From Leptotrichia wadei (GTDB lineage: Bacteria; Fusobacteriota; Fusobacteriia; Fusobacteriales; Leptotrichiaceae): DNA of 64,000 nucleotides. The stretch is taken from contig NZ_AP019841.1 in the NCBI RefSeq assembly GCF_007990445.1, forward strand, positions 1,488,001-1,552,000, in the 5' to 3' direction. This document shows, one piece after another, positions 1 through 64,000 of the stretch. The position numbers and the translations under genes were made by a program. Position 1 is the first letter of the stretch. The number at the start of each line of letters is the position of its first letter. The notes under the pieces were generated by a model, which worked only from the letters and a program-made list of their open reading frames with translations, did no database searches and was not told the origin of the DNA.

Positions 1-1010
1 TTTATCGCATTATAAGCTGAATTACTCTTTGGAGAAATTGCCAAATAAATTGCAACTTCCGAAAGAATTATTCTTGCTTCTGGCATTCCAATCTCCTTTA
101 CCGCATTAAGTCCAGACACCGCAATTGGTAACGCCTGTGGATTTGCAAGTCCGATATCTTCAGAAGCCAAAATTACAAGCCTTCTAGCAATATACAAAAT
201 ATCTTCACCACCAGAGAGCATTTTTGCCATCCAATAAATCGCCGCATCAGGGTCACTCCCACGAATACTTTTTATCATCGCAGAAACCGTATTATACTTG
301 TCTTCCGTCTTGTGATAAGACTTTTTCGTATTCAACACTTCCTTCACTTCATCAAGCGTAAAATCCACCCCAACATTCGCAATCAATTCCAAAATATTTA
401 TAGCCTGTCTCGCATCTCCTTCAATAATTTCTGAAATATATTTTAAAATCTCATCTGAAATTCCAATTTTCTCTTTTTCATTAATATTTTTTAAAATTTT
501 AAGCAAATCTTTTTCACTCAATTTTTTAAATTCAAATGCCATACATCGTGACAACAACGCATTATTCAAATTATAATAAGGATTTTCAGTCGTAGCACCA
601 ATTAAAATAATATTCCCATTTTCCAAATCCTGCAAAAGTGAATCCTGCTGCAACTTATTAAATCTATGAATCTCATCCAAAAACAAAAGTGTCTGCTGTC
701 CGTTCGTACGAAATCTGTTGTGTGCCTTATCAGAAATGTCCTTTATATCAGTCACAGACGCCTTTATCGCATTCAAATATTCATAATGATAATTCATTTT
801 TTCAGCAACAATTTCCGCAAGAGTCGTCTTCCCCGTCCCAGGTGCTCCCCAAAAAATCGCATTCATAAAATTTCCACGCTCAATAATCTTCCTCAAAATT
901 CCATTTTTCCCAACCAATTTTTCCTGACCATAAAAATCATCCAAACTTTTCGGACGATATCTAAATGCAAGTGGCTTCTTATTTTCATATACTTCATCAA
1001 ATAAATTCAT
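1..1010 (-). CDS. rarA: Replication-associated recombination protein A (AAA+ ATPase), 3' end outside window
   Basis: The minus-strand frame opens with ATG at 1010, preceded by an AGGGAG ribosome site, and stays open to the window edge, so the C-terminus is missing. The product starts MNLFDEVYENKKPLAFKYRP and has a Walker A motif GAPGTGKTT near residue 55, a Walker B motif LFLDEIHRF near 100 and a sensor-1 stretch IGATTENP. This is the RarA/MgsA/WRNIP1 family layout: a clamp-loader-like ATPase that acts at stalled replication forks. About 336 residues are visible and the family is usually 400-450, so roughly a fifth to a quarter is lost. It is divergent from the neighbour at 1216, with about 200 bp between them. 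Confidence 0.93.
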   Translation of the reverse strand, partial: MNLFDEVYENKKPLAFRYRPKSLDDFYGQEKLVGKNGILRKIIERGNFMNAIFWGAPGTGKTTLAEIVAEKMNYHYEYLNAIKASVTDIKDISDKAHNRFRTNGQQTLLFLDEIHRFNKLQQDSLLQDLENGNIILIGATTENPYYNLNNALLSRCMAFEFKKLSEKDLLKILKNINEKEKIGISDEILKYISEIIEGDARQAINILELIANVGVDFTLDEVKEVLNTKKSYHKTEDKYNTVSAMIKSIRGSDPDAAIYWMAKMLSGGEDILYIARRLVILASEDIGLANPQALPIAVSGLNAVKEIGMPEARIILSEVAIYLAISPKSNSAYNAI

Positions 1011-1215
1011 TTTTTTACTCCCTTTTACTTTTCAAATTACAATAATTAAATAAAACACTTTTATTCTAAAATTATTGTATTTTACTATACAATCTATTTT
1101 ATAAATTCAAAACTATTTTGTAATAATCAAATAATTTACTTTTTTTACAATTCATATTATAATATATTCACTTAGTTAAAACAATAAAATTATTTATAAA
1201 TAAAAAGGAGGGATA

Positions 1216-2925
1216 ATGAAGATGGGAAATCGCAAAAAAAAGAAATTACCAATTGGAATATCTGATTTTAAAGAGATTATCGAAAATAACTACTACTATT
1301 TTGATAAAACAAAATTTATAGAAAATATTTTAGAAGATGGCTCTAAAGTTAAATTATTTACTCGTCCGAGAAGATTTGGAAAAACCTTAAATATTTCGAT
1401 GTTAAAATACTTTTTTGACATTAAAAATAAAGACGAAAATAGAAAATTATTCGAAAATTTAGAAATTTCTAAAAGTGAATATTTTGAAAAACAGGGGAAT
1501 TTCTTTGTAATCTCTATTTCTTTTAAAAATTATGATGCAGAAAGCTGGGAAAGTGGATTTAATACGATTAAAAATGAAATAAAATTGCTGTATAACGAAT
1601 TTTATTTGATAAGAGATAATTTAAATCAAAGTGACTTGGCAGATTTTGATGCTATTTGGCTGAAAAAAGATAATGCTGACTGGATTAATTCTTTATTTAA
1701 TTTGACTAGATATTTGTATGAAATCTCTGGAAAAAAAGTTGTTGTTTTGATAGATGAATACGACCAGCCAATAATTGATTCCTACATAAAAGGAAATTAT
1801 GAGAAATGTATTGCGTTTTTTAAAGCATTTTATGGAAAAGTTTTGAAAGATAATAATTATTTGGAAATGGGAATTTTAACTGGAATATTACGAGTTGCAA
1901 AGGAAAATGTCTTTTCGGGATTGAATAATTTGGAAGTTCACACAATTTTAGATGATGAATTTACAGAATACTTTGGAATTATGGAAAATGAAGTTGAAAA
2001 ATCTCTTGAAGATTTTGACTTAAAATATGAATTAAATGATGTCCAGAAGTGGTACAATGGATATTTATTTGGCGAAAAAAAAGTTTATAATCCTTGGTCG
2101 ATTATTAATTTTTTAAAAAATGAAAAATTGAAGCCTTATTGGGTAAATACAAGTGGAAACGGATTAATCAACTTATATCTCCAAAAATTAAAAAATGATG
2201 TTTTTGACGATTTTTCAAAATTATTGAATAAAGAAAATATTCTTAAAAAAATAAACAACAATATGACTTTTGAAAATTTGAAAACTAATTTTGGAAAAAA
2301 TATTTGGAATCTATTTTTTCATAGCGGATATTTGACTTTGGCTGATAAGTATGATGTGATGAAAAAAAATGCTAGTATTAAAATTCCAAACAAAGAAATT
2401 CTAGAAATGTTTTCAGAAATGTTTATCGAAATTTATTTCAAAGATTCCGAAACCTTTCTGGATATGACTGATGCACTTACAACTGGAAATATTGAAAAAT
2501 TTAAATTTGAATTGAATAAAATCTTATTAGAAAATATTGGTATTTTTGATGTAATCGGAATTTATAAAGAGCAGTTTTATCATGGATTAATGTTAGGACT
2601 AATCTTAATGTTAAAAAATGAATATGAAATTTCATCAAATAATTTTGCTGGAAAAGGTCGATACGATTTACTTTTGAAACCTAAAAATATTTTTGAAAGA
2701 AAAGAAGGAATCATCATTGAATTAAAAGCAATAAATATAGATAATTTGAAATTAGATTTGGAAAAGATTCACGAAAAATTGTTAAATGAATGTGAGGTTG
2801 CACTAAATCAAATTGAAAAAAAAGAGTATACTTCGATTTTGAAAAATGCTGGAATTGACAATATTTTAAAAATTGGAATTGCGTTTTTTGGAAAAGAGTT
2901 TGAAGTAAAATTTGAGAGAGAATAA
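1216..2925 (+). CDS. AAA-ATPase-like protein with C-terminal PD-(D/E)XK nuclease-like domain
   Basis: This 569-residue protein has a strong AAGGAGG site 4 bases before ATG 1216. The N-terminal half carries PIGISDF near residue 12, a modified Walker A (RPRRFGKT, residues 50-57) and a Walker B VVVLIDEYDQP (176-186), as in the AAA-ATPase_like family (PF09820). The C-terminal part has GRYDLLL followed by GIIIELKAI, which supplies the D and E-x-K of a PD-(D/E)XK nuclease fold (PDDEXK_9 type). Such genes are often repeated in Fusobacteriota and Bacteroidota genomes and their role is not established. A part in DNA processing or defence is only inference. It stands alone, with a short inverted-repeat element directly downstream. 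Confidence 0.8.
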   Translation: MKMGNRKKKKLPIGISDFKEIIENNYYYFDKTKFIENILEDGSKVKLFTRPRRFGKTLNISMLKYFFDIKNKDENRKLFENLEISKSEYFEKQGNFFVISISFKNYDAESWESGFNTIKNEIKLLYNEFYLIRDNLNQSDLADFDAIWLKKDNADWINSLFNLTRYLYEISGKKVVVLIDEYDQPIIDSYIKGNYEKCIAFFKAFYGKVLKDNNYLEMGILTGILRVAKENVFSGLNNLEVHTILDDEFTEYFGIMENEVEKSLEDFDLKYELNDVQKWYNGYLFGEKKVYNPWSIINFLKNEKLKPYWVNTSGNGLINLYLQKLKNDVFDDFSKLLNKENILKKINNNMTFENLKTNFGKNIWNLFFHSGYLTLADKYDVMKKNASIKIPNKEILEMFSEMFIEIYFKDSETFLDMTDALTTGNIEKFKFELNKILLENIGIFDVIGIYKEQFYHGLMLGLILMLKNEYEISSNNFAGKGRYDLLLKPKNIFERKEGIIIELKAINIDNLKLDLEKIHEKLLNECEVALNQIEKKEYTSILKNAGIDNILKIGIAFFGKEFEVKFERE

Positions 2926-2987
2926 TTTATGAAAAATTTTTTGTAATTTGAAGTTAATTTTTTTAATTAATTATATATTTGAACCTA

Positions 2988-3063
2988 TTTAAAACCAAAC
3001 TACTAAAATTGTATAAATTTGGATTTTGAGTAAGTAGACATAACTTTTGAGTTTAGTTTTAAA
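2988..3063. repeat. MITE-like inverted-repeat element, copy 1
   Basis: A 76-bp stretch begins TTTAAAACCAAACT and ends with its near inverse complement, AGTTTAGTTTTAAA. A second copy in inverted orientation lies at 49511-49575 and shares the core ACTACTAAAATTGTATAAAT. Homology runs a few bases past both ends, to about 2980-3072. This copy has a 12-base segment (about 3020-3031) that is absent from the other. No coding potential is seen. It looks like a non-autonomous mobile or palindromic repeat. Confidence 0.6.
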
Positions 3064-3098
3064 GTAATTTTATAAATGAAAATTAAGAGGTAAAAACA

Positions 3099-3596
3099 AT
3101 GAAAAAGAACATCTATTTTTATGAGACAAACACTCCGATTGGAAAAATTGGGATTGCTACAACAGAAGATGACTCTCACATTACAGATTTGACTTGGGAA
3201 TCTGATTTTGAAAATTTAATAAAAGAAAATGATTTTCAAATTTGTGAAACTGAACTGATTAAACAAGCGAAAAAACAACTTTTTGAATATTTTGAAAAAA
3301 AACGAAAAAATTTTGATTTGCCACTTTTGAAAGAAGGAACACCATTTCAAATTTCTGTTTGGAGTGCTCTTGAAAAAATTCCTTATGGTGAAACTTGTTC
3401 TTACAAAGATATTGCAATCGCAATTGACAATCCAAAAGCTGTCCGTGCAGTTGGAATGGCAAATAATCGAAATAAAATTGCTATTTTTATTCCTTGTCAT
3501 CGTGTGATTGGTGCAGATGGAAAATTGGTTGGTTATGGTGGGGGACTTCATATTAAGCGATTTTTGTTGGAATTGGAAGGTATTAAAATAAAATAA
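3099..3596 (+). CDS. ogt: Methylated-DNA--[protein]-cysteine S-methyltransferase
   Basis: The 165-residue product is a suicide alkyltransferase that moves the methyl group of O6-methylguanine to its own cysteine. The active-site motif is IPCHRVIG, with acceptor Cys133 and the following His/Arg. The helix-turn-helix around residues 100-125 includes VRAVGMANNRN, with the Arg finger. The small N-terminal ribonuclease-like domain is present, so length and layout match Ogt/MGMT. The start is ATG 3099 with an AAGAGG site. It is apparently monocistronic. A second alkylation-repair gene (3-methyladenine glycosylase) lies at 36927. Confidence 0.94.
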   Translation: MKKNIYFYETNTPIGKIGIATTEDDSHITDLTWESDFENLIKENDFQICETELIKQAKKQLFEYFEKKRKNFDLPLLKEGTPFQISVWSALEKIPYGETCSYKDIAIAIDNPKAVRAVGMANNRNKIAIFIPCHRVIGADGKLVGYGGGLHIKRFLLELEGIKIK

Positions 3597-3680
3597 TTCA
3601 CTTAAATATTTTCGTTGCTTTTTATTATCTTTTATGTTAAAATTTTATTAACTAAAACAACAAGAAAGGGTGTGAAATCA

Positions 3681-3917
3681 ATGATAACCGTTTCTATAAA
3701 TGCTAATCCTGACATAGAGAACAAAATAAATAACTATGTTAAGGAAAATAATATCAATTTAAACCAGGTAATGTTAGATTTAATTCTTGAAAAAATCGAA
3801 GATGAAGAAGACTACAAATTGGCTGTTGAGGCTTATGAAGAATATAAAGCAAACAAGGAAAAAGCAATTTCATTTGACGATTTAGTAAAAAAAATGGGCT
3901 TGGAAGATGAAATATAA
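3681..3917 (+). CDS. RelB/DUF6290-like antitoxin
   Basis: The 78-residue protein starts at ATG 3681 (MITVSINANPDIENKINNYV), with a GAAAGGGTG ribosome site. The frame is open further upstream, but that part has no ribosome site. The N-terminus looks like a ribbon-helix-helix DNA-binding fold (strand TVSINAN, then two helices). The acidic C-terminal helix, about residues 45-78 with many E/D/K, would wrap the toxin. The last 11 bases overlap the next gene, a RelE/ParE-fold protein, the usual layout of a type II toxin-antitoxin operon with antitoxin first. Autoregulation is expected for the family. No clear operator was identified. Confidence 0.8.
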   Translation: MITVSINANPDIENKINNYVKENNINLNQVMLDLILEKIEDEEDYKLAVEAYEEYKANKEKAISFDDLVKKMGLEDEI

Positions 3918-4173
3918 AGTCATTATCAGAGAAAAAGCAGAAAAACAACTGAATAAACTAGATAATTCAATAAAACTAAAAATCATGCGATATATCAAGC
4001 AAAATCTTAATGAAACAGATAATCCAAAAAAATTTGGAAAAGCTTTGAGATATAATCTAAAAGGATTTTGGAGATATCGAGTTGAAAATTATAGAATTAT
4101 TGTAAAAATTGAAGAAAATGAATTACTTATTTTGGTTGTTCAAATAGATAAAAGGGATAAAATTTATATTTAA
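3907..4173 (+). CDS. RelE/ParE-family toxin
   Basis: This is an 88-residue basic protein. It starts MKYKVIIREKAEKQLNKLD, the typical first strand and helix of RelE-fold toxins. The C-terminal half has FWRYRVENYRIIVKI, with the conserved R-x-R/Y-R-I core, and ends on a strand (LILVVQIDKRDKIY). RelE-family members cleave mRNA on the ribosome, whereas ParE members poison gyrase. The pattern fits RelE/YafQ-like more than ParE, but the sequence does not decide it. Translation overlaps the antitoxin by 11 bases. A terminator hairpin follows at 4224. Confidence 0.85.
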   Translation: MKYKVIIREKAEKQLNKLDNSIKLKIMRYIKQNLNETDNPKKFGKALRYNLKGFWRYRVENYRIIVKIEENELLILVVQIDKRDKIYI

Positions 4174-4223
4174 AATTTCTAAATTGAATTTTAAATTATT
4201 GGGTTAAATTGAGCATTAAAAAC

Positions 4224-4272
4224 AAAAAACTGTCTAATATTTCTATTTTTAAAAATAAAAGACAGTTTTTTT
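4224..4272. terminator. Bidirectional rho-independent terminator
   Basis: The arms AAAAACTGTC and GACAGTTTTT flank an AT-rich loop, with A-runs on the left and T-runs on the right. It sits between the toxin (plus) and the GH13 gene (minus), so it can serve both convergent transcripts. Confidence 0.75.
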
Positions 4273-4341
4273 ATTTACGAATTATTTAAAATTATCTTAT
4301 TTCATAATTTATAAAACAAATCCATTTTTAACAAAAATTCT

Positions 4342-6081
4342 TTAAATTTCAACTAATAAACTTTGAAACCCTTCAAAAATAACTTTCTCTCCATTATTTT
4401 CAAAACCATCAAAATTGTTAATCAAAATTTCTCCAATTTTAATTTCTTTTTCTCCAAGAGCTTTTGCAATTTCACTTAATTTAACTTCTTGTTTCAACTC
4501 AGAAAAATTACTAATACAAAGAACTTTTTGATTCCCGTATTTTCTCACATAAGCAATAATTTTTTCATTCTCCAACGGAACAGAGATGAAATCACCAAAA
4601 GTCAAGCAATCTGAATATTTACCATTTTGTCTTAAATCAATCATTTTTTTGTAGTGTGAAAAAATTGAATCTTTGTCATTTATTTGGTCTGCTACATTTG
4701 TTGTGGCTTGGCTTCCTGTTAATTTTATCCATGATTTTGAGTTTTCATCTTTTGAAAAGCCAGCATTTTTGCTGTTATCCCATTGCATAGGCGTTCTTGA
4801 ATTGTCACGGCTTCGTTTATTTACAAAATATAATGCTTCCTCAGATGAAAATCCTTCTCCTAATGCCCGTTGATATTGGTCTTTACTTGCAATATCATCA
4901 AATTCAGAAATATCATTTCTCACAAAATTATCCATTCCAATTTCTTGACCTTGATAAATAAACGGTGTTCCTCGCAAAAAGAAAAATACATTTGCTAATA
5001 ATTTTGCATTTGTTTCATTTGCTTTTTCACCAAAAAATTTATTTAAACTTCTTGGCAAATCGTGATTTTCAAAGAATGGTGCTCCCCATCCGTATTTTTG
5101 CTGAGTCAACTGACTTTCAAAAATAGCATCCCTAAGCTCTATTGTTGGAATATCTCTCAATGAATAGTAAAATCCGCCTTTTGTCATATCTAAATCTGCA
5201 TAGCTAAAATCAAAAATCATTGTAAAAAATCCATCTTCTCCAATGAAATCATTGTATCTTTCATACTCAAGCATTGGAGTTTCCGCAACAGTCATCGCAT
5301 TATATTTTTTGAAAGTTTCTTTTGCCAATTCGCTTAAAAACTCTTCAATTCCAGGCTGATTCAAAGTATATTCCACATTGTATGCCATTCCATCCGCTCC
5401 ATCAACTGGCAAATCCAAATATCTTGCATCTTTTTTTATCGAATTAATCGCATCAACTCTAAATCCAGCAATTCCCTTTTCAAGCCAATAATTTACCATT
5501 TCGTAAAGCTCTTTTCTAACTTCAGGATTTTCCCAGTTTAAGTCAGGCTGTTTTTTTGTAAATAAATGCAAATAGTACATTTCATTTCCATTTTCATCAG
5601 CTTCCCCTTCAACTTTTTCCCAAGCAGAACCTCCAAAATGTGATCTCCAGTTTGTTGGTGGCAATCCATTTTCTCCTCTTTTGAAAATATAGTAATTTCT
5701 GTACTTGCTTTCAGGATTTTTCAATGCTTCCAAAAACCACTCGTGCTCATCAGAAGTATGATTAATTACCAAATCTAAAATTACTTTTATCCCTCTTTTT
5801 TCGGCCTCTGCAATCAATTTTTCCAAATCTTCCTTTGTCCCGAATTCAGGATTCACATCATAATAATCTGAAATATCATATCCATTATCATCCATTGGCG
5901 ACTTAAAAATTGGACAAACCCAAATAAGCGTTATCCCCAAATTCTTCAAATAATCTAATTTCTCTGTAATTCCATTCAAATCTCCAATTCCATCGTTATT
6001 GCTATCATAAAAACTTCTTGGATAAATTTGATATCCAACTTCTTTTTTCCGCCATTTTTTATCTAATTTTTTTATATCCAT
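4342..6081 (-). CDS. GH13 alpha-glucosidase (oligo-1,6-glucosidase/maltase type)
   Basis: The 579-residue cytoplasmic protein starts at ATG 6081 with a GAAGGAG site. A (beta/alpha)8 GH13 domain is clear: a Ca-site-like loop (DSNNDGIGD, 26-34), region I DLVINH (103-108), region II GFRVDAI with nucleophile Asp210, region III TVAETP with acid/base Glu267, and region IV FFENHD with Asp341. The length and QPDLNW motif fit subfamily GH13_31. The residue after the nucleophile is Ala, whereas strict isomaltases usually have Val, so alpha-1,4 substrates may be accepted (inference). It probably hydrolyses unphosphorylated maltose or isomaltose-type sugars, alongside the PTS genes downstream. Trehalose-6-phosphate hydrolase is less likely. 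Confidence 0.9.
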   Translation of the reverse strand: MDIKKLDKKWRKKEVGYQIYPRSFYDSNNDGIGDLNGITEKLDYLKNLGITLIWVCPIFKSPMDDNGYDISDYYDVNPEFGTKEDLEKLIAEAEKRGIKVILDLVINHTSDEHEWFLEALKNPESKYRNYYIFKRGENGLPPTNWRSHFGGSAWEKVEGEADENGNEMYYLHLFTKKQPDLNWENPEVRKELYEMVNYWLEKGIAGFRVDAINSIKKDARYLDLPVDGADGMAYNVEYTLNQPGIEEFLSELAKETFKKYNAMTVAETPMLEYERYNDFIGEDGFFTMIFDFSYADLDMTKGGFYYSLRDIPTIELRDAIFESQLTQQKYGWGAPFFENHDLPRSLNKFFGEKANETNAKLLANVFFFLRGTPFIYQGQEIGMDNFVRNDISEFDDIASKDQYQRALGEGFSSEEALYFVNKRSRDNSRTPMQWDNSKNAGFSKDENSKSWIKLTGSQATTNVADQINDKDSIFSHYKKMIDLRQNGKYSDCLTFGDFISVPLENEKIIAYVRKYGNQKVLCISNFSELKQEVKLSEIAKALGEKEIKIGEILINNFDGFENNGEKVIFEGFQSLLVEI

Positions 6082-6243
6082 TTTTTCTCCTTCATATTTA
6101 ATTTATAAACAATTTATAAACTTTTATTAATATAACTTTTTTCTTTTTTGGTTAATGAACATTGACATTATTTAACCTTTAAAAATTTATTTTTACAACT
6201 GATTAATAAAAAATAATTTATAAATAATTATATCATAAAAAAA

Positions 6244-6266
6244 GACACTACTTCAATAGCAGTGCC
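6244..6266 (-). terminator. Terminator hairpin after the GH4 gene
   Basis: Read on the minus strand, GGCACTGCT pairs with AGTAGTGTC (two G-T wobbles) around a 5-base loop. It is followed by a run of T (TTTTTTT). It lies 110 bp after the GH4 stop and would separate that gene from the GH13 gene downstream. Confidence 0.65.
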
Positions 6267-6377
6267 TTTATTTTTACAATTTATTTTACTATACCACGCT
6301 GAATGGTTATTTTTTTAAATAATTATATCATAATTAATTAACATTTCAAGCACTAAAAATTATTTATTTCAAATCTG

Positions 6378-7706
<1,329 letters not shown>

Positions 7707-7760
7707 TCATCTCCTATAATTTATTAGTTATATATTTTTTGCTTTCCTACTTCATTAGTT

Positions 7761-7804
7761 ATTATAGCATATTTTTTTAAAAAGTCAATAGGTTTATATA
7801 AATC
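7761..7804 (-). promoter_or_regulatory. Promoter of GH4 gene with operator-like site
   Basis: On the minus strand there is TTGACT (7788-7783), a 16-base spacer and TATAAT (7766-7761). Directly upstream of the -35 lies GATTTATATAAACC (7804-7791). It matches the GTTTATATAAAC palindrome at the regulator gene and resembles the sites upstream of the PTS and malQ -35 boxes. Confidence 0.7.
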
Positions 7805-7847
7805 TTTTTTATTTTTTTTGATTTATATATATATCTTTTAATATAAG

Positions 7848-7876
7848 TTGATATTTTATGTAATTTATTGTATAAT
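7848..7876 (+). promoter_or_regulatory. Promoter of the GntR-family regulator
   Basis: TTGATA at 7848, a 17-base spacer and TATAAT at 7871 give a near-consensus promoter. The transcript would start near 7883 and carry a leader of about 120 nt. An AT-only palindromic stretch (GATTTATATATATATC, 7820-7835) lies just upstream and could be another weak operator. Confidence 0.65.
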
Positions 7877-7987
7877 AAAATTGTATTTAATTTAACGCAA
7901 TTTATCTATTTTACTCAATTTATTTATCTTTATTAAATTTAATTATTTGATACCTAAAAATTTGAGTAAAATAATAATTCTATGAAA

Positions 7988-8001
7988 GGTTTATATAAAC
8001 G
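7988..8001. promoter_or_regulatory. Operator-like palindrome at the regulator start
   Basis: GTTTATATAAAC (7989-8000) is a perfect 12-bp palindrome. It sits between a weak AAAGG ribosome site and the likely ATG at 8003. The same core lies upstream of the GH4 promoter, which suggests autoregulation by the GntR/UTRA protein. This is inference from motif sharing. Confidence 0.5.
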
Positions 8002-8002
8002 A

Positions 8003-8710
8003 ATGAAAAAATATGAAAAAGTTTATCAAGATATAAAAGAAAAAATAAAAAATGGAGAGCTTAAACCTGGTGATTTTTTAAAAAAAGAAGATGATTTGGC
8101 AGAAGAGTATAATTTTTCCAAACTTACTGTGAGAAAAGCTCTTTCAATGTTAGAAACAGAGGGGCGCATTCAAAAAGTAAAAGGAAAAAAGTCAATTATT
8201 TTGGAGAAAAAAAATTTAGAAAATATTTCTTTGACTTCTATTCAAACTACACAAGAACTTAATAAAATTCAAAATATTCATCTTGAAAAAGAATTAATAA
8301 GCCTTTATATTGTACAAGGGGTAAAGGAACTCATGGATAAATTCCAAGTTTCTGAAAACGCTGATTTTTATAAGGTTGTTAGAACTACTTCATTAAATGG
8401 TGAAGTGCTAAATTATTCTACTTCATTTTTTGATAGAAGAATCGTTCCATTTTTAAATGAGAAAATCGCAAAAAATTCTATTTACGAATATTTAGAAAAA
8501 GAGCTAAAATTAAAAATTGCCTACTCTCGTAGAGAAATAAAATTTAGAAAAATTACTTCTGAAGAGCAAAAATATTTTAAATTGAAAGATATAAATATGG
8601 TTGTTGTCATTGAAACACATGCCTATTTATCAAATGGAACACTTTTTCAGTATGAAACAATAATTCATCATCCTGAGAAATTTACTTTCACTGCTATTGC
8701 AAAAAGATAA
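8003..8710 (+). CDS. GntR-family transcriptional regulator with UTRA ligand domain
   Basis: The 235-residue protein has an N-terminal winged helix (KVYQDIKEKIKNGELKPGD, then LTVRKALSMLETEG and KGKKSIIL). A C-terminal UTRA sensor domain covers about residues 80-235. I take ATG 8003 (MKKYEKVYQDI) as the start because family members begin there; an in-frame ATG at 7982 has no ribosome site. HutC-subfamily regulators bind phosphosugars or related ligands. Placed divergently from the GH4 gene and next to the PTS permease, it is the probable regulator of the alpha-glucoside genes, and the shared palindromes support this. Whether it represses or activates cannot be read from sequence. Confidence 0.88.
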   Translation: MKKYEKVYQDIKEKIKNGELKPGDFLKKEDDLAEEYNFSKLTVRKALSMLETEGRIQKVKGKKSIILEKKNLENISLTSIQTTQELNKIQNIHLEKELISLYIVQGVKELMDKFQVSENADFYKVVRTTSLNGEVLNYSTSFFDRRIVPFLNEKIAKNSIYEYLEKELKLKIAYSRREIKFRKITSEEQKYFKLKDINMVVVIETHAYLSNGTLFQYETIIHHPEKFTFTAIAKR

Positions 8711-8720
8711 TTTTTATACA

Positions 8721-8760
8721 AAAAAAGAGATTATATCATTTTTGAAAATAACCTCTTTTT
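8721..8760. terminator. Terminator after the GntR gene
   Basis: AAAAAGAG and CTCTTTTT arms with further pairing (TTAT/ATAA) flank a short AT loop. It starts 10 bp after the regulator stop. A- and T-runs on both sides would let it work in both directions. Confidence 0.7.
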
Positions 8761-8833
8761 CTTTTATTTTGAAATTTTTTCAAATGCTTTAACAAATCCA
8801 ATTGTATAAATATCAAAAAACAAATTTATATAA

Positions 8834-8900
8834 AAGAAAGAACTTTCGCAAGTTTTATAATTTTATACTTAAAATTTTTAACTTTTGAAAATTCTTTCTT
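8834..8900 (-). terminator. Long stem-loop after the PTS gene
   Basis: AAGAAAGAA pairs with TTCTTTCTT at the base, and the stem continues through TTTC/GAAA and AAGTT/AACTT after single mismatches. This gives a 67-nt hairpin that begins 45 bp after the PTS stop. Read on the minus strand it is followed by TTTATATAAATTTG rather than a clean T-run, so it may act as an mRNA 3' stabiliser as well as, or instead of, a terminator. Confidence 0.5.
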
Positions 8901-8945
8901 AATTTTTTATAAAATTTAAATTCAATTATTTATCAAATTTTATTT

Positions 8946-10541
8946 TTACCCTTTTTTCATCATTTCTTCAATTCTTTCTCTTACTTGAGGTACTGACAAT
9001 CCAATGATTACTTGAATAGCTGTTCCTTTTCTAACTACACCATGAGCTCCTGCTGCTTTAAATGCTGCATCTGGTAATAATTTACTTGCATCTTTTACAC
9101 TTACTCTAAGTCTAGTTGCACAGTTATTAAGTTCTTCAATATTTTCTCTTCCACCTAATGCTTCAAGAATGATTGCACCTTTTTGAGCATATTCATCTCC
9201 ACCAGCTACAGCTGCTGCACCTTGTGCTCCACCTTCACCGTGTTTAGCTCTATAATCAGCTTTTGTATAAAGTTTCATTTCTTCATCTTCATCTTCTCTA
9301 CCTGGAGTTTTTAAATCCATTTTTAAAATTAAGAATCTGAATAATACGAAGTAAATACATGTGAAGATTAATCCAATTACAATTTGAGTAATTACTGTTC
9401 CACTGTGGTTTTTAAACATTGGAATCCAGTTTAAGAACATAAAGTCTAAGAATCCTCCACCAAAGTTTCCTACAACTCCGAACATATACATCAATGTTGA
9501 CATTGTTGCAGCTAATACTGCGTGTAATCCAAATAATACTGGTGCTATAAATAAGAATGTAAATTCAAGTGGTTCTGTAATTCCTGAAACTATTGCAGTT
9601 AATAAAACTGGTAATAACAATCCTGCTACTTTTCTCTTGTTTTCAGGTTTAGCTGTTGAATACATTGCAAGTGCGATACCTACTGAACCAAAGATTTTTG
9701 AGTTACCGTGTAATGCAAATCCACCTTGTGGGAACATTTCTTTTAAAGGTCTTGTAGATTGAGCAAATTGACTTATATGTTGAACCCAGTAAGTTTGAAT
9801 TCCACCTGGAACTGCTGCTGGTCCAAATATAAATGGTGTATATACAAAGTGGTGTAATCCTGTTGGAATCAATGCTCTTTCAAGGAACGTATAAATCCAT
9901 ACTCCAATTGGTCCTGAAACTTTTAATAATTGTTGCAAGTTGTTAATTCCAATTTGAACTTTTGGCCAGCAAAGTGCAGTTATGAAAGCACATGGAATCA
10001 TTACTAAGAAACCAATAATATAAACAAATACTGTTCCTTGAAATACTCCTAAAAAGTCTGGTAACTTTTTATCAAAATATTTATTATGTAAATAAACTAC
10101 TATTGCAGAAATTATAATTGCACCAAATAAGTTTGTATCTAGTGTTTTTACTCCAGCAATTACTGCAAGTCCACTTGTTCCTCCAGCTTCTTTACTCATG
10201 TCAACACCAAAGAAACTCCATTGTGCAAGCATTGCAGCTACAAAATAATTATAAGTTGTATATAAAGCAAACGCTTCCAAACATGCTCTTGCATTTGTTT
10301 TATTCGCAAGGCTGATTGGCAATCCGATTGCGAACAATAACGGCATTTGTCTAAATACTGTCCAACCACCTTCACTTATCACAAACCAGAATTTATACCA
10401 GTTTGTCCCTTCATTTGCAATTGAACCCATTACTTGTGGATTCGTAAATAGTGATGCTATTCCTACGACTATCCCTGTGAATGCAAATAATAGAACTGGC
10501 GCCATCATTGCTCCACCAAATCGCTGAATTTTTTTCATCAT
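8946..10541 (-). CDS. PTS EIICB, alpha-glucoside (maltose)-specific
   Basis: The 531-residue membrane permease imports and phosphorylates alpha-glucosides. Residues 1 to about 410 form the EIIC domain with many hydrophobic helices and the glucose-superfamily signature GITEPLEF. A charged linker and an Ala/Gly-rich hinge (about 410-450) lead to EIIB, whose phosphorylated cysteine lies in NNCATRLRV, about residue 478. No EIIA domain is present, so a general glucose-type EIIA must be supplied in trans. An AGGAGG site precedes tandem ATGs at 10541 and 10538. The branch fits GlvC/AglA/MalB-type permeases, and the neighbouring GH4 enzyme agrees. Confidence 0.92.
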   Translation of the reverse strand: MMKKIQRFGGAMMAPVLLFAFTGIVVGIASLFTNPQVMGSIANEGTNWYKFWFVISEGGWTVFRQMPLLFAIGLPISLANKTNARACLEAFALYTTYNYFVAAMLAQWSFFGVDMSKEAGGTSGLAVIAGVKTLDTNLFGAIIISAIVVYLHNKYFDKKLPDFLGVFQGTVFVYIIGFLVMIPCAFITALCWPKVQIGINNLQQLLKVSGPIGVWIYTFLERALIPTGLHHFVYTPFIFGPAAVPGGIQTYWVQHISQFAQSTRPLKEMFPQGGFALHGNSKIFGSVGIALAMYSTAKPENKRKVAGLLLPVLLTAIVSGITEPLEFTFLFIAPVLFGLHAVLAATMSTLMYMFGVVGNFGGGFLDFMFLNWIPMFKNHSGTVITQIVIGLIFTCIYFVLFRFLILKMDLKTPGREDEDEEMKLYTKADYRAKHGEGGAQGAAAVAGGDEYAQKGAIILEALGGRENIEELNNCATRLRVSVKDASKLLPDAAFKAAGAHGVVRKGTAIQVIIGLSVPQVRERIEEMMKKG

Positions 10542-10594
10542 GATTGAGTACCTCCTAAAAATTTATATATTTAATTTATTTTTCCCTTATTTTA

Positions 10595-10638
10595 AATATA
10601 CCACACTTTTTTGATTTGTCAATACATTTACGTATATC
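10595..10638 (-). promoter_or_regulatory. Promoter of the PTS gene with operator-like site
   Basis: On the minus strand there is TTGACA (10622-10617), a 16-base spacer and TATATT (10600-10595). Directly upstream is GATATACGTAAATGTA (10638-10623). Its inverse complement recurs with one change at the malQ promoter, so the two promoters probably share a regulator. Confidence 0.72.
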
Positions 10639-10662
10639 TTTTTTCATTTTTTTTCAAAAAAA

Positions 10663-10693
10663 AATAATCGCTACATAAAAAATAGCGATTATT
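10663..10693 (-). terminator. Terminator of the EEP phosphatase gene
   Basis: AATAATCGCTA and TAGCGATTATT form a perfect 11-bp stem with a 9-base loop. On the minus strand it runs straight into a T-run of nine or more. It separates the EEP gene from the PTS promoter. Confidence 0.85.
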
Positions 10694-10833
10694 ACTGGCT
10701 TTTTGTAAGTTTTTATTTTATTGAATTTTTTTATATTTTTATCAAACTTATTATTATTTCATTTTAAATTTTTATAATAATCTAAATTTTTTGTTCTATT
10801 AGATTTTGAATATGTATATTTTTTACAAATAAA

Positions 10834-11625
10834 TTAAAGTTCTATTTCTACTTCTACTCCAAAATGATCTGAAACAATTTTTTTATTTTCATTATTAAAA
10901 ATAACTTTACTTTCTTTTACTTTTATTTCCTTGTTACTAAATATGTAGTCAATTCTTTTTTGAGATTTATCATTAGCCCATCCATCAATACTCTTATCAA
11001 CTGTTATTCCACTATCTTTTTTCTCAGCTAAAGTATATGTGTCAAACAATCCTTGAGATATGATATTTTTATAATCTTCAGAACTTCCAATGGCATCTGT
11101 ATTAAAGTCACCCATTAATATTTTTAAATTATCATTTTTAGTTCTTGTTAAGATATTTTGAATACTTTTTCCCATATCTTCAGTTTCACAGTTTGGAAGA
11201 TTCATGTGGCAGCTGTAAAATTCAATTTCCTGTCCATTATAGTCAATTGTTATACTTACAATTCTTCTTGAAGAAATTGTTCTTACCGATTGAGCAAAAG
11301 TGCAGTAAAACTCATCTTCTTCTTTTATTTTATGTCTTGTAATTATTGCAACTCCTTCATTGTATTTTCCATATCCAATATGTGAATTACTCCAATGATA
11401 ATAATAATCTGTATCTGTATATTCTTGTAATTTTTCCAGAAGAACCCATCCATAATTTTCCTGTCTTATGTCATCAAAAATTACAGGATTATTCATAAGC
11501 TGATTCACTTCCTGCATTGCTATCACATCATACTGCTTTTCAGCAATAGCCTTTGCTAAAATGTCGATTTTTTCCATTTGGTTTTTTTCTAACCACGCAT
11601 GTACATTTATTGTCAATATTTTCAT
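10834..11625 (-). CDS. EEP-family phosphatase; candidate maltose-6'-phosphate phosphatase
   Basis: This 263-residue cytoplasmic member of the endonuclease/exonuclease/phosphatase superfamily has the key residues Asn7, Glu39 (MQEVN), His140 (CHMN), Asp173/Asn175 (GDFN), Asp226 (RIDYIF) and the terminal SDHFG (Asp253/His254). The family covers nucleases and small-molecule phosphatases. Here it sits between an alpha-glucoside PTS permease and malQ. In Enterococcus faecalis an EEP-type protein, MapP, dephosphorylates maltose-6'-phosphate made by a PTS so that maltose can enter the MalP/MalQ-type route. I infer the same job; sequence alone does not prove it. It has its own promoter region with two tandem palindromes at 11670-11696. 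Confidence 0.72.
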   Translation of the reverse strand: MKILTINVHAWLEKNQMEKIDILAKAIAEKQYDVIAMQEVNQLMNNPVIFDDIRQENYGWVLLEKLQEYTDTDYYYHWSNSHIGYGKYNEGVAIITRHKIKEEDEFYCTFAQSVRTISSRRIVSITIDYNGQEIEFYSCHMNLPNCETEDMGKSIQNILTRTKNDNLKILMGDFNTDAIGSSEDYKNIISQGLFDTYTLAEKKDSGITVDKSIDGWANDKSQKRIDYIFSNKEIKVKESKVIFNNENKKIVSDHFGVEVEIEL

Positions 11626-11669
11626 AATTACAACCTTTCCTTACAATTTTATTTATTTAATTTATTTTT

Positions 11670-11696
11670 TAAAACTGTTTTATTAAAACTGTTTTA
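11670..11696. promoter_or_regulatory. Two tandem palindromes in the EEP gene leader
   Basis: TAAAACTGTTTTA occurs twice with a 14-base period, at 11670-11682 and 11684-11696. It lies just downstream of a TATAAT (minus strand, about 11710-11705) and before the ATG at 11625. The position fits a repressor operator. No matching site was seen at the other promoters of the cluster. Confidence 0.4.
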
Positions 11697-11809
11697 TTAA
11701 ATATATTATACCACATTCATCCTTAAATTTCATTAATTTTTTATTTCATTCAAATGTTTAAATGACTAAAAACCCTTTATTTTCAATATTTTTAACAATT
11801 TTAAAAATT

Positions 11810-11854
11810 TACATTTACGTATATGTTGACAATTTAAATAAAATATAGTATATT
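11810..11854 (+). promoter_or_regulatory. Promoter of malQ with operator-like site
   Basis: TTGACA at 11826, a 17-base spacer and TATATT at 11849. The 16 bases directly upstream of the -35, TACATTTACGTATATG (11810-11825), repeat the PTS operator-like site in inverse complement with a single difference at the end. Confidence 0.75.
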
Positions 11855-11908
11855 TAAAGTGAGAAATAAAAATTTAATTTTATTAATAATTTTAAGGAGG
11901 ACATAAAA

Positions 11909-13411
11909 ATGTTCGAAAGAAGTTCAGGTATTTTATTACATCCTACTTCACTTCCAGGGAAATATGGAATTGGAACTTTAGGAAAAGAAGCTTTTGCATT
12001 CGTAGATTTTTTGAAAAAATCTAATCAAAAATTATGGCAAATATTCCCGTTAGGGCCAACAGGATATGGTGACTCTCCATACCAATCATTCTCTACTTTT
12101 GCTGGTAATCCATATCTTATTGATTTTGATTTGCTAGTTGAAGAAAATTTATTGTCACAATCTGACTTAGAAGGAATTTCATTTGGAGAAAATCCTGAAA
12201 ATGTTGATTATGGTGCTATTTACAATCAAAAATATCCTTTATTGAGAAAAGCATACGAAAATTACAAAAACACTAAAGAAAATAAAGAAAGAGAAGAACT
12301 AAAATATTTATTTGAAGAATTTAAAGCTCATAACCAAAGCTGGTTAAATGATTTTGCAATGTACATCTCTTTAAAAAATCATTTTAATGGATTGCCTTGG
12401 AATGAATGGCCAGAAGATATTAAATCTAGACAGCCTGAAGCAATGGAAAAATATTATGAAACAGTTAAAGAAGAAGTTGAATATCAAAAATTTATTCAAT
12501 TTTTATTCTTCAAACAATGGAATGCTGTAAAAAAATATGCTAATGAAAATGGTGTAAAAATAATTGGAGATATCCCTATTTTCGTAGCTGCTGATAGCTC
12601 TGACGCATGGGCAAATCCAGAAATTTTCCTATTTGATGAAGAAAGAAAACCAGTTAAAGTTGCAGGAGTTCCGCCTGATTATTTCAGTGCTACTGGACAA
12701 CTTTGGGGAAATCCATTATACAACTGGGATAAATTAAAAGAATTAAACTACAAATGGTGGATTGACAGAGTTAAAGCCAACCTTTCCACTTGTGACATCA
12801 TAAGAATTGACCACTTTAGAGGATTTGATGAATACTGGGCTGTTCCTTATGGAGATAAAACAGCTGAAAATGGTACTTGGTGTCCAGGACCTAGAATGGA
12901 CTTATTTGACGCCATTAAAAATGAACTTGGAGAATTACCTATAATTGCTGAAGATTTAGGAACAATGACGCAAGGTGTTATTGATTTGAGAGAAGCAACT
13001 GGATTCCCTGGAATGAAAATTTTAGGATTTGCATTTGATTCTAAAGAAGAAAACGACTACTTGCCTCATACTTACACAAAAAACTGTGTAGTTTATACAG
13101 GAACTCACGATAATGACACATTAATCGGATGGTTCACAAAAGCCAATGAAAACGATAAGCAATTTGCAAGAGACTATTTAAACTCAAGATCTGATGATGA
13201 AATTCATTGGGATGCAATAAGAGGTGCATGGAGCTCTGTCGCAAGCATGGCAATCGTTCCAATCCAAGATTTCTTAGGATTAGGAAGTGAAGCTAGAATC
13301 AATACTCCTGGACTTGCTAGCGGAAACTGGCAATGGAGATTAAAAGAAGGCGTATTAACTGATGAACTAGCAGAAAGAATCGCTAAATTAACAAAAGTTT
13401 ACTCAAGATAG
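11909..13411 (+). CDS. malQ: 4-alpha-glucanotransferase (amylomaltase)
   Basis: This 500-residue GH77 enzyme starts at ATG 11909 with an AAGGAGG site. It moves glucan segments between maltodextrins and frees glucose. Diagnostic stretches are GILLHPTSLPG near the start, FPLGPTGYGDSPYQ, IGDIPIFVA, IRIDHFRGF (nucleophile Asp), IIAEDLG (acid/base Glu) and GTHDND (stabilising Asp). The length is normal for bacterial MalQ. Its presence implies cytosolic unphosphorylated maltose or maltodextrin, which supports a phosphatase role for the EEP neighbour. It is transcribed alone, divergently from the EEP gene, from the operator-bearing promoter at 11810. Confidence 0.96.
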   Translation: MFERSSGILLHPTSLPGKYGIGTLGKEAFAFVDFLKKSNQKLWQIFPLGPTGYGDSPYQSFSTFAGNPYLIDFDLLVEENLLSQSDLEGISFGENPENVDYGAIYNQKYPLLRKAYENYKNTKENKEREELKYLFEEFKAHNQSWLNDFAMYISLKNHFNGLPWNEWPEDIKSRQPEAMEKYYETVKEEVEYQKFIQFLFFKQWNAVKKYANENGVKIIGDIPIFVAADSSDAWANPEIFLFDEERKPVKVAGVPPDYFSATGQLWGNPLYNWDKLKELNYKWWIDRVKANLSTCDIIRIDHFRGFDEYWAVPYGDKTAENGTWCPGPRMDLFDAIKNELGELPIIAEDLGTMTQGVIDLREATGFPGMKILGFAFDSKEENDYLPHTYTKNCVVYTGTHDNDTLIGWFTKANENDKQFARDYLNSRSDDEIHWDAIRGAWSSVASMAIVPIQDFLGLGSEARINTPGLASGNWQWRLKEGVLTDELAERIAKLTKVYSR

Positions 13412-13458
13412 TTTTTGAAAATCTTTTTTGAAATTATACAATTTATGATAAATAAAAT

Positions 13459-13500
13459 AGAGAGAATATACAAAATTTGTATTGACTCTCTGTTTTTTTT
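13459..13500 (+). terminator. Terminator of malQ
   Basis: AGAGAG...CTCTCT arms, with further pairing TACAAA/TTTGTA inside, are followed by a T-run of about ten. It starts 48 bp after the malQ stop. Confidence 0.85.
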
Positions 13501-13533
13501 TGCTTTTTTTCTCATATTTGACAATAAATAAAA

Positions 13534-13560
13534 AAAACAACCTTATAAAAAAGTTGTTTT
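13534..13560 (-). terminator. Hairpin/terminator at the CRISPR array end
   Basis: AAAACAAC (13534-13541) and GTTGTTTT (13553-13560) form a stem. Read on the minus strand a T-run follows (GTTGTTTTTTTTATTT). Its right arm overlaps the first five bases of the leftmost CRISPR repeat, so it would end a minus-strand array transcript exactly after the last repeat. Confidence 0.6.
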
Positions 13561-13740
13561 CACCCTTATTTTAATGGATACTCTACTTTAACACCTTGTT
13601 AAAAAATTAGATTTGCTACATACTGAATACGTTTTCACCCTTATTTTAATGGATACTCTACTTTAACCTCTAGAACAAGGTATGGTTAAATTCTCTAAAT
13701 CAGGTTTTCACCCTTATTTTAATGGATACTCTACTTTAAC
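13556..13740 (-). CRISPR. Orphan CRISPR array: three 37-nt repeats, two spacers
   Basis: Three identical 37-bp repeats lie at 13556-13592, 13631-13667 and 13704-13740. They begin GTTTTCACCC and end CTCTACTTTAAC on the plus strand. They are separated by unrelated spacers of 38 and 36 bp. In the minus orientation the repeat starts GTTAAAG and ends GGGTGAAAAC. A terminator-like hairpin directly beyond the leftmost repeat supports minus-strand transcription, with a leader to the right. No cas gene lies in the window, so the type cannot be assigned. Repeat and spacer sizes fit type II, III, V or VI rather than I-B. Confidence 0.85.
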
Positions 13741-14138
13741 CCGTCTTTTTGAGAAAATCCTTTATTTATTAGTGTTACAAAGATTTTTTCAGATATTAAA
13801 ATCACATTTTTTTGCTTAATTTTTATTATTTTTTGCTGTTTTTTTATCATTTTCCGTAACTCCTAATACTCATTTTTATTGACTTTGAGTGGATTTTTCT
13901 TCTTATTTTTCATTTCTTATAGTGGTAGGAATTTTTTCCACAGTCTTATTTTACCATATTTTTCTGATTTTTCAAAATTTTTTTTGATTTTTTGTATAAA
14001 TAACTTCTATTGCCGAACTTCTATTGCCGTTCAGTTGGATAGTGTATTTGTTATGAATTTTTTCAGCAAGGGGACAAGCCCCTTATTATTAAAAATATTT
14101 TAGTTTTTAAATAAAATTTAGTATCACACTTCCAATTT
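13741..14138. other. Gene-free region: possible CRISPR leader, tandem repeat, hairpin
   Basis: No convincing gene is seen. The first 100-150 bp next to the array is very AT-rich and would be the leader if the array is read from the minus strand. AACTTCTATTGCCG is repeated in perfect tandem at 14002-14015 and 14016-14029. A hairpin of the AAGGGG family lies at 14068-14084. A 74-codon plus-strand frame (13879-14103) is Phe/Leu-rich, lacks a ribosome site and looks like chance. Confidence 0.5.
14068..14084. repeat. AAGGGG/CCCCTT hairpin repeat, copy 1
   Basis: AAGGGG and CCCCTT pair around ACAAG. Flanked on one side by AGC, it resembles the hairpins at 17757, 18608 and 38684, which share CAAGG...CCTTGCTA. 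It lies just downstream of the purine operon and its trailing ORF. There is no T-run, so it is not a classic terminator. Confidence 0.5.
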
Positions 14139-14261
14139 CTATCTGTTTTCATTTTTATCTTTTAATTTTTTCTGAATAAACTTTACCAGCAAAAATCCAG
14201 TTAATCCTCCAGTAATCACTGCAATAACTACTAGTATTTTCACCTTTTTCTTTAGTTTCAA
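14139..14261 (-). CDS. Possible small membrane protein (40 aa, TTG start)
   Basis: A 40-codon frame starts with TTG two bases after the purN stop codon. An AGGA ribosome site lies inside the last purN codons, so translation could be coupled. The product begins MKLKKKVKILVVIAVITGG, has one hydrophobic segment (about residues 8-25), and ends with a charged tail (FIQKKLKDKNENR). A GTG at 14243 would give a shorter version. The positive-hydrophobic-charged layout is typical of small inner-membrane proteins, but no family is recognised. Confidence 0.4.
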   Translation of the reverse strand: MKLKKKVKILVVIAVITGGLTGFLLVKFIQKKLKDKNENR

Positions 14262-14263
14262 AA

Positions 14264-14857
14264 TTATTTTCCTAATAACTTCTTAATTCCTTCAATCAGC
14301 AAAACATGCTCCTTCTCAAGCACCCTCTTCTGCAAGATTTCAGGTGTATCATCACTAAGCACAGGAACTTTCATCTGTAAAATTATTTCTCCCGTATCAA
14401 CTCCTGTGTCAACAAAATGAATTGTGCAACCACTTTCAGTTTCTTTTTCTTCGATAACTGCTCTGTGAACATTCATTCCATACATTCCTTTTCCACCAAA
14501 TTTTGGAAGCAATGATGGATGGATATTTATAATTTTTCTTGACCATTTTTTTATAAATTCTGGCGATAAAATCGACAAATATCCTGCTAATACGATATAA
14601 TCTGTTTTTTCGTCATCGTTTTCAAGAACACTGCTAATTTCATCAGACAATTTTTCTTTTAATACTTTTCTGTCAAGCAAAACATTTTTTATGCCATGTT
14701 TTTCTGCTCTTTCCAATCCATAACACTCTCTATCTGCAATTACATAAGAAATTTCACAATTTAAGTTTCCTTGCTCAATGTTGTCAATAATTGACTGTAA
14801 GTTCGACCCTCCACCAGAAACTAAAACTGCTATTCTTTTTTTATTTTTATTAGACAT
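14264..14857 (-). CDS. purN: Phosphoribosylglycinamide formyltransferase
   Basis: This GART enzyme transfers the formyl group of 10-formyl-tetrahydrofolate to GAR, the third step of purine synthesis. Signature stretches are AVLVSGGGSNLQS near the N-terminus (phosphoribosyl binding), INIHPSLLPKF with the catalytic Asn/His, and HFVDTGVDTGEII with the catalytic Asp. I place the start at ATG 14857 (MSNKNKKRIAVL). The frame is open to 14932, but that would overlap purM and add a Lys-rich tail without family support. It is the last enzyme gene of the purine operon seen here. Confidence 0.93.
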   Translation of the reverse strand: MSNKNKKRIAVLVSGGGSNLQSIIDNIEQGNLNCEISYVIADRECYGLERAEKHGIKNVLLDRKVLKEKLSDEISSVLENDDEKTDYIVLAGYLSILSPEFIKKWSRKIINIHPSLLPKFGGKGMYGMNVHRAVIEEKETESGCTIHFVDTGVDTGEIILQMKVPVLSDDTPEILQKRVLEKEHVLLIEGIKKLLGK

Positions 14858-14897
14858 TTTTTCACTCTCTTTAAATTTATTTTTATCATCTTTATTT

Positions 14898-15896
14898 TTA
14901 ATATAAATTAATTTTTTCATCACCTTTAACAATAGTTCCTAATTCATAGGCTTCTTCTCCATTTTCAGCTAAAATATCAATAACTGTTTGAGCATCATTT
15001 TTATTTACAATAACAACAAATCCAACTCCCATGTTGAATGTTCCCCACATTTCTTCTTCTGGAACTCTTGAGAATGTTTCGTGTTTGAATAATGGATGAA
15101 CTTTTACTTTCGCTTTTTCGATGTTTGCACAAAGTCCATCTGGTATAGTTCTTGGAACATTTTCGATAAGTCCTCCACCAGTTATGTGAGCCATTCCGTT
15201 CACTTGCACTTTTTCCATAACTTTTTGAATTGGTTTTACATAAATTTTTGTTGGTGTCAATAAATGTTCTCCAATTGTTTTTCCGTTGAATTCTTCGTTA
15301 AAATCAGTGAATAATTTTCTTAACAATGAAAACCCGTTACTGTGAGCTCCACTTGAAGGAATTGCAACAATTACATCTCCTTCTTGAACTTTACTTCCAT
15401 TAACCATTTTTTCTTCTTCAACTACACCAACTGCAAATCCTGCAATGTCATATTCTCCATCTGCATAAAACCCAGGCATTTCAGCAGTTTCTCCACCTAC
15501 TAAAGCTGAATCTCCTTGAAGACAACCTTCTACAACACCTTTAATTATTTCAGAAGAAACATTTGAGTCCAATTTTCCACAAGCTAGGTAATCTAAGAAA
15601 AATAATGGTTGTGCTCCGTGACACAAAATATCATTTACACACATTGCAACACAGTCAATTCCAACTGTGTCATATTTATTTGTTTCAAATGCAACTTTTA
15701 ATTTTGTTCCAACTCCATCAGTTCCAGATACTAAAATTGGTTTTTTGTATTCTCCTAATTTGTATAAAGCTCCAAAACTTCCTAATTCATTCATAACATT
15801 TTTGTTGTAAGTTGCTTTTACTCTTTCTTTTATTTTCTCGACACTTCTGTATCCTTCTTCTTTATCTACTCCTGAATCTTTATAAGAAATTGACAT
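14898..15896 (-). CDS. purM: Phosphoribosylformylglycinamidine cyclo-ligase (AIR synthetase)
   Basis: The 332-residue enzyme uses ATP to close the imidazole ring of FGAM, giving AIR. Family features are SYKDSGVDKEEG at the N-terminus, LVSGTDGVGTKLK, GGETAEMPGFY and HITGGGLIENVPR. The N-terminal ATP-binding half and the C-terminal PurM-C half are both present at normal length. An AGGAGG site precedes ATG 15896. It lies between yciI (36 bp upstream) and purN in the operon. Confidence 0.96.
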   Translation of the reverse strand: MSISYKDSGVDKEEGYRSVEKIKERVKATYNKNVMNELGSFGALYKLGEYKKPILVSGTDGVGTKLKVAFETNKYDTVGIDCVAMCVNDILCHGAQPLFFLDYLACGKLDSNVSSEIIKGVVEGCLQGDSALVGGETAEMPGFYADGEYDIAGFAVGVVEEEKMVNGSKVQEGDVIVAIPSSGAHSNGFSLLRKLFTDFNEEFNGKTIGEHLLTPTKIYVKPIQKVMEKVQVNGMAHITGGGLIENVPRTIPDGLCANIEKAKVKVHPLFKHETFSRVPEEEMWGTFNMGVGFVVIVNKNDAQTVIDILAENGEEAYELGTIVKGDEKINLY

Positions 15897-15932
15897 TCTT
15901 TATCCTCCTGTTTTAAATTAAATCTCTATTTT

Positions 15933-16220
15933 TTATTTTACAAAGTTTGCGAAATCTTCTGCATATTTTGTAGGAAAAAATTCTGTAATTTCATATTCTG
16001 CAATTCCATTTATATTAAACGGATCTTCTGAAATTATTTTCTTAACTTCTTCCAAGTTTTCTGCATTTAGCAAAATTACACCACCTGTTCTAGGATTTTT
16101 TCTTCCTGAACAAATAAATTTTCCCATTTCATAATATTTTTCCAAAAATTTTATATGTTCTTCTAAATATTTTTCAACTTCACTTACTGCTTTTACATAA
16201 TTTAAACTTACTATATACAT
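15933..16220 (-). CDS. YciI-family protein
   Basis: This 95-residue ferredoxin-like alpha+beta protein resembles the YCII family: an N-terminal strand MYIVSLNYVK, HIKFLEKYYEMGKFICSG, then GGVILLNAENLEEVKKIISEDPF and a final EYEITEF strand. The His and the Asp of the SEDPF stretch match the usual active-site positions of the fold. The function in purine synthesis is unknown. It starts 9 bp after purF stops and lies between purF and purM, so it is clearly cotranscribed. Confidence 0.85.
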   Translation of the reverse strand: MYIVSLNYVKAVSEVEKYLEEHIKFLEKYYEMGKFICSGRKNPRTGGVILLNAENLEEVKKIISEDPFNINGIAEYEITEFFPTKYAEDFANFVK

Positions 16221-16229
16221 TTTTTCACC

Positions 16230-17681
16230 TTATTTTTCCAATTCTTTCAAAGCCTCTTTTTGAATTGGTGTCAACGAAGCATAAAATTCTTCCTCGTAAT
16301 CTCCCAATCCAGCTGGATAATCTCCATTAAAACATTCCATGCAAAGTCCTGTATATGGTGCATCAAAATTAAGTCCTATTGAATCAATTAATCCGTCAAT
16401 ACTCAAGAAAGCCAATGAATCTGCACCAATGTAGTCTCTCACTTCTTCAACAGTTTTATTTGCCGAAATCAATTCTGATGAATTTGACACATCAATTCCG
16501 TAAAAAATAGGAAACTTAAATTCTGGTGATGCAATTCTTACATGAACTTCCTTTGCTCCAGCTTCCTTCAATAACTGAACAATACGGCTTGAAGTAGTTC
16601 CACGAACTATTGAATCATCAATCATGACTACAACTTTGTCTTTTACAACACCTTTTACAGCAGAAAGTTTCATTCTAACACCTTGTTCTCTCAATTCTTG
16701 AGTTGGCTGAATAAATGTTCTCGCTACATATTGGTTTTTGATTAATCCCATTTCATAAGGTTTCCCGCTTTCTTCTGCATAACCACTCGCTGCCGACAAT
16801 GACGAATTTGGAACTCCGATTATAATATCTGCATTTTCAACTGGTGCTTCTTGTGCCAATCTTCTTCCGCATCTTTTACGAGCTGAATGTACATTTATTC
16901 CTGAAATATCCGAATCAGGTCTTGCAAAATACACATATTCCATCGCCGCAATCGCAGTCGAAGTATCGTCAGTATATTTTTCAATTCTGTATCCATCTTT
17001 ATCAATAATTACAACTTCTCCAGATCTAATATTTCTAACAAATTCCGCTCCAACAATTTCCAACGCACAAGTTTCACTCGCCAAAATATATGCTCCATTT
17101 TTTGTTTTTCCTAAAATTAAAGGACGAAATTCAAAAGGGTCAACTGCACCGTACAATTCTGTTTGAGTTTGAACTAAGAAAGAAAATCCACCTTTTACTT
17201 GTCTTAATGCATCTTTCAATTGACTCAAAAAATCTTTTTCTTTACTTCTTCTAATCAAATGAACCAACACTTCTGTATCTGATGTAGAATGAAAAATTGC
17301 ACCGTGTTTTTCCAATTCTCTTTTCAATTTTTTCGCATTAATCAAATTTCCGTTGTGTGCCAAAGCAATACTTCCGTCAAAAAATTGGAACAAAAATGGC
17401 TGAATATTACGACCGCTGCTGCTTCCAGAAGTCGCATATCTAACATGTCCAATAGCACAATTTCCTTGCAAACGGTTAAAAATTCTATCATCGTTAAATA
17501 CTTCCGACACAAGTCCAGGCCCACGATGACCATTCACACGCTTACCGTCACTTACTACAATTCCTGCTGCTTCTTGTCCTCTATGTTGCAAACTATGTAA
17601 TCCATAATAAGTAAGTCTTGCCGCTTCGTGATGTCCAAAAACTCCAAAAACTCCACATTCTTCATTCAAGCTCTTAATCAT
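16230..17681 (-). CDS. purF: Amidophosphoribosyltransferase
   Basis: The 483-residue enzyme commits PRPP to purine synthesis. The N-terminal nucleophile hydrolase domain begins at Cys9 ([11 protein letters not shown]) after an 8-residue propeptide. RHGQ-like glutaminase features include [11 protein letters not shown] and GHVRYATSG. The C-terminal phosphoribosyltransferase domain has the PRPP loop [24 protein letters not shown] near the end, with upstream cysteines, suggests a 4Fe-4S cluster form like that of Bacillus PurF (inference). It is separated from purC by 128 bp containing a small hairpin repeat. Confidence 0.96.
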
Positions 17682-17756
17682 TTGTAGTTTTCCTCCATTT
17701 TGTTATAAACAGTTTAGTTTATACTTTATCAATATTTTTTATTTTATTTAAATGAC

Positions 17757-17774
17757 AAGGAGTCAAGACCCCTT
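17757..17774. repeat. AAGGGG/CCCCTT hairpin repeat, copy 2
   Basis: AAGGAGTC and GACCCCTT pair with one mismatch. The flanks GACAAGG and CCTTGCTAAT match the copy at 38684. It lies between purC and purF, inside the operon, so a role in mRNA processing or stability is possible. Confidence 0.5.
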
Positions 17775-17809
17775 GCTAATATATGATTTCAGAAATTTAT
17801 TTTTTTAAT

Positions 17810-18526
17810 TTATTTTAAAACTTCTTCCATACGACGAAGAACTTCACGATAAGCACCCATTACGTCTCCTAAATCTTGTCTAAATCTATCTTTATCCAAT
17901 TTTTTAAGTGTATCTTTATCCCAAAGTCTCATTGAATCTGGACTAATTTCATCTGCAAGTAAAATATTTCCATCTTTATCTCTTCCAAACTCAATTTTAT
18001 AATCTACTAAAATCAAGTTCATTTTATCAAATAATGCAGACAACAAATCATTAATCAAGAAAGTTTGTTTTTTAATTTCAGCCAATTCTTCTTCAGTAAG
18101 CAATTCCAATGCCAAAGCGTGATCATCATTCAATAATGGATCTCCTAAATCATCATTTTTGTAAGACAATTCAAATGTAGGTCTTTTAAAGATTTTTCCT
18201 TCTTCAGCCGCATATCTTTTTACAAAACTTCCAGTTGCTCTATTTCTAATAATTACTTCCAAAGGCACAATTTCCACTTTTTTACAAAGTTGTTCTCTTT
18301 CATTCAAAGTTTTAATCCAGTGAGTTTTTACACCGTGTTTAATCAAATATCCATAAAGTAATGTAGAAATTTTATTATTCAAAATTCCTTTATCTTCCAA
18401 TTGATCTTTTTTTACTCCATTAAATGCAGTCGCATCATCTTTAAAATACATAATTATTTCATCCGCATTATCTGTTGCAAAAATTGATTTTGCTTTTCCT
18501 TCATAAATTTGTTCTCTTTTTTCCAT
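17810..18526 (-). CDS. purC: SAICAR synthetase
   Basis: This 238-residue enzyme joins aspartate to CAIR. It starts MEKREQIYEGKAKSIFAT, with the family signature YEGKAKSIF, and continues with VPLEVIIRNRATGSF and LLADEISPDSMRLWD. The start at ATG 18526 is decided by a GGAGG site that overlaps an earlier in-frame ATG at 18541, which therefore cannot be the true start. It is the third gene of the operon, about 170 bp after purE, with a decayed hairpin repeat in the gap. Confidence 0.95.
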   Translation of the reverse strand: MEKREQIYEGKAKSIFATDNADEIIMYFKDDATAFNGVKKDQLEDKGILNNKISTLLYGYLIKHGVKTHWIKTLNEREQLCKKVEIVPLEVIIRNRATGSFVKRYAAEEGKIFKRPTFELSYKNDDLGDPLLNDDHALALELLTEEELAEIKKQTFLINDLLSALFDKMNLILVDYKIEFGRDKDGNILLADEISPDSMRLWDKDTLKKLDKDRFRQDLGDVMGAYREVLRRMEEVLK

Positions 18527-18607
18527 TTTTATTTCCTCCATTTTTTATTTTTAAATTATATCAAATAAATATTATATTGTTCAATAACTTGAATTTTTTA
18601 TTTCCAC

Positions 18608-18631
18608 AAGGGGTCAATATCAATACTTCTT
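18608..18631. repeat. AAGGGG hairpin repeat, degraded copy
   Basis: ACAAGGGGTCAATA...ACTTCTTGCTT keeps the outer AAG/CTT pairing and the flanking ACAAGG and TTGCT of the family, but the CCCC arm has decayed. It lies between purE and purC. Confidence 0.3.
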
Positions 18632-18695
18632 GCTTCAAAATATTTGTTTTATTAAATTATAAATACATATAACTTCCAAATAAGTCTATTACAAA

Positions 18696-19175
18696 TTATA
18701 ATTCAACTTTTTTCTCATTATCAGCAATAAATTTAGCTTTCATTTCTTTTCTAAATGTAACCAATTTTTCTCTAATTTCAGGATATTTTATTGCAAGAAT
18801 TTGTACTGCCAACATTCCTGAATTGTATGAATTATTAATTCCAACAGTTGCTACTGGAATAGATTTTGGCATTTGAACAATCGAATAAAGTGCGTCCAAT
18901 CCTTCAAGTGCTCCATTTAAAGGAACTCCAACTACTGGCAGTATTGTTTTTGAAGCAATAACTCCAGGTAAATGTGCCGCAAGTCCAGCTCCAGCAATAA
19001 TCACTTCTGCACCTCTTTTTTCAACATCAGCCAAAACTTCTTCCAATTTTTCAGGAACTCTGTGAGCCGACAATACATAAGCCTCAAACTCAATCCCAAA
19101 TTCTCTCAAGCAATTTGCTGCACCTCTCATTTTGTCAGTATCTGACTGACTTCCAAAAAATATTGCTACTTTCAT
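18696..19175 (-). CDS. purE: N5-carboxyaminoimidazole ribonucleotide mutase
   Basis: This 159-residue class I PurE has the N-terminal FFGSQSDTDKMRGA (GSxSD motif), SAHRVPE and AGAGLAAHLPGV, which line the active site. It converts N5-CAIR to CAIR. No purK is present in the window; the partner may lie elsewhere. The gene starts 20 bp after purL stops. Confidence 0.95.
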   Translation of the reverse strand: MKVAIFFGSQSDTDKMRGAANCLREFGIEFEAYVLSAHRVPEKLEEVLADVEKRGAEVIIAGAGLAAHLPGVIASKTILPVVGVPLNGALEGLDALYSIVQMPKSIPVATVGINNSYNSGMLAVQILAIKYPEIREKLVTFRKEMKAKFIADNEKKVEL

Positions 19176-19195
19176 TTTTCACTTTCTCCTTTTCC

Positions 19196-22100
19196 TTATT
19201 TAAAGAATTTAATTCCATTTCTAAAGATATTTTGTTCTTTATCTCCATAAATATTTTTGTAAACATTTTTACCTTTTCTTTCAGAATGTCCCATTTTACC
19301 AAAGATTCTACCATTATATGCCAACATTCCTTCAATCGCATAATAAGAACCATTTGGATTAAATTGTGAATCCATTGTCGAATTCCCATCCAAATCAACA
19401 TATTTAGTTGCAATTTGATTATTTTTAAATAATTTTTTATATTCTTCTTCTGTAATAACAATTCTTCCTTCTCCGTGAGAAATCGCTACTGAATGAATAT
19501 CTCCTTCTTTCATATTAGCTAACCAAGGTGAATTATTTGTAATAATTTTTGTTTGCACGATTTTTGACATATGTTTGTCAATTGTATTAAATGTCAATGT
19601 TGGCGAATCTTCATTTAATTCACGAATTTCTCCATAAGGTAACAATCCTGATTTAATCAACGCTTGGAATCCATTACAAATTCCTAAGATTAATCCATCT
19701 CTCTTCAATAGATTTTCCACTGCTTCTTTAACTTTTTTATTTTTCAATACAGCAACCATAAATTTAGCCGATCCATCTGGTTCATCTCCCGCACTGAATC
19801 CTCCAGGCAGCATCAATATTTGCGAATTATTAATTTCTTTAACAAAATTATCAATTGAACTTAAAATATTGCTATGTGACAAGTTATTAAATACACCAAT
19901 TTTCGCAAGTCCACCTTCTCTATTAAACGCTCTTTCCAAGTCATATTCTGAGTTTGTTCCAGGGAATACTGGAATAAATACTCTTGGTTTCGCATAAGTG
20001 TTTGAAATATTGCTAATTATATTTTGAGTTTCAATCTTTTCGATTTTTTCATATTTTACACCTTTGCAATGTGCAATTTTATGTTCTTCCTCAACTTCTT
20101 TTTTAGTTGGGAATATTCTTTCAAGTTTGCTTTCCCAAGTTCCAATTAATTCATCCAAGTCAAAAGTTATGCTATTTACAGAAATTTTCGCATTATCCGT
20201 AACTTTTCCAAGTAAAACAGCATTTTTATTTTCAATATTTCCAGCAGTTTCTACAATAAATGCTCCATAATTTACTTTAAACCATTCATTTTCAGAAAGA
20301 TCTGCTGCAACATCTACACCAAGTTTATTTCCAAATGCCATTTTTGCAATGCTTTCGGCAATTCCACCATTTTTAACAGCCATAGCGGAAACAATCTTTC
20401 TATTTCTAATATTTTCAGTCACAAAGTCAAAGTTTGCCTTTAATTCATCAAGTTTTGGCAAATCATCTTCATCATTTGGAGTTGTAATCAAGTAAACGTT
20501 GTTTCCAGCCTTTTTAAATTCGCTAGAAATTACATTTTCCGCATCTGTAACACTCACTGCAAACGATACCAATGTTGGCGGTACAGAAATATCATTAAAT
20601 GTTCCGCTCATTGAATCTTTTCCACCAATTGAAGGTAATCCAAAAGCTTTTTGTATGTGCAATGCTCCTAATAATGCTGATAATGGTCTTCCCCACTTTT
20701 TAGAATCTTGTCCCAATCTTTCAAAATATTCCTGGAACGTAAATCTGATATTTTTGTAATTTCCTCCACCAGCGACAACTTTTGCCATTGATTCAATTAC
20801 AGCGTAAGCACCACCGTGGAACGTACTTTGTTTTGCCACATAAGGATTGTATCCATATCCAACCATTGAAGCGACATCAGTTTCTGCATTGATTACTGAT
20901 ACTTTTTGCACCGAAACTTCTGCAGGAGTTAATTGATATTTTCCACCAAATGGCATTAATACAGTAGTTGCTCCAATTGTTGAATCAAAAGTTTCAACTA
21001 GTCCTCTTTGTGAAGCTACATTTAAATCCTTCAAATTATTTACAAATTTGCTTCTAAAGTCATTTCCTTCAATTTCTCTGTTCAAGTTCAATTTTGGAGT
21101 ATTTTCAATTGTAATATTAATGTTTGAAGCAGCCCCATTTGTATTTAAGAAATCTCTTGAAATATCAACAATCGCTTTTCCATTGTATTTCATAACAAGT
21201 CTATTTGAATCATTAATTTCAGCCACTTGATATGCTTCCAGATTTTCTTCATTTGCAAATTCTATAAATTTATCTAAATTTTGTTTTTCAATAACAACTG
21301 CCATTCTTTCCTGTGACTCTGAAATAGCAAGCTCTGTTCCATTTAGCCCAATATATTTCACTCTTACTTTATTCAAGTCAATTTCAAGTCCATCAGCAAG
21401 TTCCCCAATTGCAACTGAAACTCCTCCAGCTCCAAAATCGTTACATTTTTTAATTAATTTTGTAACATTTCTGTTTCTGAAAAGTCTTTGAATTTTTCTT
21501 TCTACAATTGCATTTCCTTTTTGCACTTCTGCACTTGATTTTTCAGAAGACTCTGTTGTATGTTCCTTAGATGAACCAGTTGCTCCACCAATTCCATCCC
21601 TTCCAGTTCTTCCACCAAGTAAAATTACAACATCTCCATTTTCAGGCTTTTCACGGATAATATTTTCAGCAGGTGCCGCTCCCACAACAAGCCCCAATTC
21701 CATTCTTTTAGCCTTATAACCTTCATCATAAATTTCATTCACGTGAGTTGTCGCAAGTCCAATCTGGTTTCCATAAGATGAAAATCCGTGTGCTGCCACT
21801 TGTGTAATAACCTTTTGCGGCAATTTTCCAGCCATTGTATCTGCAATTTTTTCAGTTGGATCAGCAGAACCGCTAATTCTTACAGCCTGATAAACATAAG
21901 TTCTTCCAGATAACGGATCACGAATTGCTCCACCAATACAAGTAGAAGCCCCGCCAAATGGCTCAATTTCTGTTGGGTGATTATGAGTTTCATTTTTAAA
22001 CTGCAAAATCCATTTTTCTGTAGTTATGCTCTTTTCCCCATCTTCACCAATTCTTTCAATTGGTACATCAATATAAATCGAGCAGGCATTTATTTCATCT

Positions 22101-23002
22101 GAAACTTCCAAATCTGGCAAGTTTCCATTTTTTCTCTGCTCTTTTCCAAAAATTGTAGCAAGATCCATAAGAGTCATAGGCTTTTTAGAAATTCTGTCGG
22201 CATGAACATATTTTCTGCTTTCTAAATACTCGCTAATAGCCTTTTCGATGATATTTTTATAAGTTTCATTTTCAATTTTAATGTCATCAATGATTGTTTC
22301 AAAAGTTGTATGTCGGCAGTGGTCACTCCAGTAAGTGTCAAGAACACGAATTTCAGTTTCTGTAGGATTTCTTTTTTCCTCATTTTTAAAATATTCTTGA
22401 ATGAATAGCAAGTCATTTACTGTCATTGCCAGTTCCAATTTATCTTTTAAATCTGCAATTTCTTCTTTTGTTTTTTCAGTAAATCCATCGTAAACAATAA
22501 CATCGTCTTTATTTTCAGTTTCAACATTTTCACTTAAAACATTCAAATCCTTTTCTCTTGCTTCAACTTCATTTATATAGTATTTTTTTACTTTAGCAAG
22601 TTCTTCAGGAGAAATTTTCCCGTATAAAATTATCAATTTCCCACTTTTTACGTTAATATTATTGTTTTTATCAATTAATAAATTTACACATTGAATTGCA
22701 GAATCTGCTCTTTGGTCATATTGCCCTGGCAAAAATTCTACTGAAAAATATACATTTTCTGAATTTTTTTCTTCAAATACTTCATCCAACGATCTAAAAA
22801 CATTGTCAGCATTTATTTCTGAAAACACCGTTCTTTCCAATTTTTCCAAATCATTTTCACCCAAGTTAAACACATCATAAATATTCAGAACTCTTACATC
22901 GCTAAGTTCACTTATTCCAACATTTTCCTTCAAGTCGCTGAACAAGTTCTGTGCTTCCACTCTAAAATCTTTCTTTTTTTCCACAAAGATTCTATAATTC
23001 AT
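19196..23002 (-). CDS. purL: Phosphoribosylformylglycinamidine synthase, single-chain
   Basis: This 1268-residue protein fuses the PurS-like, PurL and PurQ parts. It converts FGAR and glutamine to FGAM with ATP. Visible features are YWSDHCRHTTF and HNHPTEIEPFGGA with the metal/ATP site, LLGGRTGRDGIGGATGS, and a C-terminal class I glutaminase domain with PGTNSEYD and the nucleophile Cys in ILGICNGFQ, with a downstream SHGEGR His/Glu. It starts at ATG 23002 with an AAGGAGAG site. It heads the operon purL-E-C-F-yciI-M-N, transcribed from a promoter near 23255-23283 with a 245-nt leader. Confidence 0.96.
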   Translation of the reverse strand: MNYRIFVEKKKDFRVEAQNLFSDLKENVGISELSDVRVLNIYDVFNLGENDLEKLERTVFSEINADNVFRSLDEVFEEKNSENVYFSVEFLPGQYDQRADSAIQCVNLLIDKNNNINVKSGKLIILYGKISPEELAKVKKYYINEVEAREKDLNVLSENVETENKDDVIVYDGFTEKTKEEIADLKDKLELAMTVNDLLFIQEYFKNEEKRNPTETEIRVLDTYWSDHCRHTTFETIIDDIKIENETYKNIIEKAISEYLESRKYVHADRISKKPMTLMDLATIFGKEQRKNGNLPDLEVSDEINACSIYIDVPIERIGEDGEKSITTEKWILQFKNETHNHPTEIEPFGGASTCIGGAIRDPLSGRTYVYQAVRISGSADPTEKIADTMAGKLPQKVITQVAAHGFSSYGNQIGLATTHVNEIYDEGYKAKRMELGLVVGAAPAENIIREKPENGDVVILLGGRTGRDGIGGATGSSKEHTTESSEKSSAEVQKGNAIVERKIQRLFRNRNVTKLIKKCNDFGAGGVSVAIGELADGLEIDLNKVRVKYIGLNGTELAISESQERMAVVIEKQNLDKFIEFANEENLEAYQVAEINDSNRLVMKYNGKAIVDISRDFLNTNGAASNINITIENTPKLNLNREIEGNDFRSKFVNNLKDLNVASQRGLVETFDSTIGATTVLMPFGGKYQLTPAEVSVQKVSVINAETDVASMVGYGYNPYVAKQSTFHGGAYAVIESMAKVVAGGGNYKNIRFTFQEYFERLGQDSKKWGRPLSALLGALHIQKAFGLPSIGGKDSMSGTFNDISVPPTLVSFAVSVTDAENVISSEFKKAGNNVYLITTPNDEDDLPKLDELKANFDFVTENIRNRKIVSAMAVKNGGIAESIAKMAFGNKLGVDVAADLSENEWFKVNYGAFIVETAGNIENKNAVLLGKVTDNAKISVNSITFDLDELIGTWESKLERIFPTKKEVEEEHKIAHCKGVKYEKIEKIETQNIISNISNTYAKPRVFIPVFPGTNSEYDLERAFNREGGLAKIGVFNNLSHSNILSSIDNFVKEINNSQILMLPGGFSAGDEPDGSAKFMVAVLKNKKVKEAVENLLKRDGLILGICNGFQALIKSGLLPYGEIRELNEDSPTLTFNTIDKHMSKIVQTKIITNNSPWLANMKEGDIHSVAISHGEGRIVITEEEYKKLFKNNQIATKYVDLDGNSTMDSQFNPNGSYYAIEGMLAYNGRIFGKMGHSERKGKNVYKNIYGDKEQNIFRNGIKFFK

Positions 23003-23060
23003 CTTTATCTCTCCTTCTATATTTTTATTTTATAAAAAATAAAAATCCAAGCAAAAAAGA

Positions 23061-23189
23061 TTACCCAGATTTTTCATATATTTGTATATTTAATTTTTTA
23101 TATTTTTTATATAACAAAGTAGACAATTTTACAATTTGTCTAGTAAAAAATATCCTGAACGCTCTTCTGACAAAAAATCTTTTTTTCAT
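23061..23189 (-). CDS. Possible leader ORF upstream of purL (42 aa)
   Basis: An ATG at 23189, four bases after a perfect GGAGG, opens a 42-codon frame within the purL leader that ends 58 bp before purL. The product starts MKKRFFVRRAFRIFFTRQIV and is strongly basic (many K/R, few acidic residues). TAGACAA and TTGTCTA inside the frame form a hairpin. It could be a regulatory leader peptide or a small basic protein. No family is recognised, and A/T-rich sequence can give such a frame by chance; the ribosome site is the main evidence. Confidence 0.4.
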   Translation of the reverse strand: MKKRFFVRRAFRIFFTRQIVKLSTLLYKKYKKLNIQIYEKSG

Positions 23190-23254
23190 CTTTCCTCCAA
23201 TAAAATATTTCCCTTAAAAAATCTTATATTGCTGTAAAATTCCTACCTATTAAA

Positions 23255-23283
23255 AGTATAACAAAATTTTACTATTTTTTCAA
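23255..23283 (-). promoter_or_regulatory. Promoter of the purine operon
   Basis: On the minus strand there is TTGAAA (23283-23278), a 17-base spacer and TATACT (23260-23255). The mRNA would start near 23248 and carry about 245 nt before purL. No guanine-riboswitch core was seen in the leader. Confidence 0.65.
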
Positions 23284-23434
23284 TACCAAAAAAATTATTT
23301 CTGTGCCAAAATAAGTTTCTTTCTTCATAGTATACTTTCCCAATATTTCTTAAATCTCCATTTCCTATTTTTCTTTAATTTAATAAAATTTTACAATATT
23401 TTAATAAAAAATTTTAATTATTTTATTTTCGCTA

Positions 23435-23462
23435 TTGACATTTTGAATTTTCAAGGTACAAT
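23435..23462 (+). promoter_or_regulatory. Promoter of hpf
   Basis: TTGACA at 23435, a 16-base spacer and TACAAT at 23457, about 26 bp before the ATG. It looks like an ordinary housekeeping promoter with a short leader. Confidence 0.7.
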
Positions 23463-23495
23463 ATTATTGACATAGATGAAAGGATGTGATGATTT

Positions 23496-23822
23496 ATGAA
23501 AATCATTATTAGCGGAAAACAACTTAAAGTCACAGATGCAATTAAAACTTATACTGAAGAAAAAATAAGCAGAATTTCCAAGTATTCAGATGCTATCACA
23601 GAAATCGATGTTGTTCTGACTGTCGAAGATACAAAATCTGAAGGTCCAGTTCACAAAGCTGATGGATTAGTTTTTGCAAGTGGTACAAAAATAAAAATAG
23701 AGGCTGAAAATAAAGACTTATATGCAGCAATTGATGATCTATCCGACAGATTGGAAAGACAAGTTAGAAAATATAAAGAAAAACAAAAAGACCACAACAA
23801 AAAAGGTACTCGTCAATCTTAA
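23496..23822 (+). CDS. hpf: Ribosome hibernation-promoting factor, short form
   Basis: The 108-residue S30AE-domain protein starts MKIIISGKQLKVTDAIKTYT, continues with KISRISKYSDAITEIDVVL, and ends in the basic tail RQVRKYKEKQKDHNKK. It binds the decoding centre region of the 30S subunit in stationary cells. The length is that of the short HPF/YfiA class, without the C-terminal dimerisation domain of long HPF. A terminator follows at 23872. It is divergent from the purine operon. Confidence 0.92.
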   Translation: MKIIISGKQLKVTDAIKTYTEEKISRISKYSDAITEIDVVLTVEDTKSEGPVHKADGLVFASGTKIKIEAENKDLYAAIDDLSDRLERQVRKYKEKQKDHNKKGTRQS

Positions 23823-23871
23823 TTTATAAAAAGCATTTAATATTTTAAGAATAAAAGAACCTTAATATATA

Positions 23872-23917
23872 AAAAAAGACTATTTTAGAATTTTAAATTT
23901 TAAAATCAGTCTTTTTT
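23872..23917. terminator. Bidirectional terminator between hpf and putP
   Basis: AAAAAAGACT and AGTCTTTTTT, with an AT-rich paired interior (TTTTA/TAAAA), give a long stem with A- and T-runs on both sides. It suits the convergent hpf and putP transcripts. Confidence 0.8.
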
Positions 23918-25286
23918 ATATTTTTTATTTTTTACTCTTAATAAATTTTTCCAAAATATACAAACAAAACATATTTACTAAAAATCCTGGTACAATTTCA
24001 TAAATTTTTTTACCAAGTCCGCTTTGATTCCAGAAAATTACTGTAATTGTAGCGACAACCATTGAAATCAAAATATTTTTCCAGTTCATTTCTTTTTTGT
24101 ACAAAATAAATAAAATTACTGGAGAAAATACAGCTCCAAAACCTGCCCATGCGTATGAAACTAATGACAATACTTCTGAATTGGGATTCATTGATAACAA
24201 TGTTGCGATTATAAAAATAATTATAATACAAATTCTCCCAACCCAAATAAGTTCTTTATTCGTTTTTTCTCTTTTAACAATATATTTATAAAAATCTTCA
24301 GTCAAGGTATTCGATGCAACTAACAATTGTGCTGAAATTGTTGACATTATTGCTGATAAAATCGCTGCATATAAAATACCTGCTATCCAAGGATTGAATA
24401 ATTTTCCTATCATGTAAATGAAGATTTTTTCTGGATCTTGAACATTTTTGAAAAGAGCAATTCCTGTAATACCAATTGCAATAGAACAAACCAATGAAAT
24501 TATAACCCATACCATCGCGATTAACCTAGCTTTCCAAAGTTCATTTACACTTTTTATACTCATAAACTTTACAATTATGTGTGGCTGTCCAAAATATCCA
24601 AGTCCCCAACCTAATCCAGAAATAATTACCGGTATGCTAAGTGCTTCTGGATATTTCAACAAGTTAAGTGAAATATGCTTTTGAGTCATTGCAACATCAA
24701 TAGCGCTACTTCCTCCAACTACAAAATATGCTGTAACTGGAACAATTATAATTGCAAAAAACATCAATATTCCTTGAAAGAAATCTGTCCAAACTCCTGC
24801 CAAATATCCACCTAAAAATGTATAAAATATTATGGTTCCTCCACCTACTAATACTCCTAATTTATAATCAATTCCCAATAACGATTCAAATAACTTCCCA
24901 TTTGAAACCAATCCTGATGCCGAGTAAATTGTAAAGAAAAATAAAATTACAATCGCTGAAAAAGTTTTTACGTAACCTTTCGTATCATTTGATTTTTTTG
25001 ATATAAATGTTGGAATTGTCAATGCTTCGTGTTCTTCTGTCTGCATTCTCAATCTTGGTGCTACTATTTTCCAATTTATATAAGTTCCTATTATTAATCC
25101 TATTATAACCCAGACTTGCTTTAATCCTGATAAGTAAACGGCTCCTGGCAATCCTAACAATAACCATCCACTCATGTCACTCGCTTGAGCTGACATTGCT
25201 GTTACCCAGTAACCTACACCTCTTCCACCTAAAATATATTCCTCATGAGTATCCGTTTTTACATAAAAATATACTCCTATCGCCAG

Positions 25287-25399
25287 TGAACTACTCCCAC
25301 TTTTAGAAGCGGGAGCTTCTTGGGAAGTATCTGCTTTTGTTAGCCAAATATATTTACCAAGCTCTTCGGGCAGTCCCTGCCCTGTTTTCTTTTATTTCC
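25287..25399 (-). ncRNA. Predicted omega-RNA (right-end) region, copy A
   Basis: This is the non-coding region between the tnpB stop and the element end. It is strongly conserved with the other two copies, including a GGGCAG/CTGCCC stem and the terminal hairpin. In TnpB systems this region makes the omega-RNA scaffold, and the bases just past the element serve as guide. Here the guide would start CTGGCGATAGGAGTA, which is putP sequence. Function is inferred from the family. Confidence 0.6.
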
Positions 25400-26497
25400 T
25401 TAATATTCCAACATCAATTTTCCAATGTTTTTTATATTCAATGCCGCATTGTAATCTCTATCAATTTCAATTCCACAGCACTCACATTTATAACTTCTTT
25501 CTGATAATTTCAGTTCCTCTTTAATATTTCCACATTTACTGCAAGTTTTCGATGACGGAAACCACTTATCTATCTTCAAAAATTGTTTCCCTAAAAACAT
25601 CAGTTTATACTCAAGCATTCTCAAAAACATTCCCCATCCATTATCTCCTACACTTTTCCCAAAATTTAATGACTGGCTCATCCCCTTCATATTCAAATCC
25701 TCAACAACCACAGCATTGTATTCTTCAGACAATTTTTTCGATAATTTATGTAGAAAATCTCTTCAGCAATTTTTAATATACTCATGCAATTTTGATATTT
25801 TCGCTTTTTGCTTATACCAATTTTTAGAAAATTTCACTTTTCTCGATAATGATTTCTGTAATTTTTTCAATTCTTCTTCCAACATCCTAAAATATTTTGG
25901 ATAATCAGCCCTTTGGTTTTCAGAACTGATAAATAATTCAGACATTGAAAAATCAAGTCCAATTACTTTATCATTACTTGAATTTTTTTGAATTTCTTTT
26001 TCAAATTCTGTCAAAATAGAAACATAGTAATTTCCATTACTGTTTGTCAATGTTACTGACTTTATCTTGTAATCCTTCGGTATTTCTCTATGATATTTTA
26101 ATTTTATTCTTTTCAATTTTGGTAAAATCAAATATTTGTTTTCCTCAATTCGTATCGAATTGTTCACACAATTTGTCGTGTAACTTTTAACATTATTCTT
26201 TTTAGATTTGAACCTCGGAAATTTCGCTCTCTTCTGAAAAAAATTCGTAAACGATCGTTTTACATTCGATTGAGCATTTGAAAGTGCTAGACTGTCCACT
26301 TCTTTTAAAAATTGATTTTCACTCTTCAAACTGGCAGGTGTAATTATTTTATTTTTTCCAGTTTCTTCATAAATTTTATTAGCGATATATAAAATCGTAT
26401 TGTAAACAAAACGAACACATCCAAAAGTCTTATTTATCAATAATTCCTGCTCTTTATTTGGATAAATTCTGTATTTGAATGCTAAATTATATTTCAT
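25400..26497 (-). pseudogene. tnpB: tnpB, copy A, with a premature stop codon
   Basis: The full frame would code for 365 residues from ATG 26497, after an AGGAGG-like site. Codon 245 is TGA where copies B and C have CGA (KNC-R-RDF), so a single C-to-T change truncates the protein after 244 residues. The N-terminal part keeps the RuvC-I Asp (VIGLDFSMSE). The lost part holds the RuvC-II Glu (VVVEDLN), the zinc ribbon (CSKCGN...CECCG) and the RuvC-III Asp (DRDYNAALN). The nuclease from this copy should be dead. Confidence 0.9.
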
Positions 26498-26823
26498 AAA
26501 TTACACCTCCTTTTGATTTTGAATATTATTTCTTTAGAAATTTTATCATTAATGATTTCTCTTCAATATTTTATACAAAAATTTTATCATGGATGTATCC
26601 TTTTTTCAATTTTTTTTACAAAAAAAAAGCAATTCATCTCCCGCTTGTAGAAGCCGGAGACTTCTTGCTATCTTTTTGTTAAAAATAATAAATATATGCC
26701 AAATGTTATAAAAGTTTCTATTCCACCTGTTGCCATTTCTCATCTCCGTTCTTTTTTATTTTATAACTTATTATATCACATTAACTATTTTTTAGCGATA
26801 CTACTTTTTTATTTCTTAATTTT

Positions 26824-27309
26824 TTAAAAAATAATCCTCATATTATACCAAACCGCACCCCCATGAGTTGACTCTGATAACCCTTCATTCACAAACCCAA
26901 TCTTCCCATAAAATGGAACAAGCCTATCTTTACAAGTCAACACAACACCCTTTCTTCCAGCACTTTTCGCATCTTCCACAACTTTTCTCAAAACTTTCTC
27001 AGCATAACCTCTCCGTCTAAATTCTGGAAGCGTGTTCACTCCAAAAATCATCTGCCAATCGCCATTTTCATCATGTAAATTAGGATTTTCAAACATTTCA
27101 TCTGTCAAAATTTCATCATTCGTAGCCATCCCATTTACAAACGAAATAATTTTACCATCCTCATTTTCCAAAATCCAAAAAAAATCTGGATAAATTTCCA
27201 ATCTCCCACGAAAACTCTCTTCCGTTGCCGCCTCCGCAGCAGGAAAACACTCTGCCTCAATTCTTGTCAATTCTTCTAAATCATTAATTGTTGCTTTTCT
27301 AATTTTCAT
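26824..27309 (-). CDS. GNAT-family N-acetyltransferase
   Basis: The 161-residue protein shows the GNAT fold: MKIRKATINDLEELTRIE at the start, acetyl-CoA loop motif FRRRGYAEKVLRKVV (about 105-120), and the C-terminal FYGKIGFVNEGLS strand typical of the family. The acyl acceptor cannot be predicted. It starts at ATG 27309 with an AAGGA site and stands alone upstream of the putP remnant. Confidence 0.88.
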   Translation of the reverse strand: MKIRKATINDLEELTRIEAECFPAAEAATEESFRGRLEIYPDFFWILENEDGKIISFVNGMATNDEILTDEMFENPNLHDENGDWQMIFGVNTLPEFRRRGYAEKVLRKVVEDAKSAGRKGVVLTCKDRLVPFYGKIGFVNEGLSESTHGGAVWYNMRIIF

Positions 27310-27591
27310 TTTTTATTTTTCCTTTTCTAATTTTTTATAAATTTTCAAAATTAAGAGAGTACAAATTTTTGTATAATAAAATAATTAATTAATTTATTTA
27401 GTTTATAGTTTTTAAAAAAATTAAATACTCTCAAAACTAATAAAAATAATCTATCTTTTTACTTTCTAGAACAATTAGAATAAACAATATTCCTGTTTCT
27501 AAAAAATTTCAACTTATGAAATTTCAATTAATTCCTGACATTCTTTACCATGTATTATATTTTGAGTTTACACAAAATTATGGATACTCTC

Positions 27592-28239
27592 TTAATCAAA
27601 AACAACCTTCCATTTATCCCTATTTCTATTCGCCTCAAAGCACATTTTTATTTGCTCAGCTGTGATTTTCTTTGTTTCCAGTTCAGGCAATTCATCAATC
27701 CCAAAATATCTGCTGTCAACCGTTTCAATATTTTTCTCAAATTTTCCACTCACATATTCACACAAAACAAATACTTTCGTTATACCGTATGGTATCTTTT
27801 TACCTTGATTTTTTGTAACATCAAGCAAAGCTATAATCATCTCAGCACTAGTCTCAATCCCAGCTTCTTCCTTAACTTCCTTCAACACATTTTCCTTCAC
27901 AGAAAGATAAACATCCGCCCATCCACCTGGCAATGCCCATTTTCCATTACTTTCCTGAATTAAAAGAACTTTATCATTTTCAAAAATCACACCTCTCACA
28001 TCAATTTTAGGTGTCTGATATCCAACTTCATTACAAAATAAATCCTTTACCTTTTCCACCGAAATCTCAGTTTTGTGTGCCACCATTTCTGCCGAAATCT
28101 CCCTAATTCTCTCAAACCGCTCAATATCGAACTTATCTTTTCCATAAGCAAGTCCTGCTTGTGCTAGACTTTGAAGTTCAATTGCCCAGTCTAGCCATTT
28201 TTGTTCTTCTTCTTTATTTTCTTCTTCATTTTTATTCAC
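27592..28239 (-). CDS. Nudix hydrolase with N-terminal NUDIX_N-type domain
   Basis: The 215-residue protein starts at GTG 28239, decided by an AGGTGAT site 6 bases upstream. The N-terminal helices (KWLDWAIELQSLAQAGLAYG) resemble the NUDIX_N_2 domain found in ADP-ribose pyrophosphatase-like enzymes. The Nudix box is GGWADVYLSVKENVLKEVKE; the catalytic KEVKEEAGI end is intact, but the first Glu of the GX5E part is Leu. The likely substrate is a nucleoside diphosphate linked to another moiety (family knowledge). No operon partner is seen. Confidence 0.85.
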   Translation of the reverse strand: MNKNEEENKEEEQKWLDWAIELQSLAQAGLAYGKDKFDIERFERIREISAEMVAHKTEISVEKVKDLFCNEVGYQTPKIDVRGVIFENDKVLLIQESNGKWALPGGWADVYLSVKENVLKEVKEEAGIETSAEMIIALLDVTKNQGKKIPYGITKVFVLCEYVSGKFEKNIETVDSRYFGIDELPELETKKITAEQIKMCFEANRNRDKWKVVFD

Positions 28240-28379
28240 TGATTATCACCTACTGTTTAAAGTTATTAATTAATTGCTATTCTTCAATATTAGCCTATGT
28301 TATAAAAATTTTATTTAGAAAATCATGATGAAATCATTAATCAGGAATATAAATTAATGAATTTTTTTATTTTTAAAAT

Positions 28380-29330
28380 TTATATCTTCATCAATTTTTT
28401 TAAATAATCCTTTGCTATCTCATCATTTTCTATTAATCTTAGACTGTTTACTATTGATATTCTATATTCTTTATCTACATTTTCCAAAAATTCATTTTCC
28501 AAAAGCGGAATTATTTCATCAAATCCTTTCACACCTAAAAATCTAACTAAATTTTTTCTTGTATCTAAATCAAATAATTTTAAATATTTTTTAAAAATTG
28601 GAATCACATTTTTATGTTTTTTTTCTAAAAGAATTAAGTCATAAATTGTATTAAAATTATAACCTAAATTATTTATTTCTTTTAAAAAGTTTTCCTGTAA
28701 ATTATTTGTTTCTTCTCTCTTGTATAAATATTCACTATTAAAATACTCTCCATAAAAAATTGATTTCATTTTATCCGTTATAATTTTATAAATTTTTTTT
28801 ATTTTTTCAATAAATTTCAATATTTCCTTTTTAAACTCTTCGATTTTAATAAAAGATTTTCCTTTTAAATTAGTAAATTCAATTTTATATGTCATATTAT
28901 CTCTATATTTATTTGTACTATCCCAAGAAACTTCTATTTTATCATTAATTTTTCTAAACATTACATCAGGATACACCATTTCGAGTCCTGAAAAAGTCCA
29001 TAAATGCCGTTCACTCCATTCATGAATTTTTTCAAACCATTCTATCTCTTCATGATTCTTATTTCCCATTTCATATGCTTTTTCTCTTATTTCAATTCCA
29101 CAATTTCCTTTTATTTTATACGGAAACTTATCTTCTTCACTCAAAATAAATTTTAAATTATTCTCAAACCAATCCGATAAAAATATTAAATTTGCTGTAT
29201 CCTTTTCTATTTTCCCATCAACTGTAAATTCACAAATATTTTTTCCTTCAATTTTTAATTCCAATTCAAAAGCTGCATAAAAAAATTCTGGTCTATGAAT
29301 AAAATTTATTGAAAATTTTTTTGGTTTCAT
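28380..29330 (-). CDS. Uncharacterised protein with C-terminal HEAT-like helices
   Basis: I do not recognise this 316-residue protein. The first 170 residues look like mixed beta structure (for example AAFELELKIEGKNICEF, KIEVSWDSTNKYRDN). The rest is helical, and two units such as NVIPIFKKYLKLFD and DEIIPLLENEFLENVD resemble HEAT repeats. There is no signal peptide or membrane segment. It is a lone gene between the Nudix gene and tnpB copy B, with low G+C like its surroundings. It may be a member of a Fusobacteriota-specific family. Confidence 0.7.
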   Translation of the reverse strand: MKPKKFSINFIHRPEFFYAAFELELKIEGKNICEFTVDGKIEKDTANLIFLSDWFENNLKFILSEEDKFPYKIKGNCGIEIREKAYEMGNKNHEEIEWFEKIHEWSERHLWTFSGLEMVYPDVMFRKINDKIEVSWDSTNKYRDNMTYKIEFTNLKGKSFIKIEEFKKEILKFIEKIKKIYKIITDKMKSIFYGEYFNSEYLYKREETNNLQENFLKEINNLGYNFNTIYDLILLEKKHKNVIPIFKKYLKLFDLDTRKNLVRFLGVKGFDEIIPLLENEFLENVDKEYRISIVNSLRLIENDEIAKDYLKKLMKI

Positions 29331-29414
29331 ATCTATCGCCTACTTATTGCTTCTTAATCTAATTTATTTACTAAAAACTTTCACTTTCTTTCCATAAAAT
29401 GCTATCCCTATCTG

Positions 29415-29524
29415 TGAACTACTCTCGCTTTTAGAAGCGGGAGCTTCTTGGGAAGTATCTGCTTTTATTAGCCAAATATATTTATCAAGCTCTTTGGGCA
29501 GTTCCTGCCCTGTTTCTTTATTTC
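29415..29524 (-). ncRNA. Predicted omega-RNA (right-end) region, copy B
   Basis: It matches the conserved 3' region of copies A and C. The GGGCAG/CTGCCC stem keeps its pairing although the loop differs, and the terminal hairpin is near perfect. The presumed guide starts CAGATAGGGATAGC. Confidence 0.6.
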
Positions 29525-30619
29525 CTAATATTTCAACATTTCTTTTCCAACATCTCTTATATTCAGTGCCGCATTATAATCTCTATCAATTTCAATCCCA
29601 CAGCACTCACATTTATAACTTCTTTCTGATAATTTCAGTTCCTCTTTAACGTTTCCACATTTACTGCAAGTTTTCGACGATGGAAACCACTTATCTATCT
29701 TCAAAAATTGCTTTCCTAAAAACATCAGTTTATACTCAAGCATTCTCAAAAACATTCCCCATCCATTATCTCCTACACTTTTCCCAAAATTTAATGCCTG
29801 ACTCATCCCTTTCATATTCAAATTTTCAACAACCACAGCATTATAATCTTCAGATAATTTTCTCGATAATTTATGTAGAAAATCTCTTCGGCAATTTTTG
29901 ATATACTCATGTAATTTCGATATTTTCGCTTTTTGCTTATACCAATTTTTAGAAAATTTCACTTTTTTTGATAATGATTTCTGCAATTTTTTCAATTCTT
30001 CTTCCAACATCCTAAAATATCTTGGATAATCAGCCCTTTGGTTTTCAGAACTGACAAATAATTCAGACATTGAAAAATCAAGCCCAATCACTTTATCTTT
30101 ACTAGCTACCTTTTGAATTTCTTTTTCAAATTCCGTCAAAACAGAAACATAGTAATTTCCATTACTGTTTGTCAATGTTACCGACTTTATTCTATAATTC
30201 TTTGGTATTTCTCTATGATATTTTAATTTTATTCTTTTCAATTTCGGCAAAATCAAATATTTGTTTTCCTCTATTCTTATCGGATTGTTCACACAATTTG
30301 TCGTATAACTTTTAACACTATTCTTTTTAGATTTGAACCTTGGAAATTTCGCTCTCTTCTGAAAAAAATTCGTAAATGATCGTTTTACATTCAATTGAGC
30401 ATTTGAAAGTGCCAAACTGTCTACTTCTTTTAGAAATTGATTTTCACTTTTCAAACTGGCAGGTGTAATTATTTTATTTTTTCCAGCTTCATAAAATTTA
30501 TTCGCAGTATACAAGATCGTATTGTAGACAAAACGAACACATCCAAAAGTCTTATTTATCAATAATTCCTGCTCTTTATTTGGATAAATTCTATATTTGA
30601 ATGCTAAATTATATTTCAT
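29525..30619 (-). CDS. tnpB: RNA-guided endonuclease TnpB, copy B
   Basis: The 364-residue intact protein starts at ATG 30619 with an AGGAGG site. It has an N-terminal helix-turn-helix (AFKYRIYPNKEQELLINKTF) and the split RuvC domain: Asp in VIGLDFSMSE, Glu in VVVENLNMKGM, and Asp in DRDYNAALN. The four-cysteine zinc ribbon is CSKCGN and CECCG. Family members cut DNA next to a short motif, guided by RNA from the element's right end, and help the element persist. It could serve copy A in trans. Confidence 0.93.
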   Translation of the reverse strand: MKYNLAFKYRIYPNKEQELLINKTFGCVRFVYNTILYTANKFYEAGKNKIITPASLKSENQFLKEVDSLALSNAQLNVKRSFTNFFQKRAKFPRFKSKKNSVKSYTTNCVNNPIRIEENKYLILPKLKRIKLKYHREIPKNYRIKSVTLTNSNGNYYVSVLTEFEKEIQKVASKDKVIGLDFSMSELFVSSENQRADYPRYFRMLEEELKKLQKSLSKKVKFSKNWYKQKAKISKLHEYIKNCRRDFLHKLSRKLSEDYNAVVVENLNMKGMSQALNFGKSVGDNGWGMFLRMLEYKLMFLGKQFLKIDKWFPSSKTCSKCGNVKEELKLSERSYKCECCGIEIDRDYNAALNIRDVGKEMLKY

Positions 30620-30756
30620 GAAATTACACCTCCTTTTGATATTGTATCATATGTATATTTTTTTTCAATTTTTTTACAAAAAAAGCAATTTATCTTCCAC
30701 TTATAAAAGTCGGAGACTTCTTGCTATCTTTTTGTTAACCCACATTTACCTATTTC

Positions 30757-31938
30757 CTAGTCTTCCAAAATTTCCTTCGCAAAACTTCCTTCTTTTTCAG
30801 TCCCCAATAAAATTTCCTCAACAGTCGCCGCAATATCAGCAAAAGTTTTTCTAGTTCCAATATTTACATTCTTTTTAACATTTTTACCGTAAATCAATAT
30901 TGGAATGTACTCTCTTGTGTGGTCTGTCCCTTTATAAGTAGGGTCATTTCCGTGATCGGCAGTGATAATCAAGATTTCATCATCTTTCAAGTTTTTCTCA
31001 ATTTCAGGTAACCAATTGTCAAATTCAATCAAAGCATTTACATAACCTTCCACATTTCTTCTATGCCCATAAACTGCATCAAAGTCAACCAAATTAGTAA
31101 AAATCAATCCTTTTGTATCTTCTTTCAATGCCACAATTGTTTTCTTAATTCCATCCAAATTATCTTGATTAGCTTTTCTGTTGTCTGTAATTCCTTTTCC
31201 ATTGAACAGGTCGCTCGTTTTTCCAATTCCAACTACATCAAGTCCAGCTTTTTCCAATCTTTCAAGCATTGTTTCTTTTGGCGGATCAATCGAAAAGTCG
31301 TGTCTGTTCGCAGTTCTTTTAAATTCTCCAACTTTTTTACCAACATAAGGTCTTGCAATTACCCTTGCCACAGGTGATTTTTCATTACAAATTTCAAGTG
31401 CGATTTCACATGCTTTGTAAAGTTCTTCTAATGGTATAATTTCTTCATTCGCAGCAATTTGAAACACAGGGTCTGCTGAACCGTAAACTATCCAATTTCC
31501 AGTTTTAATTTGTTCTTCTCCATATTGGTCAATCGCTACAGTTCCTGAAATTGGCTTATTCAACATAGCTTTTCTTCCAGTTTTTTCTTCAAATTCCTTT
31601 ATAACTTCATCTGAAAATCCATTTTGATAGTTTGGAAACGGTCTTTCCAACGGCACACCAGCAATTTCCCAATGTCCAGTCGTAGAATCTTTCCCATGCG
31701 ACACCTCAATCGCTCTTCCATAGGCCCCTTCAGCACTTTCCACAGCTGGAGTCCCTTCAATCTCAGTAATATTTCCAAGTCCTAATTTACCCATATTAGG
31801 CAAACTCATTCCACCGTGAGCTTTCGCCATATTTCCTAAAGTATTTGACCCACAGTCATCAAATAAATTCGCATCAGGCAATTCTCCTGCTCCAACACTG
31901 TCTAAAACTATTATTGTTATTCTTTCAATTTTTTTCAT
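30757..31938 (-). CDS. deoB: Phosphopentomutase
   Basis: The 393-residue alkaline-phosphatase-superfamily enzyme interconverts (deoxy)ribose 1- and 5-phosphates. It begins MKKIERITIIVLDSVGAGE, with the first metal Asp. HGKDSTTGHWE holds the phosphorylated Thr, and the metal ligands recur in DFSIDPPKE and ITADHGNDPTYKGTDHTRE. The start ATG 31938 has an AAGGA site; the open frame further upstream is not conserved. With deoC at 38748 it completes the deoxynucleoside salvage route, though the two genes are not in one operon. Copy B of the tnpB element lies right behind it. Confidence 0.95.
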   Translation of the reverse strand: MKKIERITIIVLDSVGAGELPDANLFDDCGSNTLGNMAKAHGGMSLPNMGKLGLGNITEIEGTPAVESAEGAYGRAIEVSHGKDSTTGHWEIAGVPLERPFPNYQNGFSDEVIKEFEEKTGRKAMLNKPISGTVAIDQYGEEQIKTGNWIVYGSADPVFQIAANEEIIPLEELYKACEIALEICNEKSPVARVIARPYVGKKVGEFKRTANRHDFSIDPPKETMLERLEKAGLDVVGIGKTSDLFNGKGITDNRKANQDNLDGIKKTIVALKEDTKGLIFTNLVDFDAVYGHRRNVEGYVNALIEFDNWLPEIEKNLKDDEILIITADHGNDPTYKGTDHTREYIPILIYGKNVKKNVNIGTRKTFADIAATVEEILLGTEKEGSFAKEILED

Positions 31939-32026
31939 TTTTTTATTTTCCTTTCTTTTTTTATTTACTAATATTATACCTTTTATGTTTTTTAAAGGCA
32001 AATAAATTCCCTGTTTTTTGTTATTT

Positions 32027-33256
32027 TTAGTAATTAGAACCAAATATAAACATAGCCATATATGATTTATATTCAATAATTTTAATAGAAAATGTAACAT
32101 ATGTGTAATATTCATATAAATATGCACAGTTTTTACATTTATCTTCTTCTAATAAATAAAAATTCAATGGTTTTCCCAGTCCGTTTATATAATATTTTGT
32201 TTCAATAGTTTCAAAAAAATCTTTATAATATTTATATTCTCTATCATTTTGATTCTCTATTATAAAATCAACTGATTCAGAATAGTGATTACATTTTTTG
32301 AATGAAATTTCCATATTTTGTATTTCTTTTATAGTATTATTGTATATCAATTTTCTTTTTCTAGTTTCTTCTGGAATCAACGCAGAAAATTTATTTTTTA
32401 TCGCTGTACTAAAATCTATTTCATTATTTTCTCCTATATAAAAAGCATCAAATTTAAAATCTACTGTTATATCTTCAACTTCAACATCTTTAAACAATCC
32501 AATATATGCACCATTTAAAAAATTAGAAATATTTTCTTCCTCATATAATTTTGAAGTTCTTTTTTTTAATTTTTTTAGATTATCTTTTATAATTTGAAGT
32601 ATAAAAACAACAAAAAGGTTTAATGATTCCGATTTTTTTGATTTATTGATAATTTCATAATATTTTTCTATATTTTCTTGTATTAATATTTCTAATGGTA
32701 TCCATGCAAAAAAACTTTTCCATTTTGATAAAATTAAAATTTGCCATAATCTTCCCATTCTACCATCTTCAAAATGTGACATTTTTGCTATTTCATAATG
32801 TAAAATACAAGATTTTATTAAAATATTCAATTTACTCTTTTTTAACCAAGAAAATAATTCTTTTAAATATTTTGAAAAATTTTGAACTAAATCTTTGTTA
32901 TCTGAATTTACCAAAATTCTATAAATATCTAAAAAATCCTTTACTGAAAATGGATTTAAAAATTCTATTTTCTCATAAAGATCATTTATCTTTTTTATTT
33001 TTTCTATATTTTCAAATGATAGTTCACTTGAATTCCCTTTTACTATATTTGAAACTTCTTCTAAAGTTAAGTCTTTAATTTTATTCTTAAACATTAAATA
33101 AATTATTTCTATCCTATTTTTATATTTTATAACAAAATCAGGATTCGTTTTTTCTAAAATTGTTATTTCTCCAACTATCTCTGTAATTTCAGTCAAAAGA
33201 TTCATTACATTATTTGTAATCTTAAATGCTGGATTATAACCACATTCTTTTCCCAT
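32027..33256 (-). CDS. Degenerate Fic-fold protein with novel C-terminal domain
   Basis: The 409-residue protein follows the Fic-family helical layout: FKITNNVMNLLTEITEIVGEI (start), NPFSVKDFLDIYRILV, LIKSCILHYEIAKM, then GRLWQILILSKW and FAWIPLEILIQENIEKYY. The expected catalytic HPFxDGNGR loop is SHFEDGR (160-166): the His is shifted or replaced and the phosphate-binding NG is missing. The flap segment that normally follows the KFR motif between residues 117 and 120 is also absent. Catalysis by the usual AMP-transfer route should be impossible. Residues about 245-409 match nothing I know and replace the usual C-terminal winged helix. It begins 17 bp after the upstream gene ends. Confidence 0.68.
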   Translation of the reverse strand: MGKECGYNPAFKITNNVMNLLTEITEIVGEITILEKTNPDFVIKYKNRIEIIYLMFKNKIKDLTLEEVSNIVKGNSSELSFENIEKIKKINDLYEKIEFLNPFSVKDFLDIYRILVNSDNKDLVQNFSKYLKELFSWLKKSKLNILIKSCILHYEIAKMSHFEDGRMGRLWQILILSKWKSFFAWIPLEILIQENIEKYYEIINKSKKSESLNLFVVFILQIIKDNLKKLKKRTSKLYEEENISNFLNGAYIGLFKDVEVEDITVDFKFDAFYIGENNEIDFSTAIKNKFSALIPEETRKRKLIYNNTIKEIQNMEISFKKCNHYSESVDFIIENQNDREYKYYKDFFETIETKYYINGLGKPLNFYLLEEDKCKNCAYLYEYYTYVTFSIKIIEYKSYMAMFIFGSNY

Positions 33257-33272
33257 ATCCTCAAATCATCCT

Positions 33273-34139
33273 TTATTTTTTATAATTTTTAGGCATTACA
33301 TTATTTTGGAAATAATAGAAATTAAATTTTACACTATTAAAATTTGTATTTTCATAATTAATTATTACTTTTTTATCTGTTTCAAAAAAATCATCCATAA
33401 TATAAATTTCTTTTTTCTTTTCAGATATTGATATACTGCAATTATTATATCTTTTCATAATATAATCTTTTCTAAAAAATTTTATCATAGTCATCACTAG
33501 TAATAATATTATTATTACAAATAATTCAATCATTAATTCTAAATCCCCCCAAGCAACTCCAACCGAAAAAATTGATACTATGCTAAATATTGAACAGCAC
33601 AACATATGAAATCTTTCAAAAATCGAATATCTCACATATAATTTTTCTCCATTCACTTTTTCACGAATTTCTTTTTCAGGATAACCTATTTTCTCCAAAA
33701 AATATTCCAAAATTTCATCTTTATCTTTTATATCACAAAAAACATAACTTTTCTCATGATTATTTTCTATTGAAACATCAGTTACCAAATTATAAACACT
33801 TATTGTACTGTCAAAATTTAAAAGAATATCATACGATCCTAATATATTCTTTCTAACTATCAATTCCTTTATGTCACTATATTCAATAGTTTTCTCAAAA
33901 AATAGACCTTTTATTTTGACCTCATAATCAGAAAAATCAAATTTTATCTTGCTTTTAATAATCATTACCAAAAGAAATCTGTATACAAAATAACTTATTC
34001 CAATAACCAAAAAAATTATTCCAACCTTTTCTTTTTTATTAAATAAAATATCAATTCCTCCTAATAAATGACTTAAATATATTACTAGAAAAAATATATC
34101 CCACATATTAATTTCAAATTTTGAATATCTTATTTTCAT
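33273..34139 (-). CDS. Uncharacterised membrane protein, possible PH-like domain
   Basis: The 288-residue protein has two N-terminal membrane segments (IFFLVIYLSHLLG and GIIFLVIGISYFVYRFLLVMII) and two central ones (SIFSIVSIFSVGVAW and LFVIIILLLVMTMI). Between them is a soluble stretch rich in strands (EVKIKGLFFEKTIEYSDIKEL), like bacterial PH domains. The start ATG 34139 is fixed by a GGAGA site that overlaps an earlier ATG at 34154. It lies 16 bp upstream of the Fic-like gene, so the two are probably cotranscribed. No function can be given. Confidence 0.7.
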   Translation of the reverse strand: MKIRYSKFEINMWDIFFLVIYLSHLLGGIDILFNKKEKVGIIFLVIGISYFVYRFLLVMIIKSKIKFDFSDYEVKIKGLFFEKTIEYSDIKELIVRKNILGSYDILLNFDSTISVYNLVTDVSIENNHEKSYVFCDIKDKDEILEYFLEKIGYPEKEIREKVNGEKLYVRYSIFERFHMLCCSIFSIVSIFSVGVAWGDLELMIELFVIIILLLVMTMIKFFRKDYIMKRYNNCSISISEKKKEIYIMDDFFETDKKVIINYENTNFNSVKFNFYYFQNNVMPKNYKK

Positions 34140-34231
34140 ATAATTTATCTCCATATTTTACTATTTCTTTCAATACTTTCTCCCTTTTTTTATTTAATTA
34201 TATCTTTTCTCTATTTTAAAAGCAATTAATT

Positions 34232-34918
34232 TTAATATTTTTTATAATATTTCTCTACAATATCTGTTACATCTATGCTTACATCTAGTTCTGTATTCAA
34301 ATATATTTTATCATCCTTTTTCAAAAATGCTTCCCAAATTTTTCCCGTATTCAAATAAGCCGTAACAATTTCAAAATCATTTTTTAAAATTTTTACTATT
34401 CCTCTATTTCTTAGTTTCGATACTTCTTTAAAAAAATTTTCAATATTATCATCTAATTTATCTATATCAACAAAATATATATCATAAAATAATTGTTTTT
34501 TATATTCTTCAAATGTATCAAAATATCCTTTAAAATTACTCAATCCTAACCACTGCAACAAAATATCTGAATAAGAAATTTTATTTATTAAACTTATTTC
34601 TTCTTTAGATATCAACCTTAATAACTGCTGTTCAGTAAATTTCAAAGGTAAATATTTATAATCGTACTGATGAATCTTTTCTCGAAATGGAACCATTAAA
34701 AAATTATTCTCAAATTTTACTATACCCGTATCACATTTATTTTTTATATCCCCATAATTAAATTCAAACACAAACTTATATCGTGCTTCTTCATTATAAG
34801 AAATTAATTCATAACAGTATCCATAATAAACAATTTCATTATTTTTCATAATTTGAAGGTAATCCTCATAGCAACTATCATAATAATTTTCATCCCAAGT
34901 AATTATACTTACATCCAT
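34232..34918 (-). CDS. Uncharacterised protein (228 aa)
   Basis: Not recognised. It is an acidic, Tyr/Asp-rich soluble protein that starts MDVSIITWDENYYDSCYEDY with an AGGATGAG site. It appears to be alpha+beta throughout (for example YKFVFEFNYGDIK and FFKEVSKLRNRGIVKIL). There is no signal or membrane segment. It lies 92 bp upstream of the membrane-protein gene and in the same direction, so it may be part of one transcriptional unit with the Fic-like gene. Confidence 0.65.
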   Translation of the reverse strand: MDVSIITWDENYYDSCYEDYLQIMKNNEIVYYGYCYELISYNEEARYKFVFEFNYGDIKNKCDTGIVKFENNFLMVPFREKIHQYDYKYLPLKFTEQQLLRLISKEEISLINKISYSDILLQWLGLSNFKGYFDTFEEYKKQLFYDIYFVDIDKLDDNIENFFKEVSKLRNRGIVKILKNDFEIVTAYLNTGKIWEAFLKKDDKIYLNTELDVSIDVTDIVEKYYKKY

Positions 34919-34999
34919 TTTATCTCATCCTGTTTATATTAATTTATTCTTGAATTATCATAATTTTTTATAATTCTTAAATATTTAAAAATTTAAATT

Positions 35000-35221
35000 T
35001 TATTTCTTCCTATACTTTCTCCCTTTCTTCTCTCCAAATGCCTCCAAAATCCCACCTTTCACAAGTTTATTCAAAAATCTTCTTGCCGTAGAATCCGAAA
35101 CATTCAAAATCTTTTGAGCCTCACTATTGTCAATATAATTATTTTTCTCAAAATACATTTCCAGTATTTTCAGTCTTTGAAGCTCTTTATCAGTCATTTT
35201 ATCAGTCAAAATATCAGTCAT
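35000..35221 (-). CDS. Winged-helix protein, perhaps the remnant of a larger regulator
   Basis: The 73-residue protein has a clear winged helix: RLKILEMYFEKNNYIDNSEAQ, ILNVSDSTARRFLNKLVKGG, then a short basic wing (EAFGEKKGRKYRKK). It begins with a repeated MTDxxTDKMTDKE linker. Such linkers join an ATPase (AlbA_2/RecG-like) domain to this kind of winged helix in larger proteins, and there is no good ribosome site here. It may therefore be the surviving C-terminal piece of a deleted gene, or a small stand-alone DNA-binding protein. Confidence 0.55.
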   Translation of the reverse strand: MTDILTDKMTDKELQRLKILEMYFEKNNYIDNSEAQKILNVSDSTARRFLNKLVKGGILEAFGEKKGRKYRKK

Positions 35222-35335
35222 TTTTTCTACTTCTTGTTAATATTATTTTCCACACATCAACAAAAATTACAACAATACTTCATTACTTCAAAATTTCATC
35301 CTATTCCAAAAATCTCAAAATCATTCCCAACAAAC

Positions 35336-36061
35336 TTACTCCACCTCAAAAACCGCCATATACGGCAGATGATCCGACAATTTCGTCCAATTCCTTGAAT
35401 TATCATTAATATAAAAACTCTTTTTTGCTTTGTAATCTGTCCTCTTTTTTGCCATCACATAATCAATTCTAGGCGTTTCAAGCTCCCTATTTTCTGAGTT
35501 TTTCTTATTTTCCAAATCTCTACCTTGAAAATAGCTGTCATTCCAATCTTTCCTGATTTTCGCATAATATTCTGTCGTTGGCAAAAGATTAAAATCTCCA
35601 CACAAAAACTTCACATCGCCCTTAAATCCCTCGATTGTAGCAAATAAATCATCCAACTCCTCATTTTTATTGTCCAAACTGTTATCAAGATGTGTATTCA
35701 CAACTAAAATTTTCTTTTTAAATTTTGAAGTATTCAATCTAGCTGCCAAAACTTGCCTTTTTTCTTTGCTTTTACCAGGTAGCTGATGAATGTAAATATT
35801 TTTCACATCATACTTTGAAATAAACGCAATTCCAAACTCACCTTTATCAAAATCCATCGTTTTCTGAAAATAATGATAATGATAACCCAATTCCTGTGCC
35901 ATTTCCTGTACAACATCTCGAAATTTACTTCTTTTTGTATTTCTATCAACTTCCTGAAGTCCGATAAAATCTGGATTATATTTTTTCAAGCTCCGAGCAA
36001 GTTCCCTTCCATTGGTAAGCCTTGCCCCAAAAATATTGTATGTTATAATTCTAAATTCCAT
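35336..36061 (-). CDS. Endonuclease/exonuclease/phosphatase-family protein
   Basis: This 241-residue EEP-fold protein begins MEFRIITYNIFGARL (metal/phosphate Asn) and has IGLQEVDRN (metal Glu), VVNTHLDN (catalytic His), CGDFNLLP (Asp/Asn), PRIDYVM and LSDHLPYMAVFEV. Cytoplasmic, no signal peptide. It differs from the EEP protein at 10834 and has no sugar-gene context, so nuclease and phosphatase roles are both open. It stands alone. Confidence 0.85.
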   Translation of the reverse strand: MEFRIITYNIFGARLTNGRELARSLKKYNPDFIGLQEVDRNTKRSKFRDVVQEMAQELGYHYHYFQKTMDFDKGEFGIAFISKYDVKNIYIHQLPGKSKEKRQVLAARLNTSKFKKKILVVNTHLDNSLDNKNEELDDLFATIEGFKGDVKFLCGDFNLLPTTEYYAKIRKDWNDSYFQGRDLENKKNSENRELETPRIDYVMAKKRTDYKAKKSFYINDNSRNWTKLSDHLPYMAVFEVE

Positions 36062-36110
36062 TTTTGTTTCCTATCTTTTTTATTTTTATAAATAATTAAT
36101 TTTTTCTTAA

Positions 36111-36857
36111 TTAAAACCATTTCCATTCATCTTTAGTCAAATATTCATAACTTCGATTTTTATCTTTTCCTTCTCCATTTGGAAGCACTTCAAATGTATT
36201 ATAATCTACACCTTCTAAAATTTCTCCCTTAAAATAAATATTCTTATCATCTTTTATAAACCAATCATTCAAAAGTTCTACTTTATCTTTATTAATTCCA
36301 TTTACTTCATAAATAGAATAGTATGTATCAAAACAGTTTATCATTTTATTTTCAATATAATACACATTATATTTATCTTTTCCATACAATGTAGCATTTA
36401 TTATTCCATTTGGCAAAAATTCAAATGTTTTAGGATCTTTAATTTTTCCAGATAATGAAGAATCTATTGCTTCACTTCCTCTATAAATATGATTTTTATC
36501 TTTCGCATAATCTTCATTTAAAACTTTAAAACTTATAATATCAGCATTTTCTATTTTTTCATCCCGATAATAAATTTTATTATCATTTTTCCAATAATTT
36601 TTACCTAATTTTTCAAAATTTTTAATTTTTACATCTTTTATTTTTTTACCCATATAATAAATATTCTTATCATCTTTTAAAAGAGAAAATCCTATCAACT
36701 CAGCAGTTTTCGGATTTACTCCCTCCAAAATTTCATTTTCATAATAAACCTTTCCTTTGTCTATCGAATAATGATCTCCTAAAATCTGAATAACATCTCC
36801 AAATCCCACATTTCCCAAAACTAGAAATAACAATACTTTTAAGATATTTTTCTTCAC
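36111..36857 (-). CDS. Secreted DKNYY-repeat protein
   Basis: The 248-residue protein has a signal peptide (KKNILKVLLFLVLGNVGFG, cleavage near residue 20). The mature part consists of repeats of the type DKxxIYYxxxxIxxA (for example DDKNIYYMGKKIKDV, NDNKIYYRDEKIENAD and DDKNIYFKGEILEGVD). This is the DKNYY family found in exported proteins of Fusobacteriota and Bacteroidota. Its function is unknown and a repeat-based binding role is likely. It starts at ATG 36857 with an AGGAG site. Confidence 0.82.
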   Translation of the reverse strand: MKKNILKVLLFLVLGNVGFGDVIQILGDHYSIDKGKVYYENEILEGVNPKTAELIGFSLLKDDKNIYYMGKKIKDVKIKNFEKLGKNYWKNDNKIYYRDEKIENADIISFKVLNEDYAKDKNHIYRGSEAIDSSLSGKIKDPKTFEFLPNGIINATLYGKDKYNVYYIENKMINCFDTYYSIYEVNGINKDKVELLNDWFIKDDKNIYFKGEILEGVDYNTFEVLPNGEGKDKNRSYEYLTKDEWKWF

Positions 36858-36926
36858 ATATTCTCCTTTCGATTCAAACTCAATTTTATAAATTTCTTTT
36901 CAAACAAAAATTACAATAAAAATATT

Positions 36927-37640
36927 TCACTCCCAAACATCATCTTTCATATCCGCTTTCCTCATCCCAGAAACAAACCTATTCCCTTCCACAAAAAATC
37001 GCAACTTTTTCTCAGTCCAAACACCTTTATTCGGAACTCCAATTCTCGCAGAAATACCTATTTTCTTAGGAATTTTAGCATTTTCAAAATCAAGATACAA
37101 ATATTTCTCATCTATTTTAGAAATGTCATATTTAATTTTAAAATTTTTATTCTCTAATTTTTTAGAAAAATTTTCAATTTCAAACATATTTTTCTCAACA
37201 ATCTGAATTTCCGTCTTGTAAAATCTATCGTCAATCCCAAATGCCTTTGTAAATTTTCCCGGACCATTACTCACTAAAATTCCACTTTTTCCACGATTTT
37301 CTTCCATTTTTTCAATATTCAAAATTGGCTCTATTGCTCTAATTAATACACTTTGCGGATTTCCTTTTTCACAAGTCACAATATTTAACATTTTATGAGA
37401 GTGTATCGAATGAATATAGACAGTTCCAGCCTTTTCAAATAACGCTTCTACTTTTGGAGTCCGTTTTTTCCCATAACCGTGAGCCGCTCTGTCAAATTCA
37501 CCCAAATACGCCTCTGTTTCAACAATGTATCCAGCAAATATCTCATTTTCATTCTTTGAAATCAAAATTTTTCCAAGTAACTCCTTTGCTACCGTAATCG
37601 TGTCTTTCTTGTAAAATTTCTCTATTTCTTCAAAAGTCAT
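36927..37640 (-). CDS. 3-methyladenine DNA glycosylase (AAG/Mpg type)
   Basis: This 237-residue monofunctional glycosylase removes alkylated or deaminated purines. Family marks are TVAKELLGKIL, YIVETEAYLGEFDRAAH with the catalytic Glu, VYIHSIHSHKMLNIV and SNGPGKFTKAFGI. The C-terminus is complete. Together with ogt at 3099 it covers alkylation damage repair. It starts at ATG 37640 with a GGAAGAG site. Confidence 0.93.
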   Translation of the reverse strand: MTFEEIEKFYKKDTITVAKELLGKILISKNENEIFAGYIVETEAYLGEFDRAAHGYGKKRTPKVEALFEKAGTVYIHSIHSHKMLNIVTCEKGNPQSVLIRAIEPILNIEKMEENRGKSGILVSNGPGKFTKAFGIDDRFYKTEIQIVEKNMFEIENFSKKLENKNFKIKYDISKIDEKYLYLDFENAKIPKKIGISARIGVPNKGVWTEKKLRFFVEGNRFVSGMRKADMKDDVWE

Positions 37641-37806
37641 TTTTTCTCTTCCTTTTTCTATATTTCCATACTATTTCCCATTAGGTATAAATTCTATTTA
37701 ATGAGAGATCAAAACTCCTTAGCAAAAAATTAATAAAATATTTTCCTATTTTTCAAATGATATTTAATATAAAATTTTTGTATGAAATTCTTATATTTTC
37801 AAATTT

Positions 37807-38628
37807 TTAATCAACATATTTTTTCAACTGGCTTTTATGAATAAAACCTCGATATTCCTTTACTTTTGAGAGTTTATTACTTTCATCAGGATACTCAACA
37901 TCAAAAACATAATACCAGTCGCCATATTTTGTAATATATTTCACAACAGTTCCGTTATCCATTTTTGAAATAATTTTCGAGTTTGTTGTCAGTTTTTCAC
38001 GCAAATTCGCATATCCGTCCTTTGAACTCACTTCATATTTTTTTAAATCAAAAGGTTCATTCGGATCTGAAAATTCTTCTTCAGAATCCTTCGATTTTTT
38101 CGTTTTTATTTCAGTAATTTTCGATTTCGCACCATCAACTCTCTTTAATTCTGTAGCATAAGCATAAACAGTCGTAAAATCACATTCTGTATACGGCAAA
38201 ACTTTTTTTATCTTAACTGTTGCTGGAACTTCAAATTTCCCTTTACGAATTTTTTGCATTTTTTGATATTCTTCTGGAAAATTTTTCTTCAATGTTTCAG
38301 TAATAATTTTCTCTTCCTTAGACGCTTCTTTTTCATAATCCACATTCATATCTGGATTATTATAGTCAAAATTTCTAAACCTCAAAACTAACGGTTTCCC
38401 ATTCACAATATCCTTATTTTCAGGATAAAATAGCATTTCACCATATCCTGTCGCAAAACAAGGAACATCTGGATCACTTTTATCCCAATCCATCTTAAAA
38501 ATCCCTCTTAAATTCAAAATTACACCGTTATCAGTCAATAAAATTTCTTGAGCATTAGTATTTTTTCCAAAACTAATTACAGAAATCAATAGCAAAAATA
38601 CAAAAAATAAATAATTTTTAATTTTCAT
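37807..38628 (-). CDS. Exported protein with C-terminal bacterial SH3 domain
   Basis: The 273-residue protein has a signal peptide (MKIKNYLFFVFLLLISVISFG). The start ATG 38628 is favoured by a GGTGGG site that overlaps the upstream GTG. The central part is unrecognised, with beta strands and a charged linker near residue 190. The C-terminal 80 residues (VSSKDGYANLREKLT, GTVVKYITKYGDWYYVF, GFIHKSQLKKYV) form an SH3_3 domain, usually involved in binding cell-wall peptidoglycan. Its exact role is unknown. Confidence 0.83.
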   Translation of the reverse strand: MKIKNYLFFVFLLLISVISFGKNTNAQEILLTDNGVILNLRGIFKMDWDKSDPDVPCFATGYGEMLFYPENKDIVNGKPLVLRFRNFDYNNPDMNVDYEKEASKEEKIITETLKKNFPEEYQKMQKIRKGKFEVPATVKIKKVLPYTECDFTTVYAYATELKRVDGAKSKITEIKTKKSKDSEEEFSDPNEPFDLKKYEVSSKDGYANLREKLTTNSKIISKMDNGTVVKYITKYGDWYYVFDVEYPDESNKLSKVKEYRGFIHKSQLKKYVD

Positions 38629-38683
38629 CTTTCCCACCTTTTTTTAGAAAATTTATTATTTGTAAAAATTATAATTTTTTGAC

Positions 38684-38701
38684 AAGGGGTATTGACCCCT
38701 T
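38684..38701. repeat. AAGGGG/CCCCTT hairpin repeat, copy 4
   Basis: AAGGGGT and ACCCCTT form a perfect 7-bp stem around ATTG. The flanks GACAAGG and CCTTGCTAT match the copy between purC and purF. It lies between deoC and the SH3-protein gene. No T-run follows on either strand. Confidence 0.55.
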
Positions 38702-38747
38702 GCTATCATAATTTTTTTATTCAAAGAAAAAAATACTTTTTCAAAAT

Positions 38748-39416
38748 TTAATATCCAGAACTTTTGTTTTCAGCCCCAGTTACAATCGCAATTCCAGAAC
38801 TTGTTCCCAATCTTTCAGCACCCAATTCAATATATTTTTTCGCAGTCTCAAAGTCTCTCACTCCACCGCTTGCCTTAACCTTAGCCTTATCTCCAACTGT
38901 TTTTTTCATAAGTTCCACATCTTCAAATGTAGCCCCTCCAGTTCCAAAACCTGTCGAAGTTTTCACAAAATCAGCATTCGCATTAACAGCCAATTCACAC
39001 GCCTTCACTTTTTCCTCATCAGTCAAATAGCAAGTTTCAATAATCACTTTCAAGACATTTTTTCCAATCGCTTCCTTAATTCTTCTAATTTCGTTTTCCA
39101 CCAATTCATAATCCTTATCTTTCAATGCTCCAACATTAATAACCATATCAATTTCTGAAGCTCCATCTTTAATCGCCTTTTTCGCCTCGAATACCTTTAC
39201 ATCCGTCGCCATAGCCCCCAAAGGAAACCCAACTACTGCTGCAACCTTTACATCACTATCCTTAACTTGACTAAAAGCATATTCAACATTCGCCCCATTT
39301 ACACAAACTGAGTAAAACCCGTATTCTTTTGCTTCATCGCATAATTTTTTTATATCTTCTCTCGTAGCACTTGCCCTCAAAATTGTGTGATCAATAAATT
39401 TGTTTATTTTCATCAT
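38748..39416 (-). CDS. deoC: Deoxyribose-phosphate aldolase
   Basis: The class I aldolase splits deoxyribose 5-phosphate into acetaldehyde and glyceraldehyde 3-phosphate. The Schiff-base Lys lies in [16 protein letters not shown], the partner Lys in [10 protein letters not shown], and the Asp of [11 protein letters not shown] is present. The start is one of three clustered ATGs; an AAGGGA site abuts the first (39422) and favours 39416 or 39413. The product acts together with DeoB in deoxynucleoside use. A tnpB element lies 180 bp upstream. Confidence 0.95.
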
Positions 39417-39596
39417 TACCATTCCCTTCTTTGATTTGTTATTTATTGTTTTTATTCTACTATAAGTATACCAACTTTTTTTCTTTTAGCAACACTATTT
39501 TATATAACAAAAAATACTGAAAAATATTATTTTTAACCGATACCATTCTTTACAACTATTCAATTTTTGCAGTTAGCTTATTTTAGTGAACTACTC

Positions 39597-39698
39597 CCGC
39601 TTTTAGAAGCGGGAGCTTCTTGGGAAGTATCTGCTTTTGCTAGCCAAATATATTTACCAAGCTCTTCGGACAGTCCCTGCCCTGTTTTTTTAATTTTC
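39597..39698 (-). ncRNA. Predicted omega-RNA (right-end) region, copy C
   Basis: The conserved right-end region has a GGGCAG/CTGTCC stem (one G-U pair) and a perfect terminal hairpin CTCCCGCTT/AAGCGGGAG. The presumed guide after the element starts CTAAAATAAGCTAAC. Confidence 0.6.
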
Positions 39699-40799
39699 CT
39701 AATATTCCAACATCAATTTTCCAATGTTTTTTATATTCAATGCTGCATTGTAATCTCTATCAATTTCAATCCCACAGCATTCACATTTATAATTTCTTTC
39801 TGATAATTTCAATTTCTCTTTAACATTTCCACATTTACTGCAAGTTTTCGATGACGGGAACCATTTATCTATCTTCAAAAATTGTTTCCCCAAAAACATC
39901 AGTTTATACTCAAGCATTCTCAAAAACATTCCCCATCCATTATCTCCTACACTTTTCCCAAAATTTAATGCCTGACTCATCCCTCTCATATTCAAATCCT
40001 CAACAACCACAGCATTATATGTTTCAGACAATTTTTTCGATAATTTATGTAGAAAATCTCTTCGACAATTTTTGATATATTCATGCAATTTTGATATTTT
40101 CATTTTTTGTTTATACCAATTTTTAGAAAATTTCACTTTTCTTGACAATGATTTTTGTAATTTTTTCAATTTTTCTTCCAACATCCTAAAATATCTTGGA
40201 TAATCAGCCCTTTGGTTTTCAGAACTAATAAATAACTCAGACATTGAAAAATCAAGTCCAATTACTTTATCATTATTACTAGCTACTTTTTGAATTTCTT
40301 TTTCAAATTCCGTCAAAACAGAAACATAGTAATTTCCATTACTGTTTGTCAATGTTACCGACTTTATTCTATAATTCTTTGGTATTTCTCTATGATATTT
40401 TAATTTAACTTTTTTCAATTTTGGCAAAATCAAATATTTATTTTCCTCAATTCGTATCGAATTGTTCACACAATTTGTCGTGTAACTTTTAACACTATTC
40501 TTTTTAGATTTGAATCTTGGAAACTTTGCTCTCTTTTGAAAGAAATTCGTAAATGATCGTCTCACATTCAATTGAGCATTTGAAAGTGCCAAACTGTCCA
40601 CTTCTTTTAAAAATTGATTTTCACTTTTCAAACTGGCAGGTGTAATTATTTTATTTTTTCCAGTTTCTTCATAAAATTTATTCGCAGTATACAAAATCGT
40701 ATTGTAAACAAAACGAACACATCCAAAAGTCTTGTTTATCAACAATTCCTGCTCTTTATTTGGATAAATTCTGTACTTGAATGCCAAATTATATTTCAT
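39699..40799 (-). CDS. tnpB: RNA-guided endonuclease TnpB, copy C
   Basis: This 366-residue intact copy differs from copy B at scattered residues and by small indels. RuvC residues are in VIGLDFSMSE, VVVEDLNMRGM and DRDYNAALN. The zinc ribbon CSKCGN...CECCG is present. AGGAGG precedes ATG 40799. With copy B it is one of two apparently functional TnpB genes in the window. Confidence 0.93.
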   Translation of the reverse strand: MKYNLAFKYRIYPNKEQELLINKTFGCVRFVYNTILYTANKFYEETGKNKIITPASLKSENQFLKEVDSLALSNAQLNVRRSFTNFFQKRAKFPRFKSKKNSVKSYTTNCVNNSIRIEENKYLILPKLKKVKLKYHREIPKNYRIKSVTLTNSNGNYYVSVLTEFEKEIQKVASNNDKVIGLDFSMSELFISSENQRADYPRYFRMLEEKLKKLQKSLSRKVKFSKNWYKQKMKISKLHEYIKNCRRDFLHKLSKKLSETYNAVVVEDLNMRGMSQALNFGKSVGDNGWGMFLRMLEYKLMFLGKQFLKIDKWFPSSKTCSKCGNVKEKLKLSERNYKCECCGIEIDRDYNAALNIKNIGKLMLEY

Positions 40800-40979
40800 A
40801 AAATTACACCTCCTTTTGATTTTGAATATTATTTTTAATTATTTCTTTAGAGATTTTATCATTAATGATTTCTCTTCAATATTTTATACAAAAATTTTAT
40901 CATGGATGTATCCTTTTTTCAATTTTTTTTACAAAAAAAGCAATTCATCTCCCACTTATAGAAAGCCTACGACTTCTTG

Positions 40980-42191
40980 CTATCTTTTTGTTAAAAATTC
41001 TATCAAATTTACATGCTTTATCCCATTTCTTGACATATCAAATTCATCCATCGACAGCACATATTTTGGATAATTGTCTTTAATATTTTCTAAAACTGAA
41101 AATTCTCTTTCTTTTGTATCTTCTGAAGCTAATAAATAACTTACTTGAATATATATCGTTTCATCATTTTTTTTACAGACAAAATCTACTTCAAGATTAT
41201 CTACCTTTCCAATTTTTATATTATATCCTCTTCTTAGCATTTCAAAATACACAATATTTTCCAGTACTTGATTTATATTTTTCTGATTATTTTCCATTAT
41301 AGCTTCTCTTATCCCATGATCAGCTATGTAATATTTTTCATTCACATTCAGTATCTTTTTTCCTAATAAATCATTTCTAGCAACTCGGTAAACTAAAAAT
41401 GCCTCTTCACATGCCTTTATATAGTTTAGTATTGTTTCTGTTGCCACTTTTCTATTCTCGCTTTTAAAAAATTTAGAAATTGATGTCGCTGAAAATGTAT
41501 TTCCAATATTCATAATAACATAATTTATTATTCTTTCAAGCAAATCTGTATCTCTAATATTATTTCTCTGGGTAATATCCTTTAATATAATGGAAGCATA
41601 CAAATCCTGTAAATATTGCATACTTGCTTCAAAATTATAATCCAAATTATGAAGAAATGGCATTCCTCCAAATTTTACATATTTTTGAAATGCTTCTTTT
41701 AAATCTATTTCTTTATTTTTCTCTTTCATAATTTCAAAAAACTCTTTAAATGAAAACGGATACACAACAAATTCAATATATCTCCCAGACAGATATGTCG
41801 AAAGTTCTCCTGAAAGAAGCTTAGCATTTGAACCTGTGATATAAATATCAAAATTAAAGTCTTCATCCACCCTCAAAGAGTTCACACATCTTTCCCATTC
41901 TTCCACTTCTTGAATCTCATCTAAAAAAATATAGTAGCTCTTATATTTATCATCAACTTTATTTAAAATAAAATCATATAATCTCTCATAATTTTTTAGA
42001 TTTCTATATTTCAAATTTTCAAAATTAATATAAATAAACTGATTTTCATTTATTCCTCTATTTTTCAATTCCTCCATTAAAAGTTTTAACATAACCGATT
42101 TTCCACTTCTCCTTATTCCTGTCAAAACCTTTATCACATCTTTATCAATAAAAGGTACTATTTGTTTTATATACTCATCTCTTTTTAACAT
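40980..42191 (-). CDS. AAA_14/DUF4143-type ATPase, C-terminus rewritten by the element
   Basis: The 403-residue protein has Walker A GIRRSGKSVM (25-34), Walker B YYIFLDEIQEVEEWE and the sensor GSNAKLLSGELSTYLSGRY, all typical of AAA_14. A DUF4143 domain follows, ending in a PD-(D/E)XK-like core (IGKVDNLEVDFVCK and IYIQVSY). The start ATG 42191 is set by AGAGGTGAT. The last three codons and stop come from the element at 39597-40991; the native protein would be 402 residues, so function is probably kept. Three motif copies at 42210-42298 suggest tight regulation. Confidence 0.87.
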   Translation of the reverse strand: MLKRDEYIKQIVPFIDKDVIKVLTGIRRSGKSVMLKLLMEELKNRGINENQFIYINFENLKYRNLKNYERLYDFILNKVDDKYKSYYIFLDEIQEVEEWERCVNSLRVDEDFNFDIYITGSNAKLLSGELSTYLSGRYIEFVVYPFSFKEFFEIMKEKNKEIDLKEAFQKYVKFGGMPFLHNLDYNFEASMQYLQDLYASIILKDITQRNNIRDTDLLERIINYVIMNIGNTFSATSISKFFKSENRKVATETILNYIKACEEAFLVYRVARNDLLGKKILNVNEKYYIADHGIREAIMENNQKNINQVLENIVYFEMLRRGYNIKIGKVDNLEVDFVCKKNDETIYIQVSYLLASEDTKEREFSVLENIKDNYPKYVLSMDEFDMSRNGIKHVNLIEFLTKR

Positions 42192-42208
42192 CTTATCACC
42201 TCTTTTCA

Positions 42209-42298
42209 ATTATAACTTACAAAAAATTAAAAATCAATATTTTTATCAGTTATAACTTACAAAAATATATTTTTTACAATTTTATAAGTTATAACTTA
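42209..42298 (-). promoter_or_regulatory. Promoter of the ATPase gene with three spaced operator-like motifs
   Basis: On the minus strand there is TTGATT (42237-42232), a 17-base spacer and TATAAT (42214-42209). TAAGTTATAA occurs three times in the same orientation, at 42210-42219, 42250-42259 and 42289-42298, spaced 40 and 39 bp. The farthest copy extends to the palindrome TAAGTTATAACTTA. The nearest overlaps the -10 box, which fits repression. Confidence 0.6.
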
Positions 42299-42322
42299 GC
42301 AAATAAATACGAAAATAAAAAA

Positions 42323-42353
42323 GATTAGCCTTCACTTTTCATAAAAACTAATC
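42323..42353 (-). terminator. Terminator of the corA-like gene
   Basis: GATTAG and CTAATC pair around a 19-base loop. On the minus strand a T-run follows (TCTTTTTTATTTT). It lies 47 bp after the corA stop. Confidence 0.55.
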
Positions 42354-42399
42354 CTTCAAAATTTATTAAATTTATAAATTACAATATTATAATATCGTT

Positions 42400-43305
42400 C
42401 TACAAAACCTTATCTTTCAAATACTTCCACAATACAACCATCAAAGCTACCATTATCACAAAAATTATGACTAATGCCCAAAATCCTGTGTCTTGAAGTG
42501 GTAATTTTACATTCATTCCATAAAATCCAAAAATCATATTTGGAACTGTGATTAGTATTGTCGCCGCTGCCAAAACTTTCATTGTAATATTCATATTATT
42601 TCCAATATATGAAGAGTATGTTTCCCTTGTTGTTTTACAAATTTCACAGTATGATGAAGATAAATCAAGTGTAAAGTTTATTTCCTGCAAAATTCTCGTC
42701 ATATATTCTTCATATTGTTGAAATTGTTCATCTTCTTTCAAATTCTCAACAACATAATCCAAGTTTCTCATTGCAATATTATAAACATAAAAGCCTTGCT
42801 CCACTTCCGATAATGAAATCAATTTTTCATTGCTTTGCTGTTCCCTTAAAACTGTTTCAATATTGTCGTGCTCACCAATCAAAAGTCGTACATGTTTATA
42901 CAAACTTTGAGAAATTTTATGAAGCATATTTAGAAAAAAACGATTTTCCTCAAGAACATCATCTCTCAATTCAGCATATTCTTCAACAAAATCATAAAAA
43001 TCTTCAAAATAGTCATCATCTAAAATGACAACCTTATCCTCCCTCATACAAATTACAATTGGATTAATCTCGTAAGATGTAACCTCTTTATCTATCAAAG
43101 GTTTCTTCACAGTCGGATAATACAACTTATAAATTTCCCAGTCTGATTTTGAAATTCTTGGAGTAAAAGTTTCTTCATCAATTACATTTTTTATCTTTTC
43201 TTCATCCATCTCCAATCTTTCAGACACGATTTTATAATCTTCATCTTTCAAATTATATACATACGAAATTGTTTTCCCACTTTTTGTATCTATTCTTTTT
43301 ATCAT
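42400..43305 (-). CDS. CorA-like magnesium transporter
   Basis: This 301-residue membrane protein of the CorA/MIT family has a soluble N-terminal alpha/beta domain and a long helix region, followed by two C-terminal membrane helices (VLAAATILITVPNMIFGFYG and GFWALVIIFVIMVALMVVLW). The signature GMN lies in FYGMNVKLP between them. It carries Mg2+ or other divalent cations as a pentamer. The length is slightly short for CorA and fits the Gram-positive/Fusobacteriota branch. It starts at ATG 43305 with an AAGGA site. Confidence 0.9.
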   Translation of the reverse strand: MIKRIDTKSGKTISYVYNLKDEDYKIVSERLEMDEEKIKNVIDEETFTPRISKSDWEIYKLYYPTVKKPLIDKEVTSYEINPIVICMREDKVVILDDDYFEDFYDFVEEYAELRDDVLEENRFFLNMLHKISQSLYKHVRLLIGEHDNIETVLREQQSNEKLISLSEVEQGFYVYNIAMRNLDYVVENLKEDEQFQQYEEYMTRILQEINFTLDLSSSYCEICKTTRETYSSYIGNNMNITMKVLAAATILITVPNMIFGFYGMNVKLPLQDTGFWALVIIFVIMVALMVVLWKYLKDKVL

Positions 43306-43422
43306 AGCAACCTTCCTTGATTATTCCTAAAATTTTTACTTTGTGAATAAATTATATCAAAAAATGGGATCTATTTCAATTTTTCAAAATATTTTTTCTA
43401 ATTTCTGAATAACTCTCCTCCA

Positions 43423-43848
43423 CTATAAATTCTCCAGCCAATTCACAAATTCTAAAAATATCTCTATCTCTGTTATTTGTTGCAAATATCTCAAGTCAAT
43501 ATATTTCCCAGATTTTTTATGATAAAAGAACTCAATGTCCCAAAATTCTGTTTCAATAAATCCTAATTTTGGATCATATTTAAAATATGAAAATTTATCA
43601 AGATTTTCCCTAAAGTATTTTAATTTCGCATAACATAGTTGATATTTTCTAAAAATAACTTCTAACATCGTATTCTTTAAGATAAAATTATGCGAAAAAT
43701 AGACTCTTTCAGGAACATTATTTTTAGTCGTCATCCATTGCCTTTTATCATTTAATTTTAATTTATATTTGTTTATATAATTTATTTTATCTTCTGACAA
43801 CTCATTTTTTAATTTTTCTTCCAAAATCATTAATTTTTTATCGTCCAA
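43423..43848 (-). CDS. Uncharacterised protein (141 aa, TTG start)
   Basis: Not recognised. The start is TTG 43848, chosen because a strong AAGGAGAAG site lies 6 bases upstream. The protein is basic and aromatic-rich (for example RVYFSHNFILKNTMLEVIF and ELEDIEFFYHKK-like stretches), with no signal peptide. It lies between corA and an SDR gene, all in the same direction but separated by more than 100 bp. Confidence 0.55.
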   Translation of the reverse strand: MDDKKLMILEEKLKNELSEDKINYINKYKLKLNDKRQWMTTKNNVPERVYFSHNFILKNTMLEVIFRKYQLCYAKLKYFRENLDKFSYFKYDPKLGFIETEFWDIEFFYHKKSGKYIDLRYLQQITEIEIFLEFVNWLENL

Positions 43849-43962
43849 TTTTTACTTCTCCTTTTTATATTTTTCCAATTTAAAAATAGCACAATTCATC
43901 ACATATTTTTAATTCTGGATTTCCTTGTGCTATTCTATAAAATTTACTATTTATAAAGTTTC

Positions 43963-44787
43963 CTATCTTCCAACAGTAGTTCCACCATCAATTGACAAGC
44001 ATTCACTTGTGATTTCCTTTGCAAAATCAGAAGCTAAAAAAGCAGTTGCATATGCTATGTCTTTTCCACTTTGAGCATGACCTAAAGGTATTAGTGATTC
44101 TACAGATTTTTTCCACAATTCTTCACGAACTTCTGGTGATACTTCTTCTTTATTGTTAGGATCCCAGTTATGTGACATTCCATCTAATATTTCTTCCCAC
44201 ATTGATGTACGGATAATTCCTGGCAAGATACCGTTTACACGGACATTATACGGTGCTCCTCTTCTTGCTCCACTTTGTACCAATGAAGTAACTCCTGCTT
44301 TTGAAGCACAGTAAATTTGCAGCATATCCATTCCTTCTCTACCAGCAATTGATGACACCAGTATTATATTTCCAGATTTTTGCTTCATCATAATTTCCAA
44401 AGAATGTTTCAAAACTAATGCAGATCCTACAACATTAATATTCAGTACTCTTTGCATTTCTTTTGCATTTGTATAAAGCAAGTCTTGTATAGAAATTACT
44501 CCAGCTGCATTTACTACCGCATCTAATTTCCCGTTTCCTAACGCTTTTGCATCTTCTACCATTTTTTGAACTTCTTCTTCATTTGAAACATCACATTTTG
44601 TGAAATCTGCTTTTACTCCAAAATTTTTAAGTTCAGCAACTGTTTTTTCAGCTTCTTCTGTATTAAAATCACCAATATGAACATTTGCTCCACAAGATGC
44701 AAAAAGTAATGCCATATCTTTTCCTAAACCTTTTGCTGCTCCTGTCACTAAAACTGTTTTTCCTGTAAAATCAATAGTCATTCCCAT
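43963..44787 (-). CDS. Short-chain dehydrogenase/reductase
   Basis: The 274-residue classical SDR has the NAD(P) motif TGAAKGLG, the stabilising NAAGV, and the catalytic Ser (VSSIAGR), Tyr and Lys (YCASKAG). It ends DGGTTVGR. Asp in GDFNTEE after the second strand suggests NAD rather than NADP preference (inference). The start ATG 44787 follows a GGAG site that overlaps the earlier ATG at 44802. Glucose/3-oxoacyl-type substrates are possible; no context decides it. It is divergent from fabV. Confidence 0.88.
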   Translation of the reverse strand: MGMTIDFTGKTVLVTGAAKGLGKDMALLFASCGANVHIGDFNTEEAEKTVAELKNFGVKADFTKCDVSNEEEVQKMVEDAKALGNGKLDAVVNAAGVISIQDLLYTNAKEMQRVLNINVVGSALVLKHSLEIMMKQKSGNIILVSSIAGREGMDMLQIYCASKAGVTSLVQSGARRGAPYNVRVNGILPGIIRTSMWEEILDGMSHNWDPNNKEEVSPEVREELWKKSVESLIPLGHAQSGKDIAYATAFLASDFAKEITSECLSIDGGTTVGR

Positions 44788-45025
44788 TTTACTCATCTCC
44801 ATATTATTTTTAAATTTTTTTGGTGTTTCTTATCTTCTCTATTAGTTTACCACATAATTTATTTTAGTCAATATTTTTAAAAATATTTTGATAATCAAAG
44901 TTATTTATTTTTACTTAATTTAAAATATTTCTTGAAAACGTGGCTTAAAATATGTTATCATTTTAAATATATGTATTTTAAAAAATAAAAAATGATATAA
45001 TAATAATTTTAGGAGGAAAAAATAA

Positions 45026-46219
45026 ATGGTTATAAAACCTAGATTAAAAGGTGGTTTAGCACTTACAAACCACCCAATCGGAGCAAAGGAATTTGTAAAA
45101 AGACAAATTGATTATGTAAAATCTCAAGATAAGTATGAAGGTCCAAAAAAAGTACTAATTATTGGTTCTTCTTCTGGATATGGACTTGCAACAAGAATTT
45201 CCCTTGCTTTTGGTGCTGGAGCTGAAACTATTGGAGTGGCATTTGAAAAAGGTATAGAAGGGAAAAGAACTGGATCTGCTGGATGGTGGAACACAATTGC
45301 ATTTGATGAAGCTGCTGAAAAGGAAGGATTAAAATATAAGAATTTCATTGGTGATGCTTTTTCATTTGAAATGAAAGATGATGTAATAAAATTTATTAAA
45401 GAAGAATTTGGTGGAAAAATTGATTTGTTAATTTACAGTTTAGCAAGCGGAGTTAGAACTGATCCTATTGATGGCGTAACTTACCGTTCAGCATTAAAAT
45501 CTACTACAAAAGAAATTACAGGCCCAACTATCAATTTTGAAAAGGAAACTATGGAAGAAACAACAATGGGTGTTGCAACTCCAGAAGAAATTAAAAGTAC
45601 TGTAAAAGTTATGGGTGGAGAAGACTGGAAATTATGGATTGAAGCACTTGATAAAGGTGGCGTTCTTTCTGAAGGCTTTAAAACAGTTGCTTACTCATAT
45701 TTAGGTCCAAAAGTAACTTACGGAATTTACAAGGAAGGTACAATTGGAGCGGCAAAAAGAGATTTGGAACATACTTCTGATATTTTAAATGACTTTTTGA
45801 AGGAAAAATACAATGGAGAGGCTTATGTTTCATTAAGTAAGGCATTAATGACAAAAGCAAGTGCAGTTATCCCTATTTTCCCATTATATGCGGCATTGCT
45901 TTATAAAGTAATGAAGGAAAAAGGTATTCACGAAGGTACAATTCAGCAAAAACATAGATTATTAACTCAAATGGTTTATGGAAATCATCCAGTAATTGAT
46001 GATGAAAGAAGATTACGTCCAGATAACTGGGAAATGCGTGAAGACGTTCAAGCTGAAGTAGAAACACTTTGGGACAAAGTAACTCCAGAAAACTTTAAGG
46101 AAATAAGTGATTACGATGGAGCAAGGGAAGAATTCATGCAATTAAACGGATTTGACTTTGACAACGTAGATTACGATGCTGATCTTGATTTAGAAGAATT
46201 GGCAAAATTAAGACCTTAA
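45026..46219 (+). CDS. fabV: Trans-2-enoyl-CoA/ACP reductase, FabV type
   Basis: This 397-residue NADH-dependent enoyl reductase of fatty-acid synthesis has the extended SDR cofactor motif GSSSGYGLATR (48-58) and the FabV-type catalytic pair Tyr235/Lys244 (Y-x8-K, where other SDRs have shorter spacing). The substrate loop is GRR/PVG-like, with KGIEGKRTGSAGWWN. The start ATG 45026 has AGGAGG. FabV enzymes are insensitive to triclosan in other bacteria (family knowledge). It is single, with its own terminator at 46267. Confidence 0.95.
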   Translation: MVIKPRLKGGLALTNHPIGAKEFVKRQIDYVKSQDKYEGPKKVLIIGSSSGYGLATRISLAFGAGAETIGVAFEKGIEGKRTGSAGWWNTIAFDEAAEKEGLKYKNFIGDAFSFEMKDDVIKFIKEEFGGKIDLLIYSLASGVRTDPIDGVTYRSALKSTTKEITGPTINFEKETMEETTMGVATPEEIKSTVKVMGGEDWKLWIEALDKGGVLSEGFKTVAYSYLGPKVTYGIYKEGTIGAAKRDLEHTSDILNDFLKEKYNGEAYVSLSKALMTKASAVIPIFPLYAALLYKVMKEKGIHEGTIQQKHRLLTQMVYGNHPVIDDERRLRPDNWEMREDVQAEVETLWDKVTPENFKEISDYDGAREEFMQLNGFDFDNVDYDADLDLEELAKLRP

Positions 46220-46266
46220 TTTTAACAACTTGATAAAATATAATTCAGAAATAAATAAAATAATTA

Positions 46267-46304
46267 GACTATCTTTTAGAAAAAATTTAATTCTTTTGAT
46301 AGTC
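46267..46304 (+). terminator. Terminator of fabV
   Basis: GACTATC and GATAGTC form the stem, with a loop of about 24 bases that can pair further (TTTTAGAA/TTCTTTT). Followed by TTTTTTATTTTTTT. Confidence 0.82.
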
Positions 46305-46327
46305 TTTTTTATTTTTTTTAACGTAAC

Positions 46328-46408
46328 AAAAAAGACTAGAAAAATCTAGTCTTTCCATCGCTATTTTTTTTAATCACAATTTATACTCTACGAGGTTTTC
46401 CTCTTAGT
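46328..46408 (-). ncRNA. Candidate small RNA (about 80 nt)
   Basis: A minus-strand promoter is visible: TTACAA (46442-46437), a 16-base spacer and TATAAT (46420-46415). The predicted start near 46408 is immediately followed by a hairpin CTAAGAGG-AAAA-CCTCGTAG (46407-46388). An unpaired AT-rich segment leads to a perfect GACTAGA/TCTAGTC terminator hairpin (46351-46334) and a T-run. There is no ORF. The hairpin could simply be the terminator of the gene at 46456, but the promoter and 5' hairpin argue for a separate RNA. Confidence 0.45.
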
Positions 46409-46455
46409 AAATATATTATACCATAAAATTTTTAAATTGTAATAAAGATTTTTTA

Positions 46456-46893
46456 TTAAATCTCCACCACAATTTCACTTTTTAAATCGAATTCCATCCC
46501 CAAAAACCTTTTCCAGCTTTCCAAAACTTTTTTATACTCCTCAAACTTACAGCTCCACAGCGGATATTCCTCACAAATCCCAAAAATTGTATGCTCAAAT
46601 TCCACTTTATTCTTATTAATTTTATGCTGAAAAGCCTGACCATCCCAAATAGTTTTCCGTAATTCCCCACTTTCAACTTGTTCCAATTTAGGCAATAGGA
46701 TGTCAATTATTTCTGTATCTGGAAAATCTTCCATTATTCCAGTTATTAAATATTTTGTATATTCTTTTTTCTTTTTTTCCAAAGATCTATTTTTTTTCTT
46801 ATTTTTTTCTATTTCCATTTCAGAAAATCTTATTTCTGGAAATGCAGTCAGCCCAAAATCTTCATCATCATAATAGCCAAATTTTATAATCAT
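46456..46893 (-). CDS. Uncharacterised protein, candidate EndoU immunity
   Basis: The 145-residue cytosolic protein starts MIIKFGYYDDEDFGLTAFPE with an AGGAAAGG site. A Lys-rich helix follows, then a compact alpha+beta half with FEHTIFGICEEYPLWSCKFEEYKKVLESW. I recognise no named family with confidence. It follows an EndoU-type nuclease gene by 28 bp and runs in the same direction, the usual arrangement of a toxin and its immunity gene. Its size and lack of signal fit that idea, which is inference from context. Confidence 0.6.
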   Translation of the reverse strand: MIIKFGYYDDEDFGLTAFPEIRFSEMEIEKNKKKNRSLEKKKKEYTKYLITGIMEDFPDTEIIDILLPKLEQVESGELRKTIWDGQAFQHKINKNKVEFEHTIFGICEEYPLWSCKFEEYKKVLESWKRFLGMEFDLKSEIVVEI

Positions 46894-46921
46894 TATGCCT
46901 TTCCTTTCTTTAATCTAATTT

Positions 46922-47551
46922 TTAACGATTTTCATAAACAGGATAAGCAGTTATTCTAGGACTTTTATAACCTCGAATTAAAACTCCGCTTTTGCTGATC
47001 CCTTGCCACATATTGCTATCTCTGCCCTTTAAATCTTTTCTATTTTCCCAGGCTGAATTTATTTCATCAATAATTCTAGCTTCATCCCAATTTTCTGGAA
47101 ACATCGTATTTACTCCACCATTAGATGTTTTTGCTTGCCAAGTTCCATCTTTTTTCTTTACTTCAATGCTTGCCCGATATACTCCATTTTTCGCTGGACT
47201 CCCAATTTTTTTCACAATTCTGACATCTCCACGTAAAAGCGAATGTCCTCCCGTAACTTTCCCTTGCGAATTTTCATCTCCGCCAATCACATGTTCATAA
47301 TCAATTTTATATTTTTTATTTTCTAATTTTTCAGCACTTTTATATTGTTTTTCAGCACTATTTTTCTTATTCTCATTTTTTTTATTATTTTCCCATTTGG
47401 CAAATTTGCTGCTTTTTTCATCTTGTGCAACAAATCCTTTTGAAAAATCATTTTTTATTTTATTACTGTTTCTTCCAAAATACATTTTTCCAAGCCCAAA
47501 TAGTACAATAACAATAAGCAACAATATTTTTGTTAATCTATTTCTGTTCAT
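46922..47551 (-). CDS. Membrane-anchored or exported EndoU-like nuclease
   Basis: The 209-residue protein has an N-terminal hydrophobic anchor (ILLLIVIVLFGLG), a Lys/Glu-rich linker (30-80) and a C-terminal bacterial EndoU domain. Expected catalytic residues are present: His87 (YEHVIGGD), His103 (VTGGHS) and Lys141 (WQAKTS), with Thr201/Tyr203 (ITAYPVY) at the end. EndoU domains are RNases used as contact-dependent or polymorphic toxin tips. Here the domain stands alone on an anchor. It starts at ATG 47551 with AAGGAG. A likely immunity gene follows. Confidence 0.8.
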   Translation of the reverse strand: MNRNRLTKILLLIVIVLFGLGKMYFGRNSNKIKNDFSKGFVAQDEKSSKFAKWENNKKNENKKNSAEKQYKSAEKLENKKYKIDYEHVIGGDENSQGKVTGGHSLLRGDVRIVKKIGSPAKNGVYRASIEVKKKDGTWQAKTSNGGVNTMFPENWDEARIIDEINSAWENRKDLKGRDSNMWQGISKSGVLIRGYKSPRITAYPVYENR

Positions 47552-47641
47552 TTTATAAACTTCTCCTTTTCATATCTCAATTTGAGCATATTATATCAAA
47601 GTTATATTTTAAAATCAATAGAATGAACTATATTTTAATGT

Positions 47642-47670
47642 TTTACAAAAAATTTTTTTAGTGATATAAT
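47642..47670 (+). promoter_or_regulatory. Promoter of trpS
   Basis: TTTACA at 47642, a 17-base spacer and TATAAT at 47665. The leader of about 85 nt is too short for a T-box. Confidence 0.6.
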
Positions 47671-47763
47671 ATTGACATATTATTAAAACATATTTTAACT
47701 TTTTTAAAATTAAATTAATTAAGTTTTAGAATAAAAATATTTAAACAAATTATGGAGGTTTTT

Positions 47764-48738
47764 ATGAGAAGTTTGTCTGGTATTCAACCCAGCGGTATTT
47801 TACATATTGGGAATTATTTTGGAGCAATTAAGCAATTTGTGAAATTGCAGGATGAATATGAAGGTTTCTATTTTTTAGCAAATTATCACGCTCTGACATC
47901 TTCGCCAAAAGGGGAAGATTTAAAATCTAACACAATAAACGTAATTTTAGATTATTTGGCTTTGGGTCTAGATCCTAAAAAATCCACATTATTTTTACAG
48001 TCAGATGTGCCTGAACATACAGAATTATCTTGGATTTTATCAAATATTTCTCCAATGGGGCTATTGGAAAGAGCTCATTCTTATAAAGATAAAATCGCAA
48101 AAGGAATTAAGCCAAATGTAGGACTATTTACTTATCCAATACTTATGGCGGCTGATATTTTAATGTACTCACCTGATATTGTGCCTGTTGGGAAAGATCA
48201 AAAGCAGCACGTGGAAATAACTCGTGATATTGCCATTAAATTTAATGAAACTTACGGAAAGGAAATTTTTAAATTACCAAAGGAAAAAATCGTTGAAAAC
48301 GTAGCAACTGTGCCAGGAACAGATGGCGATAAAATGAGTAAATCCTATGGAAACGTAATAAATATGTTTGGTTCAAAAAAAGCATTGAAAAAACAGATTA
48401 TGAGCATTGTAACAGATTCAACGCCTTTAGAAGAGCCAAAAGATCCTGACAATAACATTACAAAATTATATGCCCTTTTTGCAACAGAAGCAGAAGTAGA
48501 GGCATTGAAAGAAAAATTCAGAGCAGGAAACTTTGGATATGGACATGCCAAAAATGAATTATTTGACAAATTCATGGATTATTTCGCACCATTCCAGAAA
48601 AAACGTGAAGAGCTGGAAAATAATATGGATTATGTTTATGAAATTTTACATGAAGGTGCAGTTAAGGCTAGAAGTATTGCAACTGCCAAGATGGATGAAG
48701 TTAGGGATGTAGTTGGTCTTTTGAAGAAAAATTATTAA
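47764..48738 (+). CDS. trpS: Tryptophanyl-tRNA synthetase
   Basis: This 324-residue class Ic synthetase carries the HIGH-type motif GILHIGNYFGAI and the KMSKS loop KMSKSYGNVINMF. It also has SDVPEHTELSWIL and MAADILMYSPDIVPVGKDQKQH, typical of bacterial TrpS. The start ATG 47764 is fixed by a GGAGG that overlaps the earlier ATG at 47752. It charges tRNA-Trp in the cytoplasm. Confidence 0.96.
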   Translation: MRSLSGIQPSGILHIGNYFGAIKQFVKLQDEYEGFYFLANYHALTSSPKGEDLKSNTINVILDYLALGLDPKKSTLFLQSDVPEHTELSWILSNISPMGLLERAHSYKDKIAKGIKPNVGLFTYPILMAADILMYSPDIVPVGKDQKQHVEITRDIAIKFNETYGKEIFKLPKEKIVENVATVPGTDGDKMSKSYGNVINMFGSKKALKKQIMSIVTDSTPLEEPKDPDNNITKLYALFATEAEVEALKEKFRAGNFGYGHAKNELFDKFMDYFAPFQKKREELENNMDYVYEILHEGAVKARSIATAKMDEVRDVVGLLKKNY

Positions 48739-48745
48739 AAAATTC

Positions 48746-48775
48746 TTGACAATATATGTTATATCATATAAAATA
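48746..48775 (+). promoter_or_regulatory. Promoter/operator of the HigBA-like pair
   Basis: TTGACA at 48746 is followed by ATATG-TTATAT-CATAT, an inverted repeat that fills the -35/-10 spacer, and a weak TATAAA/TAAAAT -10. Placement between the boxes fits autorepression by the HTH antitoxin. Confidence 0.5.
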
Positions 48776-48793
48776 TAAAAGGGAGGGGAAAAT

Positions 48794-49153
48794 ATGAGTA
48801 AATTTATTGTAGAATTTTTTGAAAAATCTGATGGAACTTATCCAGCAGAAGAGTTTATTTTATCTCAAGACTTAAAAATGAAGTCTAGATTATATCGTAC
48901 ATTAGCTGTACTAGAAACAGCTGGAAACAATATTAGAGAACCTTATTCCAAGTTTTTAGGAGATGGTATTTATGAAGTAAGGGTACGACAAGGGAATAAT
49001 ATTGGGAGAGTTTTATATTTTTTTGTAGTAAATAAAAAGATTATTTTAACTAATGGATTTATAAAAAAAACTCAAAAAACACCAAAGTCAGAGATAAATA
49101 AAGCTAAAAAATTTCGTTCAGAATATATGAAAAGGGGTGAGAAATATGAGTAG
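48794..49153 (+). CDS. HigB/Gp49-like toxin
   Basis: The 119-residue RelE-superfamily protein of the phage Gp49-like (HigB) branch has FLGDGIYEVRVRQGNNIGRVLYFF, followed by IILTNGFIKKTQKTPKSEI and KAKKFRSEYM, where the basic residues of the active site lie. These toxins cleave mRNA on ribosomes. It is encoded first and overlaps the HTH antitoxin gene by 8 bases. A GGGAGGGG site precedes ATG 48794. Confidence 0.88.
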   Translation: MSKFIVEFFEKSDGTYPAEEFILSQDLKMKSRLYRTLAVLETAGNNIREPYSKFLGDGIYEVRVRQGNNIGRVLYFFVVNKKIILTNGFIKKTQKTPKSEINKAKKFRSEYMKRGEKYE

Positions 49154-49421
49154 ATATTTTAGAGATTCCTTAAACGAGCAATTAAAAGATGAAGAGTTTA
49201 GAAAAGAATATGAAAGTCTTGAAGCAGAATTTCAAATTATAAAAGAAATTATTGAAGCAAGAAAAGATAAAAATATCACACAAAAGGAATTGTCAGACTT
49301 AACTGGGATAACGCAAGGAGATATAAGCAAAATAGAAAATGGAAATGCCAATCCTTCATTGAAAACATTAAAAAAACTGGCTGCTGCATTTGGTAAAAAA
49401 TTAGTAATTTCATTTGAATAA
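49146..49421 (+). CDS. HigA-like XRE-family antitoxin
   Basis: The 91-residue protein begins MSRYFRDSLNEQLKDEEF (toxin-binding part) and has a classic helix-turn-helix, KNITQKELSDLTGITQGDISKIENG, in the C-terminal half. Start ATG 49146 is preferred over the in-frame GTG at 49137 because AAGGGGTGA lies just upstream. The pair is a toxin-first type II system. A strong terminator follows at 49436. Confidence 0.9.
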   Translation: MSRYFRDSLNEQLKDEEFRKEYESLEAEFQIIKEIIEARKDKNITQKELSDLTGITQGDISKIENGNANPSLKTLKKLAAAFGKKLVISFE

Positions 49422-49435
49422 ATTTAAAAAAAATT

Positions 49436-49466
49436 AAAGAATTTAGTTTAAGTTACTAAATTCTTT
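49436..49466 (+). terminator. Terminator of the HigBA-like operon
   Basis: GAATTTAGT and ACTAAATTC form a perfect 9-bp stem around TTAAGTT, followed by a T-run. Confidence 0.85.
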
Positions 49467-49510
49467 TTTATTGTAAAATTATTTTAATTTCTATAATATA
49501 GTAAAACTGC

Positions 49511-49575
49511 TTTAAAACTAAACTCAAAAATTATGGCTACTTACATTTATACAATTTTAGTAGTTTGATTTTAAA
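49511..49575. repeat. MITE-like inverted-repeat element, copy 2
   Basis: It begins TTTAAAACTAAACTC and ends GTTTGATTTTAAA. Its inverse complement matches 2988-3063 along nearly the whole length except for a 12-base gap. The terminal inverted repeats are about 14 bp. Confidence 0.6.
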
Positions 49576-49819
49576 TAGGTTTGAGTATAATTCTTTATAT
49601 GATCAATTAATTTAGAAAAATTTTTAAATCACATTTTAAAAAATTAAATTAATTTTAATCTTAAAATAAGTTTAAAATAATTCGGGGGGTATAATACTAG
49701 TATAAATAGTTCTTTTGTAATAAAATAAAAAGATTACTTTATAAAAAATTGTGTATATTGAATCAAAAATAATAGAATAATACAATCTTTATTCTAAAAG
49801 AAGGAGTGTACAATATTTT

Positions 49820-50289
49820 ATGTTTTCATCAAAAAAAAATATATAAAAAATTTGAAATTTTTTAGCATGTTAATATTTATCTTATTTGCAGTTAATACTT
49901 ACACATATTGGGATTTTGATCCAAAAAGAGGGTATGGTGAATTAGATTATACTCCAGCATATGAATGTTATCATCTTAATACAGGGGAGTTGTGTGAAGA
50001 ATCTAACCAAAATAATAATTCTAAATTAGATATTTCAGAAAATGTTTATGAAATAATGAATCAAATTTTAAATGGAAATGAAGAAATATTAAATCAATAT
50101 TCATCAGATGAGTTAAAAATCATTAGAAATACAATATATGCGAAAAAAGGATATATCTTCAAAAATAAAGATTTAAAAAAATATTTTTTAAATAAATCAT
50201 GGTATAAAGAGTATACTTCCGATGAAAATCAAATTTCACTTTCTTCTGATGAAAAAACATTTATAGATATAGTTAAAAGTTATGAATAA
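49820..50289 (+). pseudogene. YARHG-domain exported protein, frame broken at an A9 tract
   Basis: The C-terminal half is a YARHG domain (LKIIRNTIYAKKGYIF, then KKYFLNKSWYKEY), found in exported proteins. An AAGGAG site and ATG 49820 (MFSSKKK) lead into a run of nine A (49831-49839), after which the frame hits a stop. With ten A the frame runs through a complete signal peptide (YIKNLKFFSMLIFILFAVNT) into the rest of the protein. The only start in the present frame is TTG 49852, without a ribosome site. It may be a true frameshift, an on/off homopolymer switch or a sequencing error. Confidence 0.6.
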
Positions 50290-50309
50290 ATTAATAGGAG
50301 GTAATAAAA

Positions 50310-50446
50310 ATGAATGAAAGAATTAAATATGAATGTAATTATTGTAAAATAAGAAGGGAACACAAGGTGAACCACCTAAAGGAAATAGTTGTCCTAAATC
50401 ACCAAATAAAAAACATGATTGGAAAATAATAAAGAAAAATTATTAA
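50310..50446 (+). pseudogene. Small zinc-ribbon protein, apparently frameshifted
   Basis: AGGAGG precedes ATG 50310, which opens MNERIKYECNYCKIRRE, with a CxxC knuckle. A shift of one base near 50356-50362 gives GTQGEPPKGNSCPKSPNKKH and then DWKIIKKNY. That supplies the second Cys and the His expected for a short C2-CH zinc ribbon of about 45 residues. In the present frame the protein ends without them. The repaired reading is inference, based on the pattern CxxC...CPxSPxxxHxW seen in small phage or secretion-linked proteins. Confidence 0.5.
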
Positions 50447-50484
50447 TAAAAATGAATTACAATTGATTTAGAAGGGAAATTAAA

Positions 50485-51156
50485 ATGACAGATGATAAAA
50501 AAGACGAAGAAATCATAAAACTAAAGAAAAAAATAGAAGAATTAGAAAATAAACCAAAAAATAAATTTAAAAAAATTTATTTTTTTTCAGTATCTACAAT
50601 AATTTTACTTTTAATGATTTTATTATTATTTTTAAACAACAATAAAAATAGTAATAATAAAAAAATAGAGAATACAACTACTGAAACTATAAAAGGAAAT
50701 ACAGAAACTCCAAAAAATGATGAAACTGAAACTGTAAATGAAGATACAAATACGACTGCTGAAGAAAAATATCAAAGTACAATTAATTTAGATGAATATC
50801 CATCATGGGGAGCAGATTATCCACATATACCCAATTGTAGAGCTCCAGTAGAAGGATATTTTGATGAAACTACAGGAATTGGTAAAATTAAATATACAAG
50901 ATGTGTTTTTAATCCAGACAATTTAAAAAATGATGTTGGAGATCCTAAAGATGAATATTTATGGCTAACTATAAAATTTTCTAATTTAACACAGGAAAAA
51001 TTTAATTCACTAAGAAACCTTGAATTTACTTTTTTTGATCCAGATAATGTTATTAATCAAGTTGATGGTAAATTTTACGAATACAATGGTGCTTGGATAA
51101 CTAATCAAGAAATTAATGGTGTTAATTATGAAAGTTTTAAAGCATTAAAATTTTAA
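50485..51156 (+). CDS. Membrane-anchored uncharacterised protein
   Basis: The 223-residue protein has a charged N-terminal coiled coil (DDKKDEEIIKLKKKIEELEN), one membrane segment (FFSVSTIILLLMILLLFL, about 35-52), a Thr/Glu/Asn-rich linker (53-95) and an extracytoplasmic beta-rich domain from YPSWGADYPHIPNC. Two cysteines (PNCRAP and YTRCVF) could form a disulfide. No family is recognised. It lies 38 bp after the zinc-ribbon gene, so the three genes probably form one unit. A terminator follows. Confidence 0.7.
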   Translation: MTDDKKDEEIIKLKKKIEELENKPKNKFKKIYFFSVSTIILLLMILLLFLNNNKNSNNKKIENTTTETIKGNTETPKNDETETVNEDTNTTAEEKYQSTINLDEYPSWGADYPHIPNCRAPVEGYFDETTGIGKIKYTRCVFNPDNLKNDVGDPKDEYLWLTIKFSNLTQEKFNSLRNLEFTFFDPDNVINQVDGKFYEYNGAWITNQEINGVNYESFKALKF

Positions 51157-51165
51157 CAATTTAAA

Positions 51166-51203
51166 AATAGAGAATTAAATTTAGAATATCCAATTCTCTA
51201 TTT
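51166..51203. terminator. Bidirectional terminator
   Basis: AATAGAGAATT and AATTCTCTATT give an 11-bp stem, with T- and A-runs outside. It is shared by the plus-strand gene at 50485 and minus-strand trmD. Confidence 0.82.
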
Positions 51204-51209
51204 TTTTAT

Positions 51210-51962
51210 TTAGATCTTTTTATATTTTTCATAAAATTTCAAAAATTCTTTATCTTCAGACAACTTTTTCTCAAATAAATCCTTCCGATTTTGAATAGTT
51301 TTTTCAATAGACTTTGTTAACCGATATTCATCAATCTTAGCATGATTCCCGCTTCGCAAGACTTCTGGAACAGTATAGCCATCAATTTCCACAGGTCTTG
51401 TATACTGCGGAAATCCCAAAAGCCCGTTATAAAATGAGTCAGTTTCAAAAGATTCCTTTTTTATTACACCTTCTTTTATACGGATTACAGAATCCATGAT
51501 TACAAGAGATGGCAAATCTCCGCTGCTCAGCACATAATCGCCAATGGAAATTTCTTCATCTACAAATTTATCAATTACTCTTTGGTCTAATCCTTCGTAA
51601 CGCCCTGAAATAAGGACAATTTCCTCTTTTTCTGAAAGTTCTGTAACTTTTTTATGGGTCAATTGTTTCCCTTGCGGAGATAAGAAAATTACGTAAGGCT
51701 TTTCTGAATTTTCATTATTTTCATTGCTGTAAAATTCGTAGTTTTCATAAAAGAAGTTCCAGTAGGCTTCTGGCTTTAGAACCATTCCAGCACCGCCGCC
51801 AAAAGGGATGTCATCCATCTGGCTATGCTTATTTCTGGCATAATCTCTGATGTTTATGATATTAAAATTGATGATGTCCTTATCACTTGCTCTTTTTAGG
51901 ATTGTTTGTGATAAATATTGCTCAAATAATTCTGGAAATAATGTGAGTACGCTAAATTTCAT
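51210..51962 (-). CDS. trmD: tRNA (guanine37-N1)-methyltransferase
   Basis: The 250-residue SPOUT-class enzyme begins MKFSVLTLFPELFEQYLSQTI. It shows MDDIPFGGGAGMVLKPE, the knot motif LISGRYEGLDQRV, SIGDYVLSSGDL and LLGFPQYTRP. It methylates G37 of tRNAs to prevent frameshifting. It follows rimM by 75 bp, an arrangement common in bacteria. Confidence 0.97.
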   Translation of the reverse strand: MKFSVLTLFPELFEQYLSQTILKRASDKDIINFNIINIRDYARNKHSQMDDIPFGGGAGMVLKPEAYWNFFYENYEFYSNENNENSEKPYVIFLSPQGKQLTHKKVTELSEKEEIVLISGRYEGLDQRVIDKFVDEEISIGDYVLSSGDLPSLVIMDSVIRIKEGVIKKESFETDSFYNGLLGFPQYTRPVEIDGYTVPEVLRSGNHAKIDEYRLTKSIEKTIQNRKDLFEKKLSEDKEFLKFYEKYKKI

Positions 51963-52037
51963 TGATTTTACTCCTTTTATAATAATTTTAAAAAATAGAA
52001 TTTAATGACACATCTAATAAAATTATATTAGATTTTA

Positions 52038-52547
52038 TTATTCTCGCATTCCATCAATTAGAGTTACTTCAATTTTCCCATTTGGAAAGTCAATTTTTGT
52101 TACAAATTCATCAATTAGCGGGATCATGATTTCTTTTTTGGTATCAATATCTTCGATAATTAAAATGTTATGGGCAGCGGTTTCCATTACATCAACAATT
52201 TCACCGATTTTATTATTTTCAGAAAATACTTCTAATCCAAATAAATCCTTTATATAAAAGTCATCTTCACTTTTTTCCGGCAATAAATCACGTCTAATTT
52301 TAACTTTATAGCCATTTAGTTCCTTTGCACTATCGACATTGCCAATTTCTTCAAAATCTAAAATTGCTTTTTTTTCATTTAGTCTTTTTACATTTTTTAC
52401 AGTAAGCAATCTTTTTTTGTCATCTTTTTCAAGAAGAACACGCTCATTTTGGATAAGTTCGATGTTTTCAAAAATTGAGTTAATTTTGACGCTTCCCCGT
52501 AAATGGTGTGTTCCAACAATTGTTCCTATATTTACTAAGTTTTCCAT
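52038..52547 (-). CDS. rimM: Ribosome maturation factor RimM
   Basis: The 169-residue protein has an N-terminal beta-barrel (LVNIGTIVGTHHLRGSVKI) and a C-terminal PRC-barrel (DLFGLEVFSENNKIGEIVDV, ILIIEDIDTKKEIMIPLIDEF). It assists maturation of the 30S head. It lies directly upstream of trmD. Confidence 0.94.
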   Translation of the reverse strand: MENLVNIGTIVGTHHLRGSVKINSIFENIELIQNERVLLEKDDKKRLLTVKNVKRLNEKKAILDFEEIGNVDSAKELNGYKVKIRRDLLPEKSEDDFYIKDLFGLEVFSENNKIGEIVDVMETAAHNILIIEDIDTKKEIMIPLIDEFVTKIDFPNGKIEVTLIDGMRE

Positions 52548-52589
52548 TATTTACTATTATTTCTCGCTTTCTTAATTTTTTTATTTTAA

Positions 52590-53021
52590 TTAGATTTCCT
52601 TTTTTAATTTTGTAAATTTTCTGCTATCTTCAGCAATTATTTTCAGATCATCCAGGTCAATTCCATCAAAATTATCTGCAACTGCTGAAATTACCCCTTC
52701 CAAAAACGGAGCATCTGCAATTTTAGCTTCAACTTGCCCTTCCAATTCCTTTATTGCCTTAACTGCATTAAATACAGAACTTCCCATATCGACAAAGACA
52801 AGCACTCCTGCTCCCTTGTCAGCACGGATTATAGCCTGCTTTACATTTTCAACATTTGTTCCATAAACTTCTCTTTTCGCATTTCCTCCATTTTCCAAGG
52901 CAAAATCCTCTTGCTTGAACACTTTTACAAAGCTAATAACTTCTTCTGCAAGTGTATTACTGTGGCTGACTACTACAATTCCTACTAGTCCTTTATTTTT
53001 TGCTTCCATATTTCTGTTCAT
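52590..53021 (-). CDS. DhaM-like PTS phosphocarrier (EIIA-mannose fold)
   Basis: The 143-residue protein has GIVVVSHSNTLAEEV with phospho-acceptor His20, then VDMGSSVFNAVKAIKEL and DAPFLEGVISAVAD. These match DhaM, which relays phosphate from PTS to the dihydroxyacetone kinase DhaKL. No dhaK or dhaL is in the window. It sits between the RNA methyltransferase gene and rimM, and close spacing suggests cotranscription with translation genes, which is unusual. The first ATG, 53021, is only three bases from AGGAG; an internal ATG is possible. Confidence 0.85.
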   Translation of the reverse strand: MNRNMEAKNKGLVGIVVVSHSNTLAEEVISFVKVFKQEDFALENGGNAKREVYGTNVENVKQAIIRADKGAGVLVFVDMGSSVFNAVKAIKELEGQVEAKIADAPFLEGVISAVADNFDGIDLDDLKIIAEDSRKFTKLKKEI

Positions 53022-53058
53022 TCTCTCCTTCCAGATTTTCTATATATTTTTTATTAAT

Positions 53059-53622
53059 TTAATTTTCGCCTAGCAGCCTATCTAAAACTATTGAGACAGC
53101 ACTTCTGACACACAAATGATTATATTGGGTTTTTCCACGGATTGGCTCTAAAATTTTGTAGGACAAATCCATAATTTCACTTGTAAGTCCCCATCCAGTT
53201 CCAAATAAAATTAAGTATGGAGTGTCATCTTCGACTATTTCCCTGCCTAAATCAGCATATCCTACAGTATTTGGGAAAATTTTTGCTGAAGTTGTAATGA
53301 TTTTTGGCTTTTTTCCTTCGATTTTCTCAATTGTTTCTACTGCACTTTGGACAGAATCTTCAAGTTCTGTATTTTCAAAGGCTTCATTTCGATTTTTGTT
53401 AAATTCTATTCCGTTTCCTTCAGTCCAGTAGCCGATTATTCTGCCTGTCAGCTCCTTCTGGGCATCAACTGGAGTAATTATGAAATATTTTTTTATATCA
53501 TAAGTTCTGCATGTTCTGGAAATGTCGTGTATATCAAAGTTTGTAACGGAAGTCGCTACAACTGCGTTATTTTTATTGTATACAGGATAGTGGACAAGTC
53601 CCACATATATGTTATCTCTCAT
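53059..53622 (-). CDS. SPOUT-type RNA methyltransferase (TrmD-associated family)
   Basis: This 187-residue protein of the PF09936 type starts YVGLVHYPVYNKNNAVVATSV. It has the knot-forming stretch PYLILFGTGWGLT and ends QYNHLCVRSAVSIVLDRLLG, the SAM-binding region. Genes of this family commonly neighbour rimM/trmD, as here. The RNA target is not known to me. It starts at ATG 53622 with AAGGGAAC. Confidence 0.85.
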   Translation of the reverse strand: MRDNIYVGLVHYPVYNKNNAVVATSVTNFDIHDISRTCRTYDIKKYFIITPVDAQKELTGRIIGYWTEGNGIEFNKNRNEAFENTELEDSVQSAVETIEKIEGKKPKIITTSAKIFPNTVGYADLGREIVEDDTPYLILFGTGWGLTSEIMDLSYKILEPIRGKTQYNHLCVRSAVSIVLDRLLGEN

Positions 53623-53651
53623 TTTTTTGTTCCCTTCTTGTTTTTGATTTT

Positions 53652-54740
53652 TTATTTATTTCGTATTTGTCTATAGCCACGTATTTTTTCATTTTTTTCC
53701 TTATAAGCCAGAGCCATAATGAATAAAAGCACAGTCTGTATCCAAAAAATCGCAAAATCAGTAAAATTATGAACTACAATCCCAGCAATTAAAGCAATTT
53801 TTAAGACATTATTTCTGTCGTTTCTTAAAATATCGTATAAATATCGTAAAAATACAGTAAGCAAAGCTATCGTTCCAATTAATCCGTAGCTTAAAAGCAA
53901 TTCTACCAATGCATTATGCGAATGTGGATACACGTAATTCGTAAATTTATAGTAAAAAAAGTTTCCGTGTCCGTATAAAAGATTTGTTCTTTTGAAAATT
54001 CTAATTGCCATATCAATAATTTCTACTCTTAGCCAAAAATACTCTATTAGCGTGCTTTCTCGCAAAAATGGAAAAACTCCTGAAATTACTCCTAAAATAT
54101 ATGACAATAGCATTAAAATTAATCCTGCAAAATATCTTCTTTTCAAAAAATAGAAAAAAAGTACAAATACTCCAAGAATCACTGCAATTAGCGATGACCT
54201 TGAGCCTGTTATCAGGATTGTTAAAATATTCATAATAAATACGGCAAAATTAATTTTTGACCTTTTTTCAAAAGTAAAATATAAATTTATAATTGCCGAC
54301 ATCATCATAATGCTTCCAAGATAATTTGGATTAAAATATGCAAAATATCCTACTCTGTTATGCGTGAACAGAAATTCACCAATTCCAATGAAAAGCGATA
54401 TTCCAGAAAATTTTGCCATCCATTCCAGATTATTTTTTTTAAATTCCACATCTACAATCAATGTATAATAGCGCCCGACTATAATGCACAAAAATATTGG
54501 AATTGCCATTAATCCCAGAATATTTTTGTAAAAGGCAGATGTTATAAGGGAAAATCCAAGAACGATTCCCACAGTAATAAGTGATTTATCTTTAAATATC
54601 TTTTTATATTCTCCAGTTGTAAAAATATTTATTAATATTAAAATACTAAATAAAATAACCAAAGCATAATGCACAAAAATTGATGCACCTAAAAGTAAAT
54701 ATAATTTTTCCAGATATTTCTGTCTTTTCTCAATTTCCAA
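53652..54740 (-). CDS. O-antigen ligase/Wzy-like membrane protein
   Basis: The 362-residue integral membrane protein has about ten hydrophobic segments. The Wzy_C-type signature region includes TGSRSSLIAVILGVFVLF and a later loop with YPHSHNALVELLLSYGLIG, whose His and the earlier Arg are the conserved catalytic positions. These proteins transfer or polymerise lipid-linked glycans at the outer face of the inner membrane. It begins at TTG or ATG near 54740 with AAGGAGG and lies 29 bp from the next gene. Confidence 0.83.
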   Translation of the reverse strand: MEIEKRQKYLEKLYLLLGASIFVHYALVILFSILILINIFTTGEYKKIFKDKSLITVGIVLGFSLITSAFYKNILGLMAIPIFLCIIVGRYYTLIVDVEFKKNNLEWMAKFSGISLFIGIGEFLFTHNRVGYFAYFNPNYLGSIMMMSAIINLYFTFEKRSKINFAVFIMNILTILITGSRSSLIAVILGVFVLFFYFLKRRYFAGLILMLLSYILGVISGVFPFLRESTLIEYFWLRVEIIDMAIRIFKRTNLLYGHGNFFYYKFTNYVYPHSHNALVELLLSYGLIGTIALLTVFLRYLYDILRNDRNNVLKIALIAGIVVHNFTDFAIFWIQTVLLFIMALAYKEKNEKIRGYRQIRNK

Positions 54741-54764
54741 GGTTCCTCCTTTAATTTTAATAAT

Positions 54765-57128
54765 TTATAAAACTCCCTGCTCAAAAGCATAAGGATTATA
54801 TTTTCCACTTCTTGTATCAATACTTTTTATAATTTTTCTTACTTCATCAGCATTTTCAAACGTAAAATCCAGCCTCAATTCATCCAAATCCAGTTCATAA
54901 ATCTCATCTAGCCTTGGAATCAAATTCATCGGCTTATCCAAATAAAGCTCAATATTATCTAGATCATTTTTCACAATTTTATACTTATCATAAAATTCTC
55001 CTTCCAATTCTTTGTAATTCTCATCAAAAATTTTATGCTCAATATACATTCCCTTTAGATAACCGTAAATCACAAGACCCTTTTTCAATTTATCGGATTT
55101 TATGTTTTTTAACTGTCGATAGCTTAATTCTGGCGATAAAAATACGGTTTCTAAATTTTTAAAGTTAGAAAACATTTCAATTGTATGATTATTGAAAACG
55201 TTTAAGTTCCAATCTAAGGACTGCCCTCTTGCTCCAGTTTTTTCTCCCATGATTGCCTGATAAAGGTTAGAAACTAAATTTGTTCCAATTTTTATTTTAT
55301 CTGTTTTGGACAAGTTCTTTTCTTTGGCAACATCAAACTGCTTTTGGTAAATTTTTGTTATTCCCATTTCACGACAGGCTTTTTCCTGCTCATCATTTGC
55401 AACAAGTGCTGAAATAACTGGTCTTTTCTTATTTTCTGTATTTTCATTTTCCTTACCTTCAGAATTTTTATTTAATTCAAAATCATATTTTTTTCGCTCA
55501 GCAGCTGTTCTTTTATATGATTCCAGCAATTTTTCCAAAAGTTCTGAAACACATTCCCTTTTCAAATTTTTTAGTTCACTAAAGGGAATAAACGAAGTTC
55601 CATCATAATCAATCTGAATTTTTCCAAGCTCAAAAGTTGTATCCCCTAACTCTCCAATTTTTTCGGCAATTTGCTCCTTCGTAATTAATTTTCTGGCATC
55701 CTGCTCGATAATATCCCCTTTTTTCGTAACAGAAATTATCTCATTTTTCAAGTTTTCAATTTCCAGTGTAAGTTCAATTTCCTGCCCTTTTTTTGCCAGC
55801 AATTTTGCATTAACAGCCGCATGTCTTTTGGAAACCTTTATATTATGAATAATTCTGTCGTTAATCTCTTTAGAATAATTTTTATAAATGTACTTTGTCC
55901 CTTTCGGCAATTTTCCAATGGAAATAATATCATATTTATCAGCTTTTGAAGTTTTTTCTCCAGCTTTTTTATCTTCATTTTCCTTGCCTTTACTTTTTGG
56001 ATTCTGTTTTTTATTTTTCTTTTCAGAATCTTTTTTTCCAAACTCCCTATTCTCGCTATTTCCATTTTCATAAGCTTCAATAATCCTAATTTTATTTACA
56101 TATTCTCCGCCAATCTGTTCAAAATTTTCATCTACAAATTGAACTCCATCTCCTAAAATTAATTCATCATCAATTTTAAAGTTATTTGACTCTCCAATTC
56201 TCGCTCCTAGAAAATATCCAAAATTTGAAGAATATTTAAAATTCATAAGTTCGTCATCCAAATAAAAATATCCCTTTGAATACCCACGATTAAAGAGTTT
56301 GTAGCTTTCTGTCGGCCGTGGAGTCCCTTTTAAAATATTATCGTAATAACTTACGGTTTCATAAACATATTCGCTCGATTTTTTCCGCCCTTCAACTTTT
56401 ATCGCATCAATTCCAATGCTTTTTAGCAAATTAATTTCCTTTTCCTGCAGAAGCTGGTCATTTGGACTTAAAAAATATGCGCTTTTTCCATTTTCATCTG
56501 TAAACTTTTTACGGCAGGAATATGCACAAAGTCCACGATTTCCACTTCTTCCCCCAATAAAGCTGCTTATATAGCAATTTCCAGAATAGGAAATGCAAAG
56601 CGAACCTGATACAAAGATTTCCAGCTCTATATCAGTTTTTTCACGGATACTTTTTATTTCTTCAAAGGAAAGTTCTCTTGCAAGACAGACACGAGTTAGG
56701 CCCAGTTCCTTTAATTTATTGGCTTCCACGTGATTTGCCACAGTCATTTGCGTACTTCCATGAATCTTCAAATTTGGAAAATTTTCCTTTAGAAACTTTA
56801 CAAATCCCAGATCCTGTACAATAACAGCATCAATTCCGTGTTCATAAACTCTTTTAACATTATTGTACATACTGTTAATTTCGCTGTCCTTCAAAATCGT
56901 ATTCAAAGTCATAAGCGTCTTAACCCCACGTGAGTGAGCATAGTCAATCCCGTCAAATACCTCCTGCATAGCCAAATTCTCATTATTTCTTCTTGCTCCA
57001 AATCCTTTTAATCCAAAAAAAACTTCGTTGGCTCCAGCTTTTACTGCAGCAACTAATTTTTCATAATTTCCTGCTGGTGCCAAAATATTCATTTTTTTAT
57101 TTTTTCCAAAATCCATTTCCTGTTTCAA
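54765..57128 (-). CDS. U32 peptidase-family protein (RlhA-like) with DUF3656
   Basis: The 787-residue protein has an N-terminal U32 barrel: MNILAPAGNYEKLVAAVKAG, VFFGLKGFGAR, and the cysteine-rich core CISYSGNCYISS with GNRGLCAYSCRK, thought to bind a cluster. Bacterial relatives hydroxylate RNA bases (RlhA, TrhP) and the peptidase name is historical. A Lys/Glu-rich insert (about 350-385) separates it from the DUF3656 and C-terminal parts. Start: TTG 57128 lies 9 bases after GGAGAG; internal ATGs at 57116 and 57092 are alternatives. Its promoter holds a perfect 16-bp palindrome. Confidence 0.87.
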   Translation of the reverse strand: MKQEMDFGKNKKMNILAPAGNYEKLVAAVKAGANEVFFGLKGFGARRNNENLAMQEVFDGIDYAHSRGVKTLMTLNTILKDSEINSMYNNVKRVYEHGIDAVIVQDLGFVKFLKENFPNLKIHGSTQMTVANHVEANKLKELGLTRVCLARELSFEEIKSIREKTDIELEIFVSGSLCISYSGNCYISSFIGGRSGNRGLCAYSCRKKFTDENGKSAYFLSPNDQLLQEKEINLLKSIGIDAIKVEGRKKSSEYVYETVSYYDNILKGTPRPTESYKLFNRGYSKGYFYLDDELMNFKYSSNFGYFLGARIGESNNFKIDDELILGDGVQFVDENFEQIGGEYVNKIRIIEAYENGNSENREFGKKDSEKKNKKQNPKSKGKENEDKKAGEKTSKADKYDIISIGKLPKGTKYIYKNYSKEINDRIIHNIKVSKRHAAVNAKLLAKKGQEIELTLEIENLKNEIISVTKKGDIIEQDARKLITKEQIAEKIGELGDTTFELGKIQIDYDGTSFIPFSELKNLKRECVSELLEKLLESYKRTAAERKKYDFELNKNSEGKENENTENKKRPVISALVANDEQEKACREMGITKIYQKQFDVAKEKNLSKTDKIKIGTNLVSNLYQAIMGEKTGARGQSLDWNLNVFNNHTIEMFSNFKNLETVFLSPELSYRQLKNIKSDKLKKGLVIYGYLKGMYIEHKIFDENYKELEGEFYDKYKIVKNDLDNIELYLDKPMNLIPRLDEIYELDLDELRLDFTFENADEVRKIIKSIDTRSGKYNPYAFEQGVL

Positions 57129-57170
57129 CTTAATTTTCTCTCCATTTTCCCAAATTTTTTCATTTTTTAT

Positions 57171-57199
57171 ATTATAGCAAATTTGCTATTTTTTTCCAA
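57171..57199 (-). promoter_or_regulatory. Promoter of the U32 gene with palindrome in the spacer
   Basis: On the minus strand there is TTGGAA (57199-57194), a 17-base spacer and TATAAT (57176-57171). The spacer is filled by ATAGCAAATTTGCTAT (57174-57189), a perfect palindrome reaching into the -10 box, so it could be an operator. Confidence 0.55.
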
Positions 57200-57410
57200 T
57201 TTATTTTTCTACTTTGACAGAATAAAAATTTTAATATAATTTTCATTGATAAATATGTTTGACAACCTAAGTTTTTTTATCTTTAAAAAGTCAATTTTAG
57301 ATCGATTTAATTATATTATCGCTTGACAATATTGTCAAAACATTTTATGAACTCTCCCGCTTTTAAATTTAAATAATGATTAATATTCATTAAAAATTAA
57401 TATAAAATGT

Positions 57411-57439
57411 TTGAAAAATATTTGCCATTATGATATAAT
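57411..57439 (+). promoter_or_regulatory. Promoter of the adhesin gene
   Basis: TTGAAA at 57411, a 17-base spacer and TATAAT at 57434 preceded by TGA (extended -10). Transcription would start near 57446, about 425 bases before the ATG. Confidence 0.65.
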
Positions 57440-57871
57440 ACAATGAAACAGAAATATTTTTGGATTGTTTTCATATTAAATGTGCTTTAAAGCTGGATTT
57501 AAAGGAGATGAGAGGTTGTTTTGAACTTAACTTTGGTTGATTTTTATTAATTTGATTTTAAAAAATGATGACCAGAGCTGATTTTTAGAGCGATAAAATA
57601 TGAATTTAGATTCCAAAATAAACAAACGATACTATTTTCCTGTTGGAATCATAGGTTTTTCAAAGAATAAAAAAACATCTTTGTCTATTTTTCAAATAGT
57701 TTTAGTATCAAAATTTAGTAAGTTATTGTAAAAGCAAATAAATTATTTATGTCAAAACTGCTTGCCAGAAAGCGAAAAGATAGCAAAGACAAGCATTAAA
57801 ACATATTGTATTTCTTAAAAGTCTTCTACTTTTACAAATAACTATCAAAATTTAGAAAAAGGAGATTAGAA

Positions 57872-60800
57872 ATGACAAACAATTTAAGAAAGGCAAAAAA
57901 AGACTTATGCTCATTTGCTAAAAAATGCAAAGATTTTAAGTATACAGATTCAGCATTAATTATATTTTTGATTACAGGTGTTATAAACATTGCAAACAAC
58001 TTGTTTTCTGCTGAAACGGGCAAAAGCATCGAAAATCAAAAACAAGTCATCACTACATCAATAAAAGATATACACAATCAATTCACGGAAGTCCGAAGAG
58101 AAAACGACAGACTTCTAAAAAAATCAAATATGGAACTAATCAAGCTAATGGAACAAGGAGATCATGTAGTTAAGTCGCCTTGGTCAAGCTGGCAATATGG
58201 AGTCAATAATTTTTATAACGACTGGCACGGCACATACAAAGGCTACGGAGGCAAAGCAGGAAACACGAAGTACACAAGAAATCCAGATGACAAGTTTGGA
58301 ACTTATTCTGGAGGAAAATATGGAGTTACAACTCTTAGCAGAAAGGTTATAGAACCTGTTTCAGTTATACCTATAAATGCAGCAGTTAAACCTAAAGATA
58401 TTCACAAAACTCCTTTGAATATTAATTTGCCGAAAATTTTGGCTCCAAATACCCCTAATTTGAATATAAGTGTATCGGAACCTGCTAAAATAGATGAGAT
58501 AAAAGTTAATGTTCCTGAAATTACTGTGACACCACCTGTGGTAAGTACAGATGTATTTACTAATTATGATTTCGATCGGGCATACCAAGGTAAACCTGCG
58601 GGTGCGGATATTTTGGAAGGTCAACAACCAAAAGATTTTGATGGGAATAATAATGTTTTTTATGCTGGATATAAACCCGTTTACAATAGCGGAAATTTTT
58701 CAGGAACTGGAAATTTTGAAAATGCAAGTGGTATAATAGATACCTCTTCAAATCCAAATCAAGATAATGAGTTTCCAATTTATTTTGGAGGTGGTATAAC
58801 ACCTAATATAATTTATGCTCATGGTGATGGCTATACTTTAGGCAGACAATTTAAATTGAGCAATTTTGATATACACGTAGCTGGTGGTAATCGTAATAGA
58901 GCAAATGTAATTGGTGAAATTGGAATACATACAGTTGCTAATGGAAAAATAGAAAATGTGCATGGATATTTGTATGGTCAAGCTGCATTTATTTCACTTG
59001 AAACTTGGTGGGCTGGAAAAACAGAATTAACAAGTGTTAAGTTAGATGTAAAAGGAGAGCAGAATACAGTATTTTTTATTTTTCCAACAATATACCAAGA
59101 GATAACACGTAACAATCGAGGTGCATATTATCAAAGAGGAGGATTTGTGGGAGATTTTTCTGCTGATATAGCTTCCAAAAAAAATATAATATATTCTATA
59201 CTAGGGGCTTCAGGAAGTTATGGAATAGATAGTACCGGAACTTATAAATTAGAAGGTGCAGGTAACTTAGTTTATGCAGGTTTAGGATATTCAGCAGATT
59301 TCTCTAAATTTGCTGGAACAGGAATGATAAGAGGTGGTTCAGCAACTAATTGGAAACCATTTATAAAATTAACACAACCTGTGGAATCTTATGGAGATAG
59401 CAATGTAATCTTATTCTTTAACAATACTTTATCTTCATCAGCTAGTCAAAAACCATGGCTATCTAATTTACCTAGTCTAAATCCACCGCAAGCTATTATT
59501 GAAAGAGATAACTGGAATAAAACAACAATAGGTATTTATCAAGGTGAAATAGAAGCAAGAGCTAATATAGGTAATCAGGCACAGATAGATAAAACTAAAA
59601 CTACTCAAACATCTGCTGGTGATACAGAACACAATATTCATTATGTTGAAAAGAATGTGGGAGTTTATGCAAAATCTGGACAAAGAGACGGTATTACGCC
59701 ATCTGCAGATTTAGGAGCTGAACTTAGTAAAACTAATAATGCCGCATTTGATAATGATTTAATACATAATTTGCAAATAAACAATGCTGAAATAACATTT
59801 GGGAAATACTCTAAAGATGGAATTATGCTAGCTTCAGAAAATGGAACTGTTATGGATGTCTTGATGCCGACTAATTCTAAGATTAAAACAACAATGGGAT
59901 CATCTGTTAAAGATTATTCTAGCACAACCGCTCCAACCTCTTCTTATAATGATGCTAATAATAAAGCGGCAACAGGAACAATAATTGCTTATTCTAAAGG
60001 AACATGGGATACAGGAAATTATTATAAAAGTGCAATTGATCATAAAAATCAAATGCAATCGTCTAGTGCTCAAGCATTACAAGGAAAAGGAAGTGAAATC
60101 AACATAGGAAAAGATGTTGAGTTGTCAGCAAGATACAGAGAAGTTACAGATGATAACGGCAATAAGTCAAAATCATATCCAATAGCTTTTGCTGCAACGA
60201 AAAAAGGTAAAGTAAATGCTTACGGAAATACAACAGCTCATGGATATGGTTCTATAATTGGATATGCTTCTGATGAAGGAAAAGTGACTAACTATGGATC
60301 TGTTACTGCAATAGATGATGCGGCATCAAATGATGACGACACTAAAAAATACCATTACACAAATATAGGAGGATATGCTACAGGTCTTGGAAGTAAAGTA
60401 ACTTTAGGTTCAAATTCAACAACTTCAAAAGTAACAGTATCAACTTATGATGGAAAAAATAAGGTTAGCTCAATAATAACTCCAACACCAACAACATCAA
60501 CTATTTACGGAATAGGAGCATTAGCTGATCGTGATGGAGAAGTTGTTTTAAGAGGGAAAACTAATATTAACACAGGTACAAGCGGCGGATTGCTTGCTTT
60601 AAACGGTGGTAAAGTAGAATATGAAGGCGGAACAATAACTCATAAAAATAATGTAACTTTAGGACCATCAGTTAACGACCATGATAATACGACACCGTTT
60701 TATGCTAAAGGAGATAGTTCTAATGGATCAATTGTGTTTACAGGATCAACAACTTTGGATATGTATGATGGAGTACTAATTACAGGACAAGAAACTGATT

Positions 60801-63800
60801 ATAATTCATCAACTACAGGTACAGAAATGTATAGAGGGCTAGGAAATGTATCTGTAAATTTACAAAGTGACAATGTTACAATTGGAGCATTTAGCGGATT
60901 AAATAATTTAACTTGGGATAGTCAAACAGATGCAAGTCATACATATATAAATGGACTACCTGGAATTTCTAAATTCAGCGGACATACTATAAATACAAAT
61001 AATCATTCATACAAGAGTATTTTGACGGATGGAAAATTAAATGTTACTTCAACAAAAATTGAGCTGGACAGCGCTGCAGACCAGTACAATAAAATACAAA
61101 TGGCAAATGAAGTTGTAACAATTGGAAATACAACAAATGTTACAGGAAATGTATCTTCAGCTACTATAAAAGGTCAAGGGCTTTCAATGGGATCTCTAAA
61201 AACAGCTACTTCAAATGCAACAACAGGATTTAATAATGAAGGAACAATAAGTGTCACAGGAGGAACAACAACTTCTGGTATTGCTGGAATGAATGTAAGT
61301 TATGGAACAATTAACAATGGAACATCTGCAGGGTCAAGCGCTTCAGTAACAATTGATAATGGTGCTGGACTTTACGGAACTAACGGAAGTAAACTTGTAA
61401 ATAATGGAAAAATTACTGTTGCTTCTGGAGCAGGAATAGCTGGAATCGGAACAGGACGTACAAAGCAAGAATACGGAACAGATGTTAAAACTTCCGCATC
61501 ATTAGGAGGAACTAAAACAGTAGAAATAGAAAATCACGGAACAATAAATGCAGCAGGAACAGGTTCAATAGGAATTTATGCTGAAAATAATACGAATGCA
61601 CCTAAAGCCAATGTAACTGTATCAAGCGATAAACAACTAACCGTTGGAACAGATGGAGTAGGAATTGCAGTAGTTTCGGCTACACCTGCACCAATGTTAG
61701 TTAATCATGGAACTTCTGATGAAGGTGGTACAATTACGGTAACTGCAGCAGGAACAGGACCTGATATTAAAACAGGAGTAAACGGAAAAGGTATCTATGC
61801 TCAAAATTCTGATATTACTTTAACAGGAAATTACATGATTGAAACACCTGAAAAAGGTATCGGTATCTTTGCCTCAAAAAATACAAATGTAACTGGAACT
61901 CTTGAATATAAATACAATGGAAGCACAACAGGAACAGGAATGGGTATCATTTATGACCAAGCAGGAGTAGCATCGCATACTAATAATGCAAATGTAAAAC
62001 TTACAAATGCTACAAACACAACAGGCGGAATGATTGGAGTTTATACAACAGCCGGGACAGGAAATACCCTTACAAATAATGGAGATATTACTGGTTCATC
62101 GGCAGCGCTTGAATTTGGTATTGTATCAGATGGAGCAGATATAATTAATAAAGGAAATATAACATTAGGAAATGCAGCATTACAGGAAAATGCAAATGTC
62201 GGTATTTATGCGAAAACTAAAAATACGATAACTAATGATGGTAAAATTACTGTTGGTGATAATGCGATAGGAATTTATGGATATAATATTAACAACAATA
62301 CAGGAAGTATTAAGGCTGGAGATAACGGAGTTGCAATCTATACTCAAGGAGACGGTACAGTAAACTTGAATGCAAATTCTAAAATTACTGTAGGAAAAGA
62401 TCAAGCTGTAGGCGTTTATGCAGTTGGAGCTAACCAGCACATTAATGTAAATGCAGGATCTAGCATGACAATCGGAGATAATTCGTTTGGAATTGTAAAT
62501 CTTGGAGCGGGAAATACTGTAACATCTAATACAGCAAATCCAGTAACTTTGGGAACAGATGCAGTTTATGTTTATCAGAATGATAATAAAGGAACTGTAA
62601 TTAATCACACTCCATTGACATCTGCAGGAGATAGAAATTACGGCCTTTATGGAAATGGAAATATATATAACGATGGAGTAATTGACTTTTCAAATGGTAT
62701 CGGAAATGTAGGAATGTATGCAACTACCGGCGGAACTGCGACAAACCTTGCTGGAGGAATAATAAAAGTTGGAGATTCAGATACTAACAGAAAAGAATAC
62801 GGTGTAGGTATGGCAACAGGATATTATGATGACAACCCATTGTCACCAACATATAGACAAGTTTCTAATCAAGGAACTATTATAAATCAGGGAACTATTG
62901 AAGTAAGCAAACCTGACACGATAGGTATGTATGCAGTAGGTTCAGGATCTAAGGCAATTAACTATGGAAACATCAACCTTATGGGAAGTAAAACTGTTGG
63001 AATGTACATTGACAGAGGTGCAGTCGGAGAAAACTGGGGAACTATCCAGACAACGGCAAGCGGACTTACATCAGCAAAAGGAGTCTATGTAGCTAATGGA
63101 GGTTATATCAAGAATTACGGAGTGATAAATATTGCGGCTTCAGATAGCCAAAGTGCAGGAATTTGGACAGATAATGCAGATCACGCCGAAGAAAATGCAA
63201 ATGGAGTAAATCCTGTAACTCTGACAAGCCAGACAGGAACTTCAACACCAAGAATGAAAGTGGCTACAGCAAGTGACATGAAGGAAATGGGAGGAGTCAT
63301 AGTAAAAGTTCCACCTAAGGCTGCAGTCCCTACAGTAGCGGATGCGCAAGGCAACATAATTCCAATATATAAACTGGATACAGATATGGCAGTGCCACAA
63401 CCTGCTGAAGTAATAATAAAATCACCATCAGGAGTTACTCCGATAAATCTTTCTGCAAGTGACTATTTCATGAACTTTCCATCATCTTCAGAAATTTCTA
63501 GCATAGGAATGTATGTGGATACTTCAGGAGTTAATTATACAAATCCTATTCAAGGACTGAATTACTTGACAGGACTGACTGACATTAATTTGCTTTTTGG
63601 GGCAGAAGCTACAAGATATACCACTGCAAAAGCAATTGAAGTTGGAGATAACATTTTAAAACCTTATAATGATGCTTTGAAAGGTGTTGTAACAGGAGGA
63701 ACAACATTAAATGTAATATCGTCAAGCTTGACATGGATGGCACAGCCTACCAAGAATCCTGTGACAGAACTTCTTGACAAGCTATACTTGATTAAGGTTC

Positions 63801-64000
63801 CTTATACAGTGTATGCAGAAAAGAATGACAGAAATACATATAACTTCTTGGACGGACTTGAACAACGGTATGGAGTAGAAGGACTGGGAACAAGAGAAAA
63901 ATTGCTGTTTGATAAGATAAGCAGCCTAAATGGCGGAGAAGGGCATATCTTGGCTCAGGCATTTGATGAGATGAAAGGACACCAATATGCAAATATTCAG
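57872..64000 (+). CDS. Giant autotransporter adhesin (N-terminal part; runs off window)
   Basis: ATG 57872 follows AAAAAGGAGA, and the frame stays open for 2043 codons to the window edge. The protein starts MTNNLRKAKKDLCSFAKKCK, the autotransporter-associated N-terminal domain of Leptotrichia/Fusobacterium adhesins, with a long signal region (SALIIFLITGVINIANNLFSA, cleavage near residue 50). A helical/Pro-rich segment (to about 230) leads to a passenger of beta-helix repeats: many units of the type NNGKITVGxxAIGIY or GVYA/GMYA. Ser/Thr/Gly/Asn dominate. The last visible stretch, LAQAFDEMKGHQYANIQ, is the type seen before the C-terminal beta-barrel, so the barrel probably follows. It is likely a surface adhesin; the ligand is unknown. 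Confidence 0.92.
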   Translation, partial: MTNNLRKAKKDLCSFAKKCKDFKYTDSALIIFLITGVINIANNLFSAETGKSIENQKQVITTSIKDIHNQFTEVRRENDRLLKKSNMELIKLMEQGDHVVKSPWSSWQYGVNNFYNDWHGTYKGYGGKAGNTKYTRNPDDKFGTYSGGKYGVTTLSRKVIEPVSVIPINAAVKPKDIHKTPLNINLPKILAPNTPNLNISVSEPAKIDEIKVNVPEITVTPPVVSTDVFTNYDFDRAYQGKPAGADILEGQQPKDFDGNNNVFYAGYKPVYNSGNFSGTGNFENASGIIDTSSNPNQDNEFPIYFGGGITPNIIYAHGDGYTLGRQFKLSNFDIHVAGGNRNRANVIGEIGIHTVANGKIENVHGYLYGQAAFISLETWWAGKTELTSVKLDVKGEQNTVFFIFPTIYQEITRNNRGAYYQRGGFVGDFSADIASKKNIIYSILGASGSYGIDSTGTYKLEGAGNLVYAGLGYSADFSKFAGTGMIRGGSATNWKPFIKLTQPVESYGDSNVILFFNNTLSSSASQKPWLSNLPSLNPPQAIIERDNWNKTTIGIYQGEIEARANIGNQAQIDKTKTTQTSAGDTEHNIHYVEKNVGVYAKSGQRDGITPSADLGAELSKTNNAAFDNDLIHNLQINNAEITFGKYSKDGIMLASENGTVMDVLMPTNSKIKTTMGSSVKDYSSTTAPTSSYNDANNKAATGTIIAYSKGTWDTGNYYKSAIDHKNQMQSSSAQALQGKGSEINIGKDVELSARYREVTDDNGNKSKSYPIAFAATKKGKVNAYGNTTAHGYGSIIGYASDEGKVTNYGSVTAIDDAASNDDDTKKYHYTNIGGYATGLGSKVTLGSNSTTSKVTVSTYDGKNKVSSIITPTPTTSTIYGIGALADRDGEVVLRGKTNINTGTSGGLLALNGGKVEYEGGTITHKNNVTLGPSVNDHDNTTPFYAKGDSSNGSIVFTGSTTLDMYDGVLITGQETDYNSSTTGTEMYRGLGNVSVNLQSDNVTIGAFSGLNNLTWDSQTDASHTYINGLPGISKFSGHTINTNNHSYKSILTDGKLNVTSTKIELDSAADQYNKIQMANEVVTIGNTTNVTGNVSSATIKGQGLSMGSLKTATSNATTGFNNEGTISVTGGTTTSGIAGMNVSYGTINNGTSAGSSASVTIDNGAGLYGTNGSKLVNNGKITVASGAGIAGIGTGRTKQEYGTDVKTSASLGGTKTVEIENHGTINAAGTGSIGIYAENNTNAPKANVTVSSDKQLTVGTDGVGIAVVSATPAPMLVNHGTSDEGGTITVTAAGTGPDIKTGVNGKGIYAQNSDITLTGNYMIETPEKGIGIFASKNTNVTGTLEYKYNGSTTGTGMGIIYDQAGVASHTNNANVKLTNATNTTGGMIGVYTTAGTGNTLTNNGDITGSSAALEFGIVSDGADIINKGNITLGNAALQENANVGIYAKTKNTITNDGKITVGDNAIGIYGYNINNNTGSIKAGDNGVAIYTQGDGTVNLNANSKITVGKDQAVGVYAVGANQHINVNAGSSMTIGDNSFGIVNLGAGNTVTSNTANPVTLGTDAVYVYQNDNKGTVINHTPLTSAGDRNYGLYGNGNIYNDGVIDFSNGIGNVGMYATTGGTATNLAGGIIKVGDSDTNRKEYGVGMATGYYDDNPLSPTYRQVSNQGTIINQGTIEVSKPDTIGMYAVGSGSKAINYGNINLMGSKTVGMYIDRGAVGENWGTIQTTASGLTSAKGVYVANGGYIKNYGVINIAASDSQSAGIWTDNADHAEENANGVNPVTLTSQTGTSTPRMKVATASDMKEMGGVIVKVPPKAAVPTVADAQGNIIPIYKLDTDMAVPQPAEVIIKSPSGVTPINLSASDYFMNFPSSSEISSIGMYVDTSGVNYTNPIQGLNYLTGLTDINLLFGAEATRYTTAKAIEVGDNILKPYNDALKGVVTGGTTLNVISSSLTWMAQPTKNPVTELLDKLYLIKVPYTVYAEKNDRNTYNFLDGLEQRYGVEGLGTREKLLFDKISSLNGGEGHILAQAFDEMKGHQYANIQ

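Follow-up and report, generated by a model that had tools for sequence, protein, structure and literature searches.

A tnpB-only IS200/IS605-type element splits putP 3′ of a TTTAA target in Leptotrichia wadei

Analysis was carried out on a 64,000-nt stretch of Leptotrichia wadei DNA (contig NZ_AP019841.1, positions 1,488,001 to 1,552,000), called the window throughout. The window holds putP, the one gene of proline-transporter type found in the genome, which is split in two by a small jumping element. The features of the locus, and two further copies of the element in the window, are as follows:

23925 to 25285, reverse strand: putP 3′ piece, from the rest of codon 20 to the stop codon; holds a 423-residue open reading frame (ORF) from ATG 25196
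25266 to 25285, reverse strand: putP DNA beside the right end of the element, the would-be guide of this copy's omegaRNA (inferred from Karvelis et al.)
25286 to 26678, reverse strand: IS200/IS605-type tnpB-only element, 1393 bp, C26678 to C25286
25286 to 25384, reverse strand: right end; predicted 99-nt omegaRNA scaffold (RNA fold)
25294 to 25315, reverse strand: right-end hairpin, preceded by AAGAAG and followed by TAGTTCAC (single-strand DNA fold)
25400 to 26497, reverse strand: tnpB, 365 codons, broken; open pieces 25763 to 26497 and 25400 to 25732
26637 to 26660, reverse strand: left-end hairpin, preceded by AAGAAG (single-strand DNA fold)
26679 to 26683, reverse strand: host target TTTAA, 5′ of the element, predicted TAM; also in the uninterrupted gene of genome G022
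26679 to 26736, reverse strand: putP 5′ piece, start codon ATG 26736, codons 1 to 19 and the first base of codon 20; boundary by blastn to locus L082
29414 to 30736: further copy, TnpB of 364 residues, near full-length, behind GTTAA and not TTTAA
39586 to 40992: further copy, TnpB of 366 residues, near full-length

The two putP pieces were joined by a script, giving 1419 bases, or 472 codons and a stop codon, with the point of interruption in codon 20, after its first base. In the joined frame, MATGGIETFITFGIYLLFL continues into PutP sequence with no gap. A first-pass annotation of the window had claimed that removal of the element restores a single ungapped 472-residue frame running from 26736 to 23925, and had proposed alignment with putP of relatives as a check. 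The frame and both its limits were recovered, relatives carry the same frame, and no gap appeared at the junction when the joined flanks were aligned as DNA with 10 of 27 oriented relatives.

The 423 residues of the 3′ piece alone scored 589.5 bits against the PutP equivalog model TIGR02121, above the cut-off of 515.5; a second PutP model, NF011948, gave 411.6, below its cut-off of 955. The 3′ piece also matches the SSF family. A PF00474 search (E 0.001) returned the split putP as the single match in the genome; of the 14 genomes used as controls, 10 contain the family. Since the only SSF-family match is a split gene that scores above the PutP equivalog cut-off, loss of PutP is likely, and we infer that the strain has lost its proline symporter. 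Among 12 genomes of the same genus, eight lack any match to the query protein, and putP is therefore dispensable in the genus; a match is present in only four, which leaves few genomes from which to judge the ancestral state.

The 3′ piece could also encode an N-terminally truncated PutP of 423 residues, translated from ATG 25196, that still works, in which case no function was lost. We regard this as unlikely. An additional N-terminal helix was found in frame upstream of the residue encoded at 25196 in all 27 relatives whose frames were examined (L031–L039 and L042–L059; L040 and L060–L070 were left out). This rules out 25196 as the start of putP, a start in relatives that would have spoken against the rejoined gene of the first-pass annotation. 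We take the helix removed by the element to be the first membrane helix. No Shine-Dalgarno-like purine run was seen by eye immediately 5′ of 25196, and a promoter scan of 25100–26900 yielded 12 candidates against a shuffle mean of 9.7 (sd 2.9), i.e., not above shuffles. In favor of a working product, the retained ORF starts where the conserved SAQASDMSGW helix starts and, when all start codons of the table are allowed, its frame begins within the element, at CTG 25373, and encodes 482 residues. Codon changes in the 3′ piece are also in keeping with use: nine synonymous and one non-synonymous change were assigned to its own branch, eight and two to the G022 branch (where the stop codon of G022 accounts for one non-synonymous change), and four and seven could be placed on neither branch. 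No decay of the 3′ piece was thus seen, and therefore either the insertion is recent or the truncated product is still in use.

The nearest putP relative, in G022, is an uninterrupted gene. In blastn comparison with this locus (L082), window positions 23938–25285 aligned with 8252–9599 and 26679–28317 with 9600–11236. Because host positions 25285 and 26679 abut exactly in G022, we place the element at 25286–26678, with the host target ending in TTTAA; C25286 is the final base of the element and A26679 belongs to the host. This is one base off the first-pass annotation, which had joined 26680 to 25286 (TTTTTA/CTGGCG, with a Leu codon), had considered both ends fixed to the base, and had put the insertion after TTA, without duplication. 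The empty putP site reads TTTTTAA/TGGCG, with a Met codon. The target is kept once, so the absence of duplication holds, while TTA has to be replaced by TTTAA.

The uncorrected placement (element 25287–26679, target TTA, junction codon CTG) is very unlikely to be right. The one-base shift leaves length and frame of the joined putP unaffected, but the uncorrected join has C where G022 has A, whereas the corrected join is the same as G022 at those bases. The G022 sequence across the junction is TTTTTAATGGCG, encoding Met, and the junction codon is ATG in G022, in genome G003 and in the corrected join. In the 27 relatives the corresponding residue is Ile (14), Met (10), Leu (2) or Val (1), both Leu cases coming from distant Oscillospiraceae (L037 and L038). 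In the G003 putP the sequence at the site is TTCTGATGGCG, with no TTTAA.

Other copies of the family point to the same boundary. Each of the 27 two-ended copies in the genome starts with C-AAAA and ends with GTTCAC, so that all begin and end with C at the corrected positions. The pentanucleotide before the element is TTTAA in 26 of them and GTTAA in one (L025). A second empty site, that of copy L009 in G003, has the same boundary and leaves AA on the host side, again in conflict with the uncorrected placement; the two blastn pieces overlap by five bases at this site, and the single mismatch within the overlap settled the boundary. Empty counterparts were also sought for copies L011 and L023, with no usable two-flank alignment. 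The exact 20-base empty-site string of putP was found in one of 14 genomes, G022. Ends common to 27 copies together with this string are more than chance. An assembly error or contamination at the junctions is hardly credible: repeated elements can mislead assemblers, but the family ends and target are exact at both junctions, the contig spans 2.34 Mb, and the order of the putP flanks is kept in G022.

The element has subterminal hairpins at both ends in place of terminal inverted repeats. DNA folding of the left end (26618–26679) gave a z-score of −5.67, with none of 200 shuffles folding as well; for the right end (25286–25345) the values were −3.08 and 2 of 200. Both open pieces of tnpB match NF040570/NF038281; the first contains PF12323 and PF01385, the second PF07282, and the TnpB families of these pieces are present in a full-length copy as well. 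TnpB, the fixed target, the lack of duplication and the subterminal hairpins together make this an IS200/IS605 tnpB-only element; tnpA is absent from the putP copy. An active RNA-guided nuclease needs an intact tnpB frame, and here codon 245 is an in-frame TGA that breaks it. The stop is private to the putP copy, the other 25 of 26 aligned copies having a sense codon. No match for naming the element was found in plasmid or phage collections at megablast sensitivity.

RNA folding of 25286–25425 gave a z-score of −2.75 (0 of 200 shuffles). The presumed scaffold, which makes up the final 99 bases of the element, has a mean column identity of 89% across 32 copies, and 3 of 27 predicted pairs in this alignment show two-sided changes. 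The first 15 bases of the putP guide have an exact match behind TTTAA in G022. The structured right end and the exact target are consistent with a predicted omegaRNA and guided cleavage beside a TAM.

That the element might be an IStron (a group I intron with tnpB) which splices from the mRNA, so that PutP is made anyway, can practically be dismissed: Leptotrichia buccalis is reported to carry such an element, the 1760-bp LbISt1, in the section of PMC4227781 consulted, but an Rfam search at gathering scores matched nothing in the window, one up to E 10 gave four matches in 25200–26760, none of them a group I intron, and the non-tnpB part of the element is just 181 and 114 bases. IStrons as described there resemble the putP element in having IS200/IS605 ORF B (tnpB) in Fusobacteria and in interrupting genes, and differ from it by their group I intron (PMC4227781).

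The family is represented in the genome by fragments and short copies in addition to the 27 two-ended copies, 18 of which keep a TnpB of 363–366 residues. At copies L008, L009, L011 and L023, large open frames extend as far as the junction. Y1 TnpA proteins have an HIH motif and a tyrosine. One match to Y1 TnpA was found in the genome (PF01797, 148 bits, G000:C1:371121-371483). It lies inside copy L024 (locus L086, G000:C1:369000-373000), which has the same ends as the putP copy; judging from these sequences, the remaining copies would depend on the TnpA of L024. Among 13 related genomes, eight gave strong matches to the family and five weak ones (best E 1e-6 or worse).

We conclude with high confidence that a single IS200/IS605 peel-and-paste insertion 3′ of TTTAA, probably moved in trans, broke putP and probably abolished the symporter. 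A Y1 TnpA from elsewhere in the genome would have peeled off the element as a single strand and pasted it 3′ of TTTAA in putP. Mobilization in trans is probable because the element has no tnpA and one Y1 TnpA is still encoded in the genome. The insertion would cut the presumed first membrane helix off PutP and thereby probably abolish the only SSF-type symporter found. A split putP is an ordinary phenomenon for this transposon family: for putP it is one more transposon knock-out, with an empty site that fixes, at single-base precision, the ends and the TTTAA target of a high-copy family.

The interruption may in principle be reversible, since both ends of the element are intact and the genome has one Y1 TnpA gene at another locus. 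Excision by TnpA would restore putP exactly; the 20-base string expected of the excised allele had no match in this genome (G000). The TnpB of another copy, with the omegaRNA of the putP copy, would then cut the restored site, recognized as TTTAA followed by the putP guide, and the cut would favor copying of the element back into putP. The nuclease would have to come from other copies since the tnpB of the putP copy is broken, and this is plausible because the 99-base scaffold is closely conserved among copies. For ISDra2, the authors propose in the part of their report available to us that TnpB with right-end RNA cuts the excision site and that repair restores the element (PMC8612924). Re-installation would be expected from TnpB biology over clean loss of the element.

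A wider reading can be offered tentatively, its probability being rather low. The family would form a tiered population acting in trans, with a single TnpA, some 18 intact TnpBs, and mini-elements consisting of ends, promoter and guide scaffold, the guide being taken from the host flank. The putP copy would be a guide donor; TnpA would free putP and the TnpB of other copies would re-insert the element, so that putP would be guarded in the OFF state with rare ON cells. If action in trans is true, the genome would allow testing whether the TnpB of one copy protects TnpB-deficient insertions, including non-coding mini-elements. Work by Meers in 2023 reportedly dealt with TnpB and the spread of IS605 in Geobacillus.

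The putP element shares several properties with ISDra2 of Deinococcus radiodurans, as given in the excerpts of PMC8612924 used here: no duplication on insertion 3′ of a pentanucleotide, palindromic ends, and TnpB with a right-end guide RNA, which in the putP element is predicted. In ISDra2 the insertion pentanucleotide doubles as the TAM. The target is TTGAT in ISDra2 and TTTAA here, and the putP copy differs in having no tnpA and a stop in tnpB (PMC8612924). In IS608 of Helicobacter pylori, according to the portion of PMC5934647 consulted, the target is likewise kept in the left flank, a guide sequence lies 5′ of each hairpin, and the donor is precisely sealed on excision. Its target is TTAC, unlike TTTAA, and the AAGAAG before both hairpins of the putP element was recognized by eye (PMC5934647). 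The IS605 elements of Halanaerobium hydrogeniformans, in the passages of PMC7290912 that we used, resemble the family in having many tnpB copies and one intact tnpA, with ends presumed movable in trans, and in including an ends-only (PATE-like) copy. There, however, copies keep a degraded tnpA, whereas most copies in our genome have none, and the short copies of our genome differ by their promoter-like sequence and guide-RNA scaffold (PMC7290912). In the literature covered here on TnpB in Leptotrichia and on putP with IS605 the present case was not found; it may still be published.

Around putP, G022, which is labelled as another genus, is 94–98% identical to the window (L082, G022:C1:1206000-1225000), and it is 96% identical at one flank of L023. 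At two other flanks the identity is only 64–68% for G022 and 73–89% for G003. This mosaic of G022 identity suggests exchange between lineages.

Non-coding short copies of about 180–198 bp were found outside the window. They consist of a left-end hairpin, a promoter-like sequence, the 99-nt guide-RNA scaffold and the right end. We examined 29 such loci in six genomes, nine in L. wadei itself (L087–L095, G000) and 20 in relatives (L134–L153; G002, G004, G006, G012 and G022). A left-end start was found by script in 27 of the 29, with lengths of 180–198 bases. These copies resemble transposons stripped down to their ends, a promoter and a guide RNA, and by their sequences may be guide-RNA-only transposons. 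Ends-only elements of the IS605 kind are already known (from the part of PMC7290912 available); in the limited, partly excerpted literature on non-autonomous elements and TnpB guide RNAs that we covered, an arrangement of ends, promoter and guide RNA was not recognized.

A hexamer pair matching at least 10 of 12 promoter positions was detected between left hairpin and scaffold in 23 of the 29 short copies, compared to a mean of 0.7 and a maximum of 4 in 300 mononucleotide shuffles, a comparison that overstates independence because of kinship among the copies. None of 29 longer copies from the same L. wadei genome reached a hexamer score of even 9. The typical pair is TTGAAA-17-TATAAT, ending 8–10 bases before the scaffold. 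Across 12 distinct short-copy alleles, differences affect 16.5% of hexamer positions and 51.5% of spacer positions; the alleles fall into two main groups, and for one of them (L093) the match may lie at a different place.

Follow-up and report, generated by a model that had tools for sequence, protein, structure and literature searches.

Analysis of a 64,000-nucleotide stretch of DNA (the window) from the oral bacterium Leptotrichia wadei points to a 409-residue open reading frame (32027-33256, minus strand, open from its ATG) as a chimera within a gene array of the immunity type, in which a non-catalytic Fic remnant is followed by a domain of the p192 type and which is now decaying; we give this reading a probability of roughly 0.6, on small counts of changes and for a gene carried by two species only. 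The degenerate Fic part (residues 1-236; 32549-33256, minus) is delimited by its match to a solved Fic structure, its alignment with intact Fic proteins, and its fold match, and the C-terminal domain (residues 237-409; 32027-32548, minus) by tblastn and end-to-end alignment with p192. In this gene, fic2::p192-like, the N-terminal 236 residues are a rapidly evolving duplicate of the locus's own fic gene, having lost the catalytic His, the anion-binding loop, the flap, the inhibitory-helix motif, and the winged helix, and have been joined in frame to a paralogue of p192 at the start position of the p192-type protein. In the proposed reading, the Fic half would serve at most to carry the C-terminal domain as its translated N-terminal part, and the two known copies would be drifting towards pseudogenes, that of L. 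hongkongensis being already broken and that of the window still open. A preliminary description of the reading frame had recognised the fold, the lost loop, the lost flap, and the foreign C-terminus, all of which stand; its view of the protein as a selected pseudo-enzyme with a binding role is not supported.

The Degenerate Fic Half

The closest solved structure to the protein, both by sequence and by predicted fold, is PDB 4rgl. A phmmer search against the PDB gave E = 2.9e-27, the matched segments (residues 3-116 and 128-229) flanking the flap. A Foldseek search with an AlphaFold model, for which the protein was aligned with its intact Leptotrichia Fic counterparts and which is moderately confident at residues 5-237 only, returned 4rgl as the best match (E = 1.2e-11) and further Fic structures after it. 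Because the two approaches agree on 4rgl, the helical Fic framework seen in the preliminary description is real, and the structure prediction and fold search proposed there gave a Fic protein as top match rather than none. The Pfam Fic family (PF02661) scores 23.4 bits in hmmscan, just below the 24-bit cut-off, and 24.5 bits in the genome search. The helical framework and the N-terminal region are those of class II Fic proteins with a C-terminal winged helix, such as Dde_2494 (4rgl) and SoFic; in contrast to these, the present protein lacks the catalytic His, the flap, and the inhibitory-helix motif, its active loop is shortened, and its winged helix is replaced.

The extent of these losses is apparent from an alignment with eight intact Fic proteins (alignment A2). 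The motif HPFx[D/E]GN[G/K]R with its catalytic His is absent, and the degenerate loop SHFEDGR (residues 160-166; 32759-32779, minus) is two residues shorter than in the intact proteins, HPFQDGNGRLGR being aligned with SHFED--GRMGR. Both the loss of the catalytic loop and the 6-base difference in it, for which slippage may be the cause, had been described correctly, with one correction: the His of SHFEDGR (His161) occupies the column of the motif Pro, and the column of the catalytic His holds Ser160. At about residues 114-126 (32879-32917, minus), between the flanking 4rgl matches, 22 residues of the flap region are missing, and the model consists there of helices with no hairpin, in agreement with the reported absence of a flap. 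The class II inhibitory helix with its conserved Glu is likewise gone, SSLAIEQN of the intact relatives having become LMFKNKIK at about residues 52-62 (33069-33101, minus), a loss also visible in the count of invariant columns. Of the residues in the 119 columns that do not vary among these eight proteins, the reading frame retains 57, for the most part in the helical core; another 57 are replaced and five deleted.

The active-site motif and the flap edge have both been described as required for adenylylation (PMC3667792), and to judge from its sequence the Fic half probably carries out no AMP transfer. An active enzyme with altered chemistry, working despite the degenerate loop, is hardly credible. 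Its precedent would be Fic2 of Campylobacter fetus (PMC5651007), which resembles the present protein in having a motif off the adenylylation consensus and in lying beside another fic gene, and which is toxic; but C. fetus Fic2 retains and needs the motif His, whereas the Leptotrichia protein has Ser in its place and no flap. A literature search for Fic pseudo-enzymes retrieved none with the terms used.

As for its origin, similarity in DNA between the Fic half and fic1, the fic gene of the array, begins 33 nt before the start codon, and in a protein tree the Fic half joins fic1 on a branch of 1.27 amino acid changes per site, the branches of intact fic1 measuring 0.02-0.06. Between the Fic half and fic1, dN is 0.44 and dS about 0.9-1.1; between fic1 and a Fic protein of another family of the order the values are 0.21 and 1.5. 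The protein sequence of the duplicate has thus changed much faster than those of its relatives.

The C-Terminal Domain

Residues 237-409 match p192, a protein of 192 residues (tblastn, E = 6e-11), with which they align end to end at 29-31% identity, Met1 of p192 falling on residue 237. In nine related genomes p192 is a separate gene directly before deoB, the same position as that of the chimeric reading frame. The homology and the position of Met1 together indicate a Fic part fused to a paralogue of an array protein. The C-terminus had been noted as unlike a winged helix, which is correct; rather than having evolved anew to serve the Fic half, it is the homologue of a free-standing array protein. 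Where p192 starts, the reading frame has the codon TTA. The p192 family evolves under purifying selection (omega 0.13-0.37).

No Pfam family fits the domain, NuiA_2 (E = 0.01) remaining below its cut-off, and relatives of p192 outside Leptotrichia-type loci were not found in 98 genomes of the phylum. The structural model of the domain, with a mean pLDDT of 36, was too poor to interpret and was set aside. Several other species retain short C-domain remnants behind tm293, some of 57-63 nt, and loss of the C-domain gene has occurred repeatedly.

The Surrounding Array

The interval that ends at deoB (30757-31938, minus; start codon position read from the sequence) is variable across Leptotrichia and two neighbouring genera, with deoB as a fixed right border conserved in 15 loci. 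Its genes are co-oriented, and most loci begin with a gene of the type found at 35336-36061 (minus) in the window, which is endonuclease/exonuclease/phosphatase-like and whose product we take, from its sequence motifs, to have the endonuclease/exonuclease/phosphatase (EEP) fold. The set of genes found in between comprises fic1, o228, tm293, an Imm51 protein, a DUF2262-like protein, and p192. In the window, tm293 (33273-34154, minus), a membrane protein gene conserved in most species of the genus, lies 16 nt upstream of the chimeric frame, which is indeed encoded with a membrane protein as first described; it is preceded by o228 (34232-34918, minus), which like p192 is under purifying selection (omega 0.13-0.43 for the two), and by an orphan winged-helix tail of the ancestral fic1 (35000-35221, minus) that is 95% identical to residues 260-333 of the intact Fic protein of other species. 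Intact fic1 occurs in four species (G004, G005, G006, and G011); elsewhere, the window included, fic1 is left as its winged-helix tail only, whole or in part.

Imm51 (PF15595) is matched with E = 1.7e-19 in sister loci of several species and is absent from the window copy of the array; the DUF2262 match falls just below its cut-off, and p192, o228, and tm293 match no named Imm family. In its small genes, arranged in tandem and in one orientation with short intervals between them, and in its variation in content from species to species, the Leptotrichia array resembles heterogeneous polyimmunity loci (PMC3482391), from which it differs by the fic gene or its remnants at the head and by the majority of members that match no named Imm family. 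Since most members have no such match and the window has no Imm51, an immunity function of the window genes is suggested by this likeness rather than read from the genes themselves. A link between fic and immunity genes outside the locus was looked for in one relative (G048), which lies, in the neighbours listed, among cobalamin-type genes and not beside immunity genes.

Several further features of the region were recorded. Intact fic1 at the array head was located at L033:7908-8906, L030:7655-8653, L031:7531-8529, and L032:7977-8975, and the PADLOC anti-phage SoFic model matches full-length fic1, with E = 1e-49 for the L033 copy, on which this was tested. A 29-nt copy of the fic 3′ end, detected by a repeat search upstream of tm293 (34162-34190, minus), recurs at the same place across species, and this piece (34162-34190 and 35001-35029) keeps a fixed distance upstream of tm293 wherever the start of that gene is intact. 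Two copies flank o228 where it occurs together with tm293, and a single copy is present in loci that lack o228; o228 behaves like a cassette gained or lost via recombination between fic-tail repeats. Two genomes from neighbouring genera (L105:7067-7327 and L106:7150-7360) also keep the fic winged-helix tail, as an orphan frame or a remnant, at about 90% identity, which suggests recent exchange of the array. Two TnpB-type genes, 94% identical, flank the region (29525-30619 and about 39702-40799), and more TnpB-type copies adjoin the array in other species. The interval 28380-29330 encodes a protein with a weak DUF5984 match and a HEAT-like end, possibly another array-type gene.

Evolution of the Two Copies

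Across 33 family genomes and, by one pattern scan, 84,980 species genomes, the only orthologue detected is that of L. hongkongensis JMUB5056, at 95% nucleotide identity; the matches to intact fic1 in a search of 98 phylum genomes included no further copy that is both degenerate and fused. As the L. hongkongensis copy carries the loop and flap losses too, these predate both copies. Its indel events, about ten in number, are confined to nt 254-691 and spare the C half, a clustering with P of about 0.003 under a uniform distribution. Sequencing error was considered as the source of the frameshifts and rejected: the indels cluster in fic2 and in tm293, whose frame is likewise shifted in L. hongkongensis, and the reading frames of deoB, o228, and the left-border gene are undisturbed. 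The comparison of orthologues suggested in the preliminary description is therefore mixed, in that the deletions are common to both copies but the frame is not conserved, the Fic half of L. hongkongensis being broken. An orthologue with an intact motif, which would have exposed the window copy as mere decay, was not found.

Substitutions between the copies number 24 nonsynonymous or nonsense to four synonymous in the Fic half, and seven to seven in the C half, the latter departing from neutrality at P = 0.03 and the two ratios differing at P = 0.024 (Fisher). An omega of 0.3 for the Fic half is rejected (P = 0.0003), and on the window branch, with fic1 and other intact Fic sequences as outgroup, its changes are seven nonsynonymous and none synonymous. 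By the 24:4 ratio and the 7:0 of the window branch, selection on the protein is not apparent in the Fic half, even in the copy whose frame is still open. In neutral simulations, several stops are expected after 0.1 changes per site, with a probability of about 0.003 of none, whereas the window frame is still open despite deep divergence, and the fusion and both deletions are also in frame. This argues for selection for translation through most of the history of the gene, plausibly because the frame carries the C domain.

The same observations bear on the two other functional readings. A selected pseudo-enzyme, in which the Fic scaffold serves as a binding module (a Fic protein or the target of one being possible partners) and an immunity-like function is contributed by the C-terminal domain, would account for a frame open across deep divergence, for three rearrangements that are all in frame, and for the many invariant helical-core residues and the Fic fold kept in the model; heterologous Fic-Fic neutralisation is moreover known from C. 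fetus (PMC5651007). This reading is nevertheless improbable, given neutral-like changes of the Fic half in both lineages, a broken orthologue, and the replacement of 57 of 119 invariant residues. Its more specific form, in which the dead fold and the immunity-type domain together act as a decoy or neutraliser against Fic-type toxins or their regulators, appears more doubtful still.

A working immunity-like chimera, with a p192-type domain functional in the window strain behind a tolerated Fic leader that supplies the start codon, is unlikely but deserves serious consideration. It fits a C half that is free of indels and in which 7 of 14 changes are synonymous, the purifying selection on the p192 family, and the TTA at the p192 start position, by which translation of the C half needs the upstream part. 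Against it, the C half of L. hongkongensis appears, as read from its sequence, to be unreachable from the Fic start and to have no obvious start of its own, and the C-domain remnants of other species mark the domain as dispensable. With so few sequences, a working chimera in the window strain may still have its place beside the preferred reading, that of a chimera in decay.

Implications

The chimera, probably decaying, belongs to a variable immunity-type array in which the gene for the head enzyme has been taken apart stepwise. What is left of that gene's 3′ end is an orphan reading frame and a repeat close to the cargo genes; its 5′ half, in a duplicated copy, now forms the front of another gene. 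For the Fic family, this counsels caution: a reading frame that is open and encodes a Fic fold lacking the motif can turn out to be a short-lived chimera and not a purposeful pseudo-enzyme.
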